Shown here: in pieces, positions 1 through 64,000 of the stretch
Layout of the letters: each line of letters begins with the position of its first letter
How positions within the stretch are numbered: the first letter of the stretch is position 1
DNA from: an uncultured Bacteroidales bacterium
GTDB taxonomy: Bacteria; Bacteroidota; Bacteroidia; Bacteroidales; WCHB1-69
Direction of reading: 5' to 3'
Assembly (NCBI GenBank): GCA_905235135.1
Contig: CAJOKR010000025.1
Span: 26,954-90,953, forward strand
DNA length: 64,000 bases
The notes under the pieces: generated by a model
The model's database searches: none
What the model was told of the DNA's origin: nothing
What the model saw: only the letters and a program-made list of their open reading frames with translations
Program-made: the position numbers and the translations under genes

Positions 1-1173
1 GTTGGTTCCGTCGTGGCTCACAAATGTGCTTCCGTACCGGAAGTTTTCACCGAAATCATGCTGGCCTCGCGCACAAAGGCGAAATGCGACGCCATCGCTG
101 CACATATTGGCGACAACCGCATCCAGACCGCCCAGGTGGATGCCGACAATGTGGAGGAGACCATCCGTCTGCTTGAAAGCTACAAACCGGACCTGCTGAT
201 TAATGTGGCCCTGCCGTATCAGGATTTGCCGCTGATGGACGCCTGTCTGGCTACCAAGACCAACTACATGGACACGGCCAACTACGAGCCCCGCGACAAA
301 GCGAAATTCGAGTACAGCTGGCAATGGGCTTACCACGATCGTTTCAAAGAGGCCGGCATCATGGCCCTTCTCGGTTGCGGTTTCGACCCCGGTGTAACCA
401 GTATCTACACTGCATACGCTGCCAAGCACTATTTCGACGAAATGCACTATCTCGACATCGTGGATTGCAATGCCGGCGACCACGGTAAGGCTTTCGCCAC
501 CAACTTTAACCCCGAAATCAACATCCGTGAGATCACCCAACGCGGCAAGTACTGGGAGAACGGCCAGTGGGTGGAAATCGACCCGATGTCAATTCACCGT
601 CCGGTGGAATATCCCAATATCGGCGACCGTGAATCGTATTTGCTTTACCACGAGGAACTTGAGTCTCTCGTGAAGAGTTATCCGACCATCAAGCGTGCCC
701 GTTTCTGGATGACCTTCGGGCAAAAGTACCTCACCGTGCTGAACGTGCTGCAGGAAATCGGCATGACCAGCATCAAGCCCATCAACTACAAGGGTATGGA
801 CATTGTGCCGTTGCAGTTCCTGAAGGCGGTGCTGCCGGAACCCTCCTCCCTGGGCGAAGGCTATCACGGTCAGACCTCCATCGGTTGCCAGATCAAGGGC
901 ATCAAGGACGGCAAGGAGCGTACCTATTACGTGTGGAACAACTGCGACCACGCCGAATGTTTCAAGGAAGTGGGTGCACAGGCTGTATCCTATACCACGG
1001 GCGTTCCCGCGATGCTTTGCGCCAAGATGATCCTCACCGGCAAATGGCAGGGTAAGGGTGTCTTCAACGTCGAACAGTTCGATCCCGATCCGTTCATGAA
1101 CGAGATTGGCGGCTACGGCCTGCCCTGGAATGAGCAGATTGACCAGCCGCTACCGGTCTATAAGCACGAGTAA
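1..1173 (+). CDS. Carboxynorspermidine dehydrogenase-like (saccharopine dehydrogenase family), 5' partial
   Basis: The frame is open from base 1. Reading before the listed GTG gives VGSVVAHKC, the end of the glycine-rich Rossmann motif of this family, so the true start lies just outside the window and only a few residues are missing. The protein keeps the family segments GCGFDPGVTS and DCNAGDHG and the C-terminal substrate-domain sequence to PVYKHE. Homologues reductively join aspartate semialdehyde to a diamine, making carboxy(nor)spermidine in the alternative polyamine pathway; this is a cytosolic NADPH enzyme. Saccharopine dehydrogenase activity is the alternative reading, but the whole-length resemblance is to the carboxynorspermidine group. 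It ends just before a strong terminator, so it is the last gene of its transcript. Confidence 0.85.
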   Translation, partial: VGSVVAHKCASVPEVFTEIMLASRTKAKCDAIAAHIGDNRIQTAQVDADNVEETIRLLESYKPDLLINVALPYQDLPLMDACLATKTNYMDTANYEPRDKAKFEYSWQWAYHDRFKEAGIMALLGCGFDPGVTSIYTAYAAKHYFDEMHYLDIVDCNAGDHGKAFATNFNPEINIREITQRGKYWENGQWVEIDPMSIHRPVEYPNIGDRESYLLYHEELESLVKSYPTIKRARFWMTFGQKYLTVLNVLQEIGMTSIKPINYKGMDIVPLQFLKAVLPEPSSLGEGYHGQTSIGCQIKGIKDGKERTYYVWNNCDHAECFKEVGAQAVSYTTGVPAMLCAKMILTGKWQGKGVFNVEQFDPDPFMNEIGGYGLPWNEQIDQPLPVYKHE

Positions 1174-1181
1174 AAACAACA

Positions 1182-1210
1182 AAAAAGAGCCGCGCACTGC
1201 GGCTCTTTTT
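1182..1210. terminator. Bidirectional rho-independent terminator
   Basis: A perfect hairpin with stem GAGCCGC/GCGGCTC and a 5-nt loop is flanked by A-tract and T-tract, so it can stop transcription from both sides. It sits between the convergent ends of the polyamine gene and the minus-strand gene ending at 1212. Confidence 0.9.
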
Positions 1211-1211
1211 G

Positions 1212-2012
1212 TTAAAACCATATCCGATAAGGAAACTGCGCCCTTTCATCAATATAATATAGTGCATTCTGGAAAATGTGGAACTGCTTGATGCGGTTCC
1301 AAAGGTGTCCGACCTCGATTTCTTCCACGTTCATCGGGGTGGAGGATGTTGGCAGACTGTATCTGTACAACTTATTATCTTTCAAATAAATGATCTGATC
1401 TTTCATCAGTTGCATAGCTTTTATGCCGGGGATTGGGATTTCCCGCTCGAAAGTGCCGAAGAAGTCGAAGAGGCAGATGCCGTGGATCGTGTCCAACAGA
1501 GCGATGCGGTGTTCAGGGACGACCTGCATGTCTGTGGGGTGAAACTCGCCGGGGAAGGTGATGTGTGTCTTGGAGAGCAAGTTCAGGCTGAGGTCGGTGA
1601 TGAGCAGATCTTGGTTGGCCTCGTCGTACAGCACAATTTTGTTGGGGTTTCCCATAGCCGCTAATGAAACCGTCATCAGCGATTTCTCGAAGAGGCTGAG
1701 CGGGGCTCCAATGGGTGCCAACTCGTTGTTTAACAGCATAACCGTTCCGCTTTCCTGATAGAATACGAGAATCTTGGAGGCGATGCCCGCATCCACCCGA
1801 GTGATGTCGCCGTTGGTCTGTTCGCTGTAGTTCAACGGTTTTGAGCCGTCGGCGGGAAGCATGTCCAGGTTGGTACCTTGTGTGACGAAGACATTTCCCT
1901 GCAAGTCGGTGGTAATGCCGTCACAAGGCATATCAAAAAGCCGCTCCTGGGCGTTTGCACAACCCAGGGCGACTGTAAAAGTTATGATGATGATGGTGAT
2001 GAGATGTTTCAA
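1212..2012 (-). CDS. Secreted hypothetical protein
   Basis: 266 residues. I do not recognise a family. A signal peptide (KHLITIIIITFTVALGCANA) leaves Gln as the predicted first mature residue (QERLF). The rest has short alternating hydrophobic strands with motifs such as GITTDLQGNVFVTQG that resemble the blades of a six-bladed beta-propeller, but this is only an impression. The start codon is TTG; no in-frame ATG lies close upstream, and the upstream region is filled by a heptad-like repeat and a palindrome, so the original start region may have been altered. It lies 73 bp after the outer membrane protein gene on the same strand and may share its transcript. Confidence 0.65.
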   Translation of the reverse strand: MKHLITIIIITFTVALGCANAQERLFDMPCDGITTDLQGNVFVTQGTNLDMLPADGSKPLNYSEQTNGDITRVDAGIASKILVFYQESGTVMLLNNELAPIGAPLSLFEKSLMTVSLAAMGNPNKIVLYDEANQDLLITDLSLNLLSKTHITFPGEFHPTDMQVVPEHRIALLDTIHGICLFDFFGTFEREIPIPGIKAMQLMKDQIIYLKDNKLYRYSLPTSSTPMNVEEIEVGHLWNRIKQFHIFQNALYYIDERAQFPYRIWF

Positions 2013-2033
2013 TTTTCAGGTTTCAGGTTCTTG

Positions 2034-2060
2034 GTAGAGACGCAAAATTTTGCGTCTCGT
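2034..2060. repeat. 28-bp family palindrome, copy P1 (one end degenerate)
   Basis: Arm GTAGAGACG followed by core CAAAATTTTG and the reverse arm CGTCTC; the last bases of the right arm diverge. It lies just upstream of the TTG-started secreted gene and beside a 7-bp array. Confidence 0.8.
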
Positions 2061-2093
2061 AAGTCTCAAGTCTTAAGTCTTAAGTCTAGAATT
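2061..2093. repeat. 7-bp array, AAGTCTY unit
   Basis: Four to five tandem heptads (AAGTCTC, AAGTCTT). The array runs into the stop codon of the minus-strand outer membrane protein gene, whose TAG lies inside a unit. Confidence 0.8.
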
Positions 2094-3528
2094 TACAACC
2101 AATGGTAGCCACCACACTGTGGGTCTTTGCCTTGTATTCGCAGGGGGTGCCGTAAGCGTCGAACAACCAGTAGGCATCCTTGCTCATGCGCAGCACGTAT
2201 GCGAGGTCGAGGAACATGATTTTACCTCTAAACCCGAGACCGGCGGAGATGAAGTGCGCGGTATTGTCGTAAGGGCTATTCCCCATTTTGTAGGGCGAGG
2301 TTTTCAGCCGGTAGCCGGCGCGGAGGGCAAATCCTTGCGTGACGTTGATCTCACCGCCCACGCGGAGAGTGTGCGAAACTCCGTATTTCGTGCGGATGGC
2401 ATCATTTTCGTGAATGTAGTCGTAGTGGTCGTCATAGAGGGTGGCTTTGCTGTAGTCTTCGAACTCATACTCGGCGGCGATGAAGGCGCGCTTGGCGATG
2501 AGGAACGAGGCGTTGACATTGAATTTCAGCGGGGTGGTCAGCGTGAAGGTAGTATAGTTGTTGTAGGAATCTTCACTGCTAGTGCCGTTTGAGTAGTGGG
2601 TGATCATCGAACGGATAAATCTGTCTCTGACTTTCCAGTAGTAGGTTGGAGTGTGGAAGGCGGCGCCAATTCGCAAGAAATCAACGGGTTGGTAAATGAG
2701 ACCTATTTTGAAATTGACGCCCGTCCCCGAGTTCTGCTGTTCGGAATTGAGGGTGTAGTCTCTAATACCGTTGATGTTGTCTTGATTGGCCGGCTCCTCA
2801 GAGTAGGAACAGGCCTCTTTGAAGTTGAGGAACGGGAAGGCCAGCGTACCGCCGATGTACAATTTGTCGTTGTAGTTGCCGCCTACCGAGATAACCATCT
2901 CGTCGATAGCACCGCTGCGGGTTACCACGGCATGTTGGGCGATGTCCTGATCGCTGAAAAAGCTGTAGTATTGGTCGTTGGTACCCGAAATGGTGTCAAT
3001 CAGCCAGCTGTTCCAAGCCAGATACCCGTCGCCGGTAAGATTGTTGTAGGGAATGCCATCAACATGATTCAACACCATGTCCATCAAGGTGTTATGCGTA
3101 ACAGCATTGGTGCGGAGCGTGCCGTTGAAGTCCTTGATGCGGTTGTAACCGAACCCAAACTGCCAGCTTTTCCAGTTGTTGTCGCCACGGATTTCGTGAG
3201 CCGAAACGATGCCGGCCTGCGGGACGGTGTATTTGAACTTTTGGGAGGGAGTGTTGGTTCCGCAATAGTAGTTGTCGGTGTAGTTGAAGTTGAGCATCAT
3301 CGGGGTGAAGGTCACCTCGTTGCGCTTGAACAACCCGATAGATGCAGGGTTGGTGCTGAGTGCGGAGAAGTCGCCGCCCGTTGCGCCGAATGCCCCACCA
3401 GCGCCCATGAAACGCGCCGTGCCCAAATAGTCGGCCTGCGAGAAGGTGAAGGCCTCATAGTCGCCCTGGGCGCGCACCGCACCGCACAAGGCCATGATTA
3501 CGATGATAAAGGATGCTATCTTTTTCAT
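2086..3528 (-). CDS. Outer membrane beta-barrel protein, OmpP1/FadL-like
   Basis: 480 residues with signal peptide MKKIASFIIVIMALCGAVRA and Gln at +1. The mature N-terminus carries GTARFMGAGGAFGATGGDFSALSTNPA, the hatch-like segment of the FadL/OmpP1-type barrels common in Bacteroidota (a relative of the PorV-type fold). The C-terminal half alternates hydrophobic strands and ends in a terminal aromatic residue (GCKF), as expected for a barrel. It probably moves hydrophobic molecules across, or is a structural protein of, the outer membrane; the substrate cannot be told. Its stop codon lies within a 7-bp repeat array. Confidence 0.75.
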   Translation of the reverse strand: MKKIASFIIVIMALCGAVRAQGDYEAFTFSQADYLGTARFMGAGGAFGATGGDFSALSTNPASIGLFKRNEVTFTPMMLNFNYTDNYYCGTNTPSQKFKYTVPQAGIVSAHEIRGDNNWKSWQFGFGYNRIKDFNGTLRTNAVTHNTLMDMVLNHVDGIPYNNLTGDGYLAWNSWLIDTISGTNDQYYSFFSDQDIAQHAVVTRSGAIDEMVISVGGNYNDKLYIGGTLAFPFLNFKEACSYSEEPANQDNINGIRDYTLNSEQQNSGTGVNFKIGLIYQPVDFLRIGAAFHTPTYYWKVRDRFIRSMITHYSNGTSSEDSYNNYTTFTLTTPLKFNVNASFLIAKRAFIAAEYEFEDYSKATLYDDHYDYIHENDAIRTKYGVSHTLRVGGEINVTQGFALRAGYRLKTSPYKMGNSPYDNTAHFISAGLGFRGKIMFLDLAYVLRMSKDAYWLFDAYGTPCEYKAKTHSVVATIGCKF

Positions 3529-3534
3529 TAGTAT

Positions 3535-3719
3535 TTGGTTTAAGGTTTAAGGTTTAAGGTTTAAGGTTTAAGGTTTAAGGTTTAGGGTTTAAGATTTACA
3601 GACTTGTGACGTAAGACTAAAGACTTTGGGGTCTTACGTTAAGTCTTGATGATTTGTCAAGTGTTTCTTTTTATAATTTCAGGTTTCAAGTCTTACGTCT
3701 TGCGTCTCACGTCTTAAGT
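3535..3719. repeat. 7-bp arrays (TTTAAGG, then degenerate AAGTCTT)
   Basis: The spacer between two minus-strand genes starts with about eight copies of TTTAAGG and continues with degenerate AAGTCTT/ACGTCTT heptads up to the TAG of the next gene. No other gene is seen here. Confidence 0.85.
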
Positions 3720-5402
3720 CTATCGTCTGCCGCCGCCGTGGGAACCACCGCCGCTGGAATGTCCTCCACCGCTGGAGTGTCCGCCGCCGCTGTAGGAGGA
3801 ACGGCTGCTGCTCGAAGAAGAGCTGTAGCTGGAACGGCTGCTACTGCTGGACGGGCTGCTATAGCTGGAGCGGCTGCTGCTCGAAGGTCTGCTGCTCGAC
3901 GGGGAATTGTAGTTCGAACGATTGTTTGATGAAGAATTATTGTAGGATGGACGGCTGCTGGATGACGAGGGGTTGCTATAGTTGGAATTGCTGTTGCGGC
4001 TGTTCGAAGAACTGGAAGGGGTGTTGTAGTTTCTTGAAGAAGAGGGCGTTGTAGTTGCCGGACGGGTGGTTGTGGTCGTCGTCGGGCGGGTAGTCGTGGT
4101 TGTGGTCGTTCTGCCGGTAGTGGTGGTAGCAGGTCTCGTGGTGGTGGCTGGACGGGTGGTCACGCTGGAGGGGGTTACCACGGTGCGCGTCACTGTTCTT
4201 GACGATTGAGAGGTCGGACTGGTTGTGGTCGTGGTAGGTCTCGAAGTGCCAGTGGTGCTAGCATTGCCTGACGTGAACGTGCTGGCATCCGTACGAGCGT
4301 TGTTGTTGGTTGAAGCCTCTGATCTTGAGGAGGTTACCGTAGTTGTGGTCGGTCTGTTTGTAGAGGAGTTGCCAGTTGCCGGGGTGGTGCCGGAGTAACT
4401 ATGTTGTCCCTGAATATCAGTAGAATTCACATTGGTGGTTTTGCTGCCCATGTCGGTGCGGGAACCCGTAACGACGGGTTTGTTGGTGTTGCTGCCATTG
4501 TGGGCACTGCCAGTGCCGGTGGTACCTGCCGCGAGATTGTCATAGCGTTGGTTAAAGCTTTCAGGTGAGGAAGTCACGGAGTAGTAGTTGTTGGTCTCGC
4601 CATTGCCGTGAGCACCTGACGGTCCGTTAGGTCCATTGTTGTCGTCCGGACGGTCGCCGCGACCGCCGCCGTTTCCGCCATTGCCCACTGAAGGTCCGAT
4701 GTTGTTGCGGTGACCATAGTAGTAAGCATGGTTCGGGTCGTGGTGGTTGTGATAGTAGTCGATGGGCTCGCAGCCAGGATGATACGGATGGTGCGGGTGA
4801 TACCAGGGATCGTAGGCGTGGTAGTATGGGTCATACCAGCCCCAACCGTAACGGAAACCGTAGTCATACCAATAGGGGGAATAGTAGTAGGGACGGTAGT
4901 AGTAGCCAGGCCACCACCAGTTATAACCCAGGTAAATGCTCAAACCCCAGCTGGCTGGATAATAATCATACCAATACATATTGGTGAAGTAGGGATCGTA
5001 ATAGCCCCAACCGGCATATACATCGGTGTGGAACCGACGGAGGCGGGAACTGTAACAGTAGTCGTAATAGTCATCGGGGTCGTAACTGTAGCTGCCAGCG
5101 GCGACCGAAGCGTTCGTATCATCGACCACTTCCATATACGTAGTGATGACCGGCTCCGTGCTGCCCGGATAGTAGGTCAGTGTGCGGAGCAGGTTGCCGT
5201 TTTCGTCAGTCTCATAAATGATGGAATCGGGTTCCACGGTCGGGGTCGCGGTGGCAGTATTCGCGGAGACGGGGGCTGCCTTTTGCACGACTTTTTCGCC
5301 CGAAGACGTGTATATGTCATCGTAATAGGCAAAATTTGCTGTAGAACAGGCTGCTAATAAGCCAGTTACAACGCTTAAAACGATTAAAAATTGTTTCTTC
5401 AT
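3720..5402 (-). CDS. Tyr/Trp-rich and Ser/Thr-rich low-complexity lipoprotein
   Basis: 560 residues from the start chosen here. The ORF track extends 16 codons further, but ATG at 5402 has a strong ribosome site (AAGGAGG, 6 nt away) and begins a lipoprotein signal ending LLAACS. After a short acidic segment comes a region of about 110 residues dominated by Tyr, Trp, Pro and His (for example YNWWWPGYYYRPYYYSPYW), then an Asn/Gly linker, a Thr-rich stretch with TTRPATTT repeats, a Ser-rich stretch with repeated SSSRSSY, and a GGGHSSGGG tail. No catalytic domain is visible. It is probably an envelope-anchored surface or adhesive protein. The composition produces long false ORFs on the other strand. 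Confidence 0.75.
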   Translation of the reverse strand: MKKQFLIVLSVVTGLLAACSTANFAYYDDIYTSSGEKVVQKAAPVSANTATATPTVEPDSIIYETDENGNLLRTLTYYPGSTEPVITTYMEVVDDTNASVAAGSYSYDPDDYYDYCYSSRLRRFHTDVYAGWGYYDPYFTNMYWYDYYPASWGLSIYLGYNWWWPGYYYRPYYYSPYWYDYGFRYGWGWYDPYYHAYDPWYHPHHPYHPGCEPIDYYHNHHDPNHAYYYGHRNNIGPSVGNGGNGGGRGDRPDDNNGPNGPSGAHGNGETNNYYSVTSSPESFNQRYDNLAAGTTGTGSAHNGSNTNKPVVTGSRTDMGSKTTNVNSTDIQGQHSYSGTTPATGNSSTNRPTTTTVTSSRSEASTNNNARTDASTFTSGNASTTGTSRPTTTTTSPTSQSSRTVTRTVVTPSSVTTRPATTTRPATTTTGRTTTTTTTRPTTTTTTRPATTTPSSSRNYNTPSSSSNSRNSNSNYSNPSSSSSRPSYNNSSSNNRSNYNSPSSSRPSSSSRSSYSSPSSSSSRSSYSSSSSSSRSSYSGGGHSSGGGHSSGGGSHGGGRR

Positions 5403-5428
5403 AGTGTCCTCCTTATCTCTTATTTTTT

Positions 5429-5436
5429 TATTTTTG
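5429..5436 (+). promoter_or_regulatory. -7 box for proS
   Basis: TATTTTTG matches the Bacteroidota TAnnTTTG box, 57 bp before the proS ATG. It lies back-to-back with a minus-strand box for the lipoprotein gene. Confidence 0.5.
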
Positions 5437-5458
5437 CACCTAATTTTCAAATAGACGG

Positions 5459-5466
5459 CAAAAGTA
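5459..5466 (-). promoter_or_regulatory. -7 box for the Tyr/Trp-rich lipoprotein
   Basis: TACTTTTG on the minus strand, about 57 bp upstream of the lipoprotein ATG at 5402. Its extent beyond the ORF-track start supports the shorter start. Confidence 0.5.
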
Positions 5467-5493
5467 CTAAAAAGTTAATTTATAAAAGAGTTT

Positions 5494-6969
5494 ATGGCAA
5501 AAAATTTTTGTTCAAGAGCAGAGAATTATTCGCAGTGGTATAACGACATTGTGAAGAAAGCAGACCTTGCGGAGAACTCCTCCGTGCGCGGTTGTATGGT
5601 GATCAAGCCCTACGGCTATGCGATTTGGGAGAAAATGCAGCGTCAGCTGGACCAGATGTTTAAAGATACGGGGCATTCCAACGCCTATTTTCCGATTTTC
5701 ATCCCGAAGTCGTTCTTCAGCCGCGAGGCCAGCCATGTGGAGGGTTTCGCCAAGGAGTGCGCCGTGGTGACCCACTACCGCCTCAAGAACGACCCCAACG
5801 GCGGCGGCGTGGTGGTCGATCCCGATGCCAAGCTCGAAGAGGAGCTCATCGTGCGCCCCACCTCCGAGACCATCATCTGGGACACCTACAAGAACTGGAT
5901 CCAGTCGTACCGCGACCTCCCGATCCTCTGCAACCAGTGGGCCAACGTCGTGCGCTGGGAGATGCGCACCCGCCTTTTCCTCCGCACCGCCGAGTTCCTC
6001 TGGCAGGAGGGCCATACCGCCCACGCCACCCGCGAGGAAGCCTTGGAGGAAACCGACAAGATGATCCACGTCTATGCCGATTTCGCCGAGAAACACATGG
6101 CCATCCCCGTCATCATGGGCGTGAAATCCCCGAACGAGCGTTTCGGCGGCGCCCTCGACACCTACTGCATCGAGGCCCTCATGCAGGACGGCAAGGCCCT
6201 GCAGGCCGGCACCTCCCACTTCCTCGGACAGAACTTCGCCAAGGCTTTCGACGTGAAGTTCCTCAACCAGCAGAACGAGCAGGAATACGTGTGGGCCACC
6301 TCCTGGGGCGTCTCCACCCGTCTCATCGGCGCGCTCATCATGACCCACTCCGACGACAACGGCCTTGTGCTGCCGCCTGTGCTGGCTCCCATCCAGGTGG
6401 TCATCGTGCCTATCTACAAGAACGATGAACAACGCCAACAGATTGCCGCAAAGGCAGATACGCTCGTGCAGAAACTGAAAGCCCTCGGCATCTCCGTGAA
6501 GTTCGACAACGACGACACCAAGCGTTCCGGCTGGAAGTTCAACGAGTACGAACTCAAGGGCGTGCCCGTGCGCGTGGCCATCGGACCCAAGGACCTGGAG
6601 AACAACGAGGCTGAGGTCGCCCGCCGCGACACGATGGAGAAGTACAACGTCTCCTTCGACACGCTCGTGGAACACATCCAGCAGCTTTTGGACGAAATCC
6701 AGCAGAACCTCTTCAACAAGGCCCTGAAATTCAGGGAGGAACACACCTACAAGGCCGACACTTGGGACGAGTTCGTCGATCTGCTCGACAACAAGCCCGG
6801 CTTCGTCTATGCCCACTGGGACGGCACCCCCGAGACCGAGGAGAAGATCAAGGACCTCTGCAAGGCGACCATCCGCTGCATCCCGTTCAACAACCCGCAG
6901 GAGGAAGGCAAGTGCATCCTCACCGGGAAGCCGTCGCATCAGAGGGTGTTGTTCGCACGCGCCTATTAA
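5494..6969 (+). CDS. proS: Prolyl-tRNA synthetase (archaeal/eukaryotic type)
   Basis: 491 residues, full length for the short ProS form without the bacterial editing insertion. Class II motifs are visible: [16 protein letters not shown] near the N-terminus, [23 protein letters not shown] (motif 2 region), and [18 protein letters not shown] before [28 protein letters not shown] (motif 3). The anticodon-binding domain follows from about residue 300 and the zinc-like C-terminal domain ends in RVLFARAY. It charges tRNA-Pro in the cytosol. It is transcribed from its own box and followed by mazG after a 75-bp heptad spacer. Confidence 0.97.
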
Positions 6970-7044
6970 CAGTTAGCAGTTAGCAGTTAGCAGTTAGCGG
7001 CCAAAAGCCAACAGCCAAAAGCCAATAGCCAAAAGCCAAAAAAT
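6970..7044. repeat. 7-bp arrays AGTTAGC and CCAAAAG
   Basis: The whole proS-mazG spacer is made of two successive heptad arrays: about four AGTTAGC units, then about six CCAAAAG/CCAACAG units. The phase is kept at 7 bp although the unit sequence changes. Confidence 0.9.
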
Positions 7045-7836
7045 ATGGAACAAACCGATAAATACGCAGAGGCGCTCGCGGGTTTCCGGCGGTTGCTGGA
7101 GATCATGGACGAGCTGCGCGAGAAGTGTCCGTGGGACCGGGCGCAGACCTTCGACACGCTGCGGAACCTGACCGTGGAGGAGACCTTCGAGCTGGCGGAT
7201 GCCATCATCGAGAAGGACTACAACGATATGTGCAAGGAGCTCGGCGACCTGATGCTGCACATCGTCTTCTACTCGAAAGTCGCGTCCGAGCAAAACCTGT
7301 TCGAGGTGAAAGATGTCCTTAACCAGCTGTGCGAGAAGCTGATACGCAGGCATCCGCACATCTATGGCGAGGTGAAAGCCGACTCGGCCGATCAGGTGCA
7401 CGACAACTGGGAGAAGATCAAACTGCAGACGGAGGGCAACCGTTCCGTGCTGGGCGGCATCCCCTCCGGTATGCCTGCCATCACCAAGGCCTACCGCATC
7501 CAGGACAAGGTCAGCGGGGTGGGCTTCGACTGGGACAACTGCGACCAGGTATGGGACAAAGTGCAGGAGGAACTCGGCGAGCTGCAGGAGGAGGTCCGCA
7601 ACGGCGGAAGTCACGACAGGGTGGAGGAGGAGTTCGGCGACGTGCTCTTCTCCCTCATCAACTACGCCCGCTTCCTCGACGTCCACCCCGAAGACGCCCT
7701 CGAAAAGACCAACCGCAGATTCATGCACCGCTTCCAACTCCTCGAGCAGATGGCCAAAGCCGACGGCCGCCAGCTCACAGACATGACCCTCGCCGAAATG
7801 GACGAATATTGGGAACGAGCGAAAAACAGGTTATAG
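7045..7836 (+). CDS. mazG: Nucleoside triphosphate pyrophosphohydrolase MazG
   Basis: 263 residues, normal length for the two-domain housekeeping MazG. Each half has a MazG metal-binding helix pair: LRKLTVEETFELADAI-like sequence followed by KELGDLMLHIVFY, and later EELGELQEEV followed by EEEFGDVLFSLINYARF. The family hydrolyses (d)NTPs to monophosphates and pyrophosphate, cleaning the nucleotide pool. The stop codon TAG is itself part of the following TTATAGG array. Confidence 0.95.
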   Translation: MEQTDKYAEALAGFRRLLEIMDELREKCPWDRAQTFDTLRNLTVEETFELADAIIEKDYNDMCKELGDLMLHIVFYSKVASEQNLFEVKDVLNQLCEKLIRRHPHIYGEVKADSADQVHDNWEKIKLQTEGNRSVLGGIPSGMPAITKAYRIQDKVSGVGFDWDNCDQVWDKVQEELGELQEEVRNGGSHDRVEEEFGDVLFSLINYARFLDVHPEDALEKTNRRFMHRFQLLEQMAKADGRQLTDMTLAEMDEYWERAKNRL

Positions 7837-7876
7837 GTTATAGGTTATAGGTTATAGGTTATTGGTTATTGGTTAT
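7829..7876. repeat. 7-bp array TTATAGG/TTATTGG
   Basis: About six heptads starting inside the last codons of mazG. It is followed by two GATGAGAC octamers before the next gene. Confidence 0.85.
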
Positions 7877-7924
7877 TGAAGCTTTTTATGATGAGACGAT
7901 GAGACGATGAAATGATGATATAAT

Positions 7925-8194
7925 ATGCGGAAAGAATTTAACATTACAGGTAGTTGTAATCCCGAGCGGCATTACATGGTGGACTCGCCTGAGCGGTTCG
8001 CGGCGGTGGAACGCCTCATCGACAAGGGCAGTTATTTCACCATCAACCGCGCACGCCAGTACGGGAAAACGACTACTTTGCAGGCCATTCGTCGTAGGTT
8101 GTCGGGTAAATATCTGATAATCAAGACTAGTTTCGAGGGGGTGGGGGATCTCTCTTTTCTGAGGTATCCTTTTCAAGAATGTTCTCGAAATTGA
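7925..8194 (+). CDS. AAA-ATPase-like protein, N-terminal fragment (frameshifted gene)
   Basis: 89 residues carrying the N-terminus and P-loop of an AAA-ATPase-like protein: RARQYGKTTTLQAI corresponds to Walker A. The frame is lost near TTTTCTGAGG at about 8165-8172, and the rest of the protein continues in another frame at 8179. Joining them with a one-base deletion gives a continuous family sequence (GDLSF then EVSFSRMFSKLMGRE). As written it cannot make an active ATPase, because Walker B is in the other piece. Either a real broken gene or a base-calling indel. Confidence 0.75.
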   Translation: MRKEFNITGSCNPERHYMVDSPERFAAVERLIDKGSYFTINRARQYGKTTTLQAIRRRLSGKYLIIKTSFEGVGDLSFLRYPFQECSRN

Positions 8195-9477
8195 TGGGTC
8201 GGGAGATTCCTGAAGCTGCAGAGAATCTGTTTCTCAAAGAATACTGGGAAAAGGCAGGTGCTAAAGATTCGGATTTGGATACGTTGAGTGAAGATATCTG
8301 CCGCTTTTGTCAAATATCTGCGCAACCCGTCGTTTTGCTAATTGACGAGGTGGACCAAAGCTCGAATAATCAGTTGTTTGTAAAGTTTCTTGGAATGCTT
8401 AGAAATTTGTATCTCCGTCGGGAGGATAACGGCATGAATTCCACATTTTATAGTGTGATTCTTGCGGGCGTGTATGATGTGAAGAACCTCAAGCTCAAGA
8501 TTCGTTCAGATGATGAAAGTAAGTACAACTCCCCGTGGAACATCGCTGCCGACTTCAATGTCGATATGACTTTCCACGCGGAGGAGATCGCGCAGATGCT
8601 CGGCGACTACGAGCGCGACGTGCGTACGGGCATGGACATCCGCGCCGTCAGCGAGGAGATTTACAAATACACGAATGGGTATCCATTCCTGGTGAGCAAG
8701 CTTTGCAAGGTGATTGACGAAGAACTGAATCTGGATTGGACGGTAGAGGGGGTGCAGAATGCCGCCAAAGCCACCATTTTCAACAAAAACACCCTTTTTA
8801 CCAGTCTGACCAAAAATCTGGAAAACTATCCGGAACTGAAGCAGTTTGTATATTCGCTCTCCATTCTGGGAGATACCATCAATTACGACCCCAACAATCC
8901 GGTGATGGAATTTGCGACCATGTTCAGCATCATCAAGTACGATTCCAGCCGCAAGGTCAGTATTCACAACATCATCTTCGAGGAGGTGCTGAACAACTAT
9001 TTCATTGCCGAGCAGAACATTGCCGACATGGGGAAATTGAGACCGATATATAACTATGTAAAGGACAATAGGTTGGATATGCAGTTTGTGCTGGAACGTT
9101 TCCGTGACCTGATGCGCGAGGAGTACCGCAAGGAGGACGGCAAGTTCCTCGAACGGCAGGGTCGTCTCATCTTCCTGAGCTTCCTGAAACCCATCATCAA
9201 TGGCACGGGGTTCTACTACGTGGAGCCGCAGACCCGCGACAACCGCCGCATGGACCTCGTCGTGACCTACGGAAGGGAGGAGTTCGTGGTGGAGCTGAAA
9301 ATCTGGCGCGGTGACAAGTACGAACGCACAGGTCTGGAGCAGCTCTCCGAATACCTGGCCGTCCGGGGCAGGCACGAAGGCTATCTCGTCACCTTCGACT
9401 TCTCGAAAAACAAAGCGGACCGCGAACCCGAATGGGTGGAGTTCAACGGAACCCGCATCTTTTGCGTCATCATCTGA
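8179..9477 (+). CDS. AAA-ATPase-like protein, C-terminal part with PD-(D/E)XK nuclease domain (frameshifted gene)
   Basis: 432 residues that continue the gene begun at 7925. Walker B is PVVLLIDEVDQ near residue 55. The last ~110 residues contain RMDLVVTYGREEFVVELKIWRG, a D...ExK nuclease-like motif, as in the Bacteroidota AAA-ATPase-like plus PDDEXK family. These proteins are common and often multi-copy; their role is unknown, with defence or mobile-element links suspected. The ATG at 8179 is probably an internal Met, not a real start. Preceded by heptads and followed by another heptad spacer. Confidence 0.8.
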   Translation: MFSKLMGREIPEAAENLFLKEYWEKAGAKDSDLDTLSEDICRFCQISAQPVVLLIDEVDQSSNNQLFVKFLGMLRNLYLRREDNGMNSTFYSVILAGVYDVKNLKLKIRSDDESKYNSPWNIAADFNVDMTFHAEEIAQMLGDYERDVRTGMDIRAVSEEIYKYTNGYPFLVSKLCKVIDEELNLDWTVEGVQNAAKATIFNKNTLFTSLTKNLENYPELKQFVYSLSILGDTINYDPNNPVMEFATMFSIIKYDSSRKVSIHNIIFEEVLNNYFIAEQNIADMGKLRPIYNYVKDNRLDMQFVLERFRDLMREEYRKEDGKFLERQGRLIFLSFLKPIINGTGFYYVEPQTRDNRRMDLVVTYGREEFVVELKIWRGDKYERTGLEQLSEYLAVRGRHEGYLVTFDFSKNKADREPEWVEFNGTRIFCVII

Positions 9478-9541
9478 CCCACATCCCAAATCACACATCC
9501 CAAGTCCCAAATCACAAATCCAAAACCACCAAATCGTCGAA
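9478..9541. repeat. 7-bp array CCCAAAT/CACACAT
   Basis: Degenerate heptads (CCCACAT, CCCAAAT, CACACAT, CCCAAGT) fill the spacer from the stop of the ATPase gene to the next start. Confidence 0.75.
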
Positions 9542-9543
9542 GA

Positions 9544-11481
9544 ATGACCCATAAATTAAAGATAGTATATATGGTAATGATGTCAATCCTGACGGCAGCT
9601 CTGCCTGTGGAGTTGTCTGCCCAGAAGCCCTCCAAGGCCGCGGCGTTGTGCACGAAGGCTGTCCAGGCCATGCAGGCGCAGGATTTCGACAAGGCGATGG
9701 GCTACCTCGACCAGGCGCAGGCCAAGGATCCCGGCTACCCCGACATCTATGTCATGAAGGGCGACATCTACAATTTCCGTCTCCAGTCCGACTCCGCCAA
9801 GCTCTGCTACCAGCGTGCCATCGATCTCATCGGCGACCCCGACCCGATGCTCTACTACATCGCCGGCAACGAGGGTGCGAAGTGCGGCGACTACGAATAC
9901 GCACTCCGCACGCTGCAGCTCTTCCTCCAGAAGGGCCTCCAGTATTCCGACGTGCACCCTGACGCGCAGAAAACGATTGCCGACTGCCGTTTCGCCATCG
10001 AGGCGATGAAGCATCCGCACAGTTTCGAACTCGTGAACCTCGGTCCGGGGGTGAACTCCGAGTGGGACGAGTACCTCGCGGCCATCACCGCCGACGATGC
10101 CGAGATTGTCTTCACCGTGAAACGCCCCCGCGACCAGCAGACCGTGTGCGCCTTCTGCCTCAACGAGGAGGACCTCTACGCGAGCCGGAAGGGCGGCGAC
10201 GGCGACTGGCTGCCCCGCGAGCCGCTCGGGTCGCCCGTGAAAACCGGCTACAACGAGGGGGCGCAGTGCCTCTCCCCCGACGGCAAGTATCTGCTCTACA
10301 CGATGTGCGACGCCGACTTCGGGATGGGCAGCTGCGACCTCTACTGGGCCAAGCGCATCGGCGAACGGTGGTCGCGGCCCCGCAACTTCGGACTGCCCGT
10401 CAACACGCAGGCCTGGGAAAGCCAGCCCTCCATGGCCGCCGACGGCATGACCATCTATTTCGCCTCCTCCCGTCCCGGCGGCTTCGGCGGAATGGACATC
10501 TGGAAGACCACCATGACCGCCGAGGGGGAGTTTTCCATCCCCGAGAACCTCGGCCCCGCCGTCAACACCCCGGGTGACGACGCCGCCCCGTTCATCCACA
10601 GCGACGGCCGCACCCTCTACTTCGCCTCCAACGGCCGCGTCGGCATGGGCGGCTACGACCTCTACTACACGACCCTCCAGGCTGACGGCAGCTGGAGCGA
10701 GCCCCGCAACATGGGCTACCCCCTCAACTCGCCCGCCGACGAAATCAACATCTTCATCAACGCCACCGGCACCATGGCCTACATCTCCTCCGACAAGGGG
10801 GGCGGCTACGGCGGCCTCGACCTCTACAGCTTCGTGCTCGACGACGGCCTGCGCCCCAACCCCGTCACCTACATCAAGGGACATGTGCGTGATGCCTTCA
10901 CTGGCGACCCGCTGGCCGCCCGCATCGAGATGATCGACCTGAACACCCGGCAGCTGCTGACCTCCACCACCTCCGACCCGCAGACTGGCGGCTACCTGGC
11001 CTGCATCCACACCGGCGGCAACGTCCTGCTCAACGTCTCCCATCCCGACTACCCCTTCTACTCCGAGAACTTCCAGGTCGAGAAGTCCTACTCCGAACTT
11101 TCGCCCTTTCTGAAGGACATCCTCCTGCAGCCCACCGACGTGGGCACCGTGGTCACGCTCAAGAACGTCTTCTTCGACTTCGACCGCACCGAGCTCAAGC
11201 CCGAGTCGTTTGTGGAGCTGGACAAGCTTGCCGACTACCTGCGCACCAACGACATCCGCATTGAGATCGGCGGCCACACCGACGACCAGGGCACCGACGA
11301 CTACAACGACCGTCTTTCCGAGAACCGGGCCAAGGCGGTCTATGACTACCTTGTGGGCAAGGGCATCCCCGCCGCGCGGCTGCAGTACAAGGGCTACGGC
11401 AAGCGCGTGCCCATCGCCGACAACACCACCGACACCGGCCGCGCCACCAACCGTAGGACGGAGTTCAAGATTGTGCGGTAG
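9544..11481 (+). CDS. PorE-like OmpA-family protein (TPR, beta-propeller, CarboxypepD-regulatory, OmpA)
   Basis: 645 residues with signal sequence and Gln at +1 (VELSA/QKPS). Domains in order: TPR-like helices (about 25-150), PD40/WD40-like propeller blades (about 160-420; repeats such as YFASSRPGGFGGMDIWKT and YFASNGRVGMGGYDLYYT), a carboxypeptidase-regulatory beta-sandwich (about 440-530), and an OmpA C-terminal domain (about 540-645) with FFDFDRTELKPES and GGHTDDQGTDDYNDRLSENRA, which bind peptidoglycan. This order matches PorE of the T9SS, which anchors the machine to the cell wall; Bacteroidota also have paralogues of this type, so the exact role is inferred. The gene is markedly richer in G/C-ending codons than the one that follows. 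Confidence 0.85.
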   Translation: MTHKLKIVYMVMMSILTAALPVELSAQKPSKAAALCTKAVQAMQAQDFDKAMGYLDQAQAKDPGYPDIYVMKGDIYNFRLQSDSAKLCYQRAIDLIGDPDPMLYYIAGNEGAKCGDYEYALRTLQLFLQKGLQYSDVHPDAQKTIADCRFAIEAMKHPHSFELVNLGPGVNSEWDEYLAAITADDAEIVFTVKRPRDQQTVCAFCLNEEDLYASRKGGDGDWLPREPLGSPVKTGYNEGAQCLSPDGKYLLYTMCDADFGMGSCDLYWAKRIGERWSRPRNFGLPVNTQAWESQPSMAADGMTIYFASSRPGGFGGMDIWKTTMTAEGEFSIPENLGPAVNTPGDDAAPFIHSDGRTLYFASNGRVGMGGYDLYYTTLQADGSWSEPRNMGYPLNSPADEINIFINATGTMAYISSDKGGGYGGLDLYSFVLDDGLRPNPVTYIKGHVRDAFTGDPLAARIEMIDLNTRQLLTSTTSDPQTGGYLACIHTGGNVLLNVSHPDYPFYSENFQVEKSYSELSPFLKDILLQPTDVGTVVTLKNVFFDFDRTELKPESFVELDKLADYLRTNDIRIEIGGHTDDQGTDDYNDRLSENRAKAVYDYLVGKGIPAARLQYKGYGKRVPIADNTTDTGRATNRRTEFKIVR

Positions 11482-11763
11482 GGGGGCAGGGTTAGAGGGT
11501 TAATCATCTATCGTTCGCGCGCTTGTTCGTCATTAACCTCACCCCCTTGCCCCTGTCCAAATGGCGAGGGGTGGTACCGACCTCCCCTAACAGTTTCTCA
11601 CATTGCAGTCGTTGGACTCCTCCCCCAGTTGTGGGAGGCCGGGAGGTGGTAATCAAGCCCACACACAAATGATGGATAGATACCAAAATCGCCCCTTTAC
11701 GCTATTCCTATATATGATAATATATATCTTATCACCTTCCGCCACCCCGGCACCCTGCCAAGC

Positions 11764-11872
11764 ACTTCCCATACCTTTCCCATACCTTTCCCATAGCTTT
11801 CCCATACCTTTCCCATAGCTTTCCCATACCTTTCCCATACCTTTCCCATAGCTTTCCCATAGCTTTGCCATA
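11764..11872. repeat. 11-bp tandem array, TTTCCCATACC/TTTCCCATAGC
   Basis: About ten copies with the last two bases alternating CC or GC. It differs from the other arrays by its 11-bp period. Confidence 0.9.
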
Positions 11873-12167
11873 CTAAGGAGTATGGCATCACTATGGCATC
11901 ACTATGGCAACTGTATGCCATCCCTAACCCTCTAACCATGTAACCCCTAACCATGTAACCAACCCCACCCCTTTTCGTATAAGAAGATATACGGGAAATG
12001 GGGGAGGAACGGCGGAATTGACTGCCCTTCGCGACTGTTGATACCCTGTTGAAAAGTTTTAATAACTGAGACGATGCAGATAAGAAGCTGTATATAAGTA
12101 AGTTAGGGAAAATTTCAAAAAAATCGAAAAAAAACATTGCGAAAAGACAAACAATGGAAAAAAAATG

Positions 12168-12175
12168 TATTTTTG
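12168..12175 (+). promoter_or_regulatory. -7 box upstream of the giant adhesin
   Basis: TATTTTTG followed by GC, about 114 bp before the ATG. No well-placed TTG -33 box is visible, so this implies a long leader if used. Confidence 0.45.
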
Positions 12176-12288
12176 CAGGTTAAAAATTATGTATAGTGTA
12201 AAGTAATGTATAGTGTTGACTTAAAGGCAAAAAACGAATCGAGTAGAGAAAAATAAATAATATAAATTACAAATTAAACAAAAACAGT

Positions 12289-15200
12289 ATGAAAAAACTA
12301 TTATCAATTTGCTTTCTGAGCATTCTGCTGGGGCTTCTGAGCTTCAGCGCGCAGGCGCAAAATTGCGGGTTCGTCATCAAGAACCTGCAGCCCGACACCA
12401 TCGAGGGTGTCGTGCAAATGTCGCCTGATGGCTTGCTGCCGTTGGAGCATACGCTGGGCCACGGGGTCTTCATCAACCCCACTGACCCGTATGACTATTA
12501 CGGCAACGCCACTGTTGATAGGACAGAACTGTACGAGCTGTTCCTTTGCAATTCGTGCAACCTGGACGACAAGACGAAGGTCTCCCTCGACTGGATCCTG
12601 CAACGGCAGGACGAGGACGGGAACTGGGTGACGGTAAATGACAATCTTTCCGACTACGTGGATTTTGACATCTACACCCTCTATCCCGAGATCAACAACC
12701 TGGGCGTGTGCAACAGCATCACGTGGCTCGGCGGCAGAGTGCCCAACGGCTTCGGCTATTGCGAGCAAGCAGTTGCCCCGGACATGTTCCACGGCATCAC
12801 CTGCAACACCCCGACCAACTATCCCGGCGCCGTCCCTGTCGGCCAGGGCACTCCCTACAGCGTCATGAACCAACTCGGCGAGCTCATCCCCGCCATGGGC
12901 ATGACCCCCATCTACACAGAAGCACTTGACTACTTCTATTATGACTTCTTCTCCCAGACCAGAACCCTCTTCCAACTCAAATGGAAACAGGTTGGTAAAT
13001 ACAGACTGATTGTGAACCTGCGTGAGCGCATCGGCGGTACCGCTTGGAACAACCTCACCTGGAATGAGAACGAAACTACCGACTTCATCGGCGGACACCA
13101 GTCCTGCTGCGGTGAGATCCTGATGTCCGACACCCTTTCCTATCCCGTCTTCGGCGAATTCTCCAAGGAGGTTTGCGAGAACGAGACCTGGACCTTCGGT
13201 CAACCCTCTAATACCTTCACGGTTACCACTCCCGACACCAATGTTGTCTTCGGCCGCACACTCAATGCCGGTTCCGGCAATTGCGAGATGTTCCAATCCG
13301 ACAGCATTTACAGAGTGCACTTCTTCGTGCGCCATACTCCTGTTGTCGTGGTGAAGGACACGAACATCTGCCGTTGCGCGACTCCCGATGTAATGGCTTC
13401 CATCACGGTTGATACCGTTGGTCTGAACGACACCCAGTGCTCCTATAAGATCCAATGGATGCACAGTGACATGAAATGGTATGATGAGCAAGGCTACTAC
13501 ACCAAGTTTCCGGACAGCCATGACATCCTACCGTCCGATTGGAATGGTGACACCATCTATACCTATATTGTCCGTCAGATTAATACCTACAACGACACGT
13601 TGGATTGCGTTGGCCCGCAGGCCCAGTTCACCGTGACCCTCAAGGAAATGCTTGCTCCCGAGATCACCTCTCCGGCAGCGGACACGCTCGATTTCTGTAT
13701 TGAGGCGATTGATGCGACCACTTCGCTGGATCTCGCCGCACAGGCGCAGGACGAATGCGGTACCACCATCCATTGGTACACGAAGCTGACATCCGCCCGC
13801 TACTATGAGTCTTTGCCTGTAGGTAACACGTTCACGAGTTACATAGACAAGACCTCTATCCTTGAAGGTGCGACTCCGCAAGTGTTCCTGGCCAACTACC
13901 TGCCTTCTGTCAACAAGGACACCACGCTCTATTTCTTCGCGACATCCTATAACGAGGATCTGGAATGTGAATCCCGCAAATTCGACTACTTTGTGGTGCT
14001 CATCCACCAAACGCCCGAATTGACACCCACAATTGCCAAGTCGGTTTATTGCCAGCACGACAATGTGGAGATGACCGCTACTGTCACCAACGACCCGCAG
14101 CACACTGATCCGGACTACACTTTCGTGTGGACCGGCGTGACCATTCCGGCGAATGAGGAAAAAGAGATTGAAGTGTCTGGCCCTGAGGAAGTCCTATCAG
14201 ATTGTTTGCCGTTAAACGATTATTATTTAAGAAACTACACTCAGCAGATTTACACGCCTGAGGAAGTTCCTGCGGGTGAGATTACCAAAATGGCTTTCAA
14301 ATTTGGGGATGGTCAAAGCCCTATTACTAGTAAGTCTTCTGATGTGGAGATATATCTGACAACAACAAACAAGAATGCTTTCAACTCTGCGGCTGACTTC
14401 GTGACGACTGATCTTGAGCTTGTTTATACTGGCGATATGAACGTCACTTCGGGTTGGAATGAGATTTCTTTCACTCACCCCTATAGTTACACGGGTGAAA
14501 AGAATCTGGTGGTTGTAGTGAAAGATAATTCTGGTGGGTATGATCGTCGTAGCTATTTTAGTTGTTCTAAGACCAGTGACAACTCAAACAAAGCAATGGC
14601 GTTTTGGACTGATAATGCGCTTCCGAATCCTATCACGAGTCCTGTTGGTGGTCGCCTTGGGATTTACAATCATCGTAATGATATCAAGTTCACGGTTATT
14701 CCGACAAGTGTTGCTTATACCACTTCTGATAGTTGTCATCACGCTTACAACCAGTTAGATACTACGGGTCACCAGTGCGGTGATACCCTCCGTAGCAGTG
14801 TTTACGTAATTGATGGCAACGGTTGTACGTCACAGCCTGTCAACTTTGTCTATGTCATGAACGACACTCTCGCTCCGACAGTCACCGGTGCTATCGATAC
14901 CACTCGCTTGAACGCCTGTAAGCTCGATACCACGAACACTTTCCATTACAACAGCATTGCTGATTTTCCTGCCACGATCACGATTACGGACGACGCTGTT
15001 GTTCCCGGTGACAACTGTGGTTTCACGGATCTCACCATGACCTATACGTCCACTTATAAAGATGGCGACTGCGAAGACACCCTTACCTACAACTATGTTG
15101 TTACGGACTGGTGCGGCAATAACGCCACTTTCTCCCAAGTGTTCATCTCTCATGACAGCTCGGCTCCGTACTTCGAGTTCGCAGAGGGCGAGTTCCCGTA

Positions 15201-18200
15201 TGTGCGCCTCTTCCCGGTGCCCGCTTATCATGACTGCCAATACAACTCTCCCGACAGCATGGACTTCGTCAATGCTGTTGCCGCTCACGTGCGTGACAAC
15301 TGCACCGACTCCGCTACCCTGATGCAGAGCGTCAAATTCCACTGGGAGAACACCGCTCTTCCGCCCGTTGGCGAAGATCCGACCGGTGCTACCAATATCT
15401 TCAGACAGAAGAACCACCTGACCGTTGCCGCTGTCATCACCGACAACTGCGGTAATACGGCTGACTCCCTGTTTATCTATCTTGACAAACCCGATAGCAT
15501 CTGGATTGAAGAGGAAATCACTAACCTCGATGCCATCTGTCAAGGCGACACCTCTAACCTTACGTTCAATGCTGATCTGATCCACGGTGACGAGCACCTC
15601 GGTCTCATCGAGCCTCTCACCTACGAATGGAGCGTCCTCAATGGTAGAACCGCTACCTTCGGCACCCCGACCGCTCTTACGACTAACGTTGTTCCTGAAG
15701 GCTTCGGCGATTTCATCTTCGTGTTGACGGTCACCGACGCTAACGAGTGCTCTGCCGTTTCCGGTTACTACAAACTGCATGTCAATGCTTATCCGGATGT
15801 GAAGATTGTTGCTAACCCGCACGACGGTTCTGTGAACCCGTTCTGCCCGACCTACGGCGACGTTGCTCTCCAAGTTGTGGATAAGAACACCAACGAAGTT
15901 GTTTCTGGCCTCACCTACGAATGGTCTGGCGAAGATGTTAATGCTTCTACTCTTGCTACCACCACACTGAGCATCCAGCCCAGCAAGTGCACGCACGACT
16001 ATGTGGCTAACGTTCATGTTACCGATCCTATCGGTTGCGACGCTACCGCTACGATCACTATTCACGTTGCTGACAACGAGGCCCCTGTCTTGGCTGACGG
16101 TTCCCTCAAGGACAGCGTTCTCGAATACCAAGCTAATTGCGAACTTAAGGTTCCCGACTTCGCTCCGTTCATGGAAGGCAATGTCACTGACAACTGCTTC
16201 TCCTATGCTAAGGGCGAAATCACCTACGAGCAGACTCCTGCCAACGGTACTGTCATCAACGATGAAGATTGGACCGATGGTTATTTCATCGTTACTGTTA
16301 AGCTGACGGATGCTTGTGATAACTTCAGCACCTACACGGTGAAGGCTATCAAGCCCGTCAATGAGCCGAAGCTTGCTCTCCAGCTCAGCGCTGACTCTCT
16401 CTGTGAGAATGATGAAGCATACGCTAATGGTATCACCATCTCCTCCACGGTTACTGATGGTAAGGCTCCGTTCACCTACGCTTGGACGCAAGGTATCAGC
16501 ACGGATGTTATCAGCACCGTTGAGAACTATATCGTTACGGAATCCCATGGCACTTACGAATATACTCTCGTTGTGACGGATGCTAATGGTTGTACCGCTG
16601 AGGCTACTGTTGATGTGACTATTTTCTACAGAGGCGATGACTTCCCGACCCGCGAATGGGCTAACACCCTTTGCCAAGGTTACAACGGTGCTCTCGCTAT
16701 CGACACTGTTCCTTACGGCTACTCTTTCATCTTCCAAGAGAATGGTATTCTGGTGCTGAAGAGCCAGGATGTCCCCGCTCACGAAACTTCTCCTTGGAAC
16801 ACTGTCCTGTACAGCCCCTGCGCTCCTGGTGAATGGACTCTGACCATCATCACCCCCGATGGCTGTGAACACGATACGTTGATTTATATCCCGAATGACC
16901 CGAAGGGTACTCCTGCTCCTGTTGCTACTCCGCACGATGTGACCAACTGTTTGGACAACAACGGCTGGATTGAAGTGACGATGCAGGCTGGTTATACCTA
17001 TTACTTCATCGATGGTAACGATACCACGCTGATTACTAATGCTACTATTAGCGGTCTCTCTGCTTCTTCTTATAAGATTTTCAGAGTTGACAACGCTACT
17101 GGTTGTCCTTCTGAGGCTATCACCCTTACGCTCGGTACCACTGCCGAAGGTCCTGACTTCGAGATTGGTAACGCTGTTGCTAATACCCGTTGCGTTGCTC
17201 CGGCTAATGGTTCCTTCGATCTCCTCACCCCGAACCTCCACTATGTGGTTACCCTCGGTGATGATACTATCTATGAAGGTACTATCACGGATGTTTACAC
17301 TGTTGCGAATCTTGCCGAAGGTGATTATCATGTGATTGTTACGGATCCTGAGACTAACTGTCAGAACGCCGATGACATCCACGTCGGTGATAATACGAAT
17401 AAACCTTCTGTCCATGGTGTTCCTACTGACAATACCTACTGCGACCAAGAACTTGGCGCTGACGGTTCTATCGCCGTTACGGTTGGTAACAACACGACCT
17501 ACAAGGTTTATGACGCTGAAGAGGAAGAGGTTGGCACGACCGGTCTCTGGCAAGGCACCTATTATGTCGTTGCTGTTGACAACCTCGGTTGTACGGCTAC
17601 GGATACTGTTAATGTTGGTTTCACTCCTACCTATCCGACCATCAAGGCTGATTCTACTATGAATATGTCTTGTGTTGAAGAAAACGCTAACGGTACTATT
17701 ACGATTACAATCACCAACACTCCTGCGGGTAAGACCTACAGACTGTGGAGCATGGATGAAGAAGGCGAATGGGCTGGTCCTGTTGAGCAAACGACCAACG
17801 TGTTCACCGGTCTCCTTGCTGGCGAATATCAGTACCAAGTTGTCTCCACCAAGGGTTGTGAGTCCGCTCTCGGTACCATCACGGTTGAGCAATATGAGCT
17901 TGAAGAGATGACTCTCACCTCTACTGCTGACTACATGTGCGAGCCCACGAATACTATCGCTGGTAATGGTACGATTACCGTCACCGCTCCTGTGGCTTCC
18001 ACTGGTCATACCTTCACCTATACGCTTGGTGAAGTCAGCAACACCACTGGTGTGTTCACGAACCTCGCTCATGGTGAGTATGTCGTCACGGCTGTTGAAA
18101 CCGAAAGCGGCTGTACTGTTGAAGGCGAAACCACTGTTGAATCCAACGCTTATGTTGTCACGATGGACAGCGTTGTTACTCCGAACAACCACTGCGCTGA

Positions 18201-21200
18201 ACCGTTCAATGGTGCTGTTACGATCAACGTTACGACTAACAACCCGAACGCTCAGTTGACCTACAAACTTGACGATGGTGAATTCCAGACCAGCAACACG
18301 TTTGAGGCTCTTGAGGATGGTCACTATACCGCCGTCATCTATGATGCCAACGTGAACTGCTACTATGAGCTGGGTATCGACATCGACAGACAGGAGAATA
18401 ACCTTGCTCTTACGGGTGTTACCACTCCGAACCACGGTTGTACTCCGGATCTCTACGATGGTACTTTGACTGTTGAGGCTACCTCTACCACTTGGGCTAA
18501 TCCTTCTTACCAGTTCAGCTTCCAGCACGGTGATTACGCTACCACCTCTTCCTGGAATCAACTTAGCGCTGGTAACTACACCGTTACTGTGATGGAAATG
18601 AATTCTCATTGTACGGCTGAGGAGACCTTCACGGTTGATCCCGAGGGTTGTCTCCCGGTTATCACCGATACCGCTTATAACCACAACCTCAATCCTGCTC
18701 ATTGGCACTTCTGCTTGAACACCGAGAACGCTTATCTCGAGTTCTCCGCTACTCTGCCCGAGGGTTGCGAGAACGAAGGTTTCGCTTACAACTGGTCTGT
18801 CGATTGCCATGCACAGACGGGTACCGGTAACATCATCCCCGTTGCTACGGATGAAGTTCACTGCTGTACTTACACCATGACGGTGACCAGCCTTGCTACG
18901 GGTTGTACCAGCGAGCTGCCCGTGTATGTCTGTATCGATGCTATCCCCGCCATCCAGTTCCAGATCAATCATGCTGACTTCAACGATGTTCCGAGAGTTA
19001 AGGAAATCTGTGTGAACGAAGAAGTTACGGTTGGTATTAAGCCCAACAGCTGGGAACACGCTGTTTGGACCAACGGTTACCACTCCGTTATTGATCCTAC
19101 TTACGAATTCGTTGTTGAGCCTTATGCTACCACTCCTGGTGTCATGAAGTCCTTCTGCGTGGATGTTATCGACTACAACGGATGTCCGAACCAAGGTGTC
19201 ATCAGCTTGCTCTCCAAGCCGCTGCCCGTTGCTGAGGTTTACGACACCGCTTGCACGTGTGTTGATCTTTTCAATCATGCTGCTTATAGACCGGTTAGTG
19301 TTGCGTTCTGCTATGATGCTGATCTTGCTGACGCCAATAATCATGTCCACTACCAGTTTAACGATACCATCTTTGGCGGTGGTGTGAACGGTTGCGACAG
19401 CGTGACCATCCACTACATCACCCTGCTTGGTGAGCCTGAAATTTCTGGCGAAGTGGATACTGCTTTCTGCGCCGGTACTACGATTGCTGATGTTATCGCA
19501 GACGTGGTAATCACGAACGCTATCGATACGGTTATTTATCTCAATGGTCAAGAAGTTGAGCTGACGGATGCTCTTGCTTATCACAACTGCGATATTGATA
19601 AACTTGAAATCATTGCCTTCTCCGGATCGTATTCTGAATATGGCGAAATGATTTACTGCAATGATTACGCTTATTACAATTTCGTTGTGAACACTGCTCC
19701 GAAGTTCAATGCTAATCTCGTTGTTGCTGAAAATTATTGTGCTAACGGTCAGCCCAGAGTTTTGGCTATTCCCGCTCACAGCAATAATATGTGTACCAAT
19801 GAGGTTACCACCATGCATCTCTATGTGACGAACACCGCCAATATCAATGATGTCTTTGTTGACCTTGGTGCTGTTACCGCTCCTGAGATTTCCTTCATCC
19901 CGAGAAAGGCTTACAACGGTAAGAAACTCGCTATCGAGATTAAGAACTCTTGCGGTAGTGATGTGAAGTTTGCTGACCTTGTTGTTGACTCTACGGTGAT
20001 TGAGCTTACGAATGTCGAATACTGCGAAGGTACTGCCATCAGTTACGACGCTATGCTTCCGAATCATTACGATCCTGCGAATGTGACTGCTTACCTGATT
20101 ACCGCTACTGGTGCCCAGCCATACGAGCCTAACACCCTGCTGACGTATGCTCAGAATGGTACCCAGATTTACTTCGTGGTTAGGGGTGAGATTTGTCCTT
20201 ACGTTGTGACGGATACGGTTAATCTTGTTATCTATCCGAAACCGACTGTTACGTTACAGCCTAATCATGATATGTGTCTTGAGGATGCTGCTACTGCTCT
20301 CACAAACGCTGTTACTGCTCAGTATGCTACGACTGAGAAGTGGCAATACAAGGCTACGGCTAACGCTACCGCTTACATGGATGCTGCTGATGTGGATGCT
20401 TTGGTTGAGGCTATTAAGGACATGCCTGAGGCTCATATCGCTTACTACGTCTGGAACAAGTGCGGTGAGGCTACTGCTTATGCTGATGTTCGTATCCTTC
20501 AACCGCTGCAAATTACGGCTCAGAATGTCTTGGTTTGCCCGGATGCTACGCTTAGCAATGTGAAGGCTTTGGCCAATGTCTCTGTGGATTACAACAACTA
20601 TCTCGCATCTGAGGTTGATGTTGTTTACACGGTTAAAGTTGCTGACGTTGATGTCACGCTCGATAGCAACAGTGTTGTTTTGGATTACACCACTGCTTAC
20701 AATGACCTCACCATCACTGCTACAGCGCAGACTAAGGACGGTGTTGAGGCTTGCGGTGATGCTTCCACTCCGATTGTTGTGAGCTTCAAGCACAGCACCT
20801 TTACAGATCCTACCTTTAAAGCTGCTTGTGACGATCAAATGTTGAGCGAATTTATCGCTACGCAACCTTCTTACACTGGCAACGATTCTGCTGTTGGTCA
20901 CTGGGAAGTTTTGGATGATAGTGAAGATTACTATGAGGTTAATCCTAATGAATATGTTGTGGATTGGGCTACTAATCCTTGGGTCAAGTATGTTTGGAGT
21001 ACTCAATGTGACGATAATTACGAAACCGAATCTGTTGTTTTACGTGAATATATCAACAGAGCACCTGAAATCACCGACCTCGTTTACTCGCTTACGGCTT
21101 GCGAGGGTGGCACGATCAGTGAATCTGCTACTAATTTGGAAGTTGTGTATCACGGTAATGAAAGCCTTTATACCACCACTTGGACTGTTGATGGTGAAGA

Positions 21201-22626
21201 GTTCGACTTCAACACTCCGCTGACCATGGATTATGATAGTATGGAACTGGTTGTTACGATTGATGACAATGGTGAGGCTTGCGGTTCTGTGAGCGAATCG
21301 ATTATCATCAATGTCAACCCGAACCCGAATCCCACGATCACTGGTCCTGCTAAGGCTTGTAGCGGTGACAATATCACCTTCGTCGCTGAGCCCGATGGTG
21401 CTAATTACACCTATGTATTTACCATCGACGGCAACTATGAGAATATGGTTGTCTCTGGTAATGAGGTTTCTGCTGATGTCTTTGCTGACGGTGTTGAGTT
21501 CGTTACGGCTCAAGTTACCGTTACGGATGAGCACGGTTGTTCCGGTACTTCCGAGACCAGCCTGCCCGTCAGAGTCACTGACAGACCTGAGTTCATCTTC
21601 TACAACGCTGATGGTTCTGAGAATACCGCTCATTACTATGAAGCAGAGACGGGTAATACCGCCAGCACTGTTGGTCTCAACTACGGTTGGATGATTAACA
21701 CCAACTGCGCTATCGAAGATAAGTTGGTCTATGTTGAGTTCGACTACTACTACAATGGTGAGTTGATTGCTGACAACACTACGATTGGTCAATACTTGGC
21801 TACTCAAACCCAAACTGACGAGTATGGCAATACAAATCCGTTTGTCACGGCTCTTACCTTCAGTTGGTTGAATGGTGACCAATCTCCGCACCAGCCGAAT
21901 ACTTCCCTGTACAACTTCTCCATCGCTAACCCGAACGTTTCTACGGCAGGTAACCACTTCCCGAATACCAACCTGGGTCTCTCCAACACCGATGTGTATG
22001 ATGACCTCTGGATGCACTTCATCGGTGATCGTAAGGTGGATGCCACTATTGTACCGTTCAGATTGAATGGTGAGTACAAGGTTGTCTATAGACTCTACTC
22101 CACGACTAGCGAGGATGACTTCATGAATCTGTACTATGAGAATAGTCACCACATGGATGACAACTACTATGGTCAGAAGCTGCACCTCGGTGGTCAGAAC
22201 GCCTTCACGAACAATCCTACTCTCACTCTGTTGATCAGCGATTCAATCATCATCAACGTTACGGGTGAGAACATGGTTCCGTCCACCACTCCTGGTGAGG
22301 AAATGACTGTTACTCCTGAGGTTGCTCCTCAGCTGGCTATGGAAGATGCCGTTATCGTTCCTGACATGGAAGTTTGGCCGAACCCGGCTCCCGCTGTCAC
22401 CACGACCCTCAAGGCCCGCGTCCACAACTTGAACGGCGACGCTACCGTAACCTTGACAACCCTCACCGGTAAGCAAGTCTATAACGGTAGGATCTTTATC
22501 AACAACGATAACTACTACTTCGAGTTCGATGTGAACAGCCTCTCCGTTGGCTCTTACATCATGACTGTCCGTACCGCTACTGACGTCATCACGAAGAAGG
22601 TCATCGTCACCTCCCTTGCACGGTAG
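12289..22626 (+). CDS. Giant T9SS-secreted adhesin with SprB-like repeats (3445 aa)
   Basis: Signal peptide MKKLLSICFLSILLGLLSFSAQA, Gln at +1. The long body has Ig/PKD/HYR-like beta-sandwiches. At about 632-806 is a carbohydrate-binding-like module (NDYYLRNYTQQIY ... KNLVVVVKDN). At about 1450-2120 are eight SprB-type repeats of 65-80 residues, each with one Cys near the start and one near the end (patterns like YxVxVxDxxGC). More Ig-like domains follow. From about 3362 is a type A sorting domain (VWPNPAP ... GKQVY ... SVGSYIMTVRTATD). SprB is the gliding adhesin of Flavobacterium, so cell-surface adhesion is the likely role; gliding itself is not implied. Codons are biased to GCT, GTT, GGT and AGA, suggesting strong expression. 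It ends before a clear terminator. Confidence 0.88.
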   Translation: MKKLLSICFLSILLGLLSFSAQAQNCGFVIKNLQPDTIEGVVQMSPDGLLPLEHTLGHGVFINPTDPYDYYGNATVDRTELYELFLCNSCNLDDKTKVSLDWILQRQDEDGNWVTVNDNLSDYVDFDIYTLYPEINNLGVCNSITWLGGRVPNGFGYCEQAVAPDMFHGITCNTPTNYPGAVPVGQGTPYSVMNQLGELIPAMGMTPIYTEALDYFYYDFFSQTRTLFQLKWKQVGKYRLIVNLRERIGGTAWNNLTWNENETTDFIGGHQSCCGEILMSDTLSYPVFGEFSKEVCENETWTFGQPSNTFTVTTPDTNVVFGRTLNAGSGNCEMFQSDSIYRVHFFVRHTPVVVVKDTNICRCATPDVMASITVDTVGLNDTQCSYKIQWMHSDMKWYDEQGYYTKFPDSHDILPSDWNGDTIYTYIVRQINTYNDTLDCVGPQAQFTVTLKEMLAPEITSPAADTLDFCIEAIDATTSLDLAAQAQDECGTTIHWYTKLTSARYYESLPVGNTFTSYIDKTSILEGATPQVFLANYLPSVNKDTTLYFFATSYNEDLECESRKFDYFVVLIHQTPELTPTIAKSVYCQHDNVEMTATVTNDPQHTDPDYTFVWTGVTIPANEEKEIEVSGPEEVLSDCLPLNDYYLRNYTQQIYTPEEVPAGEITKMAFKFGDGQSPITSKSSDVEIYLTTTNKNAFNSAADFVTTDLELVYTGDMNVTSGWNEISFTHPYSYTGEKNLVVVVKDNSGGYDRRSYFSCSKTSDNSNKAMAFWTDNALPNPITSPVGGRLGIYNHRNDIKFTVIPTSVAYTTSDSCHHAYNQLDTTGHQCGDTLRSSVYVIDGNGCTSQPVNFVYVMNDTLAPTVTGAIDTTRLNACKLDTTNTFHYNSIADFPATITITDDAVVPGDNCGFTDLTMTYTSTYKDGDCEDTLTYNYVVTDWCGNNATFSQVFISHDSSAPYFEFAEGEFPYVRLFPVPAYHDCQYNSPDSMDFVNAVAAHVRDNCTDSATLMQSVKFHWENTALPPVGEDPTGATNIFRQKNHLTVAAVITDNCGNTADSLFIYLDKPDSIWIEEEITNLDAICQGDTSNLTFNADLIHGDEHLGLIEPLTYEWSVLNGRTATFGTPTALTTNVVPEGFGDFIFVLTVTDANECSAVSGYYKLHVNAYPDVKIVANPHDGSVNPFCPTYGDVALQVVDKNTNEVVSGLTYEWSGEDVNASTLATTTLSIQPSKCTHDYVANVHVTDPIGCDATATITIHVADNEAPVLADGSLKDSVLEYQANCELKVPDFAPFMEGNVTDNCFSYAKGEITYEQTPANGTVINDEDWTDGYFIVTVKLTDACDNFSTYTVKAIKPVNEPKLALQLSADSLCENDEAYANGITISSTVTDGKAPFTYAWTQGISTDVISTVENYIVTESHGTYEYTLVVTDANGCTAEATVDVTIFYRGDDFPTREWANTLCQGYNGALAIDTVPYGYSFIFQENGILVLKSQDVPAHETSPWNTVLYSPCAPGEWTLTIITPDGCEHDTLIYIPNDPKGTPAPVATPHDVTNCLDNNGWIEVTMQAGYTYYFIDGNDTTLITNATISGLSASSYKIFRVDNATGCPSEAITLTLGTTAEGPDFEIGNAVANTRCVAPANGSFDLLTPNLHYVVTLGDDTIYEGTITDVYTVANLAEGDYHVIVTDPETNCQNADDIHVGDNTNKPSVHGVPTDNTYCDQELGADGSIAVTVGNNTTYKVYDAEEEEVGTTGLWQGTYYVVAVDNLGCTATDTVNVGFTPTYPTIKADSTMNMSCVEENANGTITITITNTPAGKTYRLWSMDEEGEWAGPVEQTTNVFTGLLAGEYQYQVVSTKGCESALGTITVEQYELEEMTLTSTADYMCEPTNTIAGNGTITVTAPVASTGHTFTYTLGEVSNTTGVFTNLAHGEYVVTAVETESGCTVEGETTVESNAYVVTMDSVVTPNNHCAEPFNGAVTINVTTNNPNAQLTYKLDDGEFQTSNTFEALEDGHYTAVIYDANVNCYYELGIDIDRQENNLALTGVTTPNHGCTPDLYDGTLTVEATSTTWANPSYQFSFQHGDYATTSSWNQLSAGNYTVTVMEMNSHCTAEETFTVDPEGCLPVITDTAYNHNLNPAHWHFCLNTENAYLEFSATLPEGCENEGFAYNWSVDCHAQTGTGNIIPVATDEVHCCTYTMTVTSLATGCTSELPVYVCIDAIPAIQFQINHADFNDVPRVKEICVNEEVTVGIKPNSWEHAVWTNGYHSVIDPTYEFVVEPYATTPGVMKSFCVDVIDYNGCPNQGVISLLSKPLPVAEVYDTACTCVDLFNHAAYRPVSVAFCYDADLADANNHVHYQFNDTIFGGGVNGCDSVTIHYITLLGEPEISGEVDTAFCAGTTIADVIADVVITNAIDTVIYLNGQEVELTDALAYHNCDIDKLEIIAFSGSYSEYGEMIYCNDYAYYNFVVNTAPKFNANLVVAENYCANGQPRVLAIPAHSNNMCTNEVTTMHLYVTNTANINDVFVDLGAVTAPEISFIPRKAYNGKKLAIEIKNSCGSDVKFADLVVDSTVIELTNVEYCEGTAISYDAMLPNHYDPANVTAYLITATGAQPYEPNTLLTYAQNGTQIYFVVRGEICPYVVTDTVNLVIYPKPTVTLQPNHDMCLEDAATALTNAVTAQYATTEKWQYKATANATAYMDAADVDALVEAIKDMPEAHIAYYVWNKCGEATAYADVRILQPLQITAQNVLVCPDATLSNVKALANVSVDYNNYLASEVDVVYTVKVADVDVTLDSNSVVLDYTTAYNDLTITATAQTKDGVEACGDASTPIVVSFKHSTFTDPTFKAACDDQMLSEFIATQPSYTGNDSAVGHWEVLDDSEDYYEVNPNEYVVDWATNPWVKYVWSTQCDDNYETESVVLREYINRAPEITDLVYSLTACEGGTISESATNLEVVYHGNESLYTTTWTVDGEEFDFNTPLTMDYDSMELVVTIDDNGEACGSVSESIIINVNPNPNPTITGPAKACSGDNITFVAEPDGANYTYVFTIDGNYENMVVSGNEVSADVFADGVEFVTAQVTVTDEHGCSGTSETSLPVRVTDRPEFIFYNADGSENTAHYYEAETGNTASTVGLNYGWMINTNCAIEDKLVYVEFDYYYNGELIADNTTIGQYLATQTQTDEYGNTNPFVTALTFSWLNGDQSPHQPNTSLYNFSIANPNVSTAGNHFPNTNLGLSNTDVYDDLWMHFIGDRKVDATIVPFRLNGEYKVVYRLYSTTSEDDFMNLYYENSHHMDDNYYGQKLHLGGQNAFTNNPTLTLLISDSIIINVTGENMVPSTTPGEEMTVTPEVAPQLAMEDAVIVPDMEVWPNPAPAVTTTLKARVHNLNGDATVTLTTLTGKQVYNGRIFINNDNYYFEFDVNSLSVGSYIMTVRTATDVITKKVIVTSLAR

Positions 22627-22645
22627 TCGATAAACTGAATAAAGC

Positions 22646-22683
22646 AAAGGAGTTGTGCGCACATCGCGTGCAACTCCTTTTTT
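22646..22683. terminator. Terminator after the giant adhesin gene
   Basis: Stem AAAGGAGTTG/CAACTCCTTT with an inner GCGC/GCG pairing, followed by a T-run, 20 bp after the stop codon. Confidence 0.9.
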
Positions 22684-22687
22684 GTTT

Positions 22688-22812
22688 AGATAGTGATTAG
22701 TGATCAGTGAACTGTGATTAGTGAATAGTGATTAGTAATCAGTTATTAAATTCTGGTATCAAGCAATAGTCTTAAGTCTCTAGTCTAAAGTCCCAAGTCT
22801 TAAGTCTAAAAT
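22688..22812. repeat. 7-bp arrays TAGTGAT and AAGTCTT
   Basis: First about eight heptads of TAGTGAT/CAGTGAA type (22688-22745), then about six AAGTCTY/AAGTCCC heptads (22768-22812), ending 5 bp before the ABC exporter's start codon. Confidence 0.85.
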
Positions 22813-22816
22813 CCCA

Positions 22817-22894
22817 ATGAGTTTTCTTCCGAAATTTCTTCGACAATATGCTGGGCGTTTGGCGCTGGTGTTCCTGCTGAACGTGCTGAGTTAA
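22817..22894 (+). pseudogene. N-terminal fragment of the ABC exporter (frameshifted)
   Basis: ATG at 22817 gives MSFLPKFLRQYAGRLALVFLLNVLS then TAA. This is the expected first transmembrane region of the exporter downstream. The downstream frame read upstream of its ATG gives TIFTFLMIEPF, so a one-base deletion or two-base insertion at about 22890 separates the two parts. Confidence 0.75.
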
Positions 22895-22911
22895 CGATTT
22901 TCACGTTTCTA

Positions 22912-24600
22912 ATGATCGAGCCGTTCGTTAAGTTGTTGTTCAGGGGGACGTTGGAGGGGTTGAGTCCCGTGTCAGCCTACATGGTTTCCATTGTTTCTGC
23001 GGTGGTGCCGTTGGATAGTGCACGGGAATCCATTGCGGTGCTGATTGTGGCGGCTGCGGTGCTCTATTTCCTCCGCAATCTGGCAGCCTACGGATCGCAG
23101 TGGGTGATGGCGCACGTACGTAGCGACTTCCTCTACCAGTTGCGCAACCGCCTTTACGAGAAGATGATTTCGTTGCCGTTGGGCTATTTCACCATGGAGA
23201 GTCGTGGCGATACGGTGACTCGTGCGGTGAATGACACCCAGGAGGTGGAATATACCGTGCTGACCTCCATCCACAAGTTCCTGACGGATCCGATTGCGCT
23301 GGTCTGCTACTTGACCTTCCTCTTCTACATCGACTACCAGCTCTCCCTTTGGGCTGTACTGCTGATGCCCATCTCGTTCTTGATTATCGGGTTCTTGTCA
23401 CATCTGCTCAAACGTTCCTCCAAGACCTACCGCCAACGGCTTGGGGTGTTGCTCTCACATGTGGAGGAGACTCTTTCCGGTCTGCGGGTAATTTATGGCT
23501 TTAACGCACAGGAACGAGCCTATCGGAAGTTCGAGAAACTGAACAACGAGTTCCATGAGAATCAGAAAAAGGTTTATCGGCAGAGCTATCTCGCTAATCC
23601 TTTGAGTGAGTTCCTCGGGGTGGTCTCGGTGATGGTGGTATTGGTGATTGGAGGTTCCTTAGTGCTGTCAGAACGTTCCACGCTTTCGGCTGAGCTCTTC
23701 ATCACCTATATTGCGCTGTTCACCCAGATCATCACCCCGGTGTCGAATATCTCTTCCGCCTTTGCTGATTACAAACGAGGCGAGGCTGCCCTGGACCGCA
23801 TACAAGATTTTCTCGCCATTGGGGATCAGGTCGAGGATCGTCCGGATGCGATGCCTGTGCCGGGATTCCATCAGGAAATTGCGTTTCAGGATGTCTCGTT
23901 TGCATACGCGGACACGGACGTTCTGCACAATATCAATCTGACAATACCCAAAGGCAAGACGGTGGCGTTAGTAGGTTCTTCGGGTGCAGGCAAGACCACG
24001 CTCGCGGATCTACTAATGCGTTTTTACGATGTCACCAGTGGGCAATTGCTGTTGGATAACATCCCCGTGGACCATTACCGTGTTTCAGACTATCGCGGGT
24101 TGTTCGCGCTCGTTTCCCAGGATGTGATGCTCTTCCACGATACAATCTACCGGAACATCACGCTGGGTTGCGATGCCACGATGGAAGAGGTGATGGAGGC
24201 TGCCAAGGCTGCCAACATCTACGACTTCGTAATGTCCCTCCCCGATGGTTTCGACCACGTGGTCGGCGATCGAGGGGTAGCATTGTCGGGCGGACAGCGC
24301 CAGCGGGTGAGCATCGCCCGTGCCGTGTTGCGTAAAGCACCGATTCTGGTTTTGGACGAGGCCACTTCCGCGATGGACACCGAATCGGAACGGCTGGTGC
24401 AGCAATCGGTGGATGCTTTGTCGAAACAGCGCACGGTGGTGGTCATCGCCCACCGTCTATCCACCATCCGCCACGCCGACTGCATCTGCGTGTTGGACGC
24501 TGGCCAGATTGCGGAGGTGGGAACACATGAGGAACTGATGGCGATGAAGGGCGCGTATTACCAATTTGTAGAGACGCAAAATTTTGCATCTCTACCATAA
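22912..24600 (+). CDS. MsbA-like ABC exporter (transmembrane plus ATPase)
   Basis: 562 residues as called; homologues are about 600, and the missing part is the upstream fragment at 22817. Transmembrane helices span about 1-280. The ATPase domain has Walker A GSSGAGKTTL, signature LSGGQRQR, Walker B ILVLDEATSAMD and the switch IAHRLSTI. The family exports lipid A, lipids or peptides as a homodimer in the inner membrane. The last eleven residues (FVETQNFASLP) are encoded mostly by a 28-bp palindrome that sits directly before the stop codon, so the native C-terminus has been replaced. The ATG at 22912 is internal to the original protein. Confidence 0.85.
   Translation: MIEPFVKLLFRGTLEGLSPVSAYMVSIVSAVVPLDSARESIAVLIVAAAVLYFLRNLAAYGSQWVMAHVRSDFLYQLRNRLYEKMISLPLGYFTMESRGDTVTRAVNDTQEVEYTVLTSIHKFLTDPIALVCYLTFLFYIDYQLSLWAVLLMPISFLIIGFLSHLLKRSSKTYRQRLGVLLSHVEETLSGLRVIYGFNAQERAYRKFEKLNNEFHENQKKVYRQSYLANPLSEFLGVVSVMVVLVIGGSLVLSERSTLSAELFITYIALFTQIITPVSNISSAFADYKRGEAALDRIQDFLAIGDQVEDRPDAMPVPGFHQEIAFQDVSFAYADTDVLHNINLTIPKGKTVALVGSSGAGKTTLADLLMRFYDVTSGQLLLDNIPVDHYRVSDYRGLFALVSQDVMLFHDTIYRNITLGCDATMEEVMEAAKAANIYDFVMSLPDGFDHVVGDRGVALSGGQRQRVSIARAVLRKAPILVLDEATSAMDTESERLVQQSVDALSKQRTVVVIAHRLSTIRHADCICVLDAGQIAEVGTHEELMAMKGAYYQFVETQNFASLP
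24568..24595. repeat. 28-bp family palindrome, copy P2 (translated)
   Basis: Arms GTAGAGACG and ATCTCTAC around core CAAAATTTTG. It is read in frame at the end of the ABC exporter gene and is followed at once by CATAA, giving the stop. Confidence 0.9.
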
Positions 24601-24628
24601 CCCTTTTTACATTGTTAATTAAAACATT

Positions 24629-25294
24629 ATGTCAAAACATAAATTAGAACGGTTCGCAGAAAACGCGACATTTGGGAATTTGTTCCAGCATACGGAGTAT
24701 GACAGGGTAGGGAAGGAGTTTCCCTTGCGGGGTCGTTGGAAGGAGGATTATTTCCACAATGACCGGCCCATCGTGCTGGAGTTAGGATGCGGCAAGGGGG
24801 AATACACCGTCGCGATGGCGAAGCGGTTTCCCGAACGCAATTACATTGGTATTGACCGGAAGGGAGCACGGCTTTGGCGTGGCTGTAAGGATGCGATTGA
24901 GCAGAAGTTGGCGAATGTGGCTTTCCTGCGCATCACCATCGACCACATCGGGCTCTATTTCGCGCCCGGCGAAGTGGATGAAATTTGGGTCACCTTTCCG
25001 GACCCGCAAATCAAGAAGGAGCGCAAGCGGTTAGTCGGTCCCCACTTCGTGAATGACTACTACCGGCAGATTTGGCCGGCAGACGGAGGCATCCTCCATC
25101 TCAAGTCCGACAGCGACTTCCTGTACGAGTACCTTCTCGAAACTGCCCAGGAACAGCATTGGCAGCTTCTCGAGAATATCCCCGACGTCTATGCTGGCAC
25201 CGCCGTCCCGCTTCTCACCGAAGTGCAGACGTTTTACGAGAAGATGTGGTTAGCGGAGGGGAAAACGATTCACTACGTGAGACTTAAGATTTGA
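24629..25294 (+). CDS. trmB: tRNA (guanine-N7-)-methyltransferase
   Basis: 221 residues, normal length. SAM motif I is VLELGCGKGEYTVAMA; the family segment VTFPDPQIKKERKRLVGPHF and the C-terminal TAVPLLTEVQTFYEKMWLAEGKTIHY are present. It methylates G46 of tRNAs. It starts 28 bp after the ABC exporter and its last codons (RLKI) merge into an AAGACTT heptad array, followed by a terminator. Confidence 0.95.
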   Translation: MSKHKLERFAENATFGNLFQHTEYDRVGKEFPLRGRWKEDYFHNDRPIVLELGCGKGEYTVAMAKRFPERNYIGIDRKGARLWRGCKDAIEQKLANVAFLRITIDHIGLYFAPGEVDEIWVTFPDPQIKKERKRLVGPHFVNDYYRQIWPADGGILHLKSDSDFLYEYLLETAQEQHWQLLENIPDVYAGTAVPLLTEVQTFYEKMWLAEGKTIHYVRLKI

Positions 25295-25327
25295 GACTTT
25301 GGACTTAAGACTTTGGACTTAAGACTT
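25283..25327. repeat. 7-bp array GACTTAA/GACTTTG
   Basis: About six heptads beginning in the last codons of trmB and running to the terminator. Confidence 0.8.
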
Positions 25328-25366
25328 AAAAAAGGCGCGGTTACCAAGTAGGTTTCCGCGCCTTTT
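25328..25366. terminator. Bidirectional terminator between trmB and gcvT
   Basis: Stem AAAAGGCGCGG/CCGCGCCTTTT with a 15-nt loop and T-run, shared by the convergent trmB and gcvT genes. Confidence 0.85.
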
Positions 25367-25390
25367 CGCATTTTCCGCAAATATCCGCAA

Positions 25391-26485
25391 TTATTCGGGT
25401 TTGTAGAACGGCATCTTCACAGTGACGGCCTTCAGCAGGCGGTTGCGCACCTTGATGAAGATCTCCGTGCCGGATTTCGCAAACTCTTTCTTGATAAGCG
25501 CGGTGCCGATGCCCTTGTTCACGGACGGGCCAAATGTACCCGAGCGAACCTCGCCGATGACATTGCCCTCAGCGTCGCACACCTCGTAGCCGTTTCTCGG
25601 AATACCGCGGTCGATGAGCTCGAAACCGGCGATACGGCGCGTCACACCGTTGGCCTTCAGGTCTTCCATGAACTTGCGGTCGATGAAGTCCTTGCCATCC
25701 ACAAATTTGGTAATCCAACCCAGACCAGCCTCGATCGGGGAAATCGTATCGTCAATCTCGTGACCGTACAGGCAGAAGCCCATTTCCAGACGCAGCGTGT
25801 CGCGAGCACCCAGACCGATGGGTTTGATGTCGAATTCGGCACCAGCCTCAAAGACGGCGTCCCAAATCTTCATCGCATCCTCGTTCTTGAAATAGATTTC
25901 GCATCCGCCGCTGCCAGTGTAACCCGTGGTGGAGAACAAGATGTTGTCAATGCCGGCAAACGTGATGATCTGGTTGGTGTAATACTCCATATCGACGACG
26001 TTGGCGGCGGTCAGCTTCTGCATGGCCTTGAGAGCCAGAGGACCCTGGACAGCCAATTGGGAAATGCTGTCGGAGATATTCTCAATCTCTGCACCAAAAG
26101 CCTTGTTCTGCTCAACGACCCATGCCCAGTCCTTGTCAATGTTAGCGGCATTCACCACCAACAGATAATCCTCATCGTGAAGGTTATAGACCAGCAGGTC
26201 ATCCACAATGCCGCCCTTGCCATTCGGGAAGCAGCTGTATTGCACCTTGCCCGGGAACAGCGCAGCAACGTCGTTCGTGGTGATGTGTTGCAGAAGAGCC
26301 AGCGCCTTGGGGCCCTTCACGGTGAATTCGCCCATGTGGGAAACATCGAACACGCCCACCTTGTTTCTCACCTGCAGGTGCTCGTTGGTGATGCTGTCGT
26401 ACTGAATCGGCATGTAAAAGCCAGCAAATTCTTCCATTTTGGCGCCCAACGCCTCATGTTTCGCTCTGTAAACAGTTTCTTTCAT
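25391..26485 (-). CDS. gcvT: Aminomethyltransferase (glycine cleavage T protein)
   Basis: 364 residues, normal length. N-terminal [37 protein letters not shown], the folate-binding region with [31 protein letters not shown], and the C-terminal barrel with [11 protein letters not shown]. It transfers the methylene group from the H-protein aminomethyl-lipoyl arm to tetrahydrofolate, releasing ammonia. The other glycine cleavage genes are not next to it. A TATTTTTG box lies 42 bp upstream. Confidence 0.97.
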
Positions 26486-26526
26486 ATCGATTTTCTTTAT
26501 TGTTTGTACTAATTTTTTTTCGACTG

Positions 26527-26534
26527 CAAAAATA
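26527..26534 (-). promoter_or_regulatory. -7 box for gcvT
   Basis: TATTTTTG on the minus strand followed by GCAGTCG, about 42 bp from the gcvT ATG. Confidence 0.5.
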
Positions 26535-26607
26535 CAAAATTAATTAGACTTAAGACTTGAGATATGAGACTTTTTTTCTGATGTGATCGTTGTGTTGAAA
26601 AAAAGAC

Positions 26608-26615
26608 TACTTTTG
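26608..26615 (+). promoter_or_regulatory. -7 box upstream of the dead four-helix-bundle gene
   Basis: TACTTTTG, 34 bp before the pseudogene's ATG, so the promoter survives although the gene is broken. Confidence 0.45.
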
Positions 26616-26648
26616 CAAAAAGTATTATCTAACAAAATATTTTATATT

Positions 26649-27021
26649 ATGAAAACTTATTCATTTGAAAACCTTGAAGTTTGAAAAAAATCCAGAGAAC
26701 TTGTACTATGTGTTTACCGCATTCAATCCTCTTTTCCTTCATTTGAAAAATATGGTTTGGGTAATCAGTTGAGGAGAGCTGTTGTTTCCGTGTTATCAAA
26801 TTTTGTTGAAGGAAATGCCCGCTATTCCATAAAAGAACAAATACATTTCATTGAGATTGCCCTCGGATCGTTGATGGAAGTCTATTGTCAGTTGACATTA
26901 GCTTCATGATTTAAACTACATCACTGAAGAGCAATTAAAACTCTGCAAAGAGAAAATAGGAGAAGTTTATAGGTTACTAAAAGGAATGCGGTACCAAAAG
27001 TTCAAACAGCTCCCTACCTAA
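26649..27021 (+). pseudogene. Four-helix-bundle protein of the 23S rRNA intervening-sequence (S23) family, degenerate
   Basis: Not in the ORF track. From ATG the reading is MKTYSFENLEV, then TGA, then KKSRELVLCVYRIQSSFPSFEKYGLGNQLRRAVVSV-type sequence, which is the family's signature (usually ...LEVWKKSRELV; here the Trp codon TGG has become TGA). A second lesion, a shift near 26907, is followed by DLNYITEEQLKLCKEKIGEVYRLLKG in another frame, ending at TAA 27021. The family is found inside 23S rRNA genes or free in the genome; its role is unknown. The gene is dead by two independent lesions. Confidence 0.8.
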
Positions 27022-27068
27022 TAGTCTTAAGTCTCAAGTCTCAAGTCTTAAGTCTCAAGTCTTAAGTC
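27022..27068. repeat. 7-bp array AAGTCTC/AAGTCTT
   Basis: About six heptads between the pseudogene's stop codon and the stop codon of the convergent kinase-like gene. Confidence 0.85.
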
Positions 27069-27701
27069 CTACTGCGGGTATTTCTTCAGCACATTCTCCG
27101 CCAGGAACTGCGCCACCTGGTCGGTAGTGAATCCTGAGACGTTGATGACAATGTCGTAATTGCGGGCATCGTAGCGGGATGTTTCGGCGAAAGCTTTCGT
27201 GTAGTTTTCGCGGGCCTTGTCGGTACGTTCCATAATCTCGCGGGCGCCTTTTTCGTCCACGCCCTGCTTCTCCATCAGACGTTTCACGCGGCATTCGGGG
27301 TTGGCGATGATGAGCAGGCGCATGGCGTTGGGGTCGTCCTTGAAAATATGGAAGCCGGTGCGCCCCACGATGATGCAGGATTCTTGTGCGGCGAGTTCTT
27401 TGAGGATTTTCGCTTCCTCATAGTAAATCTGTCTTGAATCGACCTCGAAGGATTCGAAGGCGATGGCGGCCGTGGTGCCGAACTGCTTGTAGAAGCGGCA
27501 GAAATCGGCCCACCAGCCCTGTTTCGTGGCTTTGACCTTTTCGAGTTCCTCTTCTGAAAGGTTGTATTTTTCGCGGATGGAGGCGAGGATTTCCTTGCCA
27601 TAGACTTTCACGCCGAGCAGCTCGCCCAGCTTTTCGGCGATTTCCTTACCGCCGGAGCCCGCCTCGCGGTTGATGGTGATGACGAATTTTTGATCTGCCA
27701 T
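27069..27701 (-). CDS. Cytidylate-kinase-like family protein
   Basis: 210 residues. P-loop-like N-terminus ITINREAGSGGKEIAEKLGELLG, then CIIVGRTGFHIFKDDPNAMRLLI and RVKRLMEKQGVDEKGAREIMERTDKAR, which form the lid-like region of the Cytidylate_kin2 family. Likely a cytosolic nucleoside monophosphate kinase-fold protein; its actual substrate is not established, and the main CMP kinase Cmk is a separate family. The stop codon borders a heptad array, and a TACTTTTG box lies upstream. Confidence 0.85.
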   Translation of the reverse strand: MADQKFVITINREAGSGGKEIAEKLGELLGVKVYGKEILASIREKYNLSEEELEKVKATKQGWWADFCRFYKQFGTTAAIAFESFEVDSRQIYYEEAKILKELAAQESCIIVGRTGFHIFKDDPNAMRLLIIANPECRVKRLMEKQGVDEKGAREIMERTDKARENYTKAFAETSRYDARNYDIVINVSGFTTDQVAQFLAENVLKKYPQ

Positions 27702-27734
27702 ATTGTTCGTTTTTGTTATTTATAAATTAGACGG

Positions 27735-27742
27735 CAAAAGTA
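27735..27742 (-). promoter_or_regulatory. -7 box for the cytidylate-kinase-like gene
   Basis: TACTTTTG on the minus strand, followed by GCCGTC, about 34 bp from the ATG. Confidence 0.5.
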
Positions 27743-27758
27743 CGATTTTTCGTGATTG

Positions 27759-27786
27759 GTAGAGACGCAAAATTTTGTGTCTCTAC
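27759..27786. repeat. 28-bp family palindrome, copy P3
   Basis: Arm GTAGAGACG, core CAAAATTTTG, right arm TGTCTCTAC. Between the divergent promoters of the kinase-like and methyltransferase genes. Confidence 0.9.
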
Positions 27787-27826
27787 GTAAGGGTTTTCCA
27801 TGTGCCTCTGTGATTTGTATTTTGTG

Positions 27827-27834
27827 TATTTTTG
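27827..27834 (+). promoter_or_regulatory. -7 box for the methyltransferase gene
   Basis: TATTTTTG followed by CCGCTC. Transcription starting about 7 bp further would place the three-hairpin element below in the 5' leader. Confidence 0.5.
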
Positions 27835-27849
27835 CCGCTCGAAATATAT

Positions 27850-27925
27850 AATGCCTTAAGTAGCCTCGAAGAGGCAAAACGCACGAAGTGCAATTAACCC
27901 CACACAAGCGAAGCGCAGTGTGGGG
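27850..27925 (+). repeat. Three-hairpin GAA-triloop element, copy E1
   Basis: Three consecutive hairpins: GCCTC-GAA-GAGGC, GCAC-GAA-GTGC, and a long stem CCCCACAC/GTGTGGGG capped by an inner GCGAAGC. A second copy (E2, 40151-40230, minus strand) has different bases in the first two stems but keeps the pairing. E1 lies in the probable 5' leader of the methyltransferase gene. Could be a structured RNA or a mobile palindromic repeat. Confidence 0.75.
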
Positions 27926-27967
27926 GTGAGACAATGACGAAACAGACAAAGTTACAATAATCATAGT

Positions 27968-28690
27968 ATGGAAAATTACGGCAAACTCTACCTTATCCCG
28001 ACCCCCATCGCGGAGGGTGCGTTCGGAACTTTCTTTCCGTCGGTGAACGCGGATGTTATCAATGAAACGGATTACTACATCGTGGAGGCGTTGCGGACGG
28101 CGCGGCGTTTCCTGCGGTATGCGGGCATCCGCAAGCCGATTGACGAGCTCACTTTCTTCGAGCTGAATGAGCACACGCAGGGGGTGGAGCTGAACGATTA
28201 TCTGCAGCCCTGTTTGGAGGGCAAGAATGTTGCGGTGATGTCGGAGGCTGGGGTGCCGTGTGTGGCCGATCCAGGGCACAAGGCGGTGGAGAAGGCACAT
28301 CAGCTGGGCATTGAGGTTGTGCCGCTTATTGGACCGAGCTCGCTGATACTCGCGCTGATGGGCAGCGGCATGAACGGGCAGAATTTTACCTTTCATGGGT
28401 ATCTGCCGGCGGAGCAGTACGACAGGGAAAAGAAGCTGGTCGAGATTGAATCGGTGGCGGTGAAGACGGGCCAGACGCAGATGTTTATCGAAACGCCGTA
28501 CCGCAACAACCGGATGACGGCTTCCATCTGCAAGGTGCTGCAGCCGGCCACGCGGGTCTGCATTGCCGCGAATCTGACGGCTGAAAATGCGCTATTGAAG
28601 ACGCAATCGGTGTCAAAATGGCGGAAATATTTCGAGAAGGAAGCAAACCAATTGGGGAAAATCCCGTGCATATATCTGATTAATAGGTAA
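27968..28690 (+). CDS. SAM-dependent methyltransferase, tetrapyrrole methylase (RsmI-related) family
   Basis: 240 residues. The family's N-terminal pattern LYLIPTPIAEGAF, then VAVMSEAGVPCVADPGHKAVEKAHQLGIEVVPLIGPSSLILALMGSGMNGQNFTFHGYLP, which matches RsmI-type methylases (EAGxPxxxDPG and GPS motifs). RsmI methylates C1402 of 16S rRNA; this shorter Bacteroidota relative probably modifies rRNA but its target is not certain. It ends before the tRNA-Leu promoter. Confidence 0.85.
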   Translation: MENYGKLYLIPTPIAEGAFGTFFPSVNADVINETDYYIVEALRTARRFLRYAGIRKPIDELTFFELNEHTQGVELNDYLQPCLEGKNVAVMSEAGVPCVADPGHKAVEKAHQLGIEVVPLIGPSSLILALMGSGMNGQNFTFHGYLPAEQYDREKKLVEIESVAVKTGQTQMFIETPYRNNRMTASICKVLQPATRVCIAANLTAENALLKTQSVSKWRKYFEKEANQLGKIPCIYLINR

Positions 28691-28734
28691 ATAATTTTTT
28701 TTTATCAAATGTGTTGACGGTAACGAAAAAAGTG

Positions 28735-28742
28735 TATTTTTG
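28735..28742 (+). promoter_or_regulatory. Promoter of the tRNA-Leu/tRNA-Gly pair
   Basis: TTG at 28714, 18 bp, then TATTTTTG: a good match to the Bacteroidota -33/-7 promoter, 42 bp upstream of tRNA-Leu. Confidence 0.65.
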
Positions 28743-28783
28743 CGACGTCATTTTTGAGTGACACGTTCATTGGAAAATGTGCT

Positions 28784-28867
28784 GCCATGGTGGTGGAATG
28801 GTAGACACGAGGGACTTAAAATCCCTTGCCCATTGCGGGCGTGTGGGTTCAAGTCCCACCCATGGTA
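28784..28867 (+). tRNA. tRNA-Leu (UAA)
   Basis: 84 nt with the long variable arm of a class II tRNA. Acceptor GCCATGG/CCATGGT, anticodon stem AGGGA/TCCCT around loop CTTAAAA (anticodon TAA), T-loop TTCAAGT, discriminator A. CCA is not encoded. Confidence 0.95.
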
Positions 28868-28873
28868 CGACAA

Positions 28874-28946
28874 GCGGAAGTAGCTCAGTTGGTAGAGCAC
28901 AACCTTGCCAAGGTTGGGGTCGCGAGTTCGAGTCTCGTTTTCCGCT
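28874..28946 (+). tRNA. tRNA-Gly (GCC)
   Basis: 73 nt, six bp after tRNA-Leu, in the same transcript. Acceptor GCGGAAG/TTTCCGC, anticodon loop TTGCCAA (GCC), T-loop TTCGAGT. CCA is not encoded. Confidence 0.95.
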
Positions 28947-28950
28947 CTCC

Positions 28951-29006
28951 GTAGAGACGTCACAATGTGGCGTCTCTACATATTTTAAAATTGTGGCGTC
29001 TCTACA
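28951..29006. repeat. 28-bp family palindrome, copy P4, with an extra right arm
   Basis: Arms GTAGAGACG and CGTCTCTAC with an 11-bp core TCACAATGTGG, so this copy is 29 bp. A second right half (TTGTGGCGTCTCTAC) follows 11 bp later. Immediately after tRNA-Gly, where it may act as a terminator. Confidence 0.85.
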
Positions 29007-29074
29007 CGTTTTAAAACAATATCGATCTGGCCGTTTTCCAATGATTTGTTTTTCGTATCAAAATTTCAACAGAT

Positions 29075-29935
29075 ATGCAAACACGAATCGCAATTATTGG
29101 TTACGGCAACATCGGAAAGGCCGTGGAGCAGGCAGTTTTGGCTGCTGAGGACATGCAACTCACTGGCATTTTTCACCATAACGACAATTTAGACAACATC
29201 GAGGCCGACGTGGTCGCGCTTTGCACGCCCACGCGCGAGGTGCCCGCATTTGCGGAGAAATTGCTGAAACGGGGTATCTGTACAGTGGATAGTTTCGACA
29301 TTCACGGGCAGATTTACGACCTCCGCAAGCAACTCATGCCCATTGCGAAGGAGCACAAGGCGGTGAGCGTCATCGCCGCAGGTTGGGATCCCGGTTCCGA
29401 CTCCGTGGTGCGCGCCCTGCTCACGGCCATCGCGCCCAAGGGTATCACCTACACCAACTTCGGTCCTGGTCGCAGCATGGGACACACGGTAGCCGCCAAA
29501 GCCATCCCCGGCGTGAAGGACGCCCTTTCGATGACGATTCCGCTTGGTACAGGTATCCATCGCCGCATGGTCTATATCGAATTGGAAGATGGCGCCGATT
29601 TTGCCACGGTGGAGAAACTGCTGCTCGCGGACGACTATTTCGCCCACGACGAGACCCACGTGATCCCCGTTCCCTCCATAGATGTGCTCAACAACGTGGC
29701 CCACGGCGTACACTTGGAACGCAACGGCGTGAGCGGCGACACCCATAACCAGCGTTTCGAGTTCAACATGACCATCAACAACCCCGCGCTCACCGGTCAA
29801 GTTTTAGTTGCTGTCGCCCGCGCTGCTGTGCGCATGAAGGCCGAGCAGCGTTTCGGTGCCTGCACGATGATTGAAATCCCACCGATTTACATGCTGCCGG
29901 GGGATGAGGAGACGTTGATTCGGGCGTTGGTGTAA
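29075..29935 (+). CDS. ddh: meso-Diaminopimelate D-dehydrogenase
   Basis: 286 residues. Rossmann start RIAIIGYGNIGKAVEQAV, then TVDSFDIHG, VIAAGWDPGSDSVVRAL, TNFGPGRSMGHTVAAKAIPGVKDALSMTIPLG and MVYIELEDGADF, typical of Ddh. It reductively aminates tetrahydrodipicolinate to meso-diaminopimelate in one step, giving cell wall precursor and lysine. Works with DapA and aspartokinase encoded elsewhere in the window. Confidence 0.93.
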   Translation: MQTRIAIIGYGNIGKAVEQAVLAAEDMQLTGIFHHNDNLDNIEADVVALCTPTREVPAFAEKLLKRGICTVDSFDIHGQIYDLRKQLMPIAKEHKAVSVIAAGWDPGSDSVVRALLTAIAPKGITYTNFGPGRSMGHTVAAKAIPGVKDALSMTIPLGTGIHRRMVYIELEDGADFATVEKLLLADDYFAHDETHVIPVPSIDVLNNVAHGVHLERNGVSGDTHNQRFEFNMTINNPALTGQVLVAVARAAVRMKAEQRFGACTMIEIPPIYMLPGDEETLIRALV

Positions 29936-29950
29936 TCCGATAGAATATTT

Positions 29951-29978
29951 GTAGAGGTGCAAAATTTTGCGCCTCTAT
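29951..29978. repeat. 28-bp family palindrome, copy P5
   Basis: Arm GTAGAGGTG and right arm CGCCTCTAT around core CAAAATTTTG. Two arm bases differ from the main form; the GAGG/CCTC change is matched on the other arm, keeping the pairing. Lies 16 bp after ddh. Confidence 0.85.
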
Positions 29979-30019
29979 TTGTTTTAGGAATTCAGGGGAG
30001 GTTGTCTCATACTTGCCGG

Positions 30020-30556
30020 TCATTTTTTGACAACCCTCCACTCACCCGGCTGAAGCGTGCCTAAGCTGAGATCGCCGATTTGGACGCGGATGAGTCGTAG
30101 GGTAGGGAAGCCGACAGCAGCGGTCATGTGGCGGACTTGGCGGTTCTTGCCTTCGGTGAGGGTGAGGCGTACCCAGCTGGTGGGAATGTTGGCGCGATAA
30201 CGGATGGGCGGCATGCGCTCCCAGAGGTTCTCCGGCGGCGGCACCTTTTCGGCCTTGCAGGGACGGGTATGGTAACCCTTGATGACGACCCCCTTCCGCA
30301 GTTTTTGCAGGGCCTCATCGGTGATCTCCCCATCGACTTGCGCGAGATAGGTGCGCGGGTGGGCGTTCTTCGGGTCTAACAGCCGCTTGATCAGCCGTCC
30401 GTCGTCCGTCAGCAGCAGAGCGCCTTCACTGTCATGGTCTAATCGTCCCGCGGCATAGACTCCGGGCGGAAATCCGAACCCGTCGAGGGCGGGATGCCCC
30501 GCCTCGGGGGTGAACTGGCTCAGCACGCCGTAGGGTTTGTTGAAGAGGATTACCAT
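30020..30556 (-). CDS. rluE: 23S rRNA pseudouridine synthase, RluE-like
   Basis: 178 residues from ATG 30556, the usual length; the ORF-track start 28 codons upstream overlaps the promoter and is rejected. Catalytic loop GRLDHDSEGALLLTDDG and the C-terminal GKNRQVRHMTAAVGFPTLRLIRVQIGDLSLGTL identify the RsuA/RluB/E/F group. E. coli RluE modifies U2457; the target here is inferred. No S4 domain is present, as in RluE. Confidence 0.9.
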   Translation of the reverse strand: MVILFNKPYGVLSQFTPEAGHPALDGFGFPPGVYAAGRLDHDSEGALLLTDDGRLIKRLLDPKNAHPRTYLAQVDGEITDEALQKLRKGVVIKGYHTRPCKAEKVPPPENLWERMPPIRYRANIPTSWVRLTLTEGKNRQVRHMTAAVGFPTLRLIRVQIGDLSLGTLQPGEWRVVKK

Positions 30557-30598
30557 GACCTTGTCTTTCGTATTTGTTTTTCCTTTTCGTCCGACGGG

Positions 30599-30606
30599 CA
30601 AAAATA
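30599..30606 (-). promoter_or_regulatory. -7 box for the pseudouridine synthase gene
   Basis: TATTTTTG on the minus strand followed by CCCGTC, about 44 bp from the ATG at 30556; it supports the shorter start. Confidence 0.55.
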
Positions 30607-30639
30607 CAAAAAATATGAGCGTCCACGAACCTATGTTCA

Positions 30640-30750
30640 TGTGTCAACGCCGGTGCAGGAATCTGCCAACGCCGGTGCAGGAATAAGCCAATGACCGTAC
30701 AGGCATAAGCCAACACGTATATACGTCTGAGTCGAGACGTATATACGCAT
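30640..30750. repeat. Tandem 20-bp repeat and 13-bp inverted repeat
   Basis: CAACGCCGGTGCAGGAAT occurs twice (about 30650 and 30667), followed by a degenerate third copy. Then CGTATATACGTCT (30716-30728) and its exact reverse complement AGACGTATATACG (30735-30747) are separated by 6 bp. No gene is seen. Confidence 0.75.
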
Positions 30751-30775
30751 GAACCAAGACACGGTTTAAACGAAA

Positions 30776-30803
30776 GTAGAGACGCACGGCCGTGCGTCTC
30801 TAC
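30776..30803. repeat. 28-bp family palindrome, copy P6
   Basis: Perfect palindrome: arms GTAGAGACG/CGTCTCTAC around core CACGGCCGTG. Seven bp from the 3' end of tRNA-Ser. Confidence 0.92.
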
Positions 30804-30809
30804 AGGTTG

Positions 30810-30894
30810 CGGAGAGAGAGGGATTCGAACCCCCGGAGGTGTTACCCTCAACGGTTTTCAAGACCGCCGCAATCGACCGCTCTGCCATCTCTCC
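30810..30894 (-). tRNA. tRNA-Ser (UGA)
   Basis: 85 nt on the minus strand with a long variable arm. Acceptor GGAGAGA/TCTCTCC, anticodon loop CTTGAAA (TGA), T-loop TTCGAAT, discriminator G as for Ser. A TATTTTTG box lies 11 bp upstream and palindromes of the 28-bp family flank it on both sides. Confidence 0.95.
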
Positions 30895-30904
30895 AATTGG
30901 GCGG

Positions 30905-30912
30905 CAAAAATA
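30905..30912 (-). promoter_or_regulatory. -7 box for tRNA-Ser
   Basis: TATTTTTG on the minus strand, followed by CCGCCC and then the tRNA. Confidence 0.55.
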
Positions 30913-30952
30913 CATTTTTTTCTGATACGCCAAAACAAAAGATTTTTCCGTT

Positions 30953-30980
30953 GTAGAGACGCACGGCCGTGTGTCTCTAC
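30953..30980. repeat. 28-bp family palindrome, copy P7
   Basis: Arms GTAGAGACG/TGTCTCTAC around core CACGGCCGTG, the same core as P6. P6 and P7 bracket tRNA-Ser and its promoter. Confidence 0.92.
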
Positions 30981-30991
30981 ATGCGGGATAA

Positions 30992-31759
30992 TCATCCTTT
31001 TTTTGTAATAAAACCCTCCTCTGACACGTCGTACCGCTCCGTTAAATCGAAGCAATTTCGGATATTTTCCTCCGTCAGCACCGCGTTTCGGTCGCCGAAA
31101 TGGAGCAGGTTGCCGCTCTTGAGCAATAGAATCTGTTTGGAGTAAGCCTTTGCGATGGGCAGGTCGTGGAGGATGATGAGGATGCTGACTCCCTGTTCTT
31201 CGTTGAGCTGTTGCAGGATGTCCATGATTTCGAACTTGTGGGTGACGTCGATGTTGGAGAGGGGCTCGTCCAACAGCATGATTCCGGTCTGCTGGGCCAT
31301 GGCGCGGGCCACCATCACGCGCTGACGCTCGCCGCCGCTTAACGCCTGCAGGAGGCTGTCGCGGTATTTCCATACCTTGCACCGCTGTAGCATATCTTCT
31401 ACCACTTCCTTGTCCTCAGCGCGTTGCATTTCCCACGGGGTCTGATACGGATTCCGCCCTAACATCACGTAGTCAAACACGGTGATGTCGAATACGATGT
31501 CTTGATATTGCGGCACGTAGGCGATTTCTCGGGCCAGATCCATCATCTTGTAATCCGTCAGCGGTTTCCCGTTAAGGGTTATCGTGCCGCTGTCGGGTTT
31601 CAACAGTCCTACGATGCACTTCAACAGCGTGGTTTTGCCCGACCCGTTCGGCCCCAAAATCGAACAGAAGCCCCCTTGCGGGAAATTTACGGACAAACTG
31701 CTGAATATTTGCTTGTTGTCGTAACCGAATGTTAGATTATCAACGGTAATGCAATCCAT
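30992..31759 (-). CDS. ABC transporter ATP-binding protein, iron-siderophore/cobalamin type
   Basis: 255 residues. Walker A GPNGSGKTTL, signature LSGGERQR, Walker B IMLLDEPLSNID, and REIAYVPQYQDIVFDITVFDYVMLGRNPYQ, typical of FecE/BtuD-like ATPases. It would energise uptake of iron-siderophore, heme or B12 through an inner membrane permease, but no permease or binding protein lies beside it; it follows mutL by 14 bp on the same strand. The substrate cannot be told. Confidence 0.88.
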   Translation of the reverse strand: MDCITVDNLTFGYDNKQIFSSLSVNFPQGGFCSILGPNGSGKTTLLKCIVGLLKPDSGTITLNGKPLTDYKMMDLAREIAYVPQYQDIVFDITVFDYVMLGRNPYQTPWEMQRAEDKEVVEDMLQRCKVWKYRDSLLQALSGGERQRVMVARAMAQQTGIMLLDEPLSNIDVTHKFEIMDILQQLNEEQGVSILIILHDLPIAKAYSKQILLLKSGNLLHFGDRNAVLTEENIRNCFDLTERYDVSEEGFITKKG

Positions 31760-31773
31760 GTTTCATTCATGTC

Positions 31774-33639
31774 TCATTCAAAATAATGTCGCAATTCTTC
31801 CGCACCGAAAATGTGCAACGTATTCTTTCCCGATGGCGAAATTGTGGGCATATCGCTTTCGAACAGTTTGCGAATCAAGACTTTGACCTCTTCCTGCGTG
31901 GTGGGGACGCGTTGGCGGGAGCGTTTCTGGCGGGCCATGCTCTGCGCCATTCCGGAAATCTTGTCGCCCTTGTGGATGACTTGGTTGGTCTGGTAGGCGC
32001 TGAGCACATTTTCGATAAGGGCCTGCACATCACCCTCTTCCTCCTCATCATTGGGGGTGGCGTTGACGGCAAGGTGGGTGTTGTCCATCTGTTCCAATTC
32101 GTAACCTAACCGTAGGAAGTCCTCCTTCAGCGAGATGGCCAGGTCGGTTTGCGCGGCGGTGAGAGTGACCGTCTGCGGGAAAAGGCTCTGCTGAGGTCGT
32201 ATCGGGGTGTTTTTCAGCGCATTGACGTACATGTCGTAGAGGATGCGCTCTTGCACGTTGGGCAGGTCGGCGACCATCACCTGACCGTTCAGCTCGAAAA
32301 AGAGATAGCGGCCGCCGAACACAAAGTATGGGATGTTTTCGGGAAGCTCGAGGTTGTTTTCCGCCGTTTCGGGTTGGAAATCAACGGTTTGCTGCTCTTC
32401 TTTCGGGTATTCCACTTTCTCCACGTTAAGCTCCTTGAGGAAGTTTTCCCAGTCGTTGGAGGTGGGCGCCTCACGACGGAAGCCGCCTCCGCCAAACTGC
32501 TGGAACGGAGAACTGTGCTTCTTTTCCGGCACCTTGTCGAAGGGGTTGTAATTGTGGTTGGTGCTGATGATGGGAGCGGTGATCTCCTTATTCTCAGGCT
32601 TGTCGGTGATGATATCGGGAAACGAATCGTCGAAATCGATCATTGGGGTGAGCGACATCGTGCCAAGGGCTTTCTTTACTGTGGAGTTGAGAAATCCGAA
32701 GATGAGACGCTCGTCCTGCAGTTTGACCTCCACCTTGGTCGGGCTGACGTTGACATCGATCATGGCGGGGTCGATTTCAATGGCGATGAAGTAGGGTGGG
32801 TGGGAGCCCTGCGGGATGAGGTCGGCGTATGCCTTCTCGACTGCATAATTGAGCAGACTGTGGCGCACAAAACGGTGATTGATAAACATATACTGTTCGC
32901 TCTTCTTTTTGGCGTTCTCGGGTTTGGCGATAAAACCGGAGATGTGCATCAGCTCGTGGTTAAGCTCCACAGGGAAGAGCTTGTCGTTGAGGTGCTGCCC
33001 GAAAATGTTGACGATGCGCTGGCGCATGTTGGAGGCGGGCAGCAGCAGGATGAGTTTGCCGTTATTATAATATTGGAAGGTGATGTCGTGGTGAATGAGG
33101 GCCACGCGGTAAAGTTCCTCTTCAATATGGGTGAGTTCCACATTGTCGGATTTGAGGAAGTTGCGGCGGGCGGGCACGTTGAAGAAGAGGTTTTTGACGG
33201 CGATGGAGGTGCCGTCGGCGCAGGTGATGGGTGCATGTTCCTTGATTTCAGCCCCTTCGATGAGGACGAGGGTGCCCATCTCGTCGGCGGCTGGCTTGGT
33301 TTTGAGTTCCACGTGCGCGATGGCGGCAATGGAGGCGAGAGCCTCGCCGCGAAAGCCCTTGGTGCAGATGTGGAACAGGTCGTCGGCCTTGCGCAGCTTG
33401 GAGGTAGCGTGCCGTTCGAAGCAGAGGCGTGCGTCGTTGAACGACATGCCCTTGCCGTTGTCGGTCACCTGGATGAGGGTCTTGCCCGCGTCCTTGATGA
33501 TAAGTTGGATTTGGCTTGCGCCGGCATCCACGGCATTTTCGAGCAGCTCCTTAACTACGGAGGCGGGGCGCTGCACGACCTCTCCGGCCGCAATCTGGTT
33601 CGCCACCGCGTCGGGCAGCAGTCGTATGATGTCTTCCAT
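31774..33639 (-). CDS. mutL: DNA mismatch repair protein MutL
   Basis: 621 residues. GHKL ATPase motifs: ENAVDAGASQIQ, DNGKGM, ATSKLRKADDLFHICTKGFRGEALASIAAIAHVE; then the transducer domain (INHRFVRHSLLNYAVEKAY ... VDVNVSPTKVEVKL). The C-terminal dimerisation domain ends SPSGKNTLHIFGAEEL. It couples mismatch recognition by MutS to strand removal. Odd point: where many MutL proteins have DQHAxxERxxYE, this one reads DLPNVQERILYD, so endonuclease activity is doubtful. Confidence 0.95.
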   Translation of the reverse strand: MEDIIRLLPDAVANQIAAGEVVQRPASVVKELLENAVDAGASQIQLIIKDAGKTLIQVTDNGKGMSFNDARLCFERHATSKLRKADDLFHICTKGFRGEALASIAAIAHVELKTKPAADEMGTLVLIEGAEIKEHAPITCADGTSIAVKNLFFNVPARRNFLKSDNVELTHIEEELYRVALIHHDITFQYYNNGKLILLLPASNMRQRIVNIFGQHLNDKLFPVELNHELMHISGFIAKPENAKKKSEQYMFINHRFVRHSLLNYAVEKAYADLIPQGSHPPYFIAIEIDPAMIDVNVSPTKVEVKLQDERLIFGFLNSTVKKALGTMSLTPMIDFDDSFPDIITDKPENKEITAPIISTNHNYNPFDKVPEKKHSSPFQQFGGGGFRREAPTSNDWENFLKELNVEKVEYPKEEQQTVDFQPETAENNLELPENIPYFVFGGRYLFFELNGQVMVADLPNVQERILYDMYVNALKNTPIRPQQSLFPQTVTLTAAQTDLAISLKEDFLRLGYELEQMDNTHLAVNATPNDEEEEGDVQALIENVLSAYQTNQVIHKGDKISGMAQSMARQKRSRQRVPTTQEEVKVLIRKLFESDMPTISPSGKNTLHIFGAEELRHYFE

Positions 33640-33698
33640 AGGGTTAAAAAAGGTTAAAACGGTTAGACGGTTACACGGTTAGGGTTAAGAGATTTGGG
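33640..33698. repeat. Degenerate 7/8-bp array GGTTAAA/ACGGTTAG
   Basis: GGTTAAA, then ACGGTTAG, ACGGTTAC, ACGGTTAG and GGTTAAG units fill the spacer upstream of mutL's start. Confidence 0.7.
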
Positions 33699-33699
33699 G

Positions 33700-33945
33700 T
33701 TAGAAGAATTTCCAGAGCACGATGGCGAGGACGATCACGAAGAAGATCATGAAGATGATGGTGATGGAGGAGCTGTTGTTTTTGCGGTCGGCGGTATGGT
33801 TGCGCTTGCTCTGCCACTCTTCGTGGAGGTTGCGGGCGAAGTCCTTGCGGGCGTCGCCGGTGGATTCCTCCTTTTTCTGGTCGTAGAATCTGGGTTTGTA
33901 GTTGAACTGTCTCGGTTCGCGGTTGTTAAAAAACGTGAATGCCAT
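33700..33945 (-). CDS. Small membrane protein, conserved Bacteroidales hypothetical
   Basis: 81 residues: a hydrophilic N-terminus MAFTFFNNREPRQFNYKPRFYDQ and one C-terminal transmembrane helix (SSITIIFMIFFVIVLAIVLWKFF), so tail-anchored. I recall similar FFNNREPRQFNYKPR proteins in Bacteroidales, sometimes misnamed as a riboflavin synthase subunit; no function is shown. It precedes mutL on the same strand and has its own TACCTTTG box. Confidence 0.75.
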   Translation of the reverse strand: MAFTFFNNREPRQFNYKPRFYDQKKEESTGDARKDFARNLHEEWQSKRNHTADRKNNSSSITIIFMIFFVIVLAIVLWKFF

Positions 33946-33964
33946 AACTTTGAATTTTAGACTG

Positions 33965-33972
33965 CAAAGGTA
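33965..33972 (-). promoter_or_regulatory. -7 box for the small membrane protein
   Basis: TACCTTTG on the minus strand followed by GCAGTC, about 20 bp from the ATG. Confidence 0.55.
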
Positions 33973-34040
33973 CGATTTTTTCTATTTAAGGGCAACGAAG
34001 AAAAATTTTTCGACAGGTGTCGGACTATCCAAAAAAAGTG

Positions 34041-34048
34041 TATTTTTG
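34041..34048 (+). promoter_or_regulatory. -7 box for tRNA-Met
   Basis: TATTTTTG, 14 bp upstream of the tRNA. Confidence 0.55.
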
Positions 34049-34061
34049 CAGCCTCAAAAAA

Positions 34062-34135
34062 GGCGGGGTAGCTCAGTTGGTTAGAGCGTCGGATTCATAA
34101 CCCGGAGGTCTCGAGTTCAACTCTCGATCCCGCCA
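34062..34135 (+). tRNA. tRNA-Met-like (CAU anticodon)
   Basis: 74 nt. Acceptor GGCGGGG/TCCCGCC, D-arm AGCTCAGTTGGTTAGAGC, anticodon loop TTCATAA (CAT), T-loop TTCAACT, discriminator A. An elongator Met or a lysidine-modified Ile tRNA cannot be separated by eye. The anticodon stem has a terminal A-C mismatch. Followed by a terminator. Confidence 0.92.
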
Positions 34136-34141
34136 CAGAAG

Positions 34142-34168
34142 AAGGCGACTGTTTCAGCCGCCTTTTTT
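34142..34168 (+). terminator. Terminator after tRNA-Met
   Basis: Stem AAGGCG-A-CTG / CAG-C-CGCCTT with a TTT loop and a run of T. Confidence 0.85.
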
Positions 34169-34197
34169 GTTTTTGTAAAGGCAAGACGCACTTTTTT

Positions 34198-34225
34198 GTA
34201 GAGACGGAGCACGCTCCGTCTCTAC
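34198..34225. repeat. 28-bp family palindrome, copy P8
   Basis: Perfect arms GTAGAGACG/CGTCTCTAC around core GAGCACGCTC. Just upstream of the promoter of the glutaminyl cyclase gene. Confidence 0.92.
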
Positions 34226-34234
34226 TTTTTTTTG

Positions 34235-34242
34235 TATCTTCG
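34235..34242 (+). promoter_or_regulatory. Weak -7-like box for the glutaminyl cyclase
   Basis: TATCTTCG, one mismatch to TAnnTTTG, 47 bp before the chosen ATG. Confidence 0.35.
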
Positions 34243-34288
34243 CCAGTCATTTTTTAAACATCAAAAGTCATTGATAATCTATTGGAAC

Positions 34289-35272
34289 ATGTTGAAAATT
34301 AGGACAATATTTGTACTGTTGGCGGCTGCGGTTATCCTGCTTCCGGCGTGCGACCGCACCAAGAAAACCCCGAAAGATACCCCACAAGCCACTGTCACCC
34401 TGCCGGCATTCGACAACGACTCCGCATACGCGTTCGTGAAGGCGCAGACCGATTTTGGACCGCGCGTGTTGGGCTCGGAAGCGCACGAAAACTGCCGCAC
34501 ATGGCTGTTGGGAAAACTGCGCGAGTATTGCGATACGGTTTACAACCAGACGTTTACGGCCAAAACTTACGACGGCAAATCGTGGCCTTGTGCCAACCTC
34601 ATTGGCAGTTTCGGTCCCGAAAAGACCAAGCGTATCGTTTTAGCCGCGCATTGGGATTCCCGTCCCTTTGCCGACCACGACCCGATTCCCGCCAACCGCG
34701 AAACCCCCATTGACGGGGCTAATGACGGAGCCAGCGGCGTGGGCGTGCTGCTCGAAATTGCCCGCCAACTGCATGAGAGCCAACCCAATGTGGGTGTGGA
34801 TATCGTCTTCTTCGATGCCGAGGACTACGGTCCGAGGGAGAGCGAAAGTGTACCGGGCGACTGGTGGGGACTCGGTGCCCAGTATTGGGCGAAAAATCCT
34901 CATATCCAAGGATATATGGCTAATTACGGCATTCTGCTCGACATGGTGGGCAGTCCGAACGCGCAGTTCATGCAGGAGCAGTTCTCCTTGCGGGATGCGC
35001 AGGACGTGGTGCGCAAGGTGTGGTCCACGGCCTACGAACTCGGTCACGGGCAGTACTTCCAGAACAAGCCCGGCGGCGTGATTACCGACGATCACTACTA
35101 TGTCAACAAATACGCCCCCTTCAAGATGATCGACATTATCCATTATGATGCGGCTTCCGGTACCGGCTTCGACCCCGTCTGGCATACCATGAACGACAAT
35201 ATCCAGCACATCGACCGGAATACGCTCGGTGTGGTGGGTACAACTTTATTGCAAGTCCTTAAAAACGAATAA
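34289..35272 (+). CDS. Glutaminyl-peptide cyclotransferase (M28-family fold), lipoprotein
   Basis: 327 residues from ATG 34289; the ORF-track start lies at the promoter and is rejected. Lipoprotein signal with lipobox LLPAC. Zinc-site motifs of the type II QC/M28 group are present: AAHWDSRPFADHD, DGANDGASGVGVLLEIAR and FFDAEDYG; HVQGY-like (HIQGYMANYGILLDMVG) and GGVITDDHYYVNKY follow. The layout closely resembles the periplasmic glutaminyl cyclase of Porphyromonas gingivalis. It turns N-terminal Gln into pyroglutamate; an M28 aminopeptidase is the alternative. lysC starts 6 bp later, so the two are co-transcribed. Nearly all signal peptidase I substrates in this window would expose Gln, giving this enzyme many clients. 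Confidence 0.87.
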   Translation: MLKIRTIFVLLAAAVILLPACDRTKKTPKDTPQATVTLPAFDNDSAYAFVKAQTDFGPRVLGSEAHENCRTWLLGKLREYCDTVYNQTFTAKTYDGKSWPCANLIGSFGPEKTKRIVLAAHWDSRPFADHDPIPANRETPIDGANDGASGVGVLLEIARQLHESQPNVGVDIVFFDAEDYGPRESESVPGDWWGLGAQYWAKNPHIQGYMANYGILLDMVGSPNAQFMQEQFSLRDAQDVVRKVWSTAYELGHGQYFQNKPGGVITDDHYYVNKYAPFKMIDIIHYDAASGTGFDPVWHTMNDNIQHIDRNTLGVVGTTLLQVLKNE

Positions 35273-35278
35273 CCTACG

Positions 35279-36550
35279 ATGAAAGTATTCAAATTCGGCG
35301 GCGCCTCCGTGAAGGACGCCCCAGCCATTGAAAATCTGAAAAACATCCTGCAACGTTATGAAAACGAGCAGCTTGTGGTGGTGATTTCCGCTATGGGCAA
35401 GACTACCAACTTCATGGAGAAGATGTTGGATGCCTATTACCATGCGCCGGAAAACGTCCCAGCTTTGCTTTCGGAACTGCGTACCCAGCACGAGTCTGTG
35501 GCAGAGCAGCTTATGGGTGCGGATAACTCCTTCCTGCCGCACTCCGAACGGATTTTTACGTTGCTGAACGAGCAGCTGCAGCGTCCCACGTCCGACAATT
35601 TCGATTACGACTATGACCGTATCGTCAGTTTCGGCGAACTGCTCTCCACGACGTTGATTGCCACCTATCTGAACACGCAAGGCATTGAGACGCAGTGGCT
35701 TGATGCACGACAGCTGGTGCGTACGGATAATACCTACCGCGAGGGTCATGTCGATTGGGCGGTGACGCAGAAGCTGGTCTGCAATACTATCAACCCCTAC
35801 TTCCAGAACCGCACCCACGGCATTGTGCTGACGCAGGGCTTTATCGCGGGCACAGCCGAAAACCAGACCACCACCCTCGGGCGCGAGGGGTCCGACTATT
35901 CTGCGGCTATCTTAGCTTATGCGCTTGATGCTGAGTGTGTTACGGTGTGGAAAGACGTCCCCGGCATCCTCAATGCTGACCCGAAACGGTTCGCCGATGC
36001 GGTCAAAATCGACAAACTGACCTACCACGAGACCGTTGAATTGGCCTATTATGGTGCGAGCGTTATCCATCCGAAAACGCTTAAGCCGCTGCATAACAAG
36101 CAGATACCGTTGTTCGTCAAATCCTTCTTCCATCCGGAGACTGAGGGCAGCATGATTACGAAGGATGCCGATCTGACGGAAGTCCCTTCATTTATCGTGA
36201 AAGACAACCAGCTGCTGATTTCGGTCTCCCCGCGTGACTTTTCCATTATCGGGGTGGAGAATCTCTCCATCATTTTGGACATTCTGGCAAAATATCGCGT
36301 CAAAATCAACCTGATTCAGAATTCCGCGCTCACCTTCTCGGTCTGCACCGACAATGTGCCGTTGCGGCTCAAACCTTGTATCGAGGCCTTGCAGGAGGAG
36401 TTCATTGTCAAGTTTAACGATGGCATACGGTTGGTGACCATCCGTCATTATGATGCAGAGTCTGAGAAGACTATTCTAAATATGTTTGATAATGAGGAAG
36501 TTATAATCCGACAGAGCAATCGACATACCATTCAAATGATTCTGAAATAA
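35279..36550 (+). CDS. lysC: Aspartate kinase
   Basis: 423 residues. N-terminal MKVFKFGGASVKDA, the kinase core with TLGREGSDYSAAILAYAL and VTVWKDVPGILNADPKRF, and TYHETVELAYYGASVIHPKTLKPL; two ACT-type regulatory segments follow from about residue 300 (LLISVSPRDFSIIG ...). No homoserine dehydrogenase is fused. It phosphorylates aspartate, the first step toward lysine, diaminopimelate, threonine and methionine. It is 6 bp after the glutaminyl cyclase gene. Confidence 0.94.
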   Translation: MKVFKFGGASVKDAPAIENLKNILQRYENEQLVVVISAMGKTTNFMEKMLDAYYHAPENVPALLSELRTQHESVAEQLMGADNSFLPHSERIFTLLNEQLQRPTSDNFDYDYDRIVSFGELLSTTLIATYLNTQGIETQWLDARQLVRTDNTYREGHVDWAVTQKLVCNTINPYFQNRTHGIVLTQGFIAGTAENQTTTLGREGSDYSAAILAYALDAECVTVWKDVPGILNADPKRFADAVKIDKLTYHETVELAYYGASVIHPKTLKPLHNKQIPLFVKSFFHPETEGSMITKDADLTEVPSFIVKDNQLLISVSPRDFSIIGVENLSIILDILAKYRVKINLIQNSALTFSVCTDNVPLRLKPCIEALQEEFIVKFNDGIRLVTIRHYDAESEKTILNMFDNEEVIIRQSNRHTIQMILK

Positions 36551-36590
36551 AATATACGAAATCGTCGCTTGATTTATTAAAACAAAAATG

Positions 36591-36598
36591 TATCTTTG
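36591..36598 (+). promoter_or_regulatory. Promoter of the thioredoxin-like T9SS protein
   Basis: TTG at 36569, 19 bp, then TATCTTTG: a full -33/-7 match, about 49 bp upstream of the ATG. Confidence 0.7.
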
Positions 36599-36646
36599 CA
36601 GGCATAAAATTATGAACATATATCATTATTAATTAAACCCAATTTT

Positions 36647-38296
36647 ATGAAAAAGTTATCCTTATTACTTTGCATTTGCGCGATGACTTTGGCCAGTTTT
36701 GCGCAGCTGCCGAATGGGACTTATGCTCCCGCTTTTACCGGTTATGAGATTAACAAAACGACCGGTTCCATCATCACAGATAACCCCATTACGCTGTATG
36801 ACCTCACTGATGCAGGTTATGTGGTTTACATGGATGTCTTCGCCACTTGGTGTCCTCCGTGCTGGAGCTTCCACACGGGCGGTCATCTGGAGAATCTCTA
36901 TTCCCAGTATGGTCCTACCGGCACCAATGAGGTGCGCGTGTTGGCTATCGAGGGCAGCAACGGCAACTATGCTTCTTTGAGCGGCACTGGCCCCGATGCT
37001 GGCGGTAGCGCCACGCAGGGCAACTGGCTGGCTGGTGTGGAATATCCCGTCATTCCCTTGAAGATGTCTCCGAACACCACCCAATTCGACAGCGATTATG
37101 CCATTGCCTACTTCCCCACCGTCTATATGGTTTGCCCGAACCGTCTGGTTTATGAGGTGGGCCAGCAGTCCACGGCCAACCTGTATGCTGCAAGAAGCAC
37201 CTGTCCCCAATTCGACAACACTCAGGTTGACAACGCTTTGCTCCTCACTTCCGGCGGCCTTGACGCCGTTTACTACTGCTCCTGCTCCGCCAACCCGACC
37301 GTTGACCTGCAGAATGTGGGTTCCGCGACGCTGACTTCCGCGACGCTGACCATCGAATTTGACGGTCAGACCACGACCTACGACTGGACGGGTTCTCTGG
37401 CTACCTACGAGAAAGCTACGGTTACGTTGCCTCAAATCACCTCCAGCGTTGACGGCGCACACACCTACACGGTAACTGTCACTACGGTGAACGGCGTGGC
37501 GGATCCCGACACCGCTTGGAACACCATCGCTTCCACTTTCAATGTGGCTATCAGTCCTACCTCCTCTTCCATCGACGAAGATTTCAGCAACGGCATCCCC
37601 TCCGACTGGAGCAATTCTGACGGTCTGTTGCAAACGTACACCCTTAACGGTAATCACGGCACAGCGGTGGTTTTCGCTGCATACAACTACGATAGCGGTA
37701 CCACTTCGGAACTCTATCTGCCGTTTGAGAACCTGTCCAGCCTCACCAATCCCGTTTTGGTCTTCGATTTGGCCCACAAACGCTATAACGCCAATTATTC
37801 CGAGAGACTGCGCGTGCTCTATTCCACCAATTGTGGTGCTACCTGGCAGTCCTTGTACACCAAGTCCGGCAACAATCTGTCAACCTCTTCCGGCAATACA
37901 ACCAGCAGCTTCATTCCCACCGATGACCAATGGCGTGATGAAATCATTGATCTGTCTGGCATTACGGATAATGACGATGTTGTCATCAAATTCGAGTTCA
38001 GAAGCGGTTACGGCAATAATGTCTGGATCGACAATGTGAGAGTGATGAACGGCACCGGCATCGAAGAAATCGCCAACGATGTGAATGTCTATCCGAATCC
38101 GGCCACCGATAAGATCAACATCACCACTCCGGACAACGTGCTCCGCGTGGAGATCTTCAACATGCAGGGCCAGCTCGTGAAGGCTGAAGCCGGCGAAGTG
38201 AACAGCATCTCTGTGAAAGACCTCGCCAACGGCGTTTACACCTTGAAGCTGACGACCGACAACGGTACCTCAATTCACAAGATTGTGAAGAAGTAA
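36647..38296 (+). CDS. T9SS-secreted protein with thioredoxin-like domain
   Basis: 549 residues. Signal peptide ends LASFA with Gln at +1. A thioredoxin-like domain (about 40-190) has the redox motif TWCPPCW after VVYMDVFA. A cleaved-adhesin/MAM-like beta-sandwich follows (about 305-472: DEDFSNGIPSDWSN ... WIDNVRVMNG). A type A sorting domain ends the protein (VNVYPNPATDKINI ... GVYTLKLTTDNG). It is probably a surface redox or binding protein; which substrate it serves is not visible. It has its own promoter and a strong terminator. Confidence 0.88.
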   Translation: MKKLSLLLCICAMTLASFAQLPNGTYAPAFTGYEINKTTGSIITDNPITLYDLTDAGYVVYMDVFATWCPPCWSFHTGGHLENLYSQYGPTGTNEVRVLAIEGSNGNYASLSGTGPDAGGSATQGNWLAGVEYPVIPLKMSPNTTQFDSDYAIAYFPTVYMVCPNRLVYEVGQQSTANLYAARSTCPQFDNTQVDNALLLTSGGLDAVYYCSCSANPTVDLQNVGSATLTSATLTIEFDGQTTTYDWTGSLATYEKATVTLPQITSSVDGAHTYTVTVTTVNGVADPDTAWNTIASTFNVAISPTSSSIDEDFSNGIPSDWSNSDGLLQTYTLNGNHGTAVVFAAYNYDSGTTSELYLPFENLSSLTNPVLVFDLAHKRYNANYSERLRVLYSTNCGATWQSLYTKSGNNLSTSSGNTTSSFIPTDDQWRDEIIDLSGITDNDDVVIKFEFRSGYGNNVWIDNVRVMNGTGIEEIANDVNVYPNPATDKINITTPDNVLRVEIFNMQGQLVKAEAGEVNSISVKDLANGVYTLKLTTDNGTSIHKIVKK

Positions 38297-38312
38297 GTTC
38301 AATCAATAAAAC

Positions 38313-38344
38313 AAAAAAAGGCCGACGAACGTCGGCCTTTTTTT
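38313..38344. terminator. Bidirectional terminator
   Basis: Stem AAAGGCCGAC/GTCGGCCTTT with a GAAC loop and flanking A/T runs, shared by two convergent T9SS cargo genes. Confidence 0.93.
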
Positions 38345-38347
38345 GTT

Positions 38348-40039
38348 TTATTGATGTACAATCTTTCGGAGGATTTCGTGGCCGTTAGAGGTTTTGATGT
38401 GGAGGATGTAGGTGCCGGAGGGAAGGGAGCGGAAATCCAAATTGTTGATGTTGTCCCGTTGTAGGGGCGAATAATTATTCGCCCCTACGGCACGGCCTTG
38501 TATGTCATAAAGGGAGATGTTGACGATTCCCAAATCGCCGTTAATCTCCACCGTCACGAAATCCTTCGCGGGGTTTGGGTAAATAGAGATGGCATTTTCA
38601 TAGTCGTCAATTCCAACGTGCTGGGACAGTTGTACGTTTTGGATGACCTTCTGGCCGTCCGCCACATTGGCGACAATCGTTTTCGGGAGGTAGCCCTCGG
38701 CGGAATAGGTGACTGCATACTGACCACCCTTGATGGGACGGTGGTAGTCGCCGTGCGGCAGGGAGGTCTCCACGTAGGAATGGTCGAGGTCGTGGTCGGC
38801 GATATAGATAATCGCTTCAAGCGGCTCGCCCGTCAGCGAATCGGTGACTGTGCCGTGGATGCCATGGTTCGCCTCCCCGATAAAGTTCAGCAAAGCACGG
38901 TACGCAAAGCTCCAATAATACGGTAAGTAGTTGGTCGATAAAACTTTACTGTCGCAAACCTCAATGGTGACGTGGCGCGTGCCGAGATACCAGTTGTGGT
39001 AGTCCTGCATGGAGCCGGTAATGACATACCAGTCGCCACCCTCGGTGACACCGTTATCTTCCTCCGTCATGTAGGTGCTGTGGTAAGACTGGCAGGTGTC
39101 GGCATACCGGTGTCCTACATACTCCCACCAGGCAGCGTCGGCATGACTGTGTTGCCACGACATCCAAAAGTCCCACGGATAGTTGAAAACTTCCGCACCG
39201 CCGTGTAGGTTGGCCGCCAAAGTGAGGTTGTGTGCCTGCATGAACTGCATCATTGCCTGCACCTCGGGTTCGTCCTCGTTTTCTTTCGCGGGGTTCTGTC
39301 CTGCCCATGGGAACGAGCGATTCAGATCAATCCCGTGAAGGTTTTCCCGAATCGAAATTGGCGAGGAGTTGATTTGGTCGTCGGAGGTGTAATAGGTACC
39401 GTCGGGGTTGTGCAGCGGACAAATCCAAATGTCCACATTGTTGACTAACTCGGTGACGTATGCGTCTGTGTTGTAGTTGGTTAGCAGATAGTCGATAAGC
39501 CTCAGCATCATGTAGTAGCCCACCACCTCGTCGCCGTGGATGGTGGAGGAGTAGAAGATGGATGGCTTTCCCTCGCTACCGCTGAGGTCGTTGCTGATGT
39601 GGGCGCATAGGATTTTGCGTCCTCCCGGTGTCGCGGCCAAGATGGTGTCAATCTCGCAAAGCTGCGGGTAGCGCGTCCGGAAGGTGTCCATCATGGCGGT
39701 ATAGGTGCTGTAGGTCGGATAGCGCCTCCAGGAGGAGGTCATCTGCTCGTAGCTATTGGCCATCTGCACGTTGGCGCGGGTCTGCGGTACAGTCGTATAG
39801 GGGATGCCCTTTGCTAAGAAGTTGTCGAAATCCCTGTACGACAGACAGATGCGGGTGTTGAAGGTGTTGTCTGTGTTACGCTGCACACGGTCCACGGAGA
39901 ACTCCCGCGACAGCGACTGCAGCGTGGCAGCGTCTAAGACGGTCTCCACGTAGGTGCTGGGATAGGTCAGCGTGGTGTTTTGCGCTGACGCGGAGATGGT
40001 GAGGATGATGGCGATGATTAGGGTAATAGGTTTTTTCAT
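38348..40039 (-). CDS. Zinc carboxypeptidase (M14) with T9SS sorting domain
   Basis: 563 residues from ATG 40039; the ORF-track extension of 39 codons reads through a tandem repeat and is rejected. Signal peptide MKKPITLIIAIILTISASA, Gln at +1. M14 zinc motif STIHGDEVVGYYM, NPDGTYY, substrate-site RSFPWAGQNP, and NLHGGAEVFNYPWD; catalytic Glu in HVTIEVCDSK. A carboxypeptidase-regulatory-like sandwich (about 415-490) and a type A sorting domain follow (ISIYPNPAKDFVTV). Inside the sorting domain the residues VGANNYSPLQ are encoded by a 28-bp palindrome, in frame. Cleaves C-terminal residues of peptides outside the cell. Confidence 0.9.
   Translation of the reverse strand: MKKPITLIIAIILTISASAQNTTLTYPSTYVETVLDAATLQSLSREFSVDRVQRNTDNTFNTRICLSYRDFDNFLAKGIPYTTVPQTRANVQMANSYEQMTSSWRRYPTYSTYTAMMDTFRTRYPQLCEIDTILAATPGGRKILCAHISNDLSGSEGKPSIFYSSTIHGDEVVGYYMMLRLIDYLLTNYNTDAYVTELVNNVDIWICPLHNPDGTYYTSDDQINSSPISIRENLHGIDLNRSFPWAGQNPAKENEDEPEVQAMMQFMQAHNLTLAANLHGGAEVFNYPWDFWMSWQHSHADAAWWEYVGHRYADTCQSYHSTYMTEEDNGVTEGGDWYVITGSMQDYHNWYLGTRHVTIEVCDSKVLSTNYLPYYWSFAYRALLNFIGEANHGIHGTVTDSLTGEPLEAIIYIADHDLDHSYVETSLPHGDYHRPIKGGQYAVTYSAEGYLPKTIVANVADGQKVIQNVQLSQHVGIDDYENAISIYPNPAKDFVTVEINGDLGIVNISLYDIQGRAVGANNYSPLQRDNINNLDFRSLPSGTYILHIKTSNGHEILRKIVHQ
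38461..38488. repeat. 28-bp family palindrome, copy Q1 (translated in the M14 sorting domain)
   Basis: Arms GTAGGGGCG/CGCCCCTAC around core AATAATTATT. Read on the minus strand it codes VGANNYSPLQ in frame, between the DIQGR strand and the LDFRSLPSGTY strand of the sorting domain. Confidence 0.93.
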
Positions 40040-40054
40040 AGGTCTGTTTCTATT

Positions 40055-40163
40055 TTTCTGTAAACGCCCCACACTGCGGGTCTTTCTGTAAACGCCCCAC
40101 ACTGCGGGTCTTTCTGTAAACGCCCCACACTGCGGGTCTTTCTGTAAACGCCCCACACTGCGG
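40055..40163. repeat. 28-bp tandem repeat, 3.9 copies
   Basis: Unit TTTCTGTAAACG + CCCCACACTGCGGGTC, three full copies and a partial fourth. The CCCCACACTGCGG part matches one arm of the adjacent three-hairpin element E2, so the array looks like amplification of its end. It lies in the leader of the M14 gene. Confidence 0.92.
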
Positions 40164-40230
40164 CTTCGCCTTGTGTGGGGTTAATTGCGCTTCGCGCGTT
40201 TTGCCCCTCCGGGGCTGCTTAAGGAATTAT
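40151..40230 (-). repeat. Three-hairpin GAA-triloop element, copy E2
   Basis: On the minus strand: GCCCC-GGA-GGGGC, GCGC-GAA-GCGC, and CCCCACAC ... GTGTGGGG with inner GGC-GAA-GCC. The same order and linkers as E1 (AAAAC, AATTAA). It lies between the end of uvrC and the start of the M14 gene, in the same direction as both. Confidence 0.75.
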
Positions 40231-40240
40231 ATCTCATAAC

Positions 40241-42028
40241 TCATAATTTCGAAAGGTACGCCTTAAGGTCGGCGGCCTTTTTGGGGCCGATGACGGCGGC
40301 GAGGTCGGATTCGGGGACGGTGGTGATTTTGGAGACGCTCTTGAATTCTTTCAACAGTTTGGTCTTGAGTACTTTGCCGATGCCGGGAGCGTCGTCTAAT
40401 ATGGAGGCGATGCTGGTTTTGCCACGGCGTTTGCGGTGGTGGGTGATGCCGAAACGGTGTACCTCGTCACGGACGTGCTGGAGGAGCTTTTGCGCCTCGG
40501 ACCGTTTGTCGATATAGACGGGCACATCGTCGCCCACCTTGTAGATGTCCTCCAACCGTTTGGCGATGCCCACCATCATGAGGCGGTCTTCGATGTGGAG
40601 GGCGATGATGGCGTTCCAGGCGGCACGAAGTTGTCCCTTTCCGCCGTCAATGACCACGAGGTCGGGAAGAGGCTTTCCCTCCTCCAAAAGTCTATGGTAG
40701 CGACGGTAGATGACCTCCTCCATGGAGGCGAAATCGTCTGCCCCGACTACGGTTTTGATGTTAAAATGGCGGTATTCGCTTTTGGCGGGTTTCCCGTCGA
40801 TGAAGCAGCTCATGGCGGCCACGGGATCCTCGCCCTGGGTGTTGGAGTTATCGAAACATTCGATGCGGCGCGGCAATGTCTTCATCCCAAGTGCCTCTTG
40901 CAACGCGAGCAGCACCCGCTGGTTGCGACGGTCGGGGTCCACAAGATCCTGCCGCTTTTTCTTTTCCAACATGTAGAAATGGGCGTTGCGGGCGGCAAGT
41001 TCGAGCAGTTTGCGCTTGTCGCCGCGCTGGGGGACTTGCAAATCCATATCGTCGGGGGCGATTTCCGGCGTGAAGGGCACCAACAGGGTGGGGGAGAGTC
41101 CGCCCACGCGCTCCCGGATGTCGAGGATGGCGGTCCAAAGGGCATCCTCGCGGGTGGTCTCCATGCGGTTGTCAATTTCGAGGGTATGTGCCTGTACAAT
41201 AGCCCCGTCAATCACCCGCAAGAAGCTGACATACGCGCAGTTGTCTTCCAAATCCTCCTCCATCCCGAATGCATCCATGTCGGTGAGCGATGGGTTCACC
41301 ACCACTGACTTGCCGATGAAATTCTCTAAAACGTCGATCTTGCGTTTTATCTCGCCCGCCTGTTCGAATTTCAACTCGTCGGCATAGCGCATCATCTCTT
41401 CGCGCAGCTGTCTGACAACCTCCCGTCGGTTCCCTTTGAGAATCTGCATGGCCTTCTCGATATTGGCCTGGTAGTCGGCAGCGTTGATGAGCCCGCAGCA
41501 GGGTGCGGCGCACTTTTTGATCTGGTATTGGATGCAGGGGCGGTCGTTGTTGCGGAGGATTTTGCAGTTGCGCAGAGGAAACATTTCGTGGATGAGGTCG
41601 AGCAGGATGTTCATCTGCTTAACTGAGGAGTAAGGACCGAAAAGATGCATGGTGGCGGGGTCGGGACGGCGCGTGGGGAAAACCCTCGGGAATTCCTCTC
41701 GGGTGACCGCAATCCACGGGTAGCTCTTGTCGTCCTTCAGCATGATGTTGTACCTCGGCTTGAACTGCTTGATCATGCTGTTTTCTAATAGCAGGGCCTC
41801 CCATTCGCTATCGACCACCACCGTCTCGATGTCGCGGATTTTCGTCACCAGCATCCGCACTTTCGGCGAATCGTGATCCTTGTTGAAATAAGATGACACC
41901 CGCCGTTTCAGCCGCTTCGCCTTCCCGACATAGATAACCGTGCCCTTGTCGTCGTAGAAGCGATATACGCCCGGCTTCTCCGGCAAGGTCTTCAGAATCA
42001 GTTTGATATTTTCGGGTGTCTCTTTCAA
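40241..42028 (-). CDS. uvrC: Excinuclease ABC subunit C
   Basis: 595 residues, normal length. GIY-YIG nuclease domain at the N-terminus (PGVYRFYDDKGTVIYVGKAKRLKRRVSSYF), a Cys cluster region, a UVR segment (REEMMRYADELKFEQAGEIKRKIDVLEN), the RNase H-like nuclease with IECFDNSNTQGEDPVAAMSCFIDGKP, and C-terminal helix-hairpin-helix DDAPGIGKVLKTKLL. Makes both incisions in nucleotide excision repair. Start codon is TTG, directly abutting a large TTTAAGG array that contains in-frame stops. Confidence 0.96.
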   Translation of the reverse strand: MKETPENIKLILKTLPEKPGVYRFYDDKGTVIYVGKAKRLKRRVSSYFNKDHDSPKVRMLVTKIRDIETVVVDSEWEALLLENSMIKQFKPRYNIMLKDDKSYPWIAVTREEFPRVFPTRRPDPATMHLFGPYSSVKQMNILLDLIHEMFPLRNCKILRNNDRPCIQYQIKKCAAPCCGLINAADYQANIEKAMQILKGNRREVVRQLREEMMRYADELKFEQAGEIKRKIDVLENFIGKSVVVNPSLTDMDAFGMEEDLEDNCAYVSFLRVIDGAIVQAHTLEIDNRMETTREDALWTAILDIRERVGGLSPTLLVPFTPEIAPDDMDLQVPQRGDKRKLLELAARNAHFYMLEKKKRQDLVDPDRRNQRVLLALQEALGMKTLPRRIECFDNSNTQGEDPVAAMSCFIDGKPAKSEYRHFNIKTVVGADDFASMEEVIYRRYHRLLEEGKPLPDLVVIDGGKGQLRAAWNAIIALHIEDRLMMVGIAKRLEDIYKVGDDVPVYIDKRSEAQKLLQHVRDEVHRFGITHHRKRRGKTSIASILDDAPGIGKVLKTKLLKEFKSVSKITTVPESDLAAVIGPKKAADLKAYLSKL

Positions 42029-42250
42029 GGGTTTAAGGTTTAAGGTTTAAGGTTTAAGGTTTAAGGTTTAAGGTTTAAGGTTTAAGGTTTAAGGTTTAAG
42101 GTTTAAGGTTTAAGGTTTAAGGTTTAGGTTTAAGGTTTAAGGTTTAAGGTTTAAGGTTTAAGGTTTAAGGTTTAAGGTTTAAGGTTTAAGGTTTAAGGTT
42201 TATGGTTTGAGGTTTCAAGTCTCAAGTCTTAAGTCTCAAGTCTCAAGTCT
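42029..42250. repeat. Long 7-bp array: about 26 TTTAAGG units, then AAGTCTY
   Basis: The largest heptad array in the window. It starts at the uvrC TTG codon, keeps the 7-bp phase with one shortened unit (about 42121-42127), and changes to AAGTCTC/AAGTCTT units from about 42214 until the stop of the next gene. Confidence 0.95.
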
Positions 42251-42256
42251 TAAGTC

Positions 42257-43789
42257 TCAATTATCTATTAATCTCGGGACGGGCATTACGAACAGGTCTT
42301 CGGGTTTGCGGGGACGGTAGGCATCTAACCAGCGGAATCCTTGGAGTTTGCGTTCGTTTTCCTTTATCTCTTCGTCGGGGTGAACCTGCCCGGAGGGGGC
42401 ATCGAAGTAGCGAATCTGCTGTATGTGGTTGCTGTCGAGGTAGATACGCATTTCACTCGTGATGGAGGTGTTGATGCCGATGAGCGAGCTGTCTTCCTCC
42501 TGGACGTAATAGACACACTCTGCATTTCCCACAATATCAACACGTTGGAGATTTCGATTTTCCAAATGTCCGATGATGTTCAGCCCTTTGATCTGGTTGA
42601 ATTCCGTGTCTTCGAAAAGCCCGCCGACGATGAACCCCGACCTGCAAAGTTCGATCGTGGAGTGTATCGAATCGAGCATTGTAAATCGGACAGTGTCGCC
42701 GGTAAGTTGGTAGTTATCGGACCAGAACACAGGATTGTAATACATTACCAGCATGGAGTCTTCTACGTTGTAAACCATTGAGTCACAAGCGCCTTGAAGA
42801 TCTTTATGTTGGAATTTGGTGTGGAAGAAAGCGCGGACTAATGTGGGGTTGGAGGCGGTGTCGAAATCGACGAACAGCGTGTCGCAATGGAGAAAAAGAG
42901 AGTCTTGGTTGTCATCAATATAGACGAGCATATTGCTGTCGGTGGCAATAGAAGTGCCGCCTTTCTCATGATGTTCGAGGTAATTTCCCGAGACGATGAG
43001 GTGGTTGGCCGTGTCCACGAAACGGGCGTTGCGCCAGGCACGGCCGAATTTCAGCTGCTGGTCGTAATAGACGCTGTCGGCGAAAAGTTGCTGTTTCTCG
43101 CCGAGAAGCTGCACGTTTCCGTAAAGGATGGAGATGTCGGATTCGGTTTTGTAGAGCCCGCGGTCGGTGAAGATGGTGTTTTCCTCGTTGACGAGGTGCG
43201 TGGGCGAGATGAAGTAGGCGATTTTGCTGCTGGCGTTGTAACGGAGGGAGTCGCAGTCCATAGTGTAGCTGGTGCTGCGCAGGAGCACCGAATCGTGGAG
43301 GTAGGCATCGTCGGTGTTGGTGTAGTATTTTCCGATGACGCTGGTCAGGGTGTCCGCATCGTTGAAGATTTGGCCGCCGGTGACGTAGTAGCCGCAGTCG
43401 ATGTTGAGGTCGTAGAAGAGGCTATCGGCGAGCAGGTACGACTTGCCGTTTTCGAGACGCACCTTGCCGGCGATGACAGCCTGCCGGATGTTGCCGTCGT
43501 AGGTGGCGCGGTAGCCGTTCAGGTGGATGGAGTCGCTAATGACGAAGCGGACGGGGTTGCCGTAAGCGATGATGTAGTTGTCCGCCTCATAAAGGTAGGC
43601 ACTGTCGCAGTAGCCCACCACGTTGTCCTGTTTGAATTTGACATTGCCGATGAGCCGCTGAGCACCGGGGTAAGCGTCCTCGTCGTAGTAGCCCATGTCC
43701 GCCCGATAGAGAATCTTGCGGTTGCTCTGTCCGTGTATCGCGCTGATACACAGAATGCTGAGTAACAGTATGGCGGACAGTCGCTTCAT
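42257..43789 (-). CDS. OstA/LptA-like envelope protein
   Basis: 510 residues. Signal peptide with Gln at +1 (ISAIHG/QSNR). The N-terminal half is an OstA-type beta-jellyroll with repeated strands (GNVKFKQDNVVGYCDSAYLYEADNYIIAYGNPVRF; GYRATYDGNIRQAVIAGKVRLENGKSYLLADSLFYD), as in LptA and the N-terminal domain of LptD. Probably part of periplasmic LPS transport. It overlaps in transcription with the YwqK-type lipoprotein gene 3 bp upstream. Confidence 0.85.
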   Translation of the reverse strand: MKRLSAILLLSILCISAIHGQSNRKILYRADMGYYDEDAYPGAQRLIGNVKFKQDNVVGYCDSAYLYEADNYIIAYGNPVRFVISDSIHLNGYRATYDGNIRQAVIAGKVRLENGKSYLLADSLFYDLNIDCGYYVTGGQIFNDADTLTSVIGKYYTNTDDAYLHDSVLLRSTSYTMDCDSLRYNASSKIAYFISPTHLVNEENTIFTDRGLYKTESDISILYGNVQLLGEKQQLFADSVYYDQQLKFGRAWRNARFVDTANHLIVSGNYLEHHEKGGTSIATDSNMLVYIDDNQDSLFLHCDTLFVDFDTASNPTLVRAFFHTKFQHKDLQGACDSMVYNVEDSMLVMYYNPVFWSDNYQLTGDTVRFTMLDSIHSTIELCRSGFIVGGLFEDTEFNQIKGLNIIGHLENRNLQRVDIVGNAECVYYVQEEDSSLIGINTSITSEMRIYLDSNHIQQIRYFDAPSGQVHPDEEIKENERKLQGFRWLDAYRPRKPEDLFVMPVPRLIDN

Positions 43790-43792
43790 GGA

Positions 43793-44461
43793 TTAATGCA
43801 GCAGGGTGGAGTCGGTTTTGTCGCTGATGATACGGTCTTGACGGAAGGTGATTTCGCGCCACACCTCGCCAGAGGGGGTGTAATAGACCTCGGGACCGTC
43901 TTTTTTGTTCTGTTTGTAGTGGGTAGTGCGGGCAGGGCGGCCGTTCTTGTCGTAGAAGGTGACCTCGCCGTCGCCGTTCTTGAAAGTGCCGTTGCCCACG
44001 GGGATGCCGCGCTCGTCGTAATAGTTCCATTCCCCGTCGAACATGTCATTCTGGAATCCGCCCTCGATTTTCACGCTGCCGTCGAGATGATAGGCCTTGT
44101 GCGGACCGTTCTTCCGGCCGTGGAGATAGGTGGTCACCTGGCTTTTGCAGCCGTTGGGCGTGAACATGGTCTCCACGCCCTCGATGGAATCGTTCTCATA
44201 GACGCAGTGGGTGTCGAGGGCACCGTTCTTATAGTAGCGGTTGAACTCGCCATTGCGTTTGCCATTGCGCATCTCCACCTCCATTTCCACAATGTTTGGA
44301 TTCTGGTAGTAATAGACGGTCTTGCCGTGCTCCTTTTTGCCTTTATACTGGATGACGGACTGGATGCGGCCGTCGGGGTATTGGGTCGTCTCCGTGTGCG
44401 TGCATGATGCGCCGGCCAGCGCGATGGCGGTGACGATGATAATGCGGGTCAGATTCTTCAT
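43793..44461 (-). CDS. YwqK/MORN-repeat lipoprotein
   Basis: 222 residues. Lipoprotein signal with lipobox LAGASC. Repeats of the YwqK/MORN type: GKRNGEFNRYYKNGALD, GRKNGPHKAYHLDGSVKIEGGF, MFDGEWNYYDERGIPVGNGTFKNGDGEVTFYDKNG, KKDGPEVYYTPSGEVW. Databases often name this family a toxin-antitoxin component, but nothing here supports that; an envelope scaffold is likelier. Co-transcribed with the OstA-like gene from the box at 44485. Confidence 0.85.
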   Translation of the reverse strand: MKNLTRIIIVTAIALAGASCTHTETTQYPDGRIQSVIQYKGKKEHGKTVYYYQNPNIVEMEVEMRNGKRNGEFNRYYKNGALDTHCVYENDSIEGVETMFTPNGCKSQVTTYLHGRKNGPHKAYHLDGSVKIEGGFQNDMFDGEWNYYDERGIPVGNGTFKNGDGEVTFYDKNGRPARTTHYKQNKKDGPEVYYTPSGEVWREITFRQDRIISDKTDSTLLH

Positions 44462-44484
44462 AATACCATATAATATTAGGGCGG

Positions 44485-44492
44485 CAAAGATA
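44485..44492 (-). promoter_or_regulatory. -7 box for the YwqK/OstA-like pair
   Basis: TATCTTTG on the minus strand followed by CCGCCC, about 24 bp from the ATG. Confidence 0.55.
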
Positions 44493-44536
44493 CAATTTTT
44501 AGGGAATGGGGAGATGGGTCGTATTCGTAAAATATG

Positions 44537-44544
44537 TACTTTTG
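44537..44544 (+). promoter_or_regulatory. -7 box for the T9SS esterase
   Basis: TACTTTTG, 16 bp before ATG 44560. It lies inside the longer ORF-track reading, so the longer start is ruled out. Confidence 0.6.
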
Positions 44545-44559
44545 CGGCAAATATATTCT

Positions 44560-45564
44560 ATGAAAAAAGTATTGACAATCAGCATCTTATTGATGATATG
44601 TGGGATGATGACCCTCACCGCCCAAATCCAGCACTTCACCTGGCAGGGTACGGAGCGTGAATATCTCATCCGTGTGCCCTCGCAGCATACGAGTCCTCTG
44701 CCTGTGCTCTTCTTCCTGCACGGGTTAGGCGACAATATCACGAACTATGACCAGACGTTCAACTTCGGGCAGATAGCCGAGGAGTTCGGGTGGGCGATTG
44801 TGGCGCCGCAAGCTCTCAACCAGGGCATAGGCGCCATGTGGAACGCCGGACTGATGCCCAGCTCCATCGATGACGCCGGCTTCCTGATGGCCCTCCTCGA
44901 CTCGCTGACCATCCAGTATCAGCTCGATCCCGACAGCGTCTTCTTCTCGGGCTTTTCGATGGGCGGCTTCATGACGCATCGCATGGCCATCATGCACGGC
45001 GATCGTATTACCGCGTGCGTTCCTTTCAGCGGACTGATCACCACTGCGGATGCCGCACAAACGCCCGTCGCGCCCGTCCGGATGCTCCACGTCCACGGCA
45101 CGAATGACAACGTGGTGGGTTACAACGGATATTCCACCGCGTTTGGCATGAATCTCGGCCTTGGGGTGGATGCTATCATGGACTACTGGCAGAATGCGAA
45201 CAGCTGCACTGGTGAGCCCGCCATTGACACGCTCCCCGACCTCAAGAATGACGGGCTGCGTTTTATCCGCTACACCTACAACTGCGGCACCGACCTGCAG
45301 CTGCTGAAAGTGGTTGGCGGCACCCATAACTGGTATGATGTCGCGCACAATGATGTTGGCTACAAGGAGATTCTCTACGAGTTCTGCTCCGGTCACAGCC
45401 TTCCGTCAGGCGTGCCCGCACGTGAGACGGGGTATCTGCAGGTCTGGCCGAACCCCACAAACGGCGTCCTCAACATCCAGATGCCCAATTCCGATTCACC
45501 GGCTAAAGACATTCAGGTTTTCGATGTGTATGGAAAATTGGTGGATCGTGGTAGGGGCGAATGA
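44560..45564 (+). CDS. T9SS esterase (polyhydroxybutyrate depolymerase/LpqC-like), sorting domain interrupted
   Basis: 334 residues as it stands. Signal peptide ends MTLTA with Gln at +1. Alpha/beta hydrolase motifs: LFFLHGLGDNITNY (oxyanion region), FSGFSMGGFMTHRMA (nucleophile Ser), HVHGTNDNVVGYNG (Asp) and GGTHNWYD (His). A type A sorting domain begins LQVWPNPTNGVLNIQ but is cut short after GKLVDRGRGE by a stop codon formed inside a 28-bp palindrome. Deleting exactly those 28 bp restores a normal sorting-domain end (ETTKIDMSRFPDGVYFVQ, to the stop at 45673). The protein as encoded probably cannot be exported or anchored by the T9SS. Substrate: an ester, perhaps a plant-wall or polyester type. 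Confidence 0.85.
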   Translation: MKKVLTISILLMICGMMTLTAQIQHFTWQGTEREYLIRVPSQHTSPLPVLFFLHGLGDNITNYDQTFNFGQIAEEFGWAIVAPQALNQGIGAMWNAGLMPSSIDDAGFLMALLDSLTIQYQLDPDSVFFSGFSMGGFMTHRMAIMHGDRITACVPFSGLITTADAAQTPVAPVRMLHVHGTNDNVVGYNGYSTAFGMNLGLGVDAIMDYWQNANSCTGEPAIDTLPDLKNDGLRFIRYTYNCGTDLQLLKVVGGTHNWYDVAHNDVGYKEILYEFCSGHSLPSGVPARETGYLQVWPNPTNGVLNIQMPNSDSPAKDIQVFDVYGKLVDRGRGE

Positions 45565-45578
45565 TTATTCGCCCCTAC
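45551..45578. repeat. 28-bp family palindrome, copy Q2 (inside the esterase gene)
   Basis: Arms GTAGGGGCG/CGCCCCTAC around core AATGATTATT. It splits the esterase's sorting domain and supplies an in-frame TGA. Flanking codons rejoin perfectly on removal. Confidence 0.95.
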
Positions 45579-45673
45579 AGACCACAAAAATCGATATGTC
45601 CCGCTTCCCCGACGGTGTCTATTTCGTGCAGGCAGGCAGCAGTGCGGTGACAAAGGTGGTGGTGTCTCGTTAA
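45579..45673 (+). pseudogene. Detached end of the esterase sorting domain
   Basis: Reads TTKIDMSRFPDGVYFVQAGSSAVTKVVVSR then TAA, the expected final strands of a type A T9SS sorting domain, but out of frame with the esterase because of the palindrome. Confidence 0.85.
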
Positions 45674-45685
45674 AAAGAAATTACC

Positions 45686-46171
45686 ATGCAACCCTTATAT
45701 ACCATAAAAAGCATGTACTCGATAGAGGAGTTCATGCGATTCAACAGAACGCTTCGCCTTCGGAACAAGAAAATCGTTGTTTTCCTGACCATATTAAATG
45801 TACTGTTGGTCGCTTTGACCGTGTTATGTTTGGTTAACGGCAGTTACATCTGGGCCGCGATTGCCGGTTTTTATCTGGTCTTCCTCAACTGGTACTTGTT
45901 TCGCGGCATCGACAAGCGCATGGCCAAAGTGTTTGTGCGGAATACGGAGATTGCCGGACAGCGGTGCGAGTTCCAGTTCTTTGAGGACCATTTCGACGCC
46001 CTCACGAAAAGCGGCACCACCAGCATTGATTACGGCAAGATAAAGAACATCATCGAAACGAGAACCAATGTTTATATCATGTACTCTGATTCACAGGGAA
46101 TAATGATGAAGAAGCCGATGCCGGAGGGGTTCTTGGGGTTTTTGAGAGGGAAGGTTGTAAAAGTAGAGTAG
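45686..46171 (+). CDS. YcxB-like membrane protein
   Basis: 161 residues. Two adjacent transmembrane helices (IVVFLTILNVLLVALTVLCLV and IWAAIAGFYLVFLNWYLFRGI) near residues 25-75, then a soluble domain with FQFFEDHFDALTKSGTTSIDYGKIKNIIETRTNVYIMYS, resembling the YcxB-like C-terminal domain. Function unknown. It starts 13 bp after the esterase's lost end. Confidence 0.75.
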   Translation: MQPLYTIKSMYSIEEFMRFNRTLRLRNKKIVVFLTILNVLLVALTVLCLVNGSYIWAAIAGFYLVFLNWYLFRGIDKRMAKVFVRNTEIAGQRCEFQFFEDHFDALTKSGTTSIDYGKIKNIIETRTNVYIMYSDSQGIMMKKPMPEGFLGFLRGKVVKVE

Positions 46172-46182
46172 AGTTATCTCCC

Positions 46183-46250
46183 CGCAGAACGCGCAGATTA
46201 ACGCAGATTGTTTTCGCGTAAATCAGCGAAAATCAGTGAGATTTGCTCGA
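46183..46250. repeat. Dispersed-type repeat encoding the DapA tail
   Basis: Contains CGCAGATTAACGCAGATT and ATCAGCGAAAATCAGTGAG, near-repeats of the same module. On the minus strand this codes the last ~16 residues of DapA (ISLIFADLRENNLR), a tail not expected of the family. Confidence 0.6.
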
Positions 46251-47136
46251 GAAATCGCAACAATCCTACAATCTCTTCCTGCAGCTTGTCCGAAACCGGC
46301 ACAAGCGGCAGACGTAACGCATTGTCGATGAGGTCCATGGCGGACATGATAGCTTTCACGCCGGCGGGACTGCCCTCTTTGAAGCAGTCGATGGTGAGCG
46401 GGACGAGCTGCTGGTGGATGGCTCGCGCCTCGTCCAACTCTTGTCGCATGATGTGGTGTACCATGTCGGCGACCTTCTTCGGGAACGCGTTGGCCATCAC
46501 GGAGATAAGTCCGTCAGCACCGGCGGCCATGAGCGGCAGGGTGAGCAGGTCGTCGCCGGAAATCACGAGGAAGCCCTCGGGACGTTTGGCGATGAGTTGC
46601 AGGATCTGCTTCATCATGCCGGAAGCCTCCTTGATGCCGACCACGTTGGGACATTCCTCAGCGATGCGTAGTGTGGTGGCCGCCTCCAAGTTGCAGGAGG
46701 TTCGGCCGGGCACGTTGTAGAGGAATACTGGCATATCTGTAGCGGCTGCAAAGGTCTTGTAATGAGCGATTAAACCCGCCTGAGAGGGCTTGTTGTAGTA
46801 GGGGGTGACCGTCAAAATAGCATCCACGTCGAAGGCGGCGAGGTGGTCCAACTTGCGGATCATGAACTGGGTGTTGGGGCCGCCGAGACCCACCATCACG
46901 GGCAGGCGCTTGGCGTTCGTTTCCAAGATGCAGCGCAGCACATCATCTTTTTCGGGCGGGGCGAGGGTGGGGTATTCGCTGGTAGTGCCCAAAGCCAGAA
47001 GGTAATCGACACCGTTGTCAATCGTACGGTTGACCAGCGTGGACAGGCGGTTGAAATCAATTTGCCCGTCTTTTTTGAAAGGCGTGATCAAGGCTACGCC
47101 CAGGCCTTTGAAAGCTTTTTGCACGTCGGGTCTCAT
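46198..47136 (-). CDS. dapA: 4-Hydroxy-tetrahydrodipicolinate synthase
   Basis: 312 residues. GVALITPFKKDGQIDF, LGTTSEYPTLAPPEK, YYNKPSQAGLIAHYK, the Tyr-containing FLYNVPGRTSCNLE and the Schiff-base Lys in GIKEASG are present. Condenses aspartate semialdehyde with pyruvate to start the diaminopimelate/lysine branch. The start ATG overlaps the end of the upstream gene by 4 bp. The C-terminal tail after LRFLEQ is repeat-derived, making the protein slightly longer than usual. Confidence 0.96.
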   Translation of the reverse strand: MRPDVQKAFKGLGVALITPFKKDGQIDFNRLSTLVNRTIDNGVDYLLALGTTSEYPTLAPPEKDDVLRCILETNAKRLPVMVGLGGPNTQFMIRKLDHLAAFDVDAILTVTPYYNKPSQAGLIAHYKTFAAATDMPVFLYNVPGRTSCNLEAATTLRIAEECPNVVGIKEASGMMKQILQLIAKRPEGFLVISGDDLLTLPLMAAGADGLISVMANAFPKKVADMVHHIMRQELDEARAIHQQLVPLTIDCFKEGSPAGVKAIMSAMDLIDNALRLPLVPVSDKLQEEIVGLLRFLEQISLIFADLRENNLR

Positions 47137-47663
47137 TTTCCGGAGAGTTTTTGGGTGTAGTTAAACGTGGATGCGAGGAACTGGCTGTAGTTGCCGCTTT
47201 CGGTCTGGATGAAGAGGTCGTAAAGCTGTTGGAAATCGGGACAGCTCCCGATTATGAATTTCGAGTGGGCGGTGGCGAGAATGGCCTCCGCAGGCGCGTG
47301 GTAGCGATAGTTGAAATCCAACAGGATGTCGAAGTCGCGGTTTATGAAATCGGTGACCTGCACGACGTTGGGCTCGCCGCACCAAGTGAGCTGCTTTTGG
47401 CAGAAGTAGTCGGCGGAGAGCTGCTGCAGGCAGTAGAAGGGTACATACTTCTCGTCGATGTAGCCGATGAGGTGTACCACTTTGCCGGAATTCTGCAGCT
47501 GGGTGAAAATCCGGAAGATGGCCTTGTAGGAATCTTCATCGGTGATTTCGCACAGCATCCCGACGGTGGTGGCGCGTTCAAGAGCGCAAACCTCCCGTAT
47601 TTTGTCGGGTCTTCTGGCTTGAAGGTGCTTGCGGAGGAAGTATTTTTTGATGCGGTCAAACAT
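47133..47663 (-). CDS. Conserved Bacteroidota protein (DUF6913-like)
   Basis: 176 residues from ATG 47663; the ORF-track start is a TTG lying within the promoter. No catalytic motif recognised; it has DRIKKYFLRKHL, a Cys-rich centre and HAPAEAILATAHSKFIIGSCPDFQQLYDLFIQTESGNY. I recall similar short proteins beside DapA in Bacteroidales, labelled DUF6913. Its 4-bp overlap with dapA shows translational coupling. Confidence 0.7.
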   Translation of the reverse strand: MFDRIKKYFLRKHLQARRPDKIREVCALERATTVGMLCEITDEDSYKAIFRIFTQLQNSGKVVHLIGYIDEKYVPFYCLQQLSADYFCQKQLTWCGEPNVVQVTDFINRDFDILLDFNYRYHAPAEAILATAHSKFIIGSCPDFQQLYDLFIQTESGNYSQFLASTFNYTQKLSGK

Positions 47664-47690
47664 AGGAAAAGGTCTTTTCAAAACAATTGG

Positions 47691-47698
47691 CAAAAATA
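47691..47698 (-). promoter_or_regulatory. -7 box for the DUF6913-dapA operon
   Basis: TATTTTTG on the minus strand, 28 bp from ATG 47663; back-to-back with the bamD promoter. Confidence 0.6.
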
Positions 47699-47709
47699 CA
47701 AAAAAATAG

Positions 47710-47717
47710 TATATTTG
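47710..47717 (+). promoter_or_regulatory. -7 box for the bamD operon
   Basis: TATATTTG followed by CGCGG, 16 bp before the bamD ATG. Only 11 bp separate it from the divergent minus-strand box. Confidence 0.6.
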
Positions 47718-47732
47718 CGCGGTTTTTTTATT

Positions 47733-48671
47733 ATGGCAAAGAAGACTTGTAACATCTTGATAGTTATATTGTTAGCCTTTGCGGTGGATGTCTATGCGAC
47801 AGACTTTCGCTGCGTGGTTGACACGGTTGTGCCTAAAACGGAGGTCGGCGGTGACACTGTCGCCCCGGTGAAGGACAAGCCGGCGAAAGGCAAGCCTGCG
47901 AAGTCAGGGAGGGTTAACAACAAGCGGGTCACGTTCGAGACGTTCGACCAGCACTATGCCCGTGCCATGAAATTCTACAACAACCGCCAGTGGCTCTCCG
48001 CCGCCGGCCTCTTCCAGGAACTTTACCCCCTTTCGTTGGGCACCCCGCGCGCCGACACCATCCTCTTCCTCTTTGCCGACTCCTACTACCAAAACGGCGA
48101 CTACAATATGGCCGCCCTCCATTTTCGCGACTACGTGCGTCGCTATCCCAACTCCGAACACACCGAGGATGCCTTCTTCCGTTGCATCCAGGCCGTCTAT
48201 AAGACCAGCCCCGATTATAGCCTCGACCAGTATAACACGCAGTACGCCATCGAACAGATTAAGTCGTTCCTGCAGGCCTATCCCGATAACAATCATGTGG
48301 AAGAGTGCAACCTCATGCTCGACGACTTGCGTCTCAAGCTGGCCCGCAAAGATCTGGAAATCATGAAGCTATATTACAACACCGACCACTACGAGGCGTG
48401 CCAGATTGCGGCGAAGAACTTCTTCAACGAATATTCCTACTCCCCGCTGATGCCCGAGGCGGTCTATTACCTCGTGCTTAACAACTACGAGTATGCCCGC
48501 CGCAGCACCGAGCGCAAGAAGCCCGAACGCCTCAAGGCCTGCCTCGACGCCTGCCAGAAAATGAGCATCAACTACCCGGACAGCAAATATGTCAAGGAAA
48601 CCGACAAAATTGCGCAGGATGTCACCAAACAATTGGAAAAACACAAGAACAAATCAAATAAATCCTCATAA
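47733..48671 (+). CDS. bamD: Outer membrane assembly protein BamD-like
   Basis: 312 residues from ATG 47733; the longer ORF-track reading crosses the divergent promoters. N-terminal hydrophobic signal (CNILIVILLAFAVDVYA) but no clear lipobox Cys at the usual place, and no Gln at +1. TPR-type helices: LFLFADSYYQNGDYNMAALHFRDYVRRYPNSEHTEDAFF and similar repeats through about residue 290. BamD is the TPR lipoprotein of the Bam complex; the context (rpoZ-like, coaBC, recN) matches its usual Bacteroidota neighbourhood. The missing lipobox may reflect start uncertainty. Confidence 0.85.
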   Translation: MAKKTCNILIVILLAFAVDVYATDFRCVVDTVVPKTEVGGDTVAPVKDKPAKGKPAKSGRVNNKRVTFETFDQHYARAMKFYNNRQWLSAAGLFQELYPLSLGTPRADTILFLFADSYYQNGDYNMAALHFRDYVRRYPNSEHTEDAFFRCIQAVYKTSPDYSLDQYNTQYAIEQIKSFLQAYPDNNHVEECNLMLDDLRLKLARKDLEIMKLYYNTDHYEACQIAAKNFFNEYSYSPLMPEAVYYLVLNNYEYARRSTERKKPERLKACLDACQKMSINYPDSKYVKETDKIAQDVTKQLEKHKNKSNKSS

Positions 48672-49001
48672 ATGAAAGCGTTAGAATACAAAAAATTGAA
48701 AATCGACCTGTTCGCCAAGACGAAAGACATTCGCATGTACGACAAGGACACTGGCAACTTCTACAAGAGCATCGTCATCATGTCGAAGCGCGCCGACCAG
48801 ATTGCTGCTGAGCTGAAGCAGGAGTTTCAGGAGAATTCCCACCTGCAGGCACCGCAAGACCGTTCTGGCGAGGAGGTTTACGAGAACCGCGAGCAGATTG
48901 AACTCTCCAAACTCTACGAGCAGCTTCCCAAACCCACTCAGCTTGCTCTTCACGAGTTCGAAGAGGGACAGGTTTACTTTAACGACGTAACGGACAAATA
49001 A
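48672..49001 (+). CDS. rpoZ: RNA polymerase omega-like subunit (Rpb6/RpoZ)
   Basis: 109 residues, the Bacteroidota omega form. The conserved core NFYKSIVIMSKRADQIAAELKQEF corresponds to the omega/Rpb6 fold that holds the beta' subunit. It follows bamD directly with no gap, as in relatives. Confidence 0.88.
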   Translation: MKALEYKKLKIDLFAKTKDIRMYDKDTGNFYKSIVIMSKRADQIAAELKQEFQENSHLQAPQDRSGEEVYENREQIELSKLYEQLPKPTQLALHEFEEGQVYFNDVTDK

Positions 49002-49011
49002 TCAGCTGATT

Positions 49012-50205
49012 ATGGGTAAACACGTGGTCATCGGCATCTCAGGTGGCATCGCGGCTTACAAGACGATGTACCTTATCCGGCTGTTCAAGAAGAACGGCTG
49101 GGAGGTGCGTGTGACCGCCACCCAAAATGCCCTCCAGTTTGTGACTCCGCTGACCATCGAGACGCTGTCGCAGAGTAAGTTATACACCGACATGTTCGAT
49201 GTGAACCGCGCTATGGAGGTGGAACACATTGCCTTGGCGGAATGGGCTGACGCCCTTGTGGTGGCACCGGCTACGGCCAACATCATCGGCAAGTTCGCGC
49301 ACGGCATCGCTGACGATGCGCTCTCGACCCTCTTCCTGGCCGTGAAGAAGCCTGTCTTCATAGCGCCGGCCATGAACAGCAATATGTTCGAAAACACTGT
49401 CGTTCAGCAGAATATCGGATTGTTGCGCGAGCGCGGCTGCCATATTCTCCTACCCAATGAAGGGTTCTTGGCCTGCGGTACCACTGGAAGTGGCCGGATG
49501 CAGGAGCCTGAGGAGATTTTCGAGCAGGTGGATGAAGAACTGTCGAACGATCATTCCTTACAGGGTAAAAACGTGTTGATCACCGCTGGTCCGACCTACG
49601 AACCTATTGATCCTGTGCGTTTTATCGGTAACCACTCTTCCGGTCTGATGGGCTTCTGTCTGGCAGAGGCTGCCACTCGCAAAGGTGCGATGGTCACACT
49701 CGTCACAGGCCCGTCTAACTGCGCCGCCCGTCACCCGAACATCCGTCGCGTGGATGTGAAAACGGCCGAGGAGATGTATCAGCAGTGTATGCAATGCGTT
49801 GACGAGCAGGATATTATCATCATGTCCGCAGCGGTAGCCGATTACACGCCCGCACACGTCGCGCCCGAGAAAATCAAGAAGGACTTCGCACAACTGTCGG
49901 TTGAGCTGGTTAAGACCAAAGACATTCTGGCTTCGGTTGGGAAAATCAAGCGCGAAGGACAGCTGCTCATCGGTTTCGCACTGGAGACTGAAAACGAGGT
50001 GGAGAATGCCAAAAAGAAACTGCACAATAAGAATGCAGATTTGATCGTTCTCAACTCTCTGCGCACCGCCGGCGCCGGCTTCCGCACCGCCACCAACCAG
50101 GTGACTATTTTCGCCCGTGACGGTCGGGAGTTCGCCAGCGAGCTGAAGAGCAAGCGCGAAATCGCGGAGGAGATTCTCCAAACCGCCAAAATCTATATCC
50201 AATAA
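49012..50205 (+). CDS. coaBC: Phosphopantothenoylcysteine decarboxylase/phosphopantothenate-cysteine ligase
   Basis: 397 residues. CoaC flavodoxin-like half: [29 protein letters not shown], and the active Cys loop [11 protein letters not shown]. CoaB half from about residue 180: [50 protein letters not shown] and [17 protein letters not shown]. Two steps of coenzyme A synthesis. 10 bp after rpoZ. Confidence 0.96.
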
Positions 50206-50221
50206 TAAAAAAACCGCAACT

Positions 50222-52804
50222 ATGAAACGTTTTATCGGAATGCTCATCCTCCTGTTGGTGGCCTTCACCCCCCTGAAAGCCCAAGACTTCCAGTGCTCGG
50301 TGTCCATCAACTCCACGATGGTGTCAAGTTCTGGCAACCAGCAGCGTTACAACGAGTTACGTCAGAAACTGTACTCCTTTGTCCACGACCGTAAGTGGTG
50401 CCAGTATAATCTGAAACAGAACGAGCGCATCGAGTGTTCCATCACCATCAACCTGACCAAAGAGTCGGGCGATGAGTATGAGGGAACGGCTACATTGGTG
50501 CTGCAACGCCCTGTGTATAAGGCAAGTTACAAAACTACCTTGATGAGCTTCCAGGACAAGAAAGTGAAGTTCAAATATTCGGACGGTGATCCGCTCGAGT
50601 ACGACGAGAGCTCTACCTTGTCGGAGCTTACCTCCCTCATCGCGTACTATTTGAACCTGTTTATTGCTGTGGAGCTGGATTCTTTTTCCCCGTATGGCGG
50701 TTCACCCTATTTCGCCAAATGTCAGAACACCGTCAACCTGAACCAGAAGGATGTAGGCTGGAACGTGGCGGAGAGCGGACAAAATAACCGTTACTGGATT
50801 ACGGAGAATTTCACCAACAGCACGTACAACAAAATTCATGACTTCTACTATCAGTACCACCGCCTCGGTTTGGACGTGATGTATGAGACCCCCGATGCCG
50901 GGCGCGCCGTCATCCTCGAAAGCCTCAAACTGCTGCAGCAGGTCAATGCGCAGAAGTCCAACCTGGCCGTCGTCCGCATCATCCTGAACACCAAAAAGGA
51001 TGAAATTATTAACATTTTCAAGGAAGGGATGCCGTCGGAGAAGACCCAGGTCATCAACATCATGAAGCAAATTGACCCGACGAACTCTTCGTCCTACGAT
51101 GCCATCAACATCCAAATAATCGCGATGTTAACTTCTTTGCAGATAGAGAATTATGCGATTATCCGGTCTTTGGAAATCCCGTTTCGGCCAGGACTGACGG
51201 CGATTACCGGTGAGACTGGCGCGGGTAAGTCCATCCTGATGGGCGCCCTGTCGCTGATTCTCGGCAACCGCGCCGACACCGATGTGCTGTTCGACAAGTC
51301 GCGGAAATGCATTGTCGAAGCCACTTTCGATGTGCGGGAGCTCGGTCTGCAATCCCTATTTCAGCAATACGACCTTGATTACCAAGACGATACTATCATC
51401 CGGCGCGAAATCAACGAGCATGGCAAGTCCCGTGCGTTTATCAACGACACGCCGGTGAATCTTACCACGCTCAAAGCCGTCGCTTCCCTGTTAGTGGACA
51501 TCCATTCCCAGCATCAGACGCTGATGTTGCAAAATGCCGGATTCCGGCTGAGGTTGATTGACCAATTTGCCCAGAATCAGGAACTTGTGGGCCAATATCA
51601 GCAAGCGTTGCACGAATGGCAAACACAGAAATCGGCGTTGGAGGAGTTACGGCAGCATTGTGCTGAGGCCGCCCTTCGTTACGACTATAACCTATACACG
51701 ATTGAGGAGCTGGAGAAAGCGGCATTGCAACCCGATGAACAGTCCGAGATTGAGCAGAAAATCAAGGAATTGTCTCATGCTGAGACGATTAAGTCGCACC
51801 TCTATAACGCCACCCGCATCTTGTCGGAGCAGGAGGGTGGCAATATATTATATATGTTGAAGTCGCTGGGGCAGGAGTGCCGTGCGTTGGAAAATTTGGG
51901 TGGGGAGTATGCCGCCTTCAGCCAGCGCATCGACAACCTGACGGCGGAGGCACAGGATCTCTCCTACGAGATGTCGCGGAAAAACGAGGCTGTGGAGGTG
52001 AATCCCGCCTTGACCGACCAGCTGAACGAGCGTCTGGACCTGATGTTCTCGCTGCAGAGCAAGTATCACGTTGAAAGCAACGAGGCTTTACTGGCCCTTT
52101 TGGAGAAGTTGCAACAAGAGGTGGCTTCCTATTCCGATGATCGGGAGCAACTGGCTGATAGAGAGAAGTATGTGAAGGATTTGGAGACGGAGGCACAACG
52201 TCTGGCAGTGTTGCTTTCGGCTTCGCGCAAGGAGGCTGTGCCCGCGCTTGTGCGCTCGATGGAAGAGCGTTTGCGGCAGTTAGGCATGGCGGACAGCCGT
52301 TTCGCTGTGGAGATTGAGGAAAGTGACGAGCTGCGGGAGACGGGTCGAGATATGGCGACGTTCCTTTTCAGTGCGAATCCCGGCGTTGCCCCTGCCGATA
52401 TCGCCCGCATCGCATCAGGCGGTGAGATGTCACGTATCATGCTCTGCCTCAAATCGATAATCACCGATTCCATGTACTTGCCCACCATCATTTTCGATGA
52501 GATTGACACGGGCATTTCCGGAGAAACTGCCTCGAAGGTTGGGCAGATGATGCGGCTGCTGGCGCGCAAGCATCAGGTGATCGCCATCACGCATCTGCCG
52601 CAAATTGCAGCCTGCGGCGACCAACACTATCTGGTGTACAAACAGTCTGACGGCAATCGTACTTACACGAATATCAAGCCGTTGGAGATGTCAGAACGCG
52701 AGCAGATGATTGCCACGATGATGAGCGGCGAAAACCGCACCGAATCGGCTGTGGCTGCTGCCCGCGAAATGTTGAAATCAATGCAAGTAAAAGATAACCA
52801 ATAA
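50222..52804 (+). CDS. recN: Fused DUF4835 (PorD-type) protein and RecN
   Basis: 860 residues without a stop. Residues 1-301 are a DUF4835 protein: signal peptide (LLVAFTPLKA, Gln at +1), FQCSVSINSTMV, HDRKWCQYNLKQNERIECSITI, and a C-terminal TPR-like helical region; from memory this family is now labelled PorD in databases. Residues 302-860 are a complete RecN: MLTSLQIENYAIIRSLEIPF, Walker A TGETGAGKSILMGAL, coiled-coil middle, signature IASGGEMSRIMLCLK, Walker B TIIFDEIDTG. In relatives these are two adjacent genes. A signal peptide on a cytosolic repair protein makes no sense as one product, so RecN is probably translated from ATG 51125 or the stop has been lost by a one-base change (CAAATAA). 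Confidence 0.8.
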   Translation: MKRFIGMLILLLVAFTPLKAQDFQCSVSINSTMVSSSGNQQRYNELRQKLYSFVHDRKWCQYNLKQNERIECSITINLTKESGDEYEGTATLVLQRPVYKASYKTTLMSFQDKKVKFKYSDGDPLEYDESSTLSELTSLIAYYLNLFIAVELDSFSPYGGSPYFAKCQNTVNLNQKDVGWNVAESGQNNRYWITENFTNSTYNKIHDFYYQYHRLGLDVMYETPDAGRAVILESLKLLQQVNAQKSNLAVVRIILNTKKDEIINIFKEGMPSEKTQVINIMKQIDPTNSSSYDAINIQIIAMLTSLQIENYAIIRSLEIPFRPGLTAITGETGAGKSILMGALSLILGNRADTDVLFDKSRKCIVEATFDVRELGLQSLFQQYDLDYQDDTIIRREINEHGKSRAFINDTPVNLTTLKAVASLLVDIHSQHQTLMLQNAGFRLRLIDQFAQNQELVGQYQQALHEWQTQKSALEELRQHCAEAALRYDYNLYTIEELEKAALQPDEQSEIEQKIKELSHAETIKSHLYNATRILSEQEGGNILYMLKSLGQECRALENLGGEYAAFSQRIDNLTAEAQDLSYEMSRKNEAVEVNPALTDQLNERLDLMFSLQSKYHVESNEALLALLEKLQQEVASYSDDREQLADREKYVKDLETEAQRLAVLLSASRKEAVPALVRSMEERLRQLGMADSRFAVEIEESDELRETGRDMATFLFSANPGVAPADIARIASGGEMSRIMLCLKSIITDSMYLPTIIFDEIDTGISGETASKVGQMMRLLARKHQVIAITHLPQIAACGDQHYLVYKQSDGNRTYTNIKPLEMSEREQMIATMMSGENRTESAVAAAREMLKSMQVKDNQ

Positions 52805-52812
52805 GATACATT

Positions 52813-53448
52813 ATGAAAAAAGTACTCATTTTCCTCATAGCCGCGCTGTTCTGTTTCAGCGGTTACGCGCAACGCCGCGAGAGCCCCGACAGCAAGTTCA
52901 TCTACATGACTTCCGTGGGTTATGCCACCGGTTTGGGGGAGATTTCGCTGCCGAATGACCAGGGCGAGGAACTCAAGACCGTGCAGAACCGCACATTTGA
53001 CATATCCGTCAACCAACTTCTTGGGTATCAGTTTAATCCATACTTCCAAATGAGCCTCGGCGCGGGCTTCGACTTCTGGCGTTACACGGCGTTCATCCCC
53101 ATTTACCTGAACTTCACCGTCAATTTCACCGACACCAAGTTTGAGCCGGTGTTCTATCTGAATGCAGGTTATTCTTTCAAATGGTACGTCTCTTCCGTGC
53201 CCGAAAAGATGGACCGTGTGGTGCATGGCACGAAGACCGGCCCGATGGGGGAGAGCGGTATCGGCTTGCGTATCAACATCAACGATAAGATGTCGCTCCT
53301 GTTAGCCGCCTGCTACAAGGTCCAATATTCCGATGTCCGCTACACCATCTTGCGCCCGGGCGAGCAGGATTTCTCGGCCTATTCCACCAATGCCCGCAAG
53401 GACGCTCTCTACCATTTCGCCGGCATTCGCCTCGGATTTCAGTACTAA
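52813..53448 (+). CDS. Outer membrane beta-barrel protein
   Basis: 211 residues. Signal peptide ending FSGYA with Gln at +1, then alternating aromatic strands (FDISVNQLLGYQFNPYFQMSLGAGFDFWRYTAFIPIYLNFTVNF ... FAGIRLGFQY) ending in Tyr, as in an eight-stranded barrel. It starts 8 bp after recN. Function unknown. Confidence 0.8.
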   Translation: MKKVLIFLIAALFCFSGYAQRRESPDSKFIYMTSVGYATGLGEISLPNDQGEELKTVQNRTFDISVNQLLGYQFNPYFQMSLGAGFDFWRYTAFIPIYLNFTVNFTDTKFEPVFYLNAGYSFKWYVSSVPEKMDRVVHGTKTGPMGESGIGLRININDKMSLLLAACYKVQYSDVRYTILRPGEQDFSAYSTNARKDALYHFAGIRLGFQY

Positions 53449-53476
53449 GTCCCAAGTCTAAACAACAACAACAACA

Positions 53477-53671
53477 ATGAAAGAAACCCTAACCTATACA
53501 GAGGCTTTTGAGGAGCTGAAAACAATTGTGGATCAGTTGGAGAATGACAGCGTGAGTGTGGATGAGCTGACGGAAAAGATGAAGCGTGCCACGGTGCTGA
53601 TGAAGATTTGTCGCGACAAGTTGACGAAAACGGAGGAGGAAGTCAACAAAACCATTGAGGAACTGTCGTAG
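53477..53671 (+). CDS. xseB: Exodeoxyribonuclease VII small subunit
   Basis: 64 residues, typical size. TYTEAFEELKTIVDQLENDSVSVDELTEKMKRATVLMKICRDKLTKTEEEV matches XseB. The large subunit XseA is not in the window. Followed directly by the methyltransferase gene. Confidence 0.93.
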   Translation: MKETLTYTEAFEELKTIVDQLENDSVSVDELTEKMKRATVLMKICRDKLTKTEEEVNKTIEELS

Positions 53672-54322
53672 ATGTCCACGTTTGAGCTCATAGAACCCGA
53701 AATCGAGGCTTACTGCGAGGCACACACGACCGAGGAGTCCGATTTGCTTCGCCGGCTCTATCGCGAGACGCATCTGCAGACCATCAACCCGCGCATGGCG
53801 TCTGGGCAGTTGCAAGGACAGTTCTTGTCGCTGATTTCCAAGATGATACGTCCGAGACGTATTCTCGAAATCGGCACTTTTACGGGGTATTCCGCCATTT
53901 GTTTAGCGGAAGGGCTCACCGATGACGGCATTTTGCACACGATTGAGATAAACGAGGAGTATGAGGACCGCATCCGGCGGTATGTTTCGGAGAGTGTTGA
54001 TAGTGAGAAGATTAAGTTGCATATCGGAGATGCGAAGGAAATTGTGCCGTCGTTGAACGAAACGTGGGATTTGGTGTTCATTGATGCGGAGAAGACTGAT
54101 TATGAAACCTATTACGAGATGGTGCTCCCGCAGGTTCGAAAGAACGGTTTTGTGCTGATTGATAATACGTTGTGGAATAGTAAGGTGGTTCATGAGGTCC
54201 GGCACAACGACCATGATACGCAGGCAGTGATGGCCTTCAACGACCTGCTGCAGCGTGATTCACGGGTGCGCAACCTGCTGCTGCCGTTCCGTGACGGTTT
54301 GATGATGATTGAGAAATTATGA
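53672..54322 (+). CDS. Class I SAM-dependent O-methyltransferase
   Basis: 216 residues. [45 protein letters not shown] contains SAM motif [17 protein letters not shown] and [17 protein letters not shown] give the catechol/caffeoyl-CoA O-methyltransferase pattern, and [11 protein letters not shown] the metal-binding region. Substrate unknown. Ends with a 4-bp overlap with trmD. Confidence 0.88.
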
Positions 54323-55002
54323 TGAGAATAGACATACTGACCCTTTTCCCCGAGATGTTTCCGGGCGTGTTTGGGAGTTCCATCCTGAAACGTGCCGTCG
54401 AGAAGCAGTATCTGGAGTTGCACGTGCATGACATCCGCACCTACACCTACGACAAGCACCATCGCGCCGACGACTACCCGTTTGGGGGCGGTGCGGGCAT
54501 GGTGATGATGGTGGAGCCGATTGCCCGTTGTATCGAGCAGCTGCAGAGCGAGCGCGATTACGACGGCATCTTCCTGATGGCGCCCGATGGGGTTGCCTTC
54601 AACCAACAGAAAGCCAATGAGTTGTCGATGCTGCACAACATCATCCTGCTCTGTGGTCACTACAAGGGCGTCGATGAGCGCGTGCGGGAGCTGTACGTCA
54701 CCGGAGACCTGAGTATCGGGGATTACGTGCTGTCGGGAGGTGAGTTGGCGGCTATGGTCATCACGGATGCGATTGCGCGGGTAATCCCGGGCGTGATCAG
54801 TGACGGTGCCTCCGCCCTTTCCGACTCTTTCCAGGACAACCTGTTGTCCGCTCCTGTTTATACCCGTCCGGCGGATTTCCGCGGTCATCGCGTGCCCGAT
54901 GTGTTGCTCTCCGGCAATCCTAAGCTGATTGACGAATGGCGTATGAATCAGCAACTTACACGAACCCAAGAACGTCGTCCTGATTTGTTGAGCCATGAGT
55001 AG
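54319..55002 (+). CDS. trmD: tRNA (guanine-N1-)-methyltransferase
   Basis: 227 residues. [45 protein letters not shown] and [28 protein letters not shown] are TrmD signatures (knotted SAM site). Methylates G37 of tRNAs. Overlaps the neighbouring genes on both sides. Confidence 0.97.
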
Positions 55003-56266
55003 TTTTCGCACATACGTCGAATCGTTCCGCACCCCAGACCGGCTTTTCAACGCCAGTTTTCTGCTGTTGATGTTAGCGATGGCGTTGCTGCCGTTCACCG
55101 TCTATTATATGTGGCCCATCGGCATTCTGCTGGTCCTTTTGTGGGCGTTGCAGGGTAAATGGCGCGAGAAATGGGAGAATTTCAAGGCCAACGACGGCAT
55201 CCCATACGGGCTTTTCCTGTTCGCCATCTGCCTCATCCCGCTGACCGGGCTCATCAATTCCGAACACCAGAACTACGCATGGCGGACGGTGGAGTGTTAC
55301 CTGTGGTTCTTCATCGCCCCGCTTATTCTGCTGACAAATTCTCGTAAATTACTGACAAAGAAACATATACAACTTCTTCTTGCCGTTTTTTGTGCCAGCG
55401 TTTTCGTGCATATTATGGTGTTGTATGTGCATGGTATCTATATGGTTCATAAAACGGGGGACCATGTCTATCTTTACTATTCGACTTTTTCGTTTCTGCG
55501 GCATCCTACCTACGTGACCCTGTACACTACTTTCGCCTATCTTGTGATTTTGATTTATCTAATTGATAATCATAATATTATAAGTATTGGAAGGAAGATT
55601 ACACTCTATATAGTTGAAGCCCTCATGCTCATTGGGGTCTTTTTGCTGTATTCCCGTGCAGGCATCATCACCTTGGTGGCTGTACATCTGCCGGTGGCGG
55701 TTTATGCGGTCCACAAGCGTAAGACCGAATGGAAATGGATATTGCTGGTTTTCATAGCGATGGCGGTGCTGTTTACGTTGCTGATGACCACCGATTTTAT
55801 GCCAATCAATCGCTTTAAGGAGCCGAAATACACCTTGGAGGAGGAAAGCGAGCCCTCCAAGAGCAGTGACGTGCGGCTCTTCCTCTGGCAGGCGGGTTGG
55901 GAAGCTGCGGTTGAAAACCTGCCTTTCGGTACTGGCACCGGCGACTGTTTCGAAGCGATGCAGGAGAAATACCGCAGTCACGGCCACTGGGTGAACTTCG
56001 ACCACAATTATAACGCTCACAACCAGTATTTGCAAGCGTTGCTCACGAACGGCATCCCCGGCATCATCTTACTGTTACTCTATTTCTACGCTCCGCTCGC
56101 CGAATCGATCCGTTATCGCGACATCCTGTTGCTCTCGTTGTTCATCCTATTGGCGATGAACAGCTGTTTCGAGTGCCTGTTCGACCGCCGCTTCGGGGTG
56201 GATTTCTTTGCAATTACCATTCCGCTGCTGATGATGCAAGCGATAGACAGGGGACTTAAGACTTGA
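54995..56266 (+). CDS. O-antigen ligase/polymerase-family membrane protein
   Basis: 423 residues with about ten to twelve transmembrane helices. Wzy/O-antigen ligase features: [31 protein letters not shown], a soluble loop with [27 protein letters not shown], and [25 protein letters not shown] near the C-terminus. Likely joins or polymerises surface polysaccharide. It overlaps trmD by 8 bp. Its last codons (GLKT) lie in a heptad array. Confidence 0.85.
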
Positions 56267-56282
56267 GACTTGGGACTTTTGG
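56254..56282. repeat. 7-bp array GACTTAA/GACTTGA
   Basis: About four heptads that encode the last residues and stop of the O-antigen-ligase-like gene. Confidence 0.75.
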
Positions 56283-56340
56283 ATGGTTACAGTTTGATTT
56301 TATGATAGAAAATAGTGTCCTGCATTATTAGTAGTTTTAA

Positions 56341-57372
56341 ATGGTTAACCTTTTTTTACATATTCAAATGATCAACAAGCAATTACAAGCGTTTCACACC
56401 ATAAGTCTTAAGTCTTACGTCTCAAGTCTCAAGTCTAAGGTTTCACGTCTGTTCTTATTCATCACGCTGTTTCTCGCCAGCGCAGGCGCATTTGCGCAAG
56501 AGAAAGAGACCTATCTGTACGCAGAAAAGGACACGAGCAAGCTGTATTTGGATGTGTACGTGCCGAAGATACAGAACGAGCAGCAGTCGTGCCTGATGTT
56601 CGTGTTTGGGGGCGGTTTCATCGGCGGGAAGCGCGACGACAACCAGATACAGCAGGTTTGGCGTCACTTCACCGATAAGGGCTATGTGGTCATCGCCATT
56701 GACTACAGACTTGGGATGCGCGGAAAGACGGAGTTTGCGGCGCTGAAAGCCCTTAAGAACTTCCAGAAATCCATCGACATGGCGGCAGAAGACGTGATTT
56801 CGGCGCTGGACTACATCATCCGGAATCTTCGTCATACGGACAAATACACCATCGACTGCGCCCACATTGTGGTGATGGGCAGCAGTGCGGGGGCCATCGC
56901 GGCGCTGCAGGCCGATTATGCAATGTGCAACGGCTACTTAAACAGCGACAATCTCCCCCAGAGTTTCCGGATTGCCGGGGTGGCTGCCTACGCCGGCGCT
57001 ATCTTCTCCACCCACGGAGTGCCCAAGTACAAGAACCGCGCACCGGCACCCACGCTTTTCTGTCACGGCACCGACGATAAGCTGGTGAACTACAACAAGA
57101 CCCAGTTCGCCAACATCGGGTTCTTCGGGTCAAAATCCCTTGCGAAACAGTTCAAGAAGAAAGGTTACACCTACCAAATTCGCCGTTACACGGGCCTCGG
57201 GCATCAGGTGGCGGCTTTCTACAACGATGAGTTCGACGTCATTGAGGATTTCATCACGAAAATAGCGTTCACCGACAGCGGTGTCCAGCTTGACGAGACC
57301 CGCTACGACCCGCGCATCGAGCCGAAGTGGAACAACTTCAGGGTGCGGGATCTCAAAAAATTCGCGCAGTAA
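56341..57372 (+). CDS. Secreted alpha/beta hydrolase (carboxylesterase-like)
   Basis: 343 residues. The signal peptide (LFLFITLFLASAGAFA, Gln at +1) follows an unusually long N-terminal region in which LKSYVSSLKSKVS is encoded by an AAGTCTY heptad array. Core motifs: LMFVFGGGFIGGKRDD (oxyanion-type HGGG variant), VVIAIDYRLG, VVMGSSAGAIAALQ (nucleophile Ser), CHGTDDKLVNYNK (Asp) and GLGHQVAAF (His). Probably an esterase of the feruloyl/acetyl type. The true start may be later than 56341, but no downstream Met precedes the signal helix except at about 56368. Confidence 0.82.
   Translation: MVNLFLHIQMINKQLQAFHTISLKSYVSSLKSKVSRLFLFITLFLASAGAFAQEKETYLYAEKDTSKLYLDVYVPKIQNEQQSCLMFVFGGGFIGGKRDDNQIQQVWRHFTDKGYVVIAIDYRLGMRGKTEFAALKALKNFQKSIDMAAEDVISALDYIIRNLRHTDKYTIDCAHIVVMGSSAGAIAALQADYAMCNGYLNSDNLPQSFRIAGVAAYAGAIFSTHGVPKYKNRAPAPTLFCHGTDDKLVNYNKTQFANIGFFGSKSLAKQFKKKGYTYQIRRYTGLGHQVAAFYNDEFDVIEDFITKIAFTDSGVQLDETRYDPRIEPKWNNFRVRDLKKFAQ
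56399..56448. repeat. 7-bp array AAGTCTY inside a coding region
   Basis: About six heptads (AAGTCTT, ACGTCTC, AAGTCTC, AAGTCTA) translated as part of the hydrolase N-terminus. Confidence 0.75.
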
Positions 57373-57408
57373 CCTTTGTTTCGAAAAGGCGTATGCCAAC
57401 AAAAAATG

Positions 57409-57416
57409 TATCTTTG
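57409..57416 (+). promoter_or_regulatory. -7 box for the 1504-residue T9SS protein
   Basis: TATCTTTG followed by CCG, about 69 bp before the ATG. Confidence 0.5.
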
Positions 57417-57484
57417 CCGTTTGGGATATTATCCCGAACGGTTTTTTAATTGTCTAAAAGTCAAATAATTAAATAACAAAAAGT

Positions 57485-60400
57485 ATGAAAAGAACATCTA
57501 TTCTTTGCAGTATCATCACGTTGTGTATGATACTGTTTGCGGTGGTGGGTTTCGCCCAAACTGTTGTCTTTAGTGAGGATTTCAGTGCCATAACCGACTC
57601 TGTCGGAGGATCAGACATCTCATCCTCTTTGGACACTTACACCTCCCTGCCGGGTTGGACTGGCAATAAGGTGTATCGGAACACCGGTAAAATTAAATTG
57701 GGCACCACTTCAGCGTTAGGTTGGATTCAGACACCCGTTATCGACCTTTCTGGTGATAACGGCAACTGCACCTTGGAGTTTGATGCCATTGCCTGGTATC
57801 ATGATTCGACATTCATTAAGGTTTATTTAGATGATGTTGTGTATGTCGTCAACGGTTTGGACAATAGCGGGAGTTATGGCACCTACGGCCACTACACGGT
57901 AGTGTTGACGGGAGGTACAAGTTCCTCTCACATCAAATTTGAGGGAGCTGCTGCCAGCCACGGGCGTTTCTTCCTTGACAATATCACTATCACCCAGTCT
58001 GGTGGTGCACAGACGGCAGCTCAGCCTACATTCTCCACTCCGGCGGGAACATACAATTCGCCGTTTGATCTGACTATCTCTACTACCACAAACAATGCGA
58101 CCATCTATTACACCACTGACGGTACTACTCCCACGGAAACTTCCACAATTTATACCTCTCCCATAACCATCAGCCAGACTACCACGGTGAAGGCTATGGC
58201 CACTGCTGCGGGTTACAACAACAGCCTTGTGGCCACCGCAACGTACACCTTCCCAACTTCTTTGGCCAACATTATAGAATTCAAGTTGCAAACCAGCACT
58301 ACCCAATTGTTCACGATTTCCAACGATGTCACATACGTGTTCGGTTCTGGCGCGTACACCTATGTCAAAGATGCCTCTGCAGGCCTTCTGATTTATGGAA
58401 GCAATGCCTTCACCGGTTTCAATGAGGGTGACCAGATTAGTAATTTGACGGGCAAGAAGTCGGTTTACAGCGATCAGATTGAAATGACCAGCACTGTTGC
58501 TCCGGACCCTGCCACGTCGAATACGGGTAGCGTGGCACCTGTTGTGGTCAACATCAGCGACCTGATTGTGGATTACGACGACTACGATGCACAGCTCATC
58601 ACCATCGAGAACGTCACTTTCCCGAACGGTTTCAGCGGTTCAACCACCACGTTTACGCAGGGGACGGAAACACTCACCCTTTACAATCGATTCGGCATTG
58701 ACACCACGCTGGCGGCTGGCGCTACTGTGAACGTCACGGGTTTCGCTGCCATTCATAGCGATAGCATCCAGATTTACCCGCGCTATAACAGCGACCTTTC
58801 CTCACAGGCCCCGGTCCTTCTTCCCTCCCTCACCATCACTGCTCCCGCTAACGGTAGCGATTTCAGCAGTTTGGATACGCTGCCCATCGGGATTGATATC
58901 CAGAACTTCACCCTCGGCACCGACGGCTACCTCAAAGTTGAGAGCCCGCTGTTGACCGCCATCGGCTTCACGAACCCCGTCTATCTCGACCAAACGGACC
59001 TCAACATGCTTTTGGCAGCCACCCTTTCCCCGCTGCCCTCTGGCACGCACACTATCACCTGCTCGCTGGTCGATATGAACCAGGCCGCCCTCACCCCTGC
59101 CGTGACAGCGACCACCACGTTTACTGTCACCATGCCCGTGCTTGACGCTCCGGCCATCACTGCTGCCGGCGATGAGGCTCCGGGTGACAATACCTTCTAC
59201 TTCAATGCCACTGTCACCATGACGGCTGGCAATGATGCCGCCATCTACTACACCACCGACGGCACTGTTCCTACCGATGCTTCCACGCTTTACACCGCCC
59301 CGTTCGAGGTTACGACGACCTCCACGGTCAAGGCTGTCGCGGTGAAGGCCAACTGGCAGAGCAGCGATGTGGCCACGTTGGATGTGACCATCACCGCCCC
59401 GACGGTTGCCACGCCTGTGTTTGCCCCTGTGGCAGGTACTTACGCCGACAGCGTGACCTTCAGCATCGCTTGCGCTACGGAAGGCGCGGTGATTCGTTAC
59501 ACCACCGATGGCACTGTTCCCACGGAGACTTCCGATGCCTATTCCGCTCCGATTACTCTGACCGTTACGACCACCGTCAAGGCTGTCGCGTTCAAGACCG
59601 ACTGGTTTGCCAGCGAGACTGCCACGGCCGTATATACTGTGGTTTACGAGCCTGTGCTGACTGTCGATGTCACCGCGTTGAATTTCACCAGCACCCAGCT
59701 GAGCCAGACTTTCACGGTTAGCGGCGCTCATTTGGACAATGCGGTTACGATGACTTGCAGCGATTCGCACTTCACGTTGACTCCCGCCACCATCACCAAC
59801 CCCAACAGCAACACCACGGTTACGGTGACTTTCGACGGTACGGAACCTGCTACGGGCACCATCACGGTGGCTTCCGACACGCTGAGCGAGACCATCGCCC
59901 TGACGGCTACCGCGCAGCTGCCCGCGCCCGTGATCACCTCCGACACTGACAACGACACGCTGGTCACTGTGACGATGACCTGCGCCGTCGCTGACGCTGC
60001 TATCCGCTACACTACCGATGGCACGGAGCCGACTGCCACATCCGACCTGTATAGTGCACCTATTGTTCTCAATATCCCGGGCACCTACACGGTGAAGGCT
60101 ATTGCCATGAAAGCCGACTGGGAGAACAGCAATGTGGTTACGGAAACCTACACAGTTATTGAGCCTTCTGTCGGCGACACCATTATATACATGGTTGGAT
60201 TTGAGGACGGCGAGGGCTTTACCGCCAGCAACGTTTACAACAACACGACCGTGAATTACACCGGTCCGGCGGACCAACAGTGGGGCACCTATTACGGCAC
60301 GCCGGCCACCACAAACCATATTTTGGGGGCTCAATCCATGCAAATGCGTTGGTACACCAGTGCCACGAGCAATATCGGTTACACCTTCACGAACTTCGAG

Positions 60401-61999
60401 TTGCGTAATGTCACGCACGTCACTTTCGTTGCAACGAGCACTAATAATTTGAAAGTCAACGTGTCACACTCCATTGACGGCGGCACGACATACACGAGTG
60501 GGGAAATCTTCGATGTGAGCAGCTCTGCCCAAACGTTCGACTACTTGGTCGATGAGACTGGTACTTACGACTATGTGCGTCTTAAGTTCACGATTGTGTT
60601 GCCGGAGACGGCTCCGACGGCCACCTCTCGCTTGGTCATTGACAGTGTCGTGGTATTCGGCGTTCCGAATGTGACCCCCACGACTGTCATTGCGCCGGTA
60701 ATCACTCCGAACTCCGGCTTCTACTATGAGCCGCAGACGGTGACTATCACCTGTTCAGAAGCGGATGCCGTGATCCGTTACACCACCGACGGGAGCGTTC
60801 CTACCGAGACCTCAACGGTTTACAGCACCCCGTTTACGGTGAACACCAACACCACCATCAAAGCCAAGGCTTGGAAAGCAAACATGACCCCGAGTTTCGT
60901 GAGCAGTGTGACAATCTCGTTCCCGGAGCAGGTGACCAATATTGCAGCCTTCAAGGCTAACGCTTCCACAAGTGCCCAGCAGATTATGAGTGACGTGACC
61001 TTCGTGTTCCGCAGCGGTAACTACATGTTTGTGGAAGATAACTCTGCTGCTTTGTTAATCTACGACAACGCCACCGTAATCACCACTGAGTACAACGAGG
61101 GCGATGTTATTGAGGGCGGAATTTTCGGAAGCTACCAGCTCTATAACGGGATGGTGGAGCTGATTCCTTCACACAATGCTAACGCCGCTACCGGCACACC
61201 TGTGACTGTTTCACCGACCGTCGCCACCGTGTCGAATGTCAAAAGCCAGTACGCCAATGTGTATGAGTCTCGTTTAGTGCGTCTTAACGATGTGCAGTTC
61301 ATTGATTCTGTATCCTTTGTGCAAAATGGCGACACCATGTCTATCCGCGACCGCTTCAATACGGTTGATATGGGAATCAACGCTGGCGATATTGCCGATG
61401 TGACCGGTTTTGTGAGTTACTCTACCAGCAACGGTTACCAGATTTACCCGCGTGACAACAACGACATCGACATCCATCCGGTGGTGATTTTGGACACGGT
61501 AGCCACGCCCGTGTTTGACTGGTTCAAGGATGGCGAATTCTACAGAATCATTCTCACCTGCGCCACTGAAGGTGCCAGTATCTACTACACTATTGACGGC
61601 ACCGATCCTGACGAATCCTCCCTTTTGTACACCGGCCAGTTCCCGTTGCCACTCAACATGCATTACACGCTGAAGGCCGTTGCCATGAAGGACGGGATGG
61701 TTAACAGTGCGATTGCGGTTCATGACTACGATCCTACCGGCATTGCGGATTACACTTTGCGCGACAACCTCAGTGTGTGGCCGAATCCCGCCGACAGCCG
61801 TGTGTTCATCGGCGCGGAGGGTGAAAATGTCACCATCGAGAAAGTGGAGCTGTACAACCTGTATGGCCAGTTAGTGGATGTCGTGAACGTGAATGCTGCT
61901 GTGGCGGAGGTTTCCGTCAGCGCGCTCGCCACGGGTACCTATTTCGCCAAGGTCTTCACCGACAAGGGCATTGCCACAATGCCGGTGATTCGGAAATAA
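57485..61999 (+). CDS. Large T9SS protein with chitobiase-C-terminal-like repeats (1504 aa)
   Basis: Signal peptide ends AVVGFA with Gln at +1. A jelly-roll-like N-terminal domain is followed by about six repeats of the CHB_HEX_C type, each with IxYTTDGTxPTxTSxxYxxPI and a KAxAxK strand (about residues 180-257, 555-637, 640-720, 815-895, 1068-1140, 1340-1415). Two copies of an OB-fold/DUF5689-like module, ending with QIYPRYNSD or QIYPRDNND, lie at about 259-440 and 1149-1335. A second jelly-roll is at about 900-1060. A type A sorting domain ends the protein (LSVWPNPADSRVFIG ... GTYFAKVFTDKG). Such proteins bind polysaccharide on the surface; no enzyme domain is seen. Confidence 0.87.
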   Translation: MKRTSILCSIITLCMILFAVVGFAQTVVFSEDFSAITDSVGGSDISSSLDTYTSLPGWTGNKVYRNTGKIKLGTTSALGWIQTPVIDLSGDNGNCTLEFDAIAWYHDSTFIKVYLDDVVYVVNGLDNSGSYGTYGHYTVVLTGGTSSSHIKFEGAAASHGRFFLDNITITQSGGAQTAAQPTFSTPAGTYNSPFDLTISTTTNNATIYYTTDGTTPTETSTIYTSPITISQTTTVKAMATAAGYNNSLVATATYTFPTSLANIIEFKLQTSTTQLFTISNDVTYVFGSGAYTYVKDASAGLLIYGSNAFTGFNEGDQISNLTGKKSVYSDQIEMTSTVAPDPATSNTGSVAPVVVNISDLIVDYDDYDAQLITIENVTFPNGFSGSTTTFTQGTETLTLYNRFGIDTTLAAGATVNVTGFAAIHSDSIQIYPRYNSDLSSQAPVLLPSLTITAPANGSDFSSLDTLPIGIDIQNFTLGTDGYLKVESPLLTAIGFTNPVYLDQTDLNMLLAATLSPLPSGTHTITCSLVDMNQAALTPAVTATTTFTVTMPVLDAPAITAAGDEAPGDNTFYFNATVTMTAGNDAAIYYTTDGTVPTDASTLYTAPFEVTTTSTVKAVAVKANWQSSDVATLDVTITAPTVATPVFAPVAGTYADSVTFSIACATEGAVIRYTTDGTVPTETSDAYSAPITLTVTTTVKAVAFKTDWFASETATAVYTVVYEPVLTVDVTALNFTSTQLSQTFTVSGAHLDNAVTMTCSDSHFTLTPATITNPNSNTTVTVTFDGTEPATGTITVASDTLSETIALTATAQLPAPVITSDTDNDTLVTVTMTCAVADAAIRYTTDGTEPTATSDLYSAPIVLNIPGTYTVKAIAMKADWENSNVVTETYTVIEPSVGDTIIYMVGFEDGEGFTASNVYNNTTVNYTGPADQQWGTYYGTPATTNHILGAQSMQMRWYTSATSNIGYTFTNFELRNVTHVTFVATSTNNLKVNVSHSIDGGTTYTSGEIFDVSSSAQTFDYLVDETGTYDYVRLKFTIVLPETAPTATSRLVIDSVVVFGVPNVTPTTVIAPVITPNSGFYYEPQTVTITCSEADAVIRYTTDGSVPTETSTVYSTPFTVNTNTTIKAKAWKANMTPSFVSSVTISFPEQVTNIAAFKANASTSAQQIMSDVTFVFRSGNYMFVEDNSAALLIYDNATVITTEYNEGDVIEGGIFGSYQLYNGMVELIPSHNANAATGTPVTVSPTVATVSNVKSQYANVYESRLVRLNDVQFIDSVSFVQNGDTMSIRDRFNTVDMGINAGDIADVTGFVSYSTSNGYQIYPRDNNDIDIHPVVILDTVATPVFDWFKDGEFYRIILTCATEGASIYYTIDGTDPDESSLLYTGQFPLPLNMHYTLKAVAMKDGMVNSAIAVHDYDPTGIADYTLRDNLSVWPNPADSRVFIGAEGENVTIEKVELYNLYGQLVDVVNVNAAVAEVSVSALATGTYFAKVFTDKGIATMPVIRK

Positions 62000-62016
62000 T
62001 CTGTCACAGATTTTTT

Positions 62017-62060
62017 ACCAAAACAGAGGTGTGTGTCCTATCTCATGCCTCTGTTTTGGT
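62017..62060. terminator. Long hairpin after the 1504-residue gene
   Basis: Stem ACCAAAACAGAGG/CCTCTGTTTTGGT with an 18-nt loop, 17 bp after the stop. The T-run after the stem is weak, so termination is inferred. Confidence 0.55.
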
Positions 62061-62073
62061 ATTTGAGGGCATC

Positions 62074-62116
62074 GCAGAGACGTTGCGCGCAACGTCTCTA
62101 CCGTACGACGTCTCTA
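62074..62116. repeat. 28-bp family palindrome, copy P9, plus a half-site
   Basis: Arms GCAGAGACG/CGTCTCTAC around core TTGCGCGCAA, followed by a lone right half (GACGTCTCTAC) whose CTA supplies the minus-strand stop of the sorting-domain remnant below. Confidence 0.88.
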
Positions 62117-62308
62117 CAACACCGTCACGCTCCCTGTAAACCGATACGGGTTGCCGCCGATCACTGTGCAGCGAATCACGTAATTGTAAACCGCGTTGAC
62201 AGCTGTCTTCCCGTTAAGGCTGCCGTCCCAGCGGAAACCTTTGTCCGTAGAGTAGAACACCTGTTCGCCCCAGCGGTTGAAGATGCTGATTTCGAAGTCG
62301 TTAACCAT
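62114..62308 (-). pseudogene. Type B (gliding-motility-associated) sorting-domain remnant
   Basis: 64 residues: FEISIFNRWGEQVFYSTDKGFRWDGSLNGK ... YRFTGSVTVL, the core of the type B T9SS C-terminal domain, without any cargo. It overlaps by 8 bp, in another frame, the end of the secreted protein at 62301. It looks like the tail of a deleted gene. Its stop codon comes from a palindrome half-site. Confidence 0.75.
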
Positions 62309-62858
62309 GCTTTGAACCTGTCTCGTACATTATTTTTGAAATTTCTACTGCATTTCCAACAGATTGGTTGGAGCACGATAATGTGAACCATAGGGGCATA
62401 TATGGATCACGTTCAATGATTTTTGCATTAAGTAGGTTGGCCTGATTTTTCAGTATAAGAGTATCCGCTAAGTCATATAATTTGACGTACAATAAATCTG
62501 AAACTCCCACAGTGTCATTATACACAGTAATATAAAAAGGGGCCCTATAGTATTCGCCGAGATTCGGAAATGTTTCCTCGCCAGATATGTTAAGGATTGT
62601 CCAGTAGTAGGCAGAATACTCTGGTAAACGACATGTTATAGTAGAAGGATGAAAACAGCTGGGCTGAATTCCCGCTTGGATTAAAAGTCTGCGAGCAGTT
62701 ACAGTATCTTCACTTGTTTGAAACAAGACAAATTGACGTTGGGGGTAACATTGCAAGGTCACTCTTTCCTCAGCATTATAATAGTAGGTGTCTTGTGCGG
62801 ATATTTGAACTCTGCATAATATTAACAATACGGCTATGGTGAAATGTAATCTATTCAT
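62301..62858 (-). CDS. Secreted protein, probably C-terminally truncated
   Basis: 185 residues. Signal peptide with Gln at +1 (VQISA/QDTYYY). The start YYYNAEERVTLQCYPQRQFVLFQTSEDTVTARRLL resembles the N-terminal region of large secreted Bacteroidota proteins (some with peptidase domains), after which the frame ends near a sorting-domain remnant in another frame. I infer an internal deletion joining the start of one gene to the end of another. It overlaps the upstream lipoprotein gene by 8 bp. Confidence 0.6.
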   Translation of the reverse strand: MNRLHFTIAVLLILCRVQISAQDTYYYNAEERVTLQCYPQRQFVLFQTSEDTVTARRLLIQAGIQPSCFHPSTITCRLPEYSAYYWTILNISGEETFPNLGEYYRAPFYITVYNDTVGVSDLLYVKLYDLADTLILKNQANLLNAKIIERDPYMPLWFTLSCSNQSVGNAVEISKIMYETGSKHG

Positions 62859-63357
62859 TGTTTTTGTCGGGATTTGATATTAATAAATCTAAAGTTACGT
62901 TGTCTTTGTTCGATAATTTGCTATCGGTGATGCATGCCACAGCCCATGTCGAACTGGCAACAGCCATTATGCCCACTGAAATATTAACTTGCAAGACATA
63001 TTCATTTGGCTGGGCCTTTTCCCATTCAACAGTCTGTGTGTAATTCCCAGGGACAACACCATATACCAATAACACAGTGTGCTTTGTGAAATCAATATTG
63101 TCTAATGAATACAAGGATTGTTCTGGAAACAATGCGTCCATTTCGTCCTGCGTGTCGATACGATACAATTTTTCAGGTACAAGATGCTCTCTACAGAATT
63201 GTTTGTCAATGCCAAATTCTGATATTGAAACTACAGGTGACTGCTTGCATGAGGTAAACATTACGCCAGAAAGGGATAACGCCACCAATACCAACGCATA
63301 AAACACATATAATGACCGACTGTTTTTTCTCTCGTGTTGACTTGTTGTTTTTTTCAT
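62851..63357 (-). CDS. Hypothetical lipoprotein
   Basis: 168 residues. After a basic N-terminus (MKKTTSQHERKNSRS) comes a hydrophobic helix and lipobox VMFTSC. The mature part has YRIDTQDEMDALFPEQS and TVLLVYGVVPGNYTQTVEWEKAQPNEYVLQVNISVGIMAVASSTWAVACITD, a small beta-sandwich seen in Bacteroidales lipoproteins of unknown role. Codon use is more AT-rich than the core genes. It overlaps the next gene by 8 bp. Confidence 0.7.
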   Translation of the reverse strand: MKKTTSQHERKNSRSLYVFYALVLVALSLSGVMFTSCKQSPVVSISEFGIDKQFCREHLVPEKLYRIDTQDEMDALFPEQSLYSLDNIDFTKHTVLLVYGVVPGNYTQTVEWEKAQPNEYVLQVNISVGIMAVASSTWAVACITDSKLSNKDNVTLDLLISNPDKNNE

Positions 63358-63488
63358 CGTTTTAATCTTTATAGGGAGGGACCTCTATTTTTACCATTTC
63401 CGAGTCACACCTTCAGACCTTGCGAGGTCCTTTAGTCAAAATCTGAAGATATGACGCTGCAAATCTACAAAATAATCATAAGAGGCGT

Positions 63489-63596
63489 TCACCGCCTCAC
63501 AACCTTCTATTGGTATTCCCGCCCTTCCGCATCCTTCACGCGCAACACATACACGCCCGCGGGAAGGGATTTCACGTCCAGGGTGGCTGTTCCGTC
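63489..63596 (-). pseudogene. Type A sorting-domain remnant with a nonsense codon
   Basis: Reads DGTATLDVKSLPAGVYVLRVKDAEGREYQ, then TAG, then KVVRR and TGA. The usual end is ...EYQQKVVRR, so a CAG to TAG change is likely. The upstream half is cut by the palindrome at 63599. Confidence 0.75.
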
Positions 63597-63598
63597 CT

Positions 63599-63626
63599 GT
63601 AGAGACGTTGCGCGCAACGTCTCTAC
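63599..63626. repeat. 28-bp family palindrome, copy P10 (at a sorting-domain loop)
   Basis: Perfect arms GTAGAGACG/CGTCTCTAC around core TTGCGCGCAA. Read on the minus strand it encodes VETLRATSLQ in frame with the sorting-domain remnant that follows, at the same loop as copies Q1 and Q2. Confidence 0.92.
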
Positions 63627-63643
63627 TGACCCCGCAAACGTTT

Positions 63644-63913
63644 TTAATTGTTACTATACGCCGCCGTGGTGCTGAAGAACAACCCTGTGAACGTAAACTG
63701 CTGTGTGACAGTGTCGCGATAGACTAACTGCGCCGGAATGTTCAGGAATATCCGGTTGTTGTTCTCGTCCGTGTAGTTCAGCGAACGGTCCGGCATCAGG
63801 AAAATGTTCTCAGAGGTCAACCCAAAAGTGTCGGTGGTGGTGGCTGTGATATCGGTGCCGTCTGCGCTAAGGATTACTTGCGCCAAAGCTCTACAATCTC
63901 TGATATACTCCAA
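63644..63913 (-). pseudogene. Remnant of a secreted protein
   Basis: 89 codons from a TTG: LSADGTDITATTTDTFGLTSENIFLMPDRSLNYTDENNNRIFLNIPAQLVYRDTVTQQFTFTGLFFS. It has no start ATG and no signal peptide, and looks like the middle or end of a beta-rich secreted protein whose sorting domain is the remnant at 63489. Low certainty. Confidence 0.45.
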
Positions 63914-63916
63914 GTC

Positions 63917-64000
63917 TTAAGACAGCTGTTTGACGAAGTCGAGGCTCGGAAGCTGTTTTTGACAGATGCTTTGTATGTGATGATGCGGGATGCGGTAATG
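63917..64000 (-). CDS. C-terminal end of an unknown protein (partial)
   Basis: The frame is open from the window edge to TAA: HYRIPHHHIQSICQ, then KQLPSLDFVKQLS. 27 residues only, no family recognised. The stop lies in a short AAGTCTTAAGAC heptad-like sequence, as at many other gene ends in the window. Confidence 0.35.
   Translation of the reverse strand, partial: HYRIPHHHIQSICQKQLPSLDFVKQLS

Follow-up and report, generated by a model that had tools for sequence, protein, structure and literature searches.

GTAG REPs are short, high-copy palindromes that begin with GTAG and lie mainly in intergenic regions or near gene ends, with some inside ORFs (PMC3733652). They often supply the TAG stop codon of neighbouring ORFs (Di Nocera 2013, PMC3733652), and in two Xanthomonas species different REPs are found at about the same site in recB (PMC3733652). 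GTAG repeats have been listed in Proteobacteria, Cyanobacteria, Chloroflexi and PVC, a list from which Bacteroidetes are absent (PMC3733652). The Rickettsia RPEs, as summarized there, are palindromes present in frame in many unrelated ORFs whose proteins probably still work (PMC3733652). In the orthoswitch, described for RAYT loci, related strains differ in the REP class found at a given orthologous position (Nunvar 2013, PMC3686654). On the protein side, the translocon-bound T9SS sorting domain of RemZ adopts two conformers, distinguished by their b4-b5 loop, and the contact surface shows little conservation (PMC10994853).

We analyzed a stretch of 64,000 nucleotides, referred to here as the window, from a Bacteroidales genome of 3.26 Mb (118 contigs, 88% complete). 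A preliminary description had placed three palindromes, at 38461, 45551 and 63599, in one loop of three T9SS sorting domains, and both the coordinates and the profile matches agree with this placement (Table 1). It had also read the downstream half of each domain in the frame starting at the GTA of the palindrome. All three peptides were recovered in that frame, and translation of the M14 gene runs through the palindrome as had been reported, with the reading frame open on both sides. The copies at 38461 and 45551 belong to the GGGG type and that at 63599 to the GAGA type; they are one family and represent different subfamilies.

Table 1. Coordinates of the palindromes and their host features in the window.
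Feature	Position	Strand	Remarks
GGGG-type 28-bp palindrome	38461..38488	-	perfect; in frame in M14 sorting domain; encodes VGANNYSPLQ
M14 zinc carboxypeptidase with carboxypeptidase-regulatory-like domain and C-terminal T9SS type A sorting domain	38348..40156	-	
Por_Secre_tail sorting domain of M14 gene	38357..38584	-	profile match, G000:C25:65310-65537, window offset 26953
GGGG-type palindrome in esterase sorting domain	45551..45578	+	13/14 positions paired; downstream frame reads VGANDYSPLQ
PHA-depolymerase-like esterase ORF, shortened within its sorting domain by a frame change	44506..45564	+	
Second half of esterase sorting domain, out of frame	45578..45661	+	profile match, C25:72531-72614
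GAGA-type palindrome at left edge of orphan sorting-domain 3' half	63599..63626	-	perfect; VETLRATSLQ
Orphan sorting-domain 3' half, profile positions 37-72, one internal TAG near its end	63504..63614	-	profile match, C25:90457-90567
GAGA-type copy ending MsbA-like ABC transporter ORF (22912-24600)	24568..24595	+	last residues VETQNFASLP
Intergenic copy of the element family	30776..30803	.	pattern match

The M14 gene matches Peptidase_M14 (E 1.8e-53) and Por_Secre_tail (E 2.3e-14), and its sorting domain scores above the curated cut-offs of PF18962 (53.9 bits vs 27) and TIGR04183 (45.4 vs 23). From the sequence, the element is likely translated within a working signal, both in this gene and in the other in-frame domains. 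In the esterase, the Pfam and NCBIfam matches cover the first half of a sorting domain and no more; the stop of the ORF falls inside the palindrome, and the remaining half follows in the GTA-read frame. The same databases identify two more sorting-domain proteins in the window, and further copies of the element family lie at 2034, 27759, 28951, 29951, 30953, 34198 and 62074. Other repeats are also present. A 28-bp tandem repeat, TTTCTGTAAACGCCCCACACTGCGGGTC, lies close to the start of the M14 ORF (40055-40163). Between that gene and a convergent 549-aa sorting-domain protein is a 27-bp inverted repeat with T/A runs (38301-38356), likely a bidirectional terminator. An 11-bp tandem repeat, TTCCCATACCT, lies upstream of a 3445-aa ORF (11744-11883), and arrays with periods of 7 and 14 bp (GGTTTAA, AAGTCTT/AAGTCTC) are found between genes at 3530-3600, 27020-27070, 42030-42260 and 56385-56460.

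To describe the family as a whole we surveyed the genome. The consensus is a 28-bp palindrome, GTAGRGRCG-N10-CGYCYCTAC, in which GTAG pairs with CTAC and the pairing is perfect end to end. The pattern GTAGRGRC-N(8-16)-GYCYCTAC has 222 matches while the reversed control pattern has 0. A GGGG arm occurs on at least one strand at 18 places, nearly always with AATAATTATT or AATGATTATT as the core. Common cores between GAGA arms are CAAAATTTTG, TTGCGCGCAA, CAATGCATTG, CACGGCCGTG and CGCCATGGCA. The flanks show a weak YT...AR preference, and a T before and an A after the element are favoured (65%), suggesting a possible unit length of 30 bp, which is divisible by three. The M14 element with its flanks had no match among phage records, and the arm sequences, looked for in a limited set of the literature, returned only unrelated papers.

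Placement was scored for 92 copies, made up of those in the window, every GGGG copy and those on the contigs listed first, using simple hexamer ORF scoring and no gene finder. In this sample 54 copies fall in no scored ORF, 16 inside ORFs, 14 at 3' ends and eight at apparent 5' ends. Read from GTA the element has no stop codon, and the intragenic copies are in this phase, with the exception of one doubtful N-terminal case. Most of the gene-end copies (12 out of 14) take the TAG of the element as stop codon or are read in the phase in which that TAG is the stop. Roughly half of the intragenic copies in the sample sit in one loop of one domain family. In-frame (phase 0) copies were also seen in ORFs other than sorting domains (L024:1450-1528, L031:917-944, L032, L125, L130, L149 and L150 near 2620), and a 790-aa ORF of this kind holds two copies from different subfamilies.

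To determine how often sorting domains carry the element, we searched the genome with PF18962 and read each of the 95 matches, domains or fragments, as DNA. The element fills 15 of these roughly 95. It is in frame in 11 of them, and the other four are the esterase domain and three orphan 3' halves. All 15 are in the GTA-first phase with peptides of the form VETxxxxSLQ or VGANNYSPLQ. In the full-length matches the element starts 93-123 nt into the domain, where b4 ends and the b4-b5 loop follows. No copy was found elsewhere inside the 95 matches, with a few at or just past the stop codon. At C35:22953 and C78:961 the peptide SPHGTSLPE looks like a decayed copy. Five of the filled copies in this genome belong to one near-identical domain family. 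Among filled domains in general, and not only those of this genome, different subfamilies are represented, the PNPF type among them, and the element begins 1, 4, 5, 6 or 7 residues after the G-K/R of the domain, with the start exactly one codon after G-K/R in 19 filled domains. With uniform placement and paralogues counted separately, 1.3 exact copies are expected in the 95 matches, against 13 observed (P of about 1e-9). The expectation for the 36-nt loop windows is 0.23 copies, and six independent events would still give a P of about 2e-7 under uniform placement.

A position-blind check of a second species of the genus, G013, gave a similar picture. The element fills 14 of 97 matches, with offsets of 93-120 and phase 0 throughout, and is found nowhere else inside these 97 sorting-domain matches. 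Rather than being scattered at random through coding sequence, the in-domain copies of both genomes all lie in one loop.

An AlphaFold2 model of the M14 sorting domain, built from a 45-sequence alignment, has seven strands and a mean pLDDT of 88.9, and Foldseek matches it to the translocon-bound sorting domains of RemA, RemZ and NucA (8gl6, 8gl8, 8glk), with a TM of 0.73/0.82 for 8gl6_D. The element peptide corresponds to model residues 41-50, covering the last part of b4 (40-45) together with the b4-b5 loop (46-53), where the confidence of the model is lowest. In the alignment, the V of VET or VGA occupies the conserved hydrophobic site that follows G-K/R-x. Filled domains exceed unfilled ones in length by just a few residues.

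We also examined orthologous sites in related genomes; these and the genome analyzed here are drafts, mostly metagenome assemblies in which repeats may be misassembled. In nine same-genus relatives the M14 orthologues all have the element at the same codon, with four core types: AATAATTATT-like in G000 (this genome), G012 and G009; TTGCGCGCAA in G013; CGATTAATCG in G003; and TTTCxxGAAA-like in G006, G010, G014, G007 and G002. More distant M14 orthologues, at 50-55% identity, are without it. The esterase orthologues follow the same pattern, the same codon being filled in eight relatives, again with several core types. The filled orthologues keep the frame, so the frame change in this genome is either recent or an assembly error. 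Orthologous sites in another genome were available for 33 elements, coding and intergenic. GAGA arms are mostly identical between such sites. Of the 48 pairs in which both members are palindromic, 29 have cores that differ at no fewer than four of the 10 positions, these pairs sharing sites and not being independent. Sites filled with differing cores suggest that they stay occupied while the core is swapped. No empty/filled pairs from which a target might be read were found in close strains; the intergenic comparisons were too diverged or repetitive.

Across 40 scanned relatives, 21 of the 23 other same-genus genomes have the element followed by the downstream G-x-Y codon pattern. By eye, the matched strings are sorting-domain-like in 18 same-genus genomes. 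The 16 genomes from other families of the order gave one pattern match, not sorting-domain-like, and a laxer phylum-wide pattern gave no sorting-domain-like match outside the genus among the strings read by eye. When GTDB genomes were scanned, this arrangement, directly after G-R-x, turned up in rumen and gut Bacteroidales assemblies and also in other Bacteroidota records, with the same loop filled in MS495-7, MS499-65, Prevotellaceae Hs463_bin52 and Bacteroidales Md513_bin82.

The data are best accounted for by tolerance at a permissive loop followed by retention and duplication of paralogues, a reading we consider probable. The element would be a short mobile palindrome that is REP/RPE-like and non-autonomous. 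It measures 28 bp, or often 30 bp if the flanking T and A are counted, and copies of it may have inserted on several occasions into the codons that specify the last part of b4 and the b4-b5 loop in T9SS type A sorting domains. Each insertion would add about ten residues, V-E/G-T/A-x4-S/P-L-Q, keep the domain in frame, and replace a conserved hydrophobic residue of b4 with the inserted valine. Insertions would then have been kept and copied along with paralogous domains, and the palindromic core at occupied sites may later have been exchanged for other subfamilies in different species. Sorting domains differ in the length and sequence of the b4-b5 turn, so insertions there are expected to be tolerated. 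Tolerance with retention and duplication would explain the loop position, the reading frame, and why filled paralogues occur alongside unfilled ones. The permissive loop put forward in the preliminary description is well supported by this variable turn, by filled domains being only slightly longer, and by the existence of intragenic copies outside sorting domains, in the same frame. Given the observed position, frame, copy numbers, and occupancy of orthologous sites with differing cores, we infer that the element is mobile, that tolerance causes the loop bias, and that the filled domains continue to function in export. The density of the element in the loop is above a rough intergenic estimate, for which a coding fraction was assumed; tolerance by itself would not clearly predict this excess.

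That density is consistent with a second reading in which insertion itself causes the bias: the mobilizing enzyme would favour a DNA feature of the b4-b5 hairpin, for example GTAG or GTN-GAN after the G-K/R codons. The 19 filled domains starting exactly one codon after G-K/R also point in this direction. If GTAG were the target, one would expect both the use of the element TAG as stop by end copies and the restriction to phase 0 of GAGA-type intragenic copies, which are open in two frames. However, the starts are spread over five distances from G-K/R and do not define one fixed site, the flanking preference is weak, and donation of a TAG stop by GTAG REPs has already been reported (Di Nocera 2013, PMC3733652). 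We regard a target preference as unlikely. Somewhat less likely again is that an enzyme targets, or time and again re-targets, one export-signal hairpin, swapping cores, which would make the selfish element a recurrent editor and exchange point of the sorting tags of the secretome. No copy of the element closely flanks any of the Y1_Tnp loci covered, which were four in this genome (88% complete) and those retrieved from its relatives. A divergent Y1-type transposase ORF at C20:83064 (L153) has near-identical end peptides, GGAAFLPQNxNNDFRQECR, suggesting these are terminal repeats of another element.

On the domain tree the filled domains group together, with 11 changes compared to 27 in shuffles (7 in this genome; the tree is poorly resolved), and part of the filled-domain count is therefore duplication. 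Taken further, a single domain may have been struck once, with all filled domains descending from it by duplication and domain exchange and the cores changing afterwards. The clustering, the five copies in one near-identical domain family, and the core differences on record at fixed sites fit such a history, but the element is found at five or more offsets from G-K/R, in several subfamilies including PNPF, and in separate lineages. These argue for more than one event, unless the flanks slid, and a single insertion is improbable.

The three orphan 3' halves (63599 in the window, C32:11648 and C68:556) start exactly at the palindrome in unrelated surroundings, suggesting in these three cases that rearrangements used the palindrome as a breakpoint. 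Third-position changes account for 28 of 118 in sorting-domain copies and 93 of 305 in noncoding copies. In 47 changed copies there is no third-position excess and so no sign of selection on the peptide; purifying selection on the encoded peptide was tried as an explanation and set aside. That the palindrome or peptide was co-opted, being kept for helping export, mRNA behaviour or domain exchange, is very improbable: sites do remain occupied through the genus and the orphan halves resemble exchange points, but about 85% of sorting domains do without the element, the changes lack a third-position excess, and the cores vary freely.

With tolerance and retention as the preferred account, these genomes amount to an insertion scan carried out by nature on the T9SS sorting domain, in which many ten-residue inserts mark one tolerated turn, the same turn that shows two conformers in the translocon structure. 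Palindromes persist at orthologous coding sites across the genus while their cores differ, and the little-understood core exchange of REP-like elements thereby becomes testable, with fixed sites and a protein read-out. They also provide an example of selfish DNA becoming part of a protein signal, in a gut bacterium with about 220 copies of the element.

The host domain itself resembles other T9SS type A sorting domains (PF18962, TIGR04183) in its profile matches, its seven strands and its similarity to translocon-bound structures. It differs from the usual domain of this type in that what appears to be a mobile palindrome encodes the last part of b4 and the b4-b5 loop. Like the GTAG REPs, the element falls within the 20-40 bp range (28 bp), has a high copy number (222), and is mostly intergenic or near gene ends (54 of 92 in no scored ORF, 14 at 3' ends). 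GTAG REPs have an unpaired tag at one end (PMC3733652), whereas here the GTAG is paired within a perfect palindrome; and unlike GTAG REPs with a cognate RAYT, no Y1_Tnp locus examined is closely flanked by the element. The GTAG REP paper describes no recurrent single protein loop (PMC3733652), a feature the present element has. Similar to the RPEs as summarized in that paper, the element is in frame within ORFs of likely functional proteins, including the M14 peptidase, other sorting-domain proteins and several ORFs without the domain. RPE sites vary among genes and the elements carry a CGTC tag, while here one loop of one domain family holds about half of the intragenic copies sampled. As in the orthoswitch, the core class changes at orthologous positions. 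Orthoswitch sites flank transposase genes, however, while the present sites are in export-signal codons and intergenic regions with no adjacent transposase. The element thus behaves like a REP or RPE but without the unpaired tag that defines a GTAG REP.

Follow-up and report, generated by a model that had tools for sequence, protein, structure and literature searches.

The closest described counterparts of the palindrome analyzed here are REPs. First, the GTAG-tagged REPs (Di Nocera et al. 2013, PMC3733652) are short palindromes in high copy with a GTAG terminus, units of which lie within ORFs or form dimers, and all of these traits recur in the family described below. In the available text of that source, the GTAG termini frequently supply the TAG stop of flanking ORFs. 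The same text places GTAG repeats in Proteobacteria, Cyanobacteria, Chloroflexi, and PVC and lists Bacteroidetes with CGTC repeats only, and it leaves the GTAG tag unpaired at one end, whereas here GTAG pairs with CTAC at the other end. Core exchange at orthologous coding sites is not described in that portion of the paper.

Second, the "double-foot" REPs of TnpA-REP subclass 2.4 (Quentin et al. 2018, PMC6006769) share with the present palindromes a 5' GT[AG]G foot and a 3' C[TC]AC foot. According to the available text, they occur in Cyanobacteria and Bacteroidetes and include insertions that keep the reading frame, as here; however, those REPs flank or sit inside tnpA-REP genes, and the palindromes here do not. 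Rickettsia palindromic elements (RPE), as cited in the available part of PMC3733652, likewise are in-frame palindromes in many proteins, but constant arms with interchangeable cores are not described for them there. The available text of PMC8266576 treats the spread of REP-like palindromes as an unresolved question.

The present locus lies in a window of 64,000 nucleotides, meaning the whole stretch of DNA analyzed, from an uncultured Bacteroidales bacterium (genome G000 below). It encodes an esterase, a T9SS-type alpha/beta hydrolase, whose frameshifted reading frame ends in ...VYGKLVDRGRGE and a stop (Table 1). The Por_Secre_tail profile (PF18962) matches the orthologue from genome G014 at 296-364 (E 3.7e-11), and its match in the window esterase covers profile positions 1-34 of 75 only. 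The 28-bp palindrome at this gene end has the letters GTAGGGGCGAATGATTATTCGCCCCTAC, with both 9-bp arms exact and one mismatched pair in the core, and its arm GTAGGGGCG occurs four times in the window versus 0.34 expected. In the esterase model, whose overall pLDDT is only 70, the palindrome-coded residues 333-342 span a turn of the sorting domain between strands 328-333 and 341-347. The original prediction, made from the letters of the window, described this palindrome and held that its deletion reopens the gene, and both statements held up: a script that joined the flanks without the palindrome produced VDRETTKIDMSRFPDGVYFVQ...VVVSR.

The palindrome is one copy of a genus-wide dispersed family that exceeds chance by far. 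Its 28-bp layout comprises fixed 9-bp arms, GTAGRGRCG and CGYCYCTAC, around a variable 10-bp palindromic core, and the pattern GTAGRGRCG-N10-CGYCYCTAC has 202 copies in the G000 genome, whereas the reversed control has none. In 710,331 bases sampled from G000, with at most one mismatch allowed per arm, 84 copies were counted, compared with none for reversed arms and a single one across two shuffles; the spacing between arms was exactly 10 in these 84 copies, 9 in 2, and 11 in 6. Cores are self-complementary at 4.5 of 5 pairs on average (1.25 expected), and 60 core types were found among the 207 distinct copies in all fetched sequence. In the G000 sample, the flanks favor TT on the 5' side and AA on the 3' side. 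No target-site duplication of the MITE kind was seen, with few clean empty sites for comparison. The length of 28 bp falls within the 20 to 40 bp of GTAG REPs, and the high copy number and GTAG terminus agree with that group too; the unpaired tag at one end was not found. Also, four pairs of palindromes in the G000 sample stand 45-49 bp apart from start to start (e.g., C10:27818/27867 and C10:45186/45234), an arrangement like that of REP dimers.

The pattern was found in 44 of 60 relatives, namely, all 36 genus members and 8 of 24 others, and in 96 of 392 genomes sampled across the phylum versus 2 of 392 for the control. All 13 loci of relatives retrieved from the named collection came from uncultured Bacteroidales/Bacteroidetes, and the sources, where stated, are rumen, reticulum, or omasum; G000 is likewise taken to be a rumen genome. 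Exact arms with the core TTGCATGCAA are present on three cyanobacterial plasmids, including plasmids of Anabaena and Planktothrix. This recalls the small dispersed repeats of cyanobacteria, reportedly characterized by Elhai et al. in 2008 as tiny mobile repeats. On the Planktothrix agardhii plasmid, the annotation at the palindrome with this core is that of a type I polyketide synthase gene.

Table 1. Esterase locus and palindrome copies in the window (positions counted from the first letter of the window)
Feature	Positions	Strand	Basis
Esterase, T9SS-type alpha/beta hydrolase, C-terminus frameshifted	44560..45564	+	ORF and sorting-domain profile match
28-bp palindrome, type A core AATGATTATT, arms GTAGGGGCG/CGCCCCTAC, in esterase sorting-domain loop	45551..45578	.	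Sequence and orthologues
Net 2-nt loss versus in-frame orthologues (GATCGTG versus GATGTTATT in G012)	45541..45550	+	Alignment
In-window control: same palindrome type, intact, in frame (VGANNYSPLQ), in sorting domain of 602-aa T9SS protein (38348-40156)	38461..38488	-	
Core TTGCGCGCAA, coded VETLRATSLQ, sorting-domain fragment	63599..63626	-	
CAAAATTTTG type, 3' end of ABC transporter gene, frame 0, end VETQNFASLP and stop; absent at G014 orthologous place	24568..24595	+	
Core GAGCACGCTC; G014 orthologous site has TTTCATGAAA	34198..34225	.	
Palindrome copy, CAAAATTTTG type	27759..27786	.	
Palindrome copy, diverged	29951..29978	.	
Palindrome copy, CACGGCCGTG	30776..30803	.	
CACGGCCGTG type, 177 bp from the 30776 copy; absent at G014 orthologous place	30953..30980	.	
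CAAAATTTTG, decayed 3' end	2034..2061	.	
TTGCGCGCAA, second base decayed; G010 orthologous place has core CGCCATGGCG	62074..62101	.	

Comparison with other species changes how the esterase is to be read. Among 27 esterase loci examined at the palindrome site, the window included, 19 (again with the window) have a palindrome or a decayed remnant at exactly this place. The type A palindrome, with arms GTAGGGGCG, is found in G000, G012, G006, G014, G010, and G025 and is decayed in G013; the ATGTGCACAT type is found in G026, G028, G007, G031, and G002 and is decayed in G021 and G035; the TGCCATGGCG type is found in G018, G017, and G019; and G015 and G027 have two GC-rich cores. These types were assigned partly by eye, and four loci only show the strict pattern, the others having one to several changes. 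Seven more distant orthologues (G016, G005, G001, G011, G022, G037, and G024) have no palindrome at the site, and the esterase end is disrupted in G009. The window copy alone is out of frame, and the other 18 congeneric species read through, which overturns the prediction that the palindrome breaks the esterase.

As judged from the alignment, the frame of the window esterase is broken by a net 2-nt loss, real or an assembly error, just 5' of the palindrome: relative to G012, the nearest type, two nucleotides fewer stand ahead of GTAG. Removal of 28 bp reopens the frame because 28+2=30, and the repair, which had been taken as direct evidence of insertion, is therefore no evidence for a recent one. 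Also, the GKLV-to-IDMS link has 6 residues in the window minus 28 bp versus 15-16 in palindrome-bearing orthologues and 11 in the palindrome-free G016, so that the window without its palindrome does not represent the ancestral state, and a search for alleles lacking the 28 bp at this site found none among close relatives. What remains of the predicted insertion is a palindrome of foreign origin, since it belongs to a dispersed repeat family, with no target duplication evident, but one that has long occupied the sorting-domain loop in frame and does not interrupt the gene.

The loss itself calls for caution. A sequencing or assembly error in an intact gene is a substantial possibility, although we lean against it; the assembly is fragmented, with 118 contigs at 88% completeness, and all 18 other palindrome-bearing orthologues are open. 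Nevertheless, the disrupted end in G009 indicates that loss of the esterase tail does occur.

The esterase is one of several genes with a palindrome at a fixed place. A profile search of the G000 sample for sorting domains gave 20 rows, reduced to 18 after the removal of one duplicate and one match with E=12, and 6 of these 18 domains contain a palindrome in the same loop. These 6 of the 84 copies fall in 0.46% of the sequence, versus 0.39 expected (P about 3e-6). Further in-frame sorting-domain palindromes occur at G000:C18:25181 and G015:C43:56410. Five of the six copies in G000 sorting domains are of the TTGCGCGCAA or AATAATTATT type, versus 1 of the 78 other copies; this use of few cores also fits a spread of the sorting domains by duplication.

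In lpxB, one codon site is filled in 7 of 23 aligned orthologues, all in frame and with three intact core types, and is empty in the other 16, including that of G012 (95% protein identity). Empty and filled genes differ by 30 to 36 nt or more (30 nt in two cases), and no clean 28-bp empty site came to light. In the LpxB model, pLDDT is <50 at residues 251-259, inside the palindrome-coded stretch. For GH97, 26 loci were fetched and 22 scanned, and 21 gene copies were recognized by motif; 15 copies from 12 species are filled, with 8 core types, while 6 are without a palindrome, which in filled copies stands directly ahead of the GH97_C domain. The palindrome-coded peptide is V-E-T-x(3-4)-S-L-Q. 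These coding sites show that a loop encoded by a mobile element is tolerated in LpxB, a conserved enzyme, as well as in a secretion signal domain.

Other copies mark the ends of genes. In 15 of the 84 copies in the G000 sample, an upstream coding-like ORF stops at the TAG of GTAG. Three of 17 DXS orthologues have the palindrome at the conserved stop and an unaltered protein end. It also stands at the stop of an alcohol dehydrogenase (ADH) in 2 of 12, and at the ADH gene end, the dimers of G000 and G013 differ in both cores and spacers. A 24-bp unit inserted after a native GTAG was considered because it would explain the in-frame and stop-codon copies, and a native GTAG does occur (TTGTAG in G015; ATGTAG in DXS of G003 and ADH of G010 and G006). 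It was set aside because the lpxB empty sites are devoid of GTAG and the filled ones are 30-36 nt longer on balance. The palindrome-free DXS end of G003 reads ATGTAGAAACTAC, in which GTAG and CTAC feet are 3 nt apart, a possible remnant or precursor.

From species to species, a given codon site can hold unlike cores between arms and flanks that remain aligned. In the 61 of 91 GH97 pairs with different cores, the core differs by 57%, the arms by 3%, and the flanks by 18%. Core and flanks are therefore unlinked at this gene: flank divergence is equal whether the two copies share a core (17.6%, 30 pairs) or not (18.4%, 61 pairs; P=0.30), and even in the closest pair of all, G010/G020 (5.6%), the two cores are unlike. 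The neighboring T9SS paralogues at C10:18570 and C10:24092 differ in their cores, and their flanks are nearly identical. A tree of the esterase catalytic part requires 10 label changes for 5 labels (minimum 4), a count that shifts somewhat with the entry of G002, G027, and G009 as "none," and sister species such as G013/G026 have unlike palindrome types. In a wider comparison of fetched stretches, counted as directed pairs and not deduplicated, the core was the same in 28, different in 21, and absent in 22. Against exchange, palindrome type was kept between G014 and G010 at 6 of 8 compared sites, and one core is common to all three filled species at the DXS stop. Hybrid cores are represented by a single clear case, TTTCATGGCG in G017.

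Some sites mirror the resident repertoire of their genome. Exact copies of the core ATGTGCACAT number 22 in G003 and 4 in three other genomes, with none in 36 of 40, and G003 is the only genome with this core in lpxB. Similarly, TTGCGCGCAA peaks in G013 (29 copies), which has it at both GH97 copies and at one ADH stop. The exact ATGTGCACAT core is now rare or absent in genomes with ATGTGCACAT-type esterase sites, so resident core abundance does not explain every site.

Taken with the esterase data, we consider it probable that the window palindrome is an old in-frame copy of a genus-wide GTAG-type family resembling double-foot REPs, that the 2-nt loss is a separate event, and that cores are exchanged locally. 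Different palindromes might instead have been inserted repeatedly at the same preferred targets, with loss in between and no exchange of cores in place. We regard this as unlikely, although some target preference is likely in view of the copies at exact gene ends, 15 of 84 of which supply the TAG stop, and of the enrichment in sorting-domain loops, and one ADH stop carries unlike dimers, with unlike spacers, in G000 and G013. Against this reading, each re-insertion would need base-exact placement. GH97 flanks are ungapped on both sides in all filled copies except for one case of +6 nt, and the lpxB genes of G003 and G014-like species share derived flank bases that are absent from empty sites, while their cores differ.

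Slightly less credible still is longer-tract homologous recombination between species that carried palindromes along. The right flank of G000 lpxB, AAAACGGCAA, resembles G014 and not the closest relative, G012, and the esterase C-termini of G013 and G026 diverge past the palindrome, as this account would have it. Nevertheless, GH97 core identity and flank similarity are unlinked, and the C10 paralogues, which share one genome, differ sharply near the site at the core only. Because one genome per species was compared, recurrent loss and re-insertion at one and the same spot or interspecies allele transfer could give part of the pattern.

Under local core exchange, which we prefer, a core would change by swapping a short tract with another copy elsewhere in its own genome. 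Possible routes include gene conversion and template switching, with either the 9-bp arms or the hairpin as the guide; arms of 9 bp are short for RecA-type conversion. Alternatively, a TnpA-REP-like nuclease might cut and rejoin at both GTAG feet. In-frame copies would be retained because the nucleotides gained on balance are divisible by 3 (30 nt in two lpxB cases) and because V-E-T-x(3-4)-S-L-Q forms a tolerated flexible loop. The comparisons do show that copies persist for long periods at their places, in frame in loops of secreted or cytoplasmic proteins or as a stop codon.

The tnpA-REP-like genes of the genus may act in trans on the palindromes. A palindrome lies within the fetched flanks of 1 of 14 Y1_Tnp loci and of 3 of 19 in a second set, and inside 0 of 19 ORFs. 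The tnpA-REP-like genes examined in the genus are surrounded by other, different repeats; for instance, a REP_Tyr_transpos-like gene on G000:C20, below the cut-off, has its own repeats. On G054:C44, a palindrome does lie near a Y1_Tnp gene. A RAYT as mobilizer by proximity is not supported, given the few adjoining palindromes and the other repeats around these genes. Because linkage to tnpA-REP genes was sought and not found, we do not file the palindrome as a member of the double-foot REPs. Copy number correlates with Y1_Tnp number across 36 congeners (Spearman 0.67), which is uninformative because genome size gives 0.72.

The tnpA-REP-like genes have repeats of another kind. In L168 (G000:C20:83064), L169, L172, L173, L174, L176, and L177, one end or each end bears repeated peptides (GGAAFLPQN..., DASSV..., and HLRDADGS...), which are distinct per group, and those of L168 and L172 are encoded by the genes' own palindromic repeats. 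At L165 (G054:C44), two copies of GTAGAGACGTGGCATGCCGCGTCT enclose an IS200-like gene region that has long inverted arms.

A stronger version of exchange posits fixed coding sockets at which a dedicated nuclease, acting at the GTAG/CTAC feet, swaps 10-bp cores from a genome-wide repertoire and so diversifies loops in frame. We find this improbable; if true, loops of sorting domains, LpxB, and other enzymes would be rewritten in frame, a form of palindrome-cassette diversification. Finally, the original prediction, taken as a 28-bp insertion of recent date that left no target duplication, broke the esterase, and might serve as a switch through excision, is very hard to sustain, for although frame arithmetic and the dispersed family of the element speak in its favor, the palindrome or its remnant is in frame at the same site in 18 other species, the adjacent 2-nt difference accounts for the frameshift, removal leaves a link shorter than in any compared orthologue, and no excision was seen.

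At coding sites such as those of GH97 and lpxB, place, frame, and arms are fixed and only the core varies; such sites allow insertion to be told apart from exchange and core exchange to be tested in two related strains. A search of mainly open-access literature for the arms, for T9SS together with palindromes, and for REP conversion found no report of core exchange at orthologous coding sites; the listed papers with literal matches to the arms appear by their titles to concern other subjects. In-place core exchange at such sites, together with enrichment in T9SS sorting domains, thus appears to be new relative to the literature searched.

The window is rich in other repeats too. Tandem heptamer arrays of the GGTTTAA and AAGTCTC/AAGTCTT types occur at 3530-3720, 22765-22819, 25266-25341, 27006-27076, 42030-42262, and 56385-56470, with about 25 units in 42030-42210, and another tandem array, at 11744-11883, has the 11-nt unit TTCCCATACCT. 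Tandem copies with a 28-nt period lie beside a 63-nt repeat that has an inverted copy 12 kb away (40055-40163, 40170-40232, and 27846-27908), and they extend into the 5' end of the ORF at 38348-40156. Between convergent genes, 38302-38355 forms a perfect 26-bp inverted repeat with a 2-nt loop, which is terminator-like.
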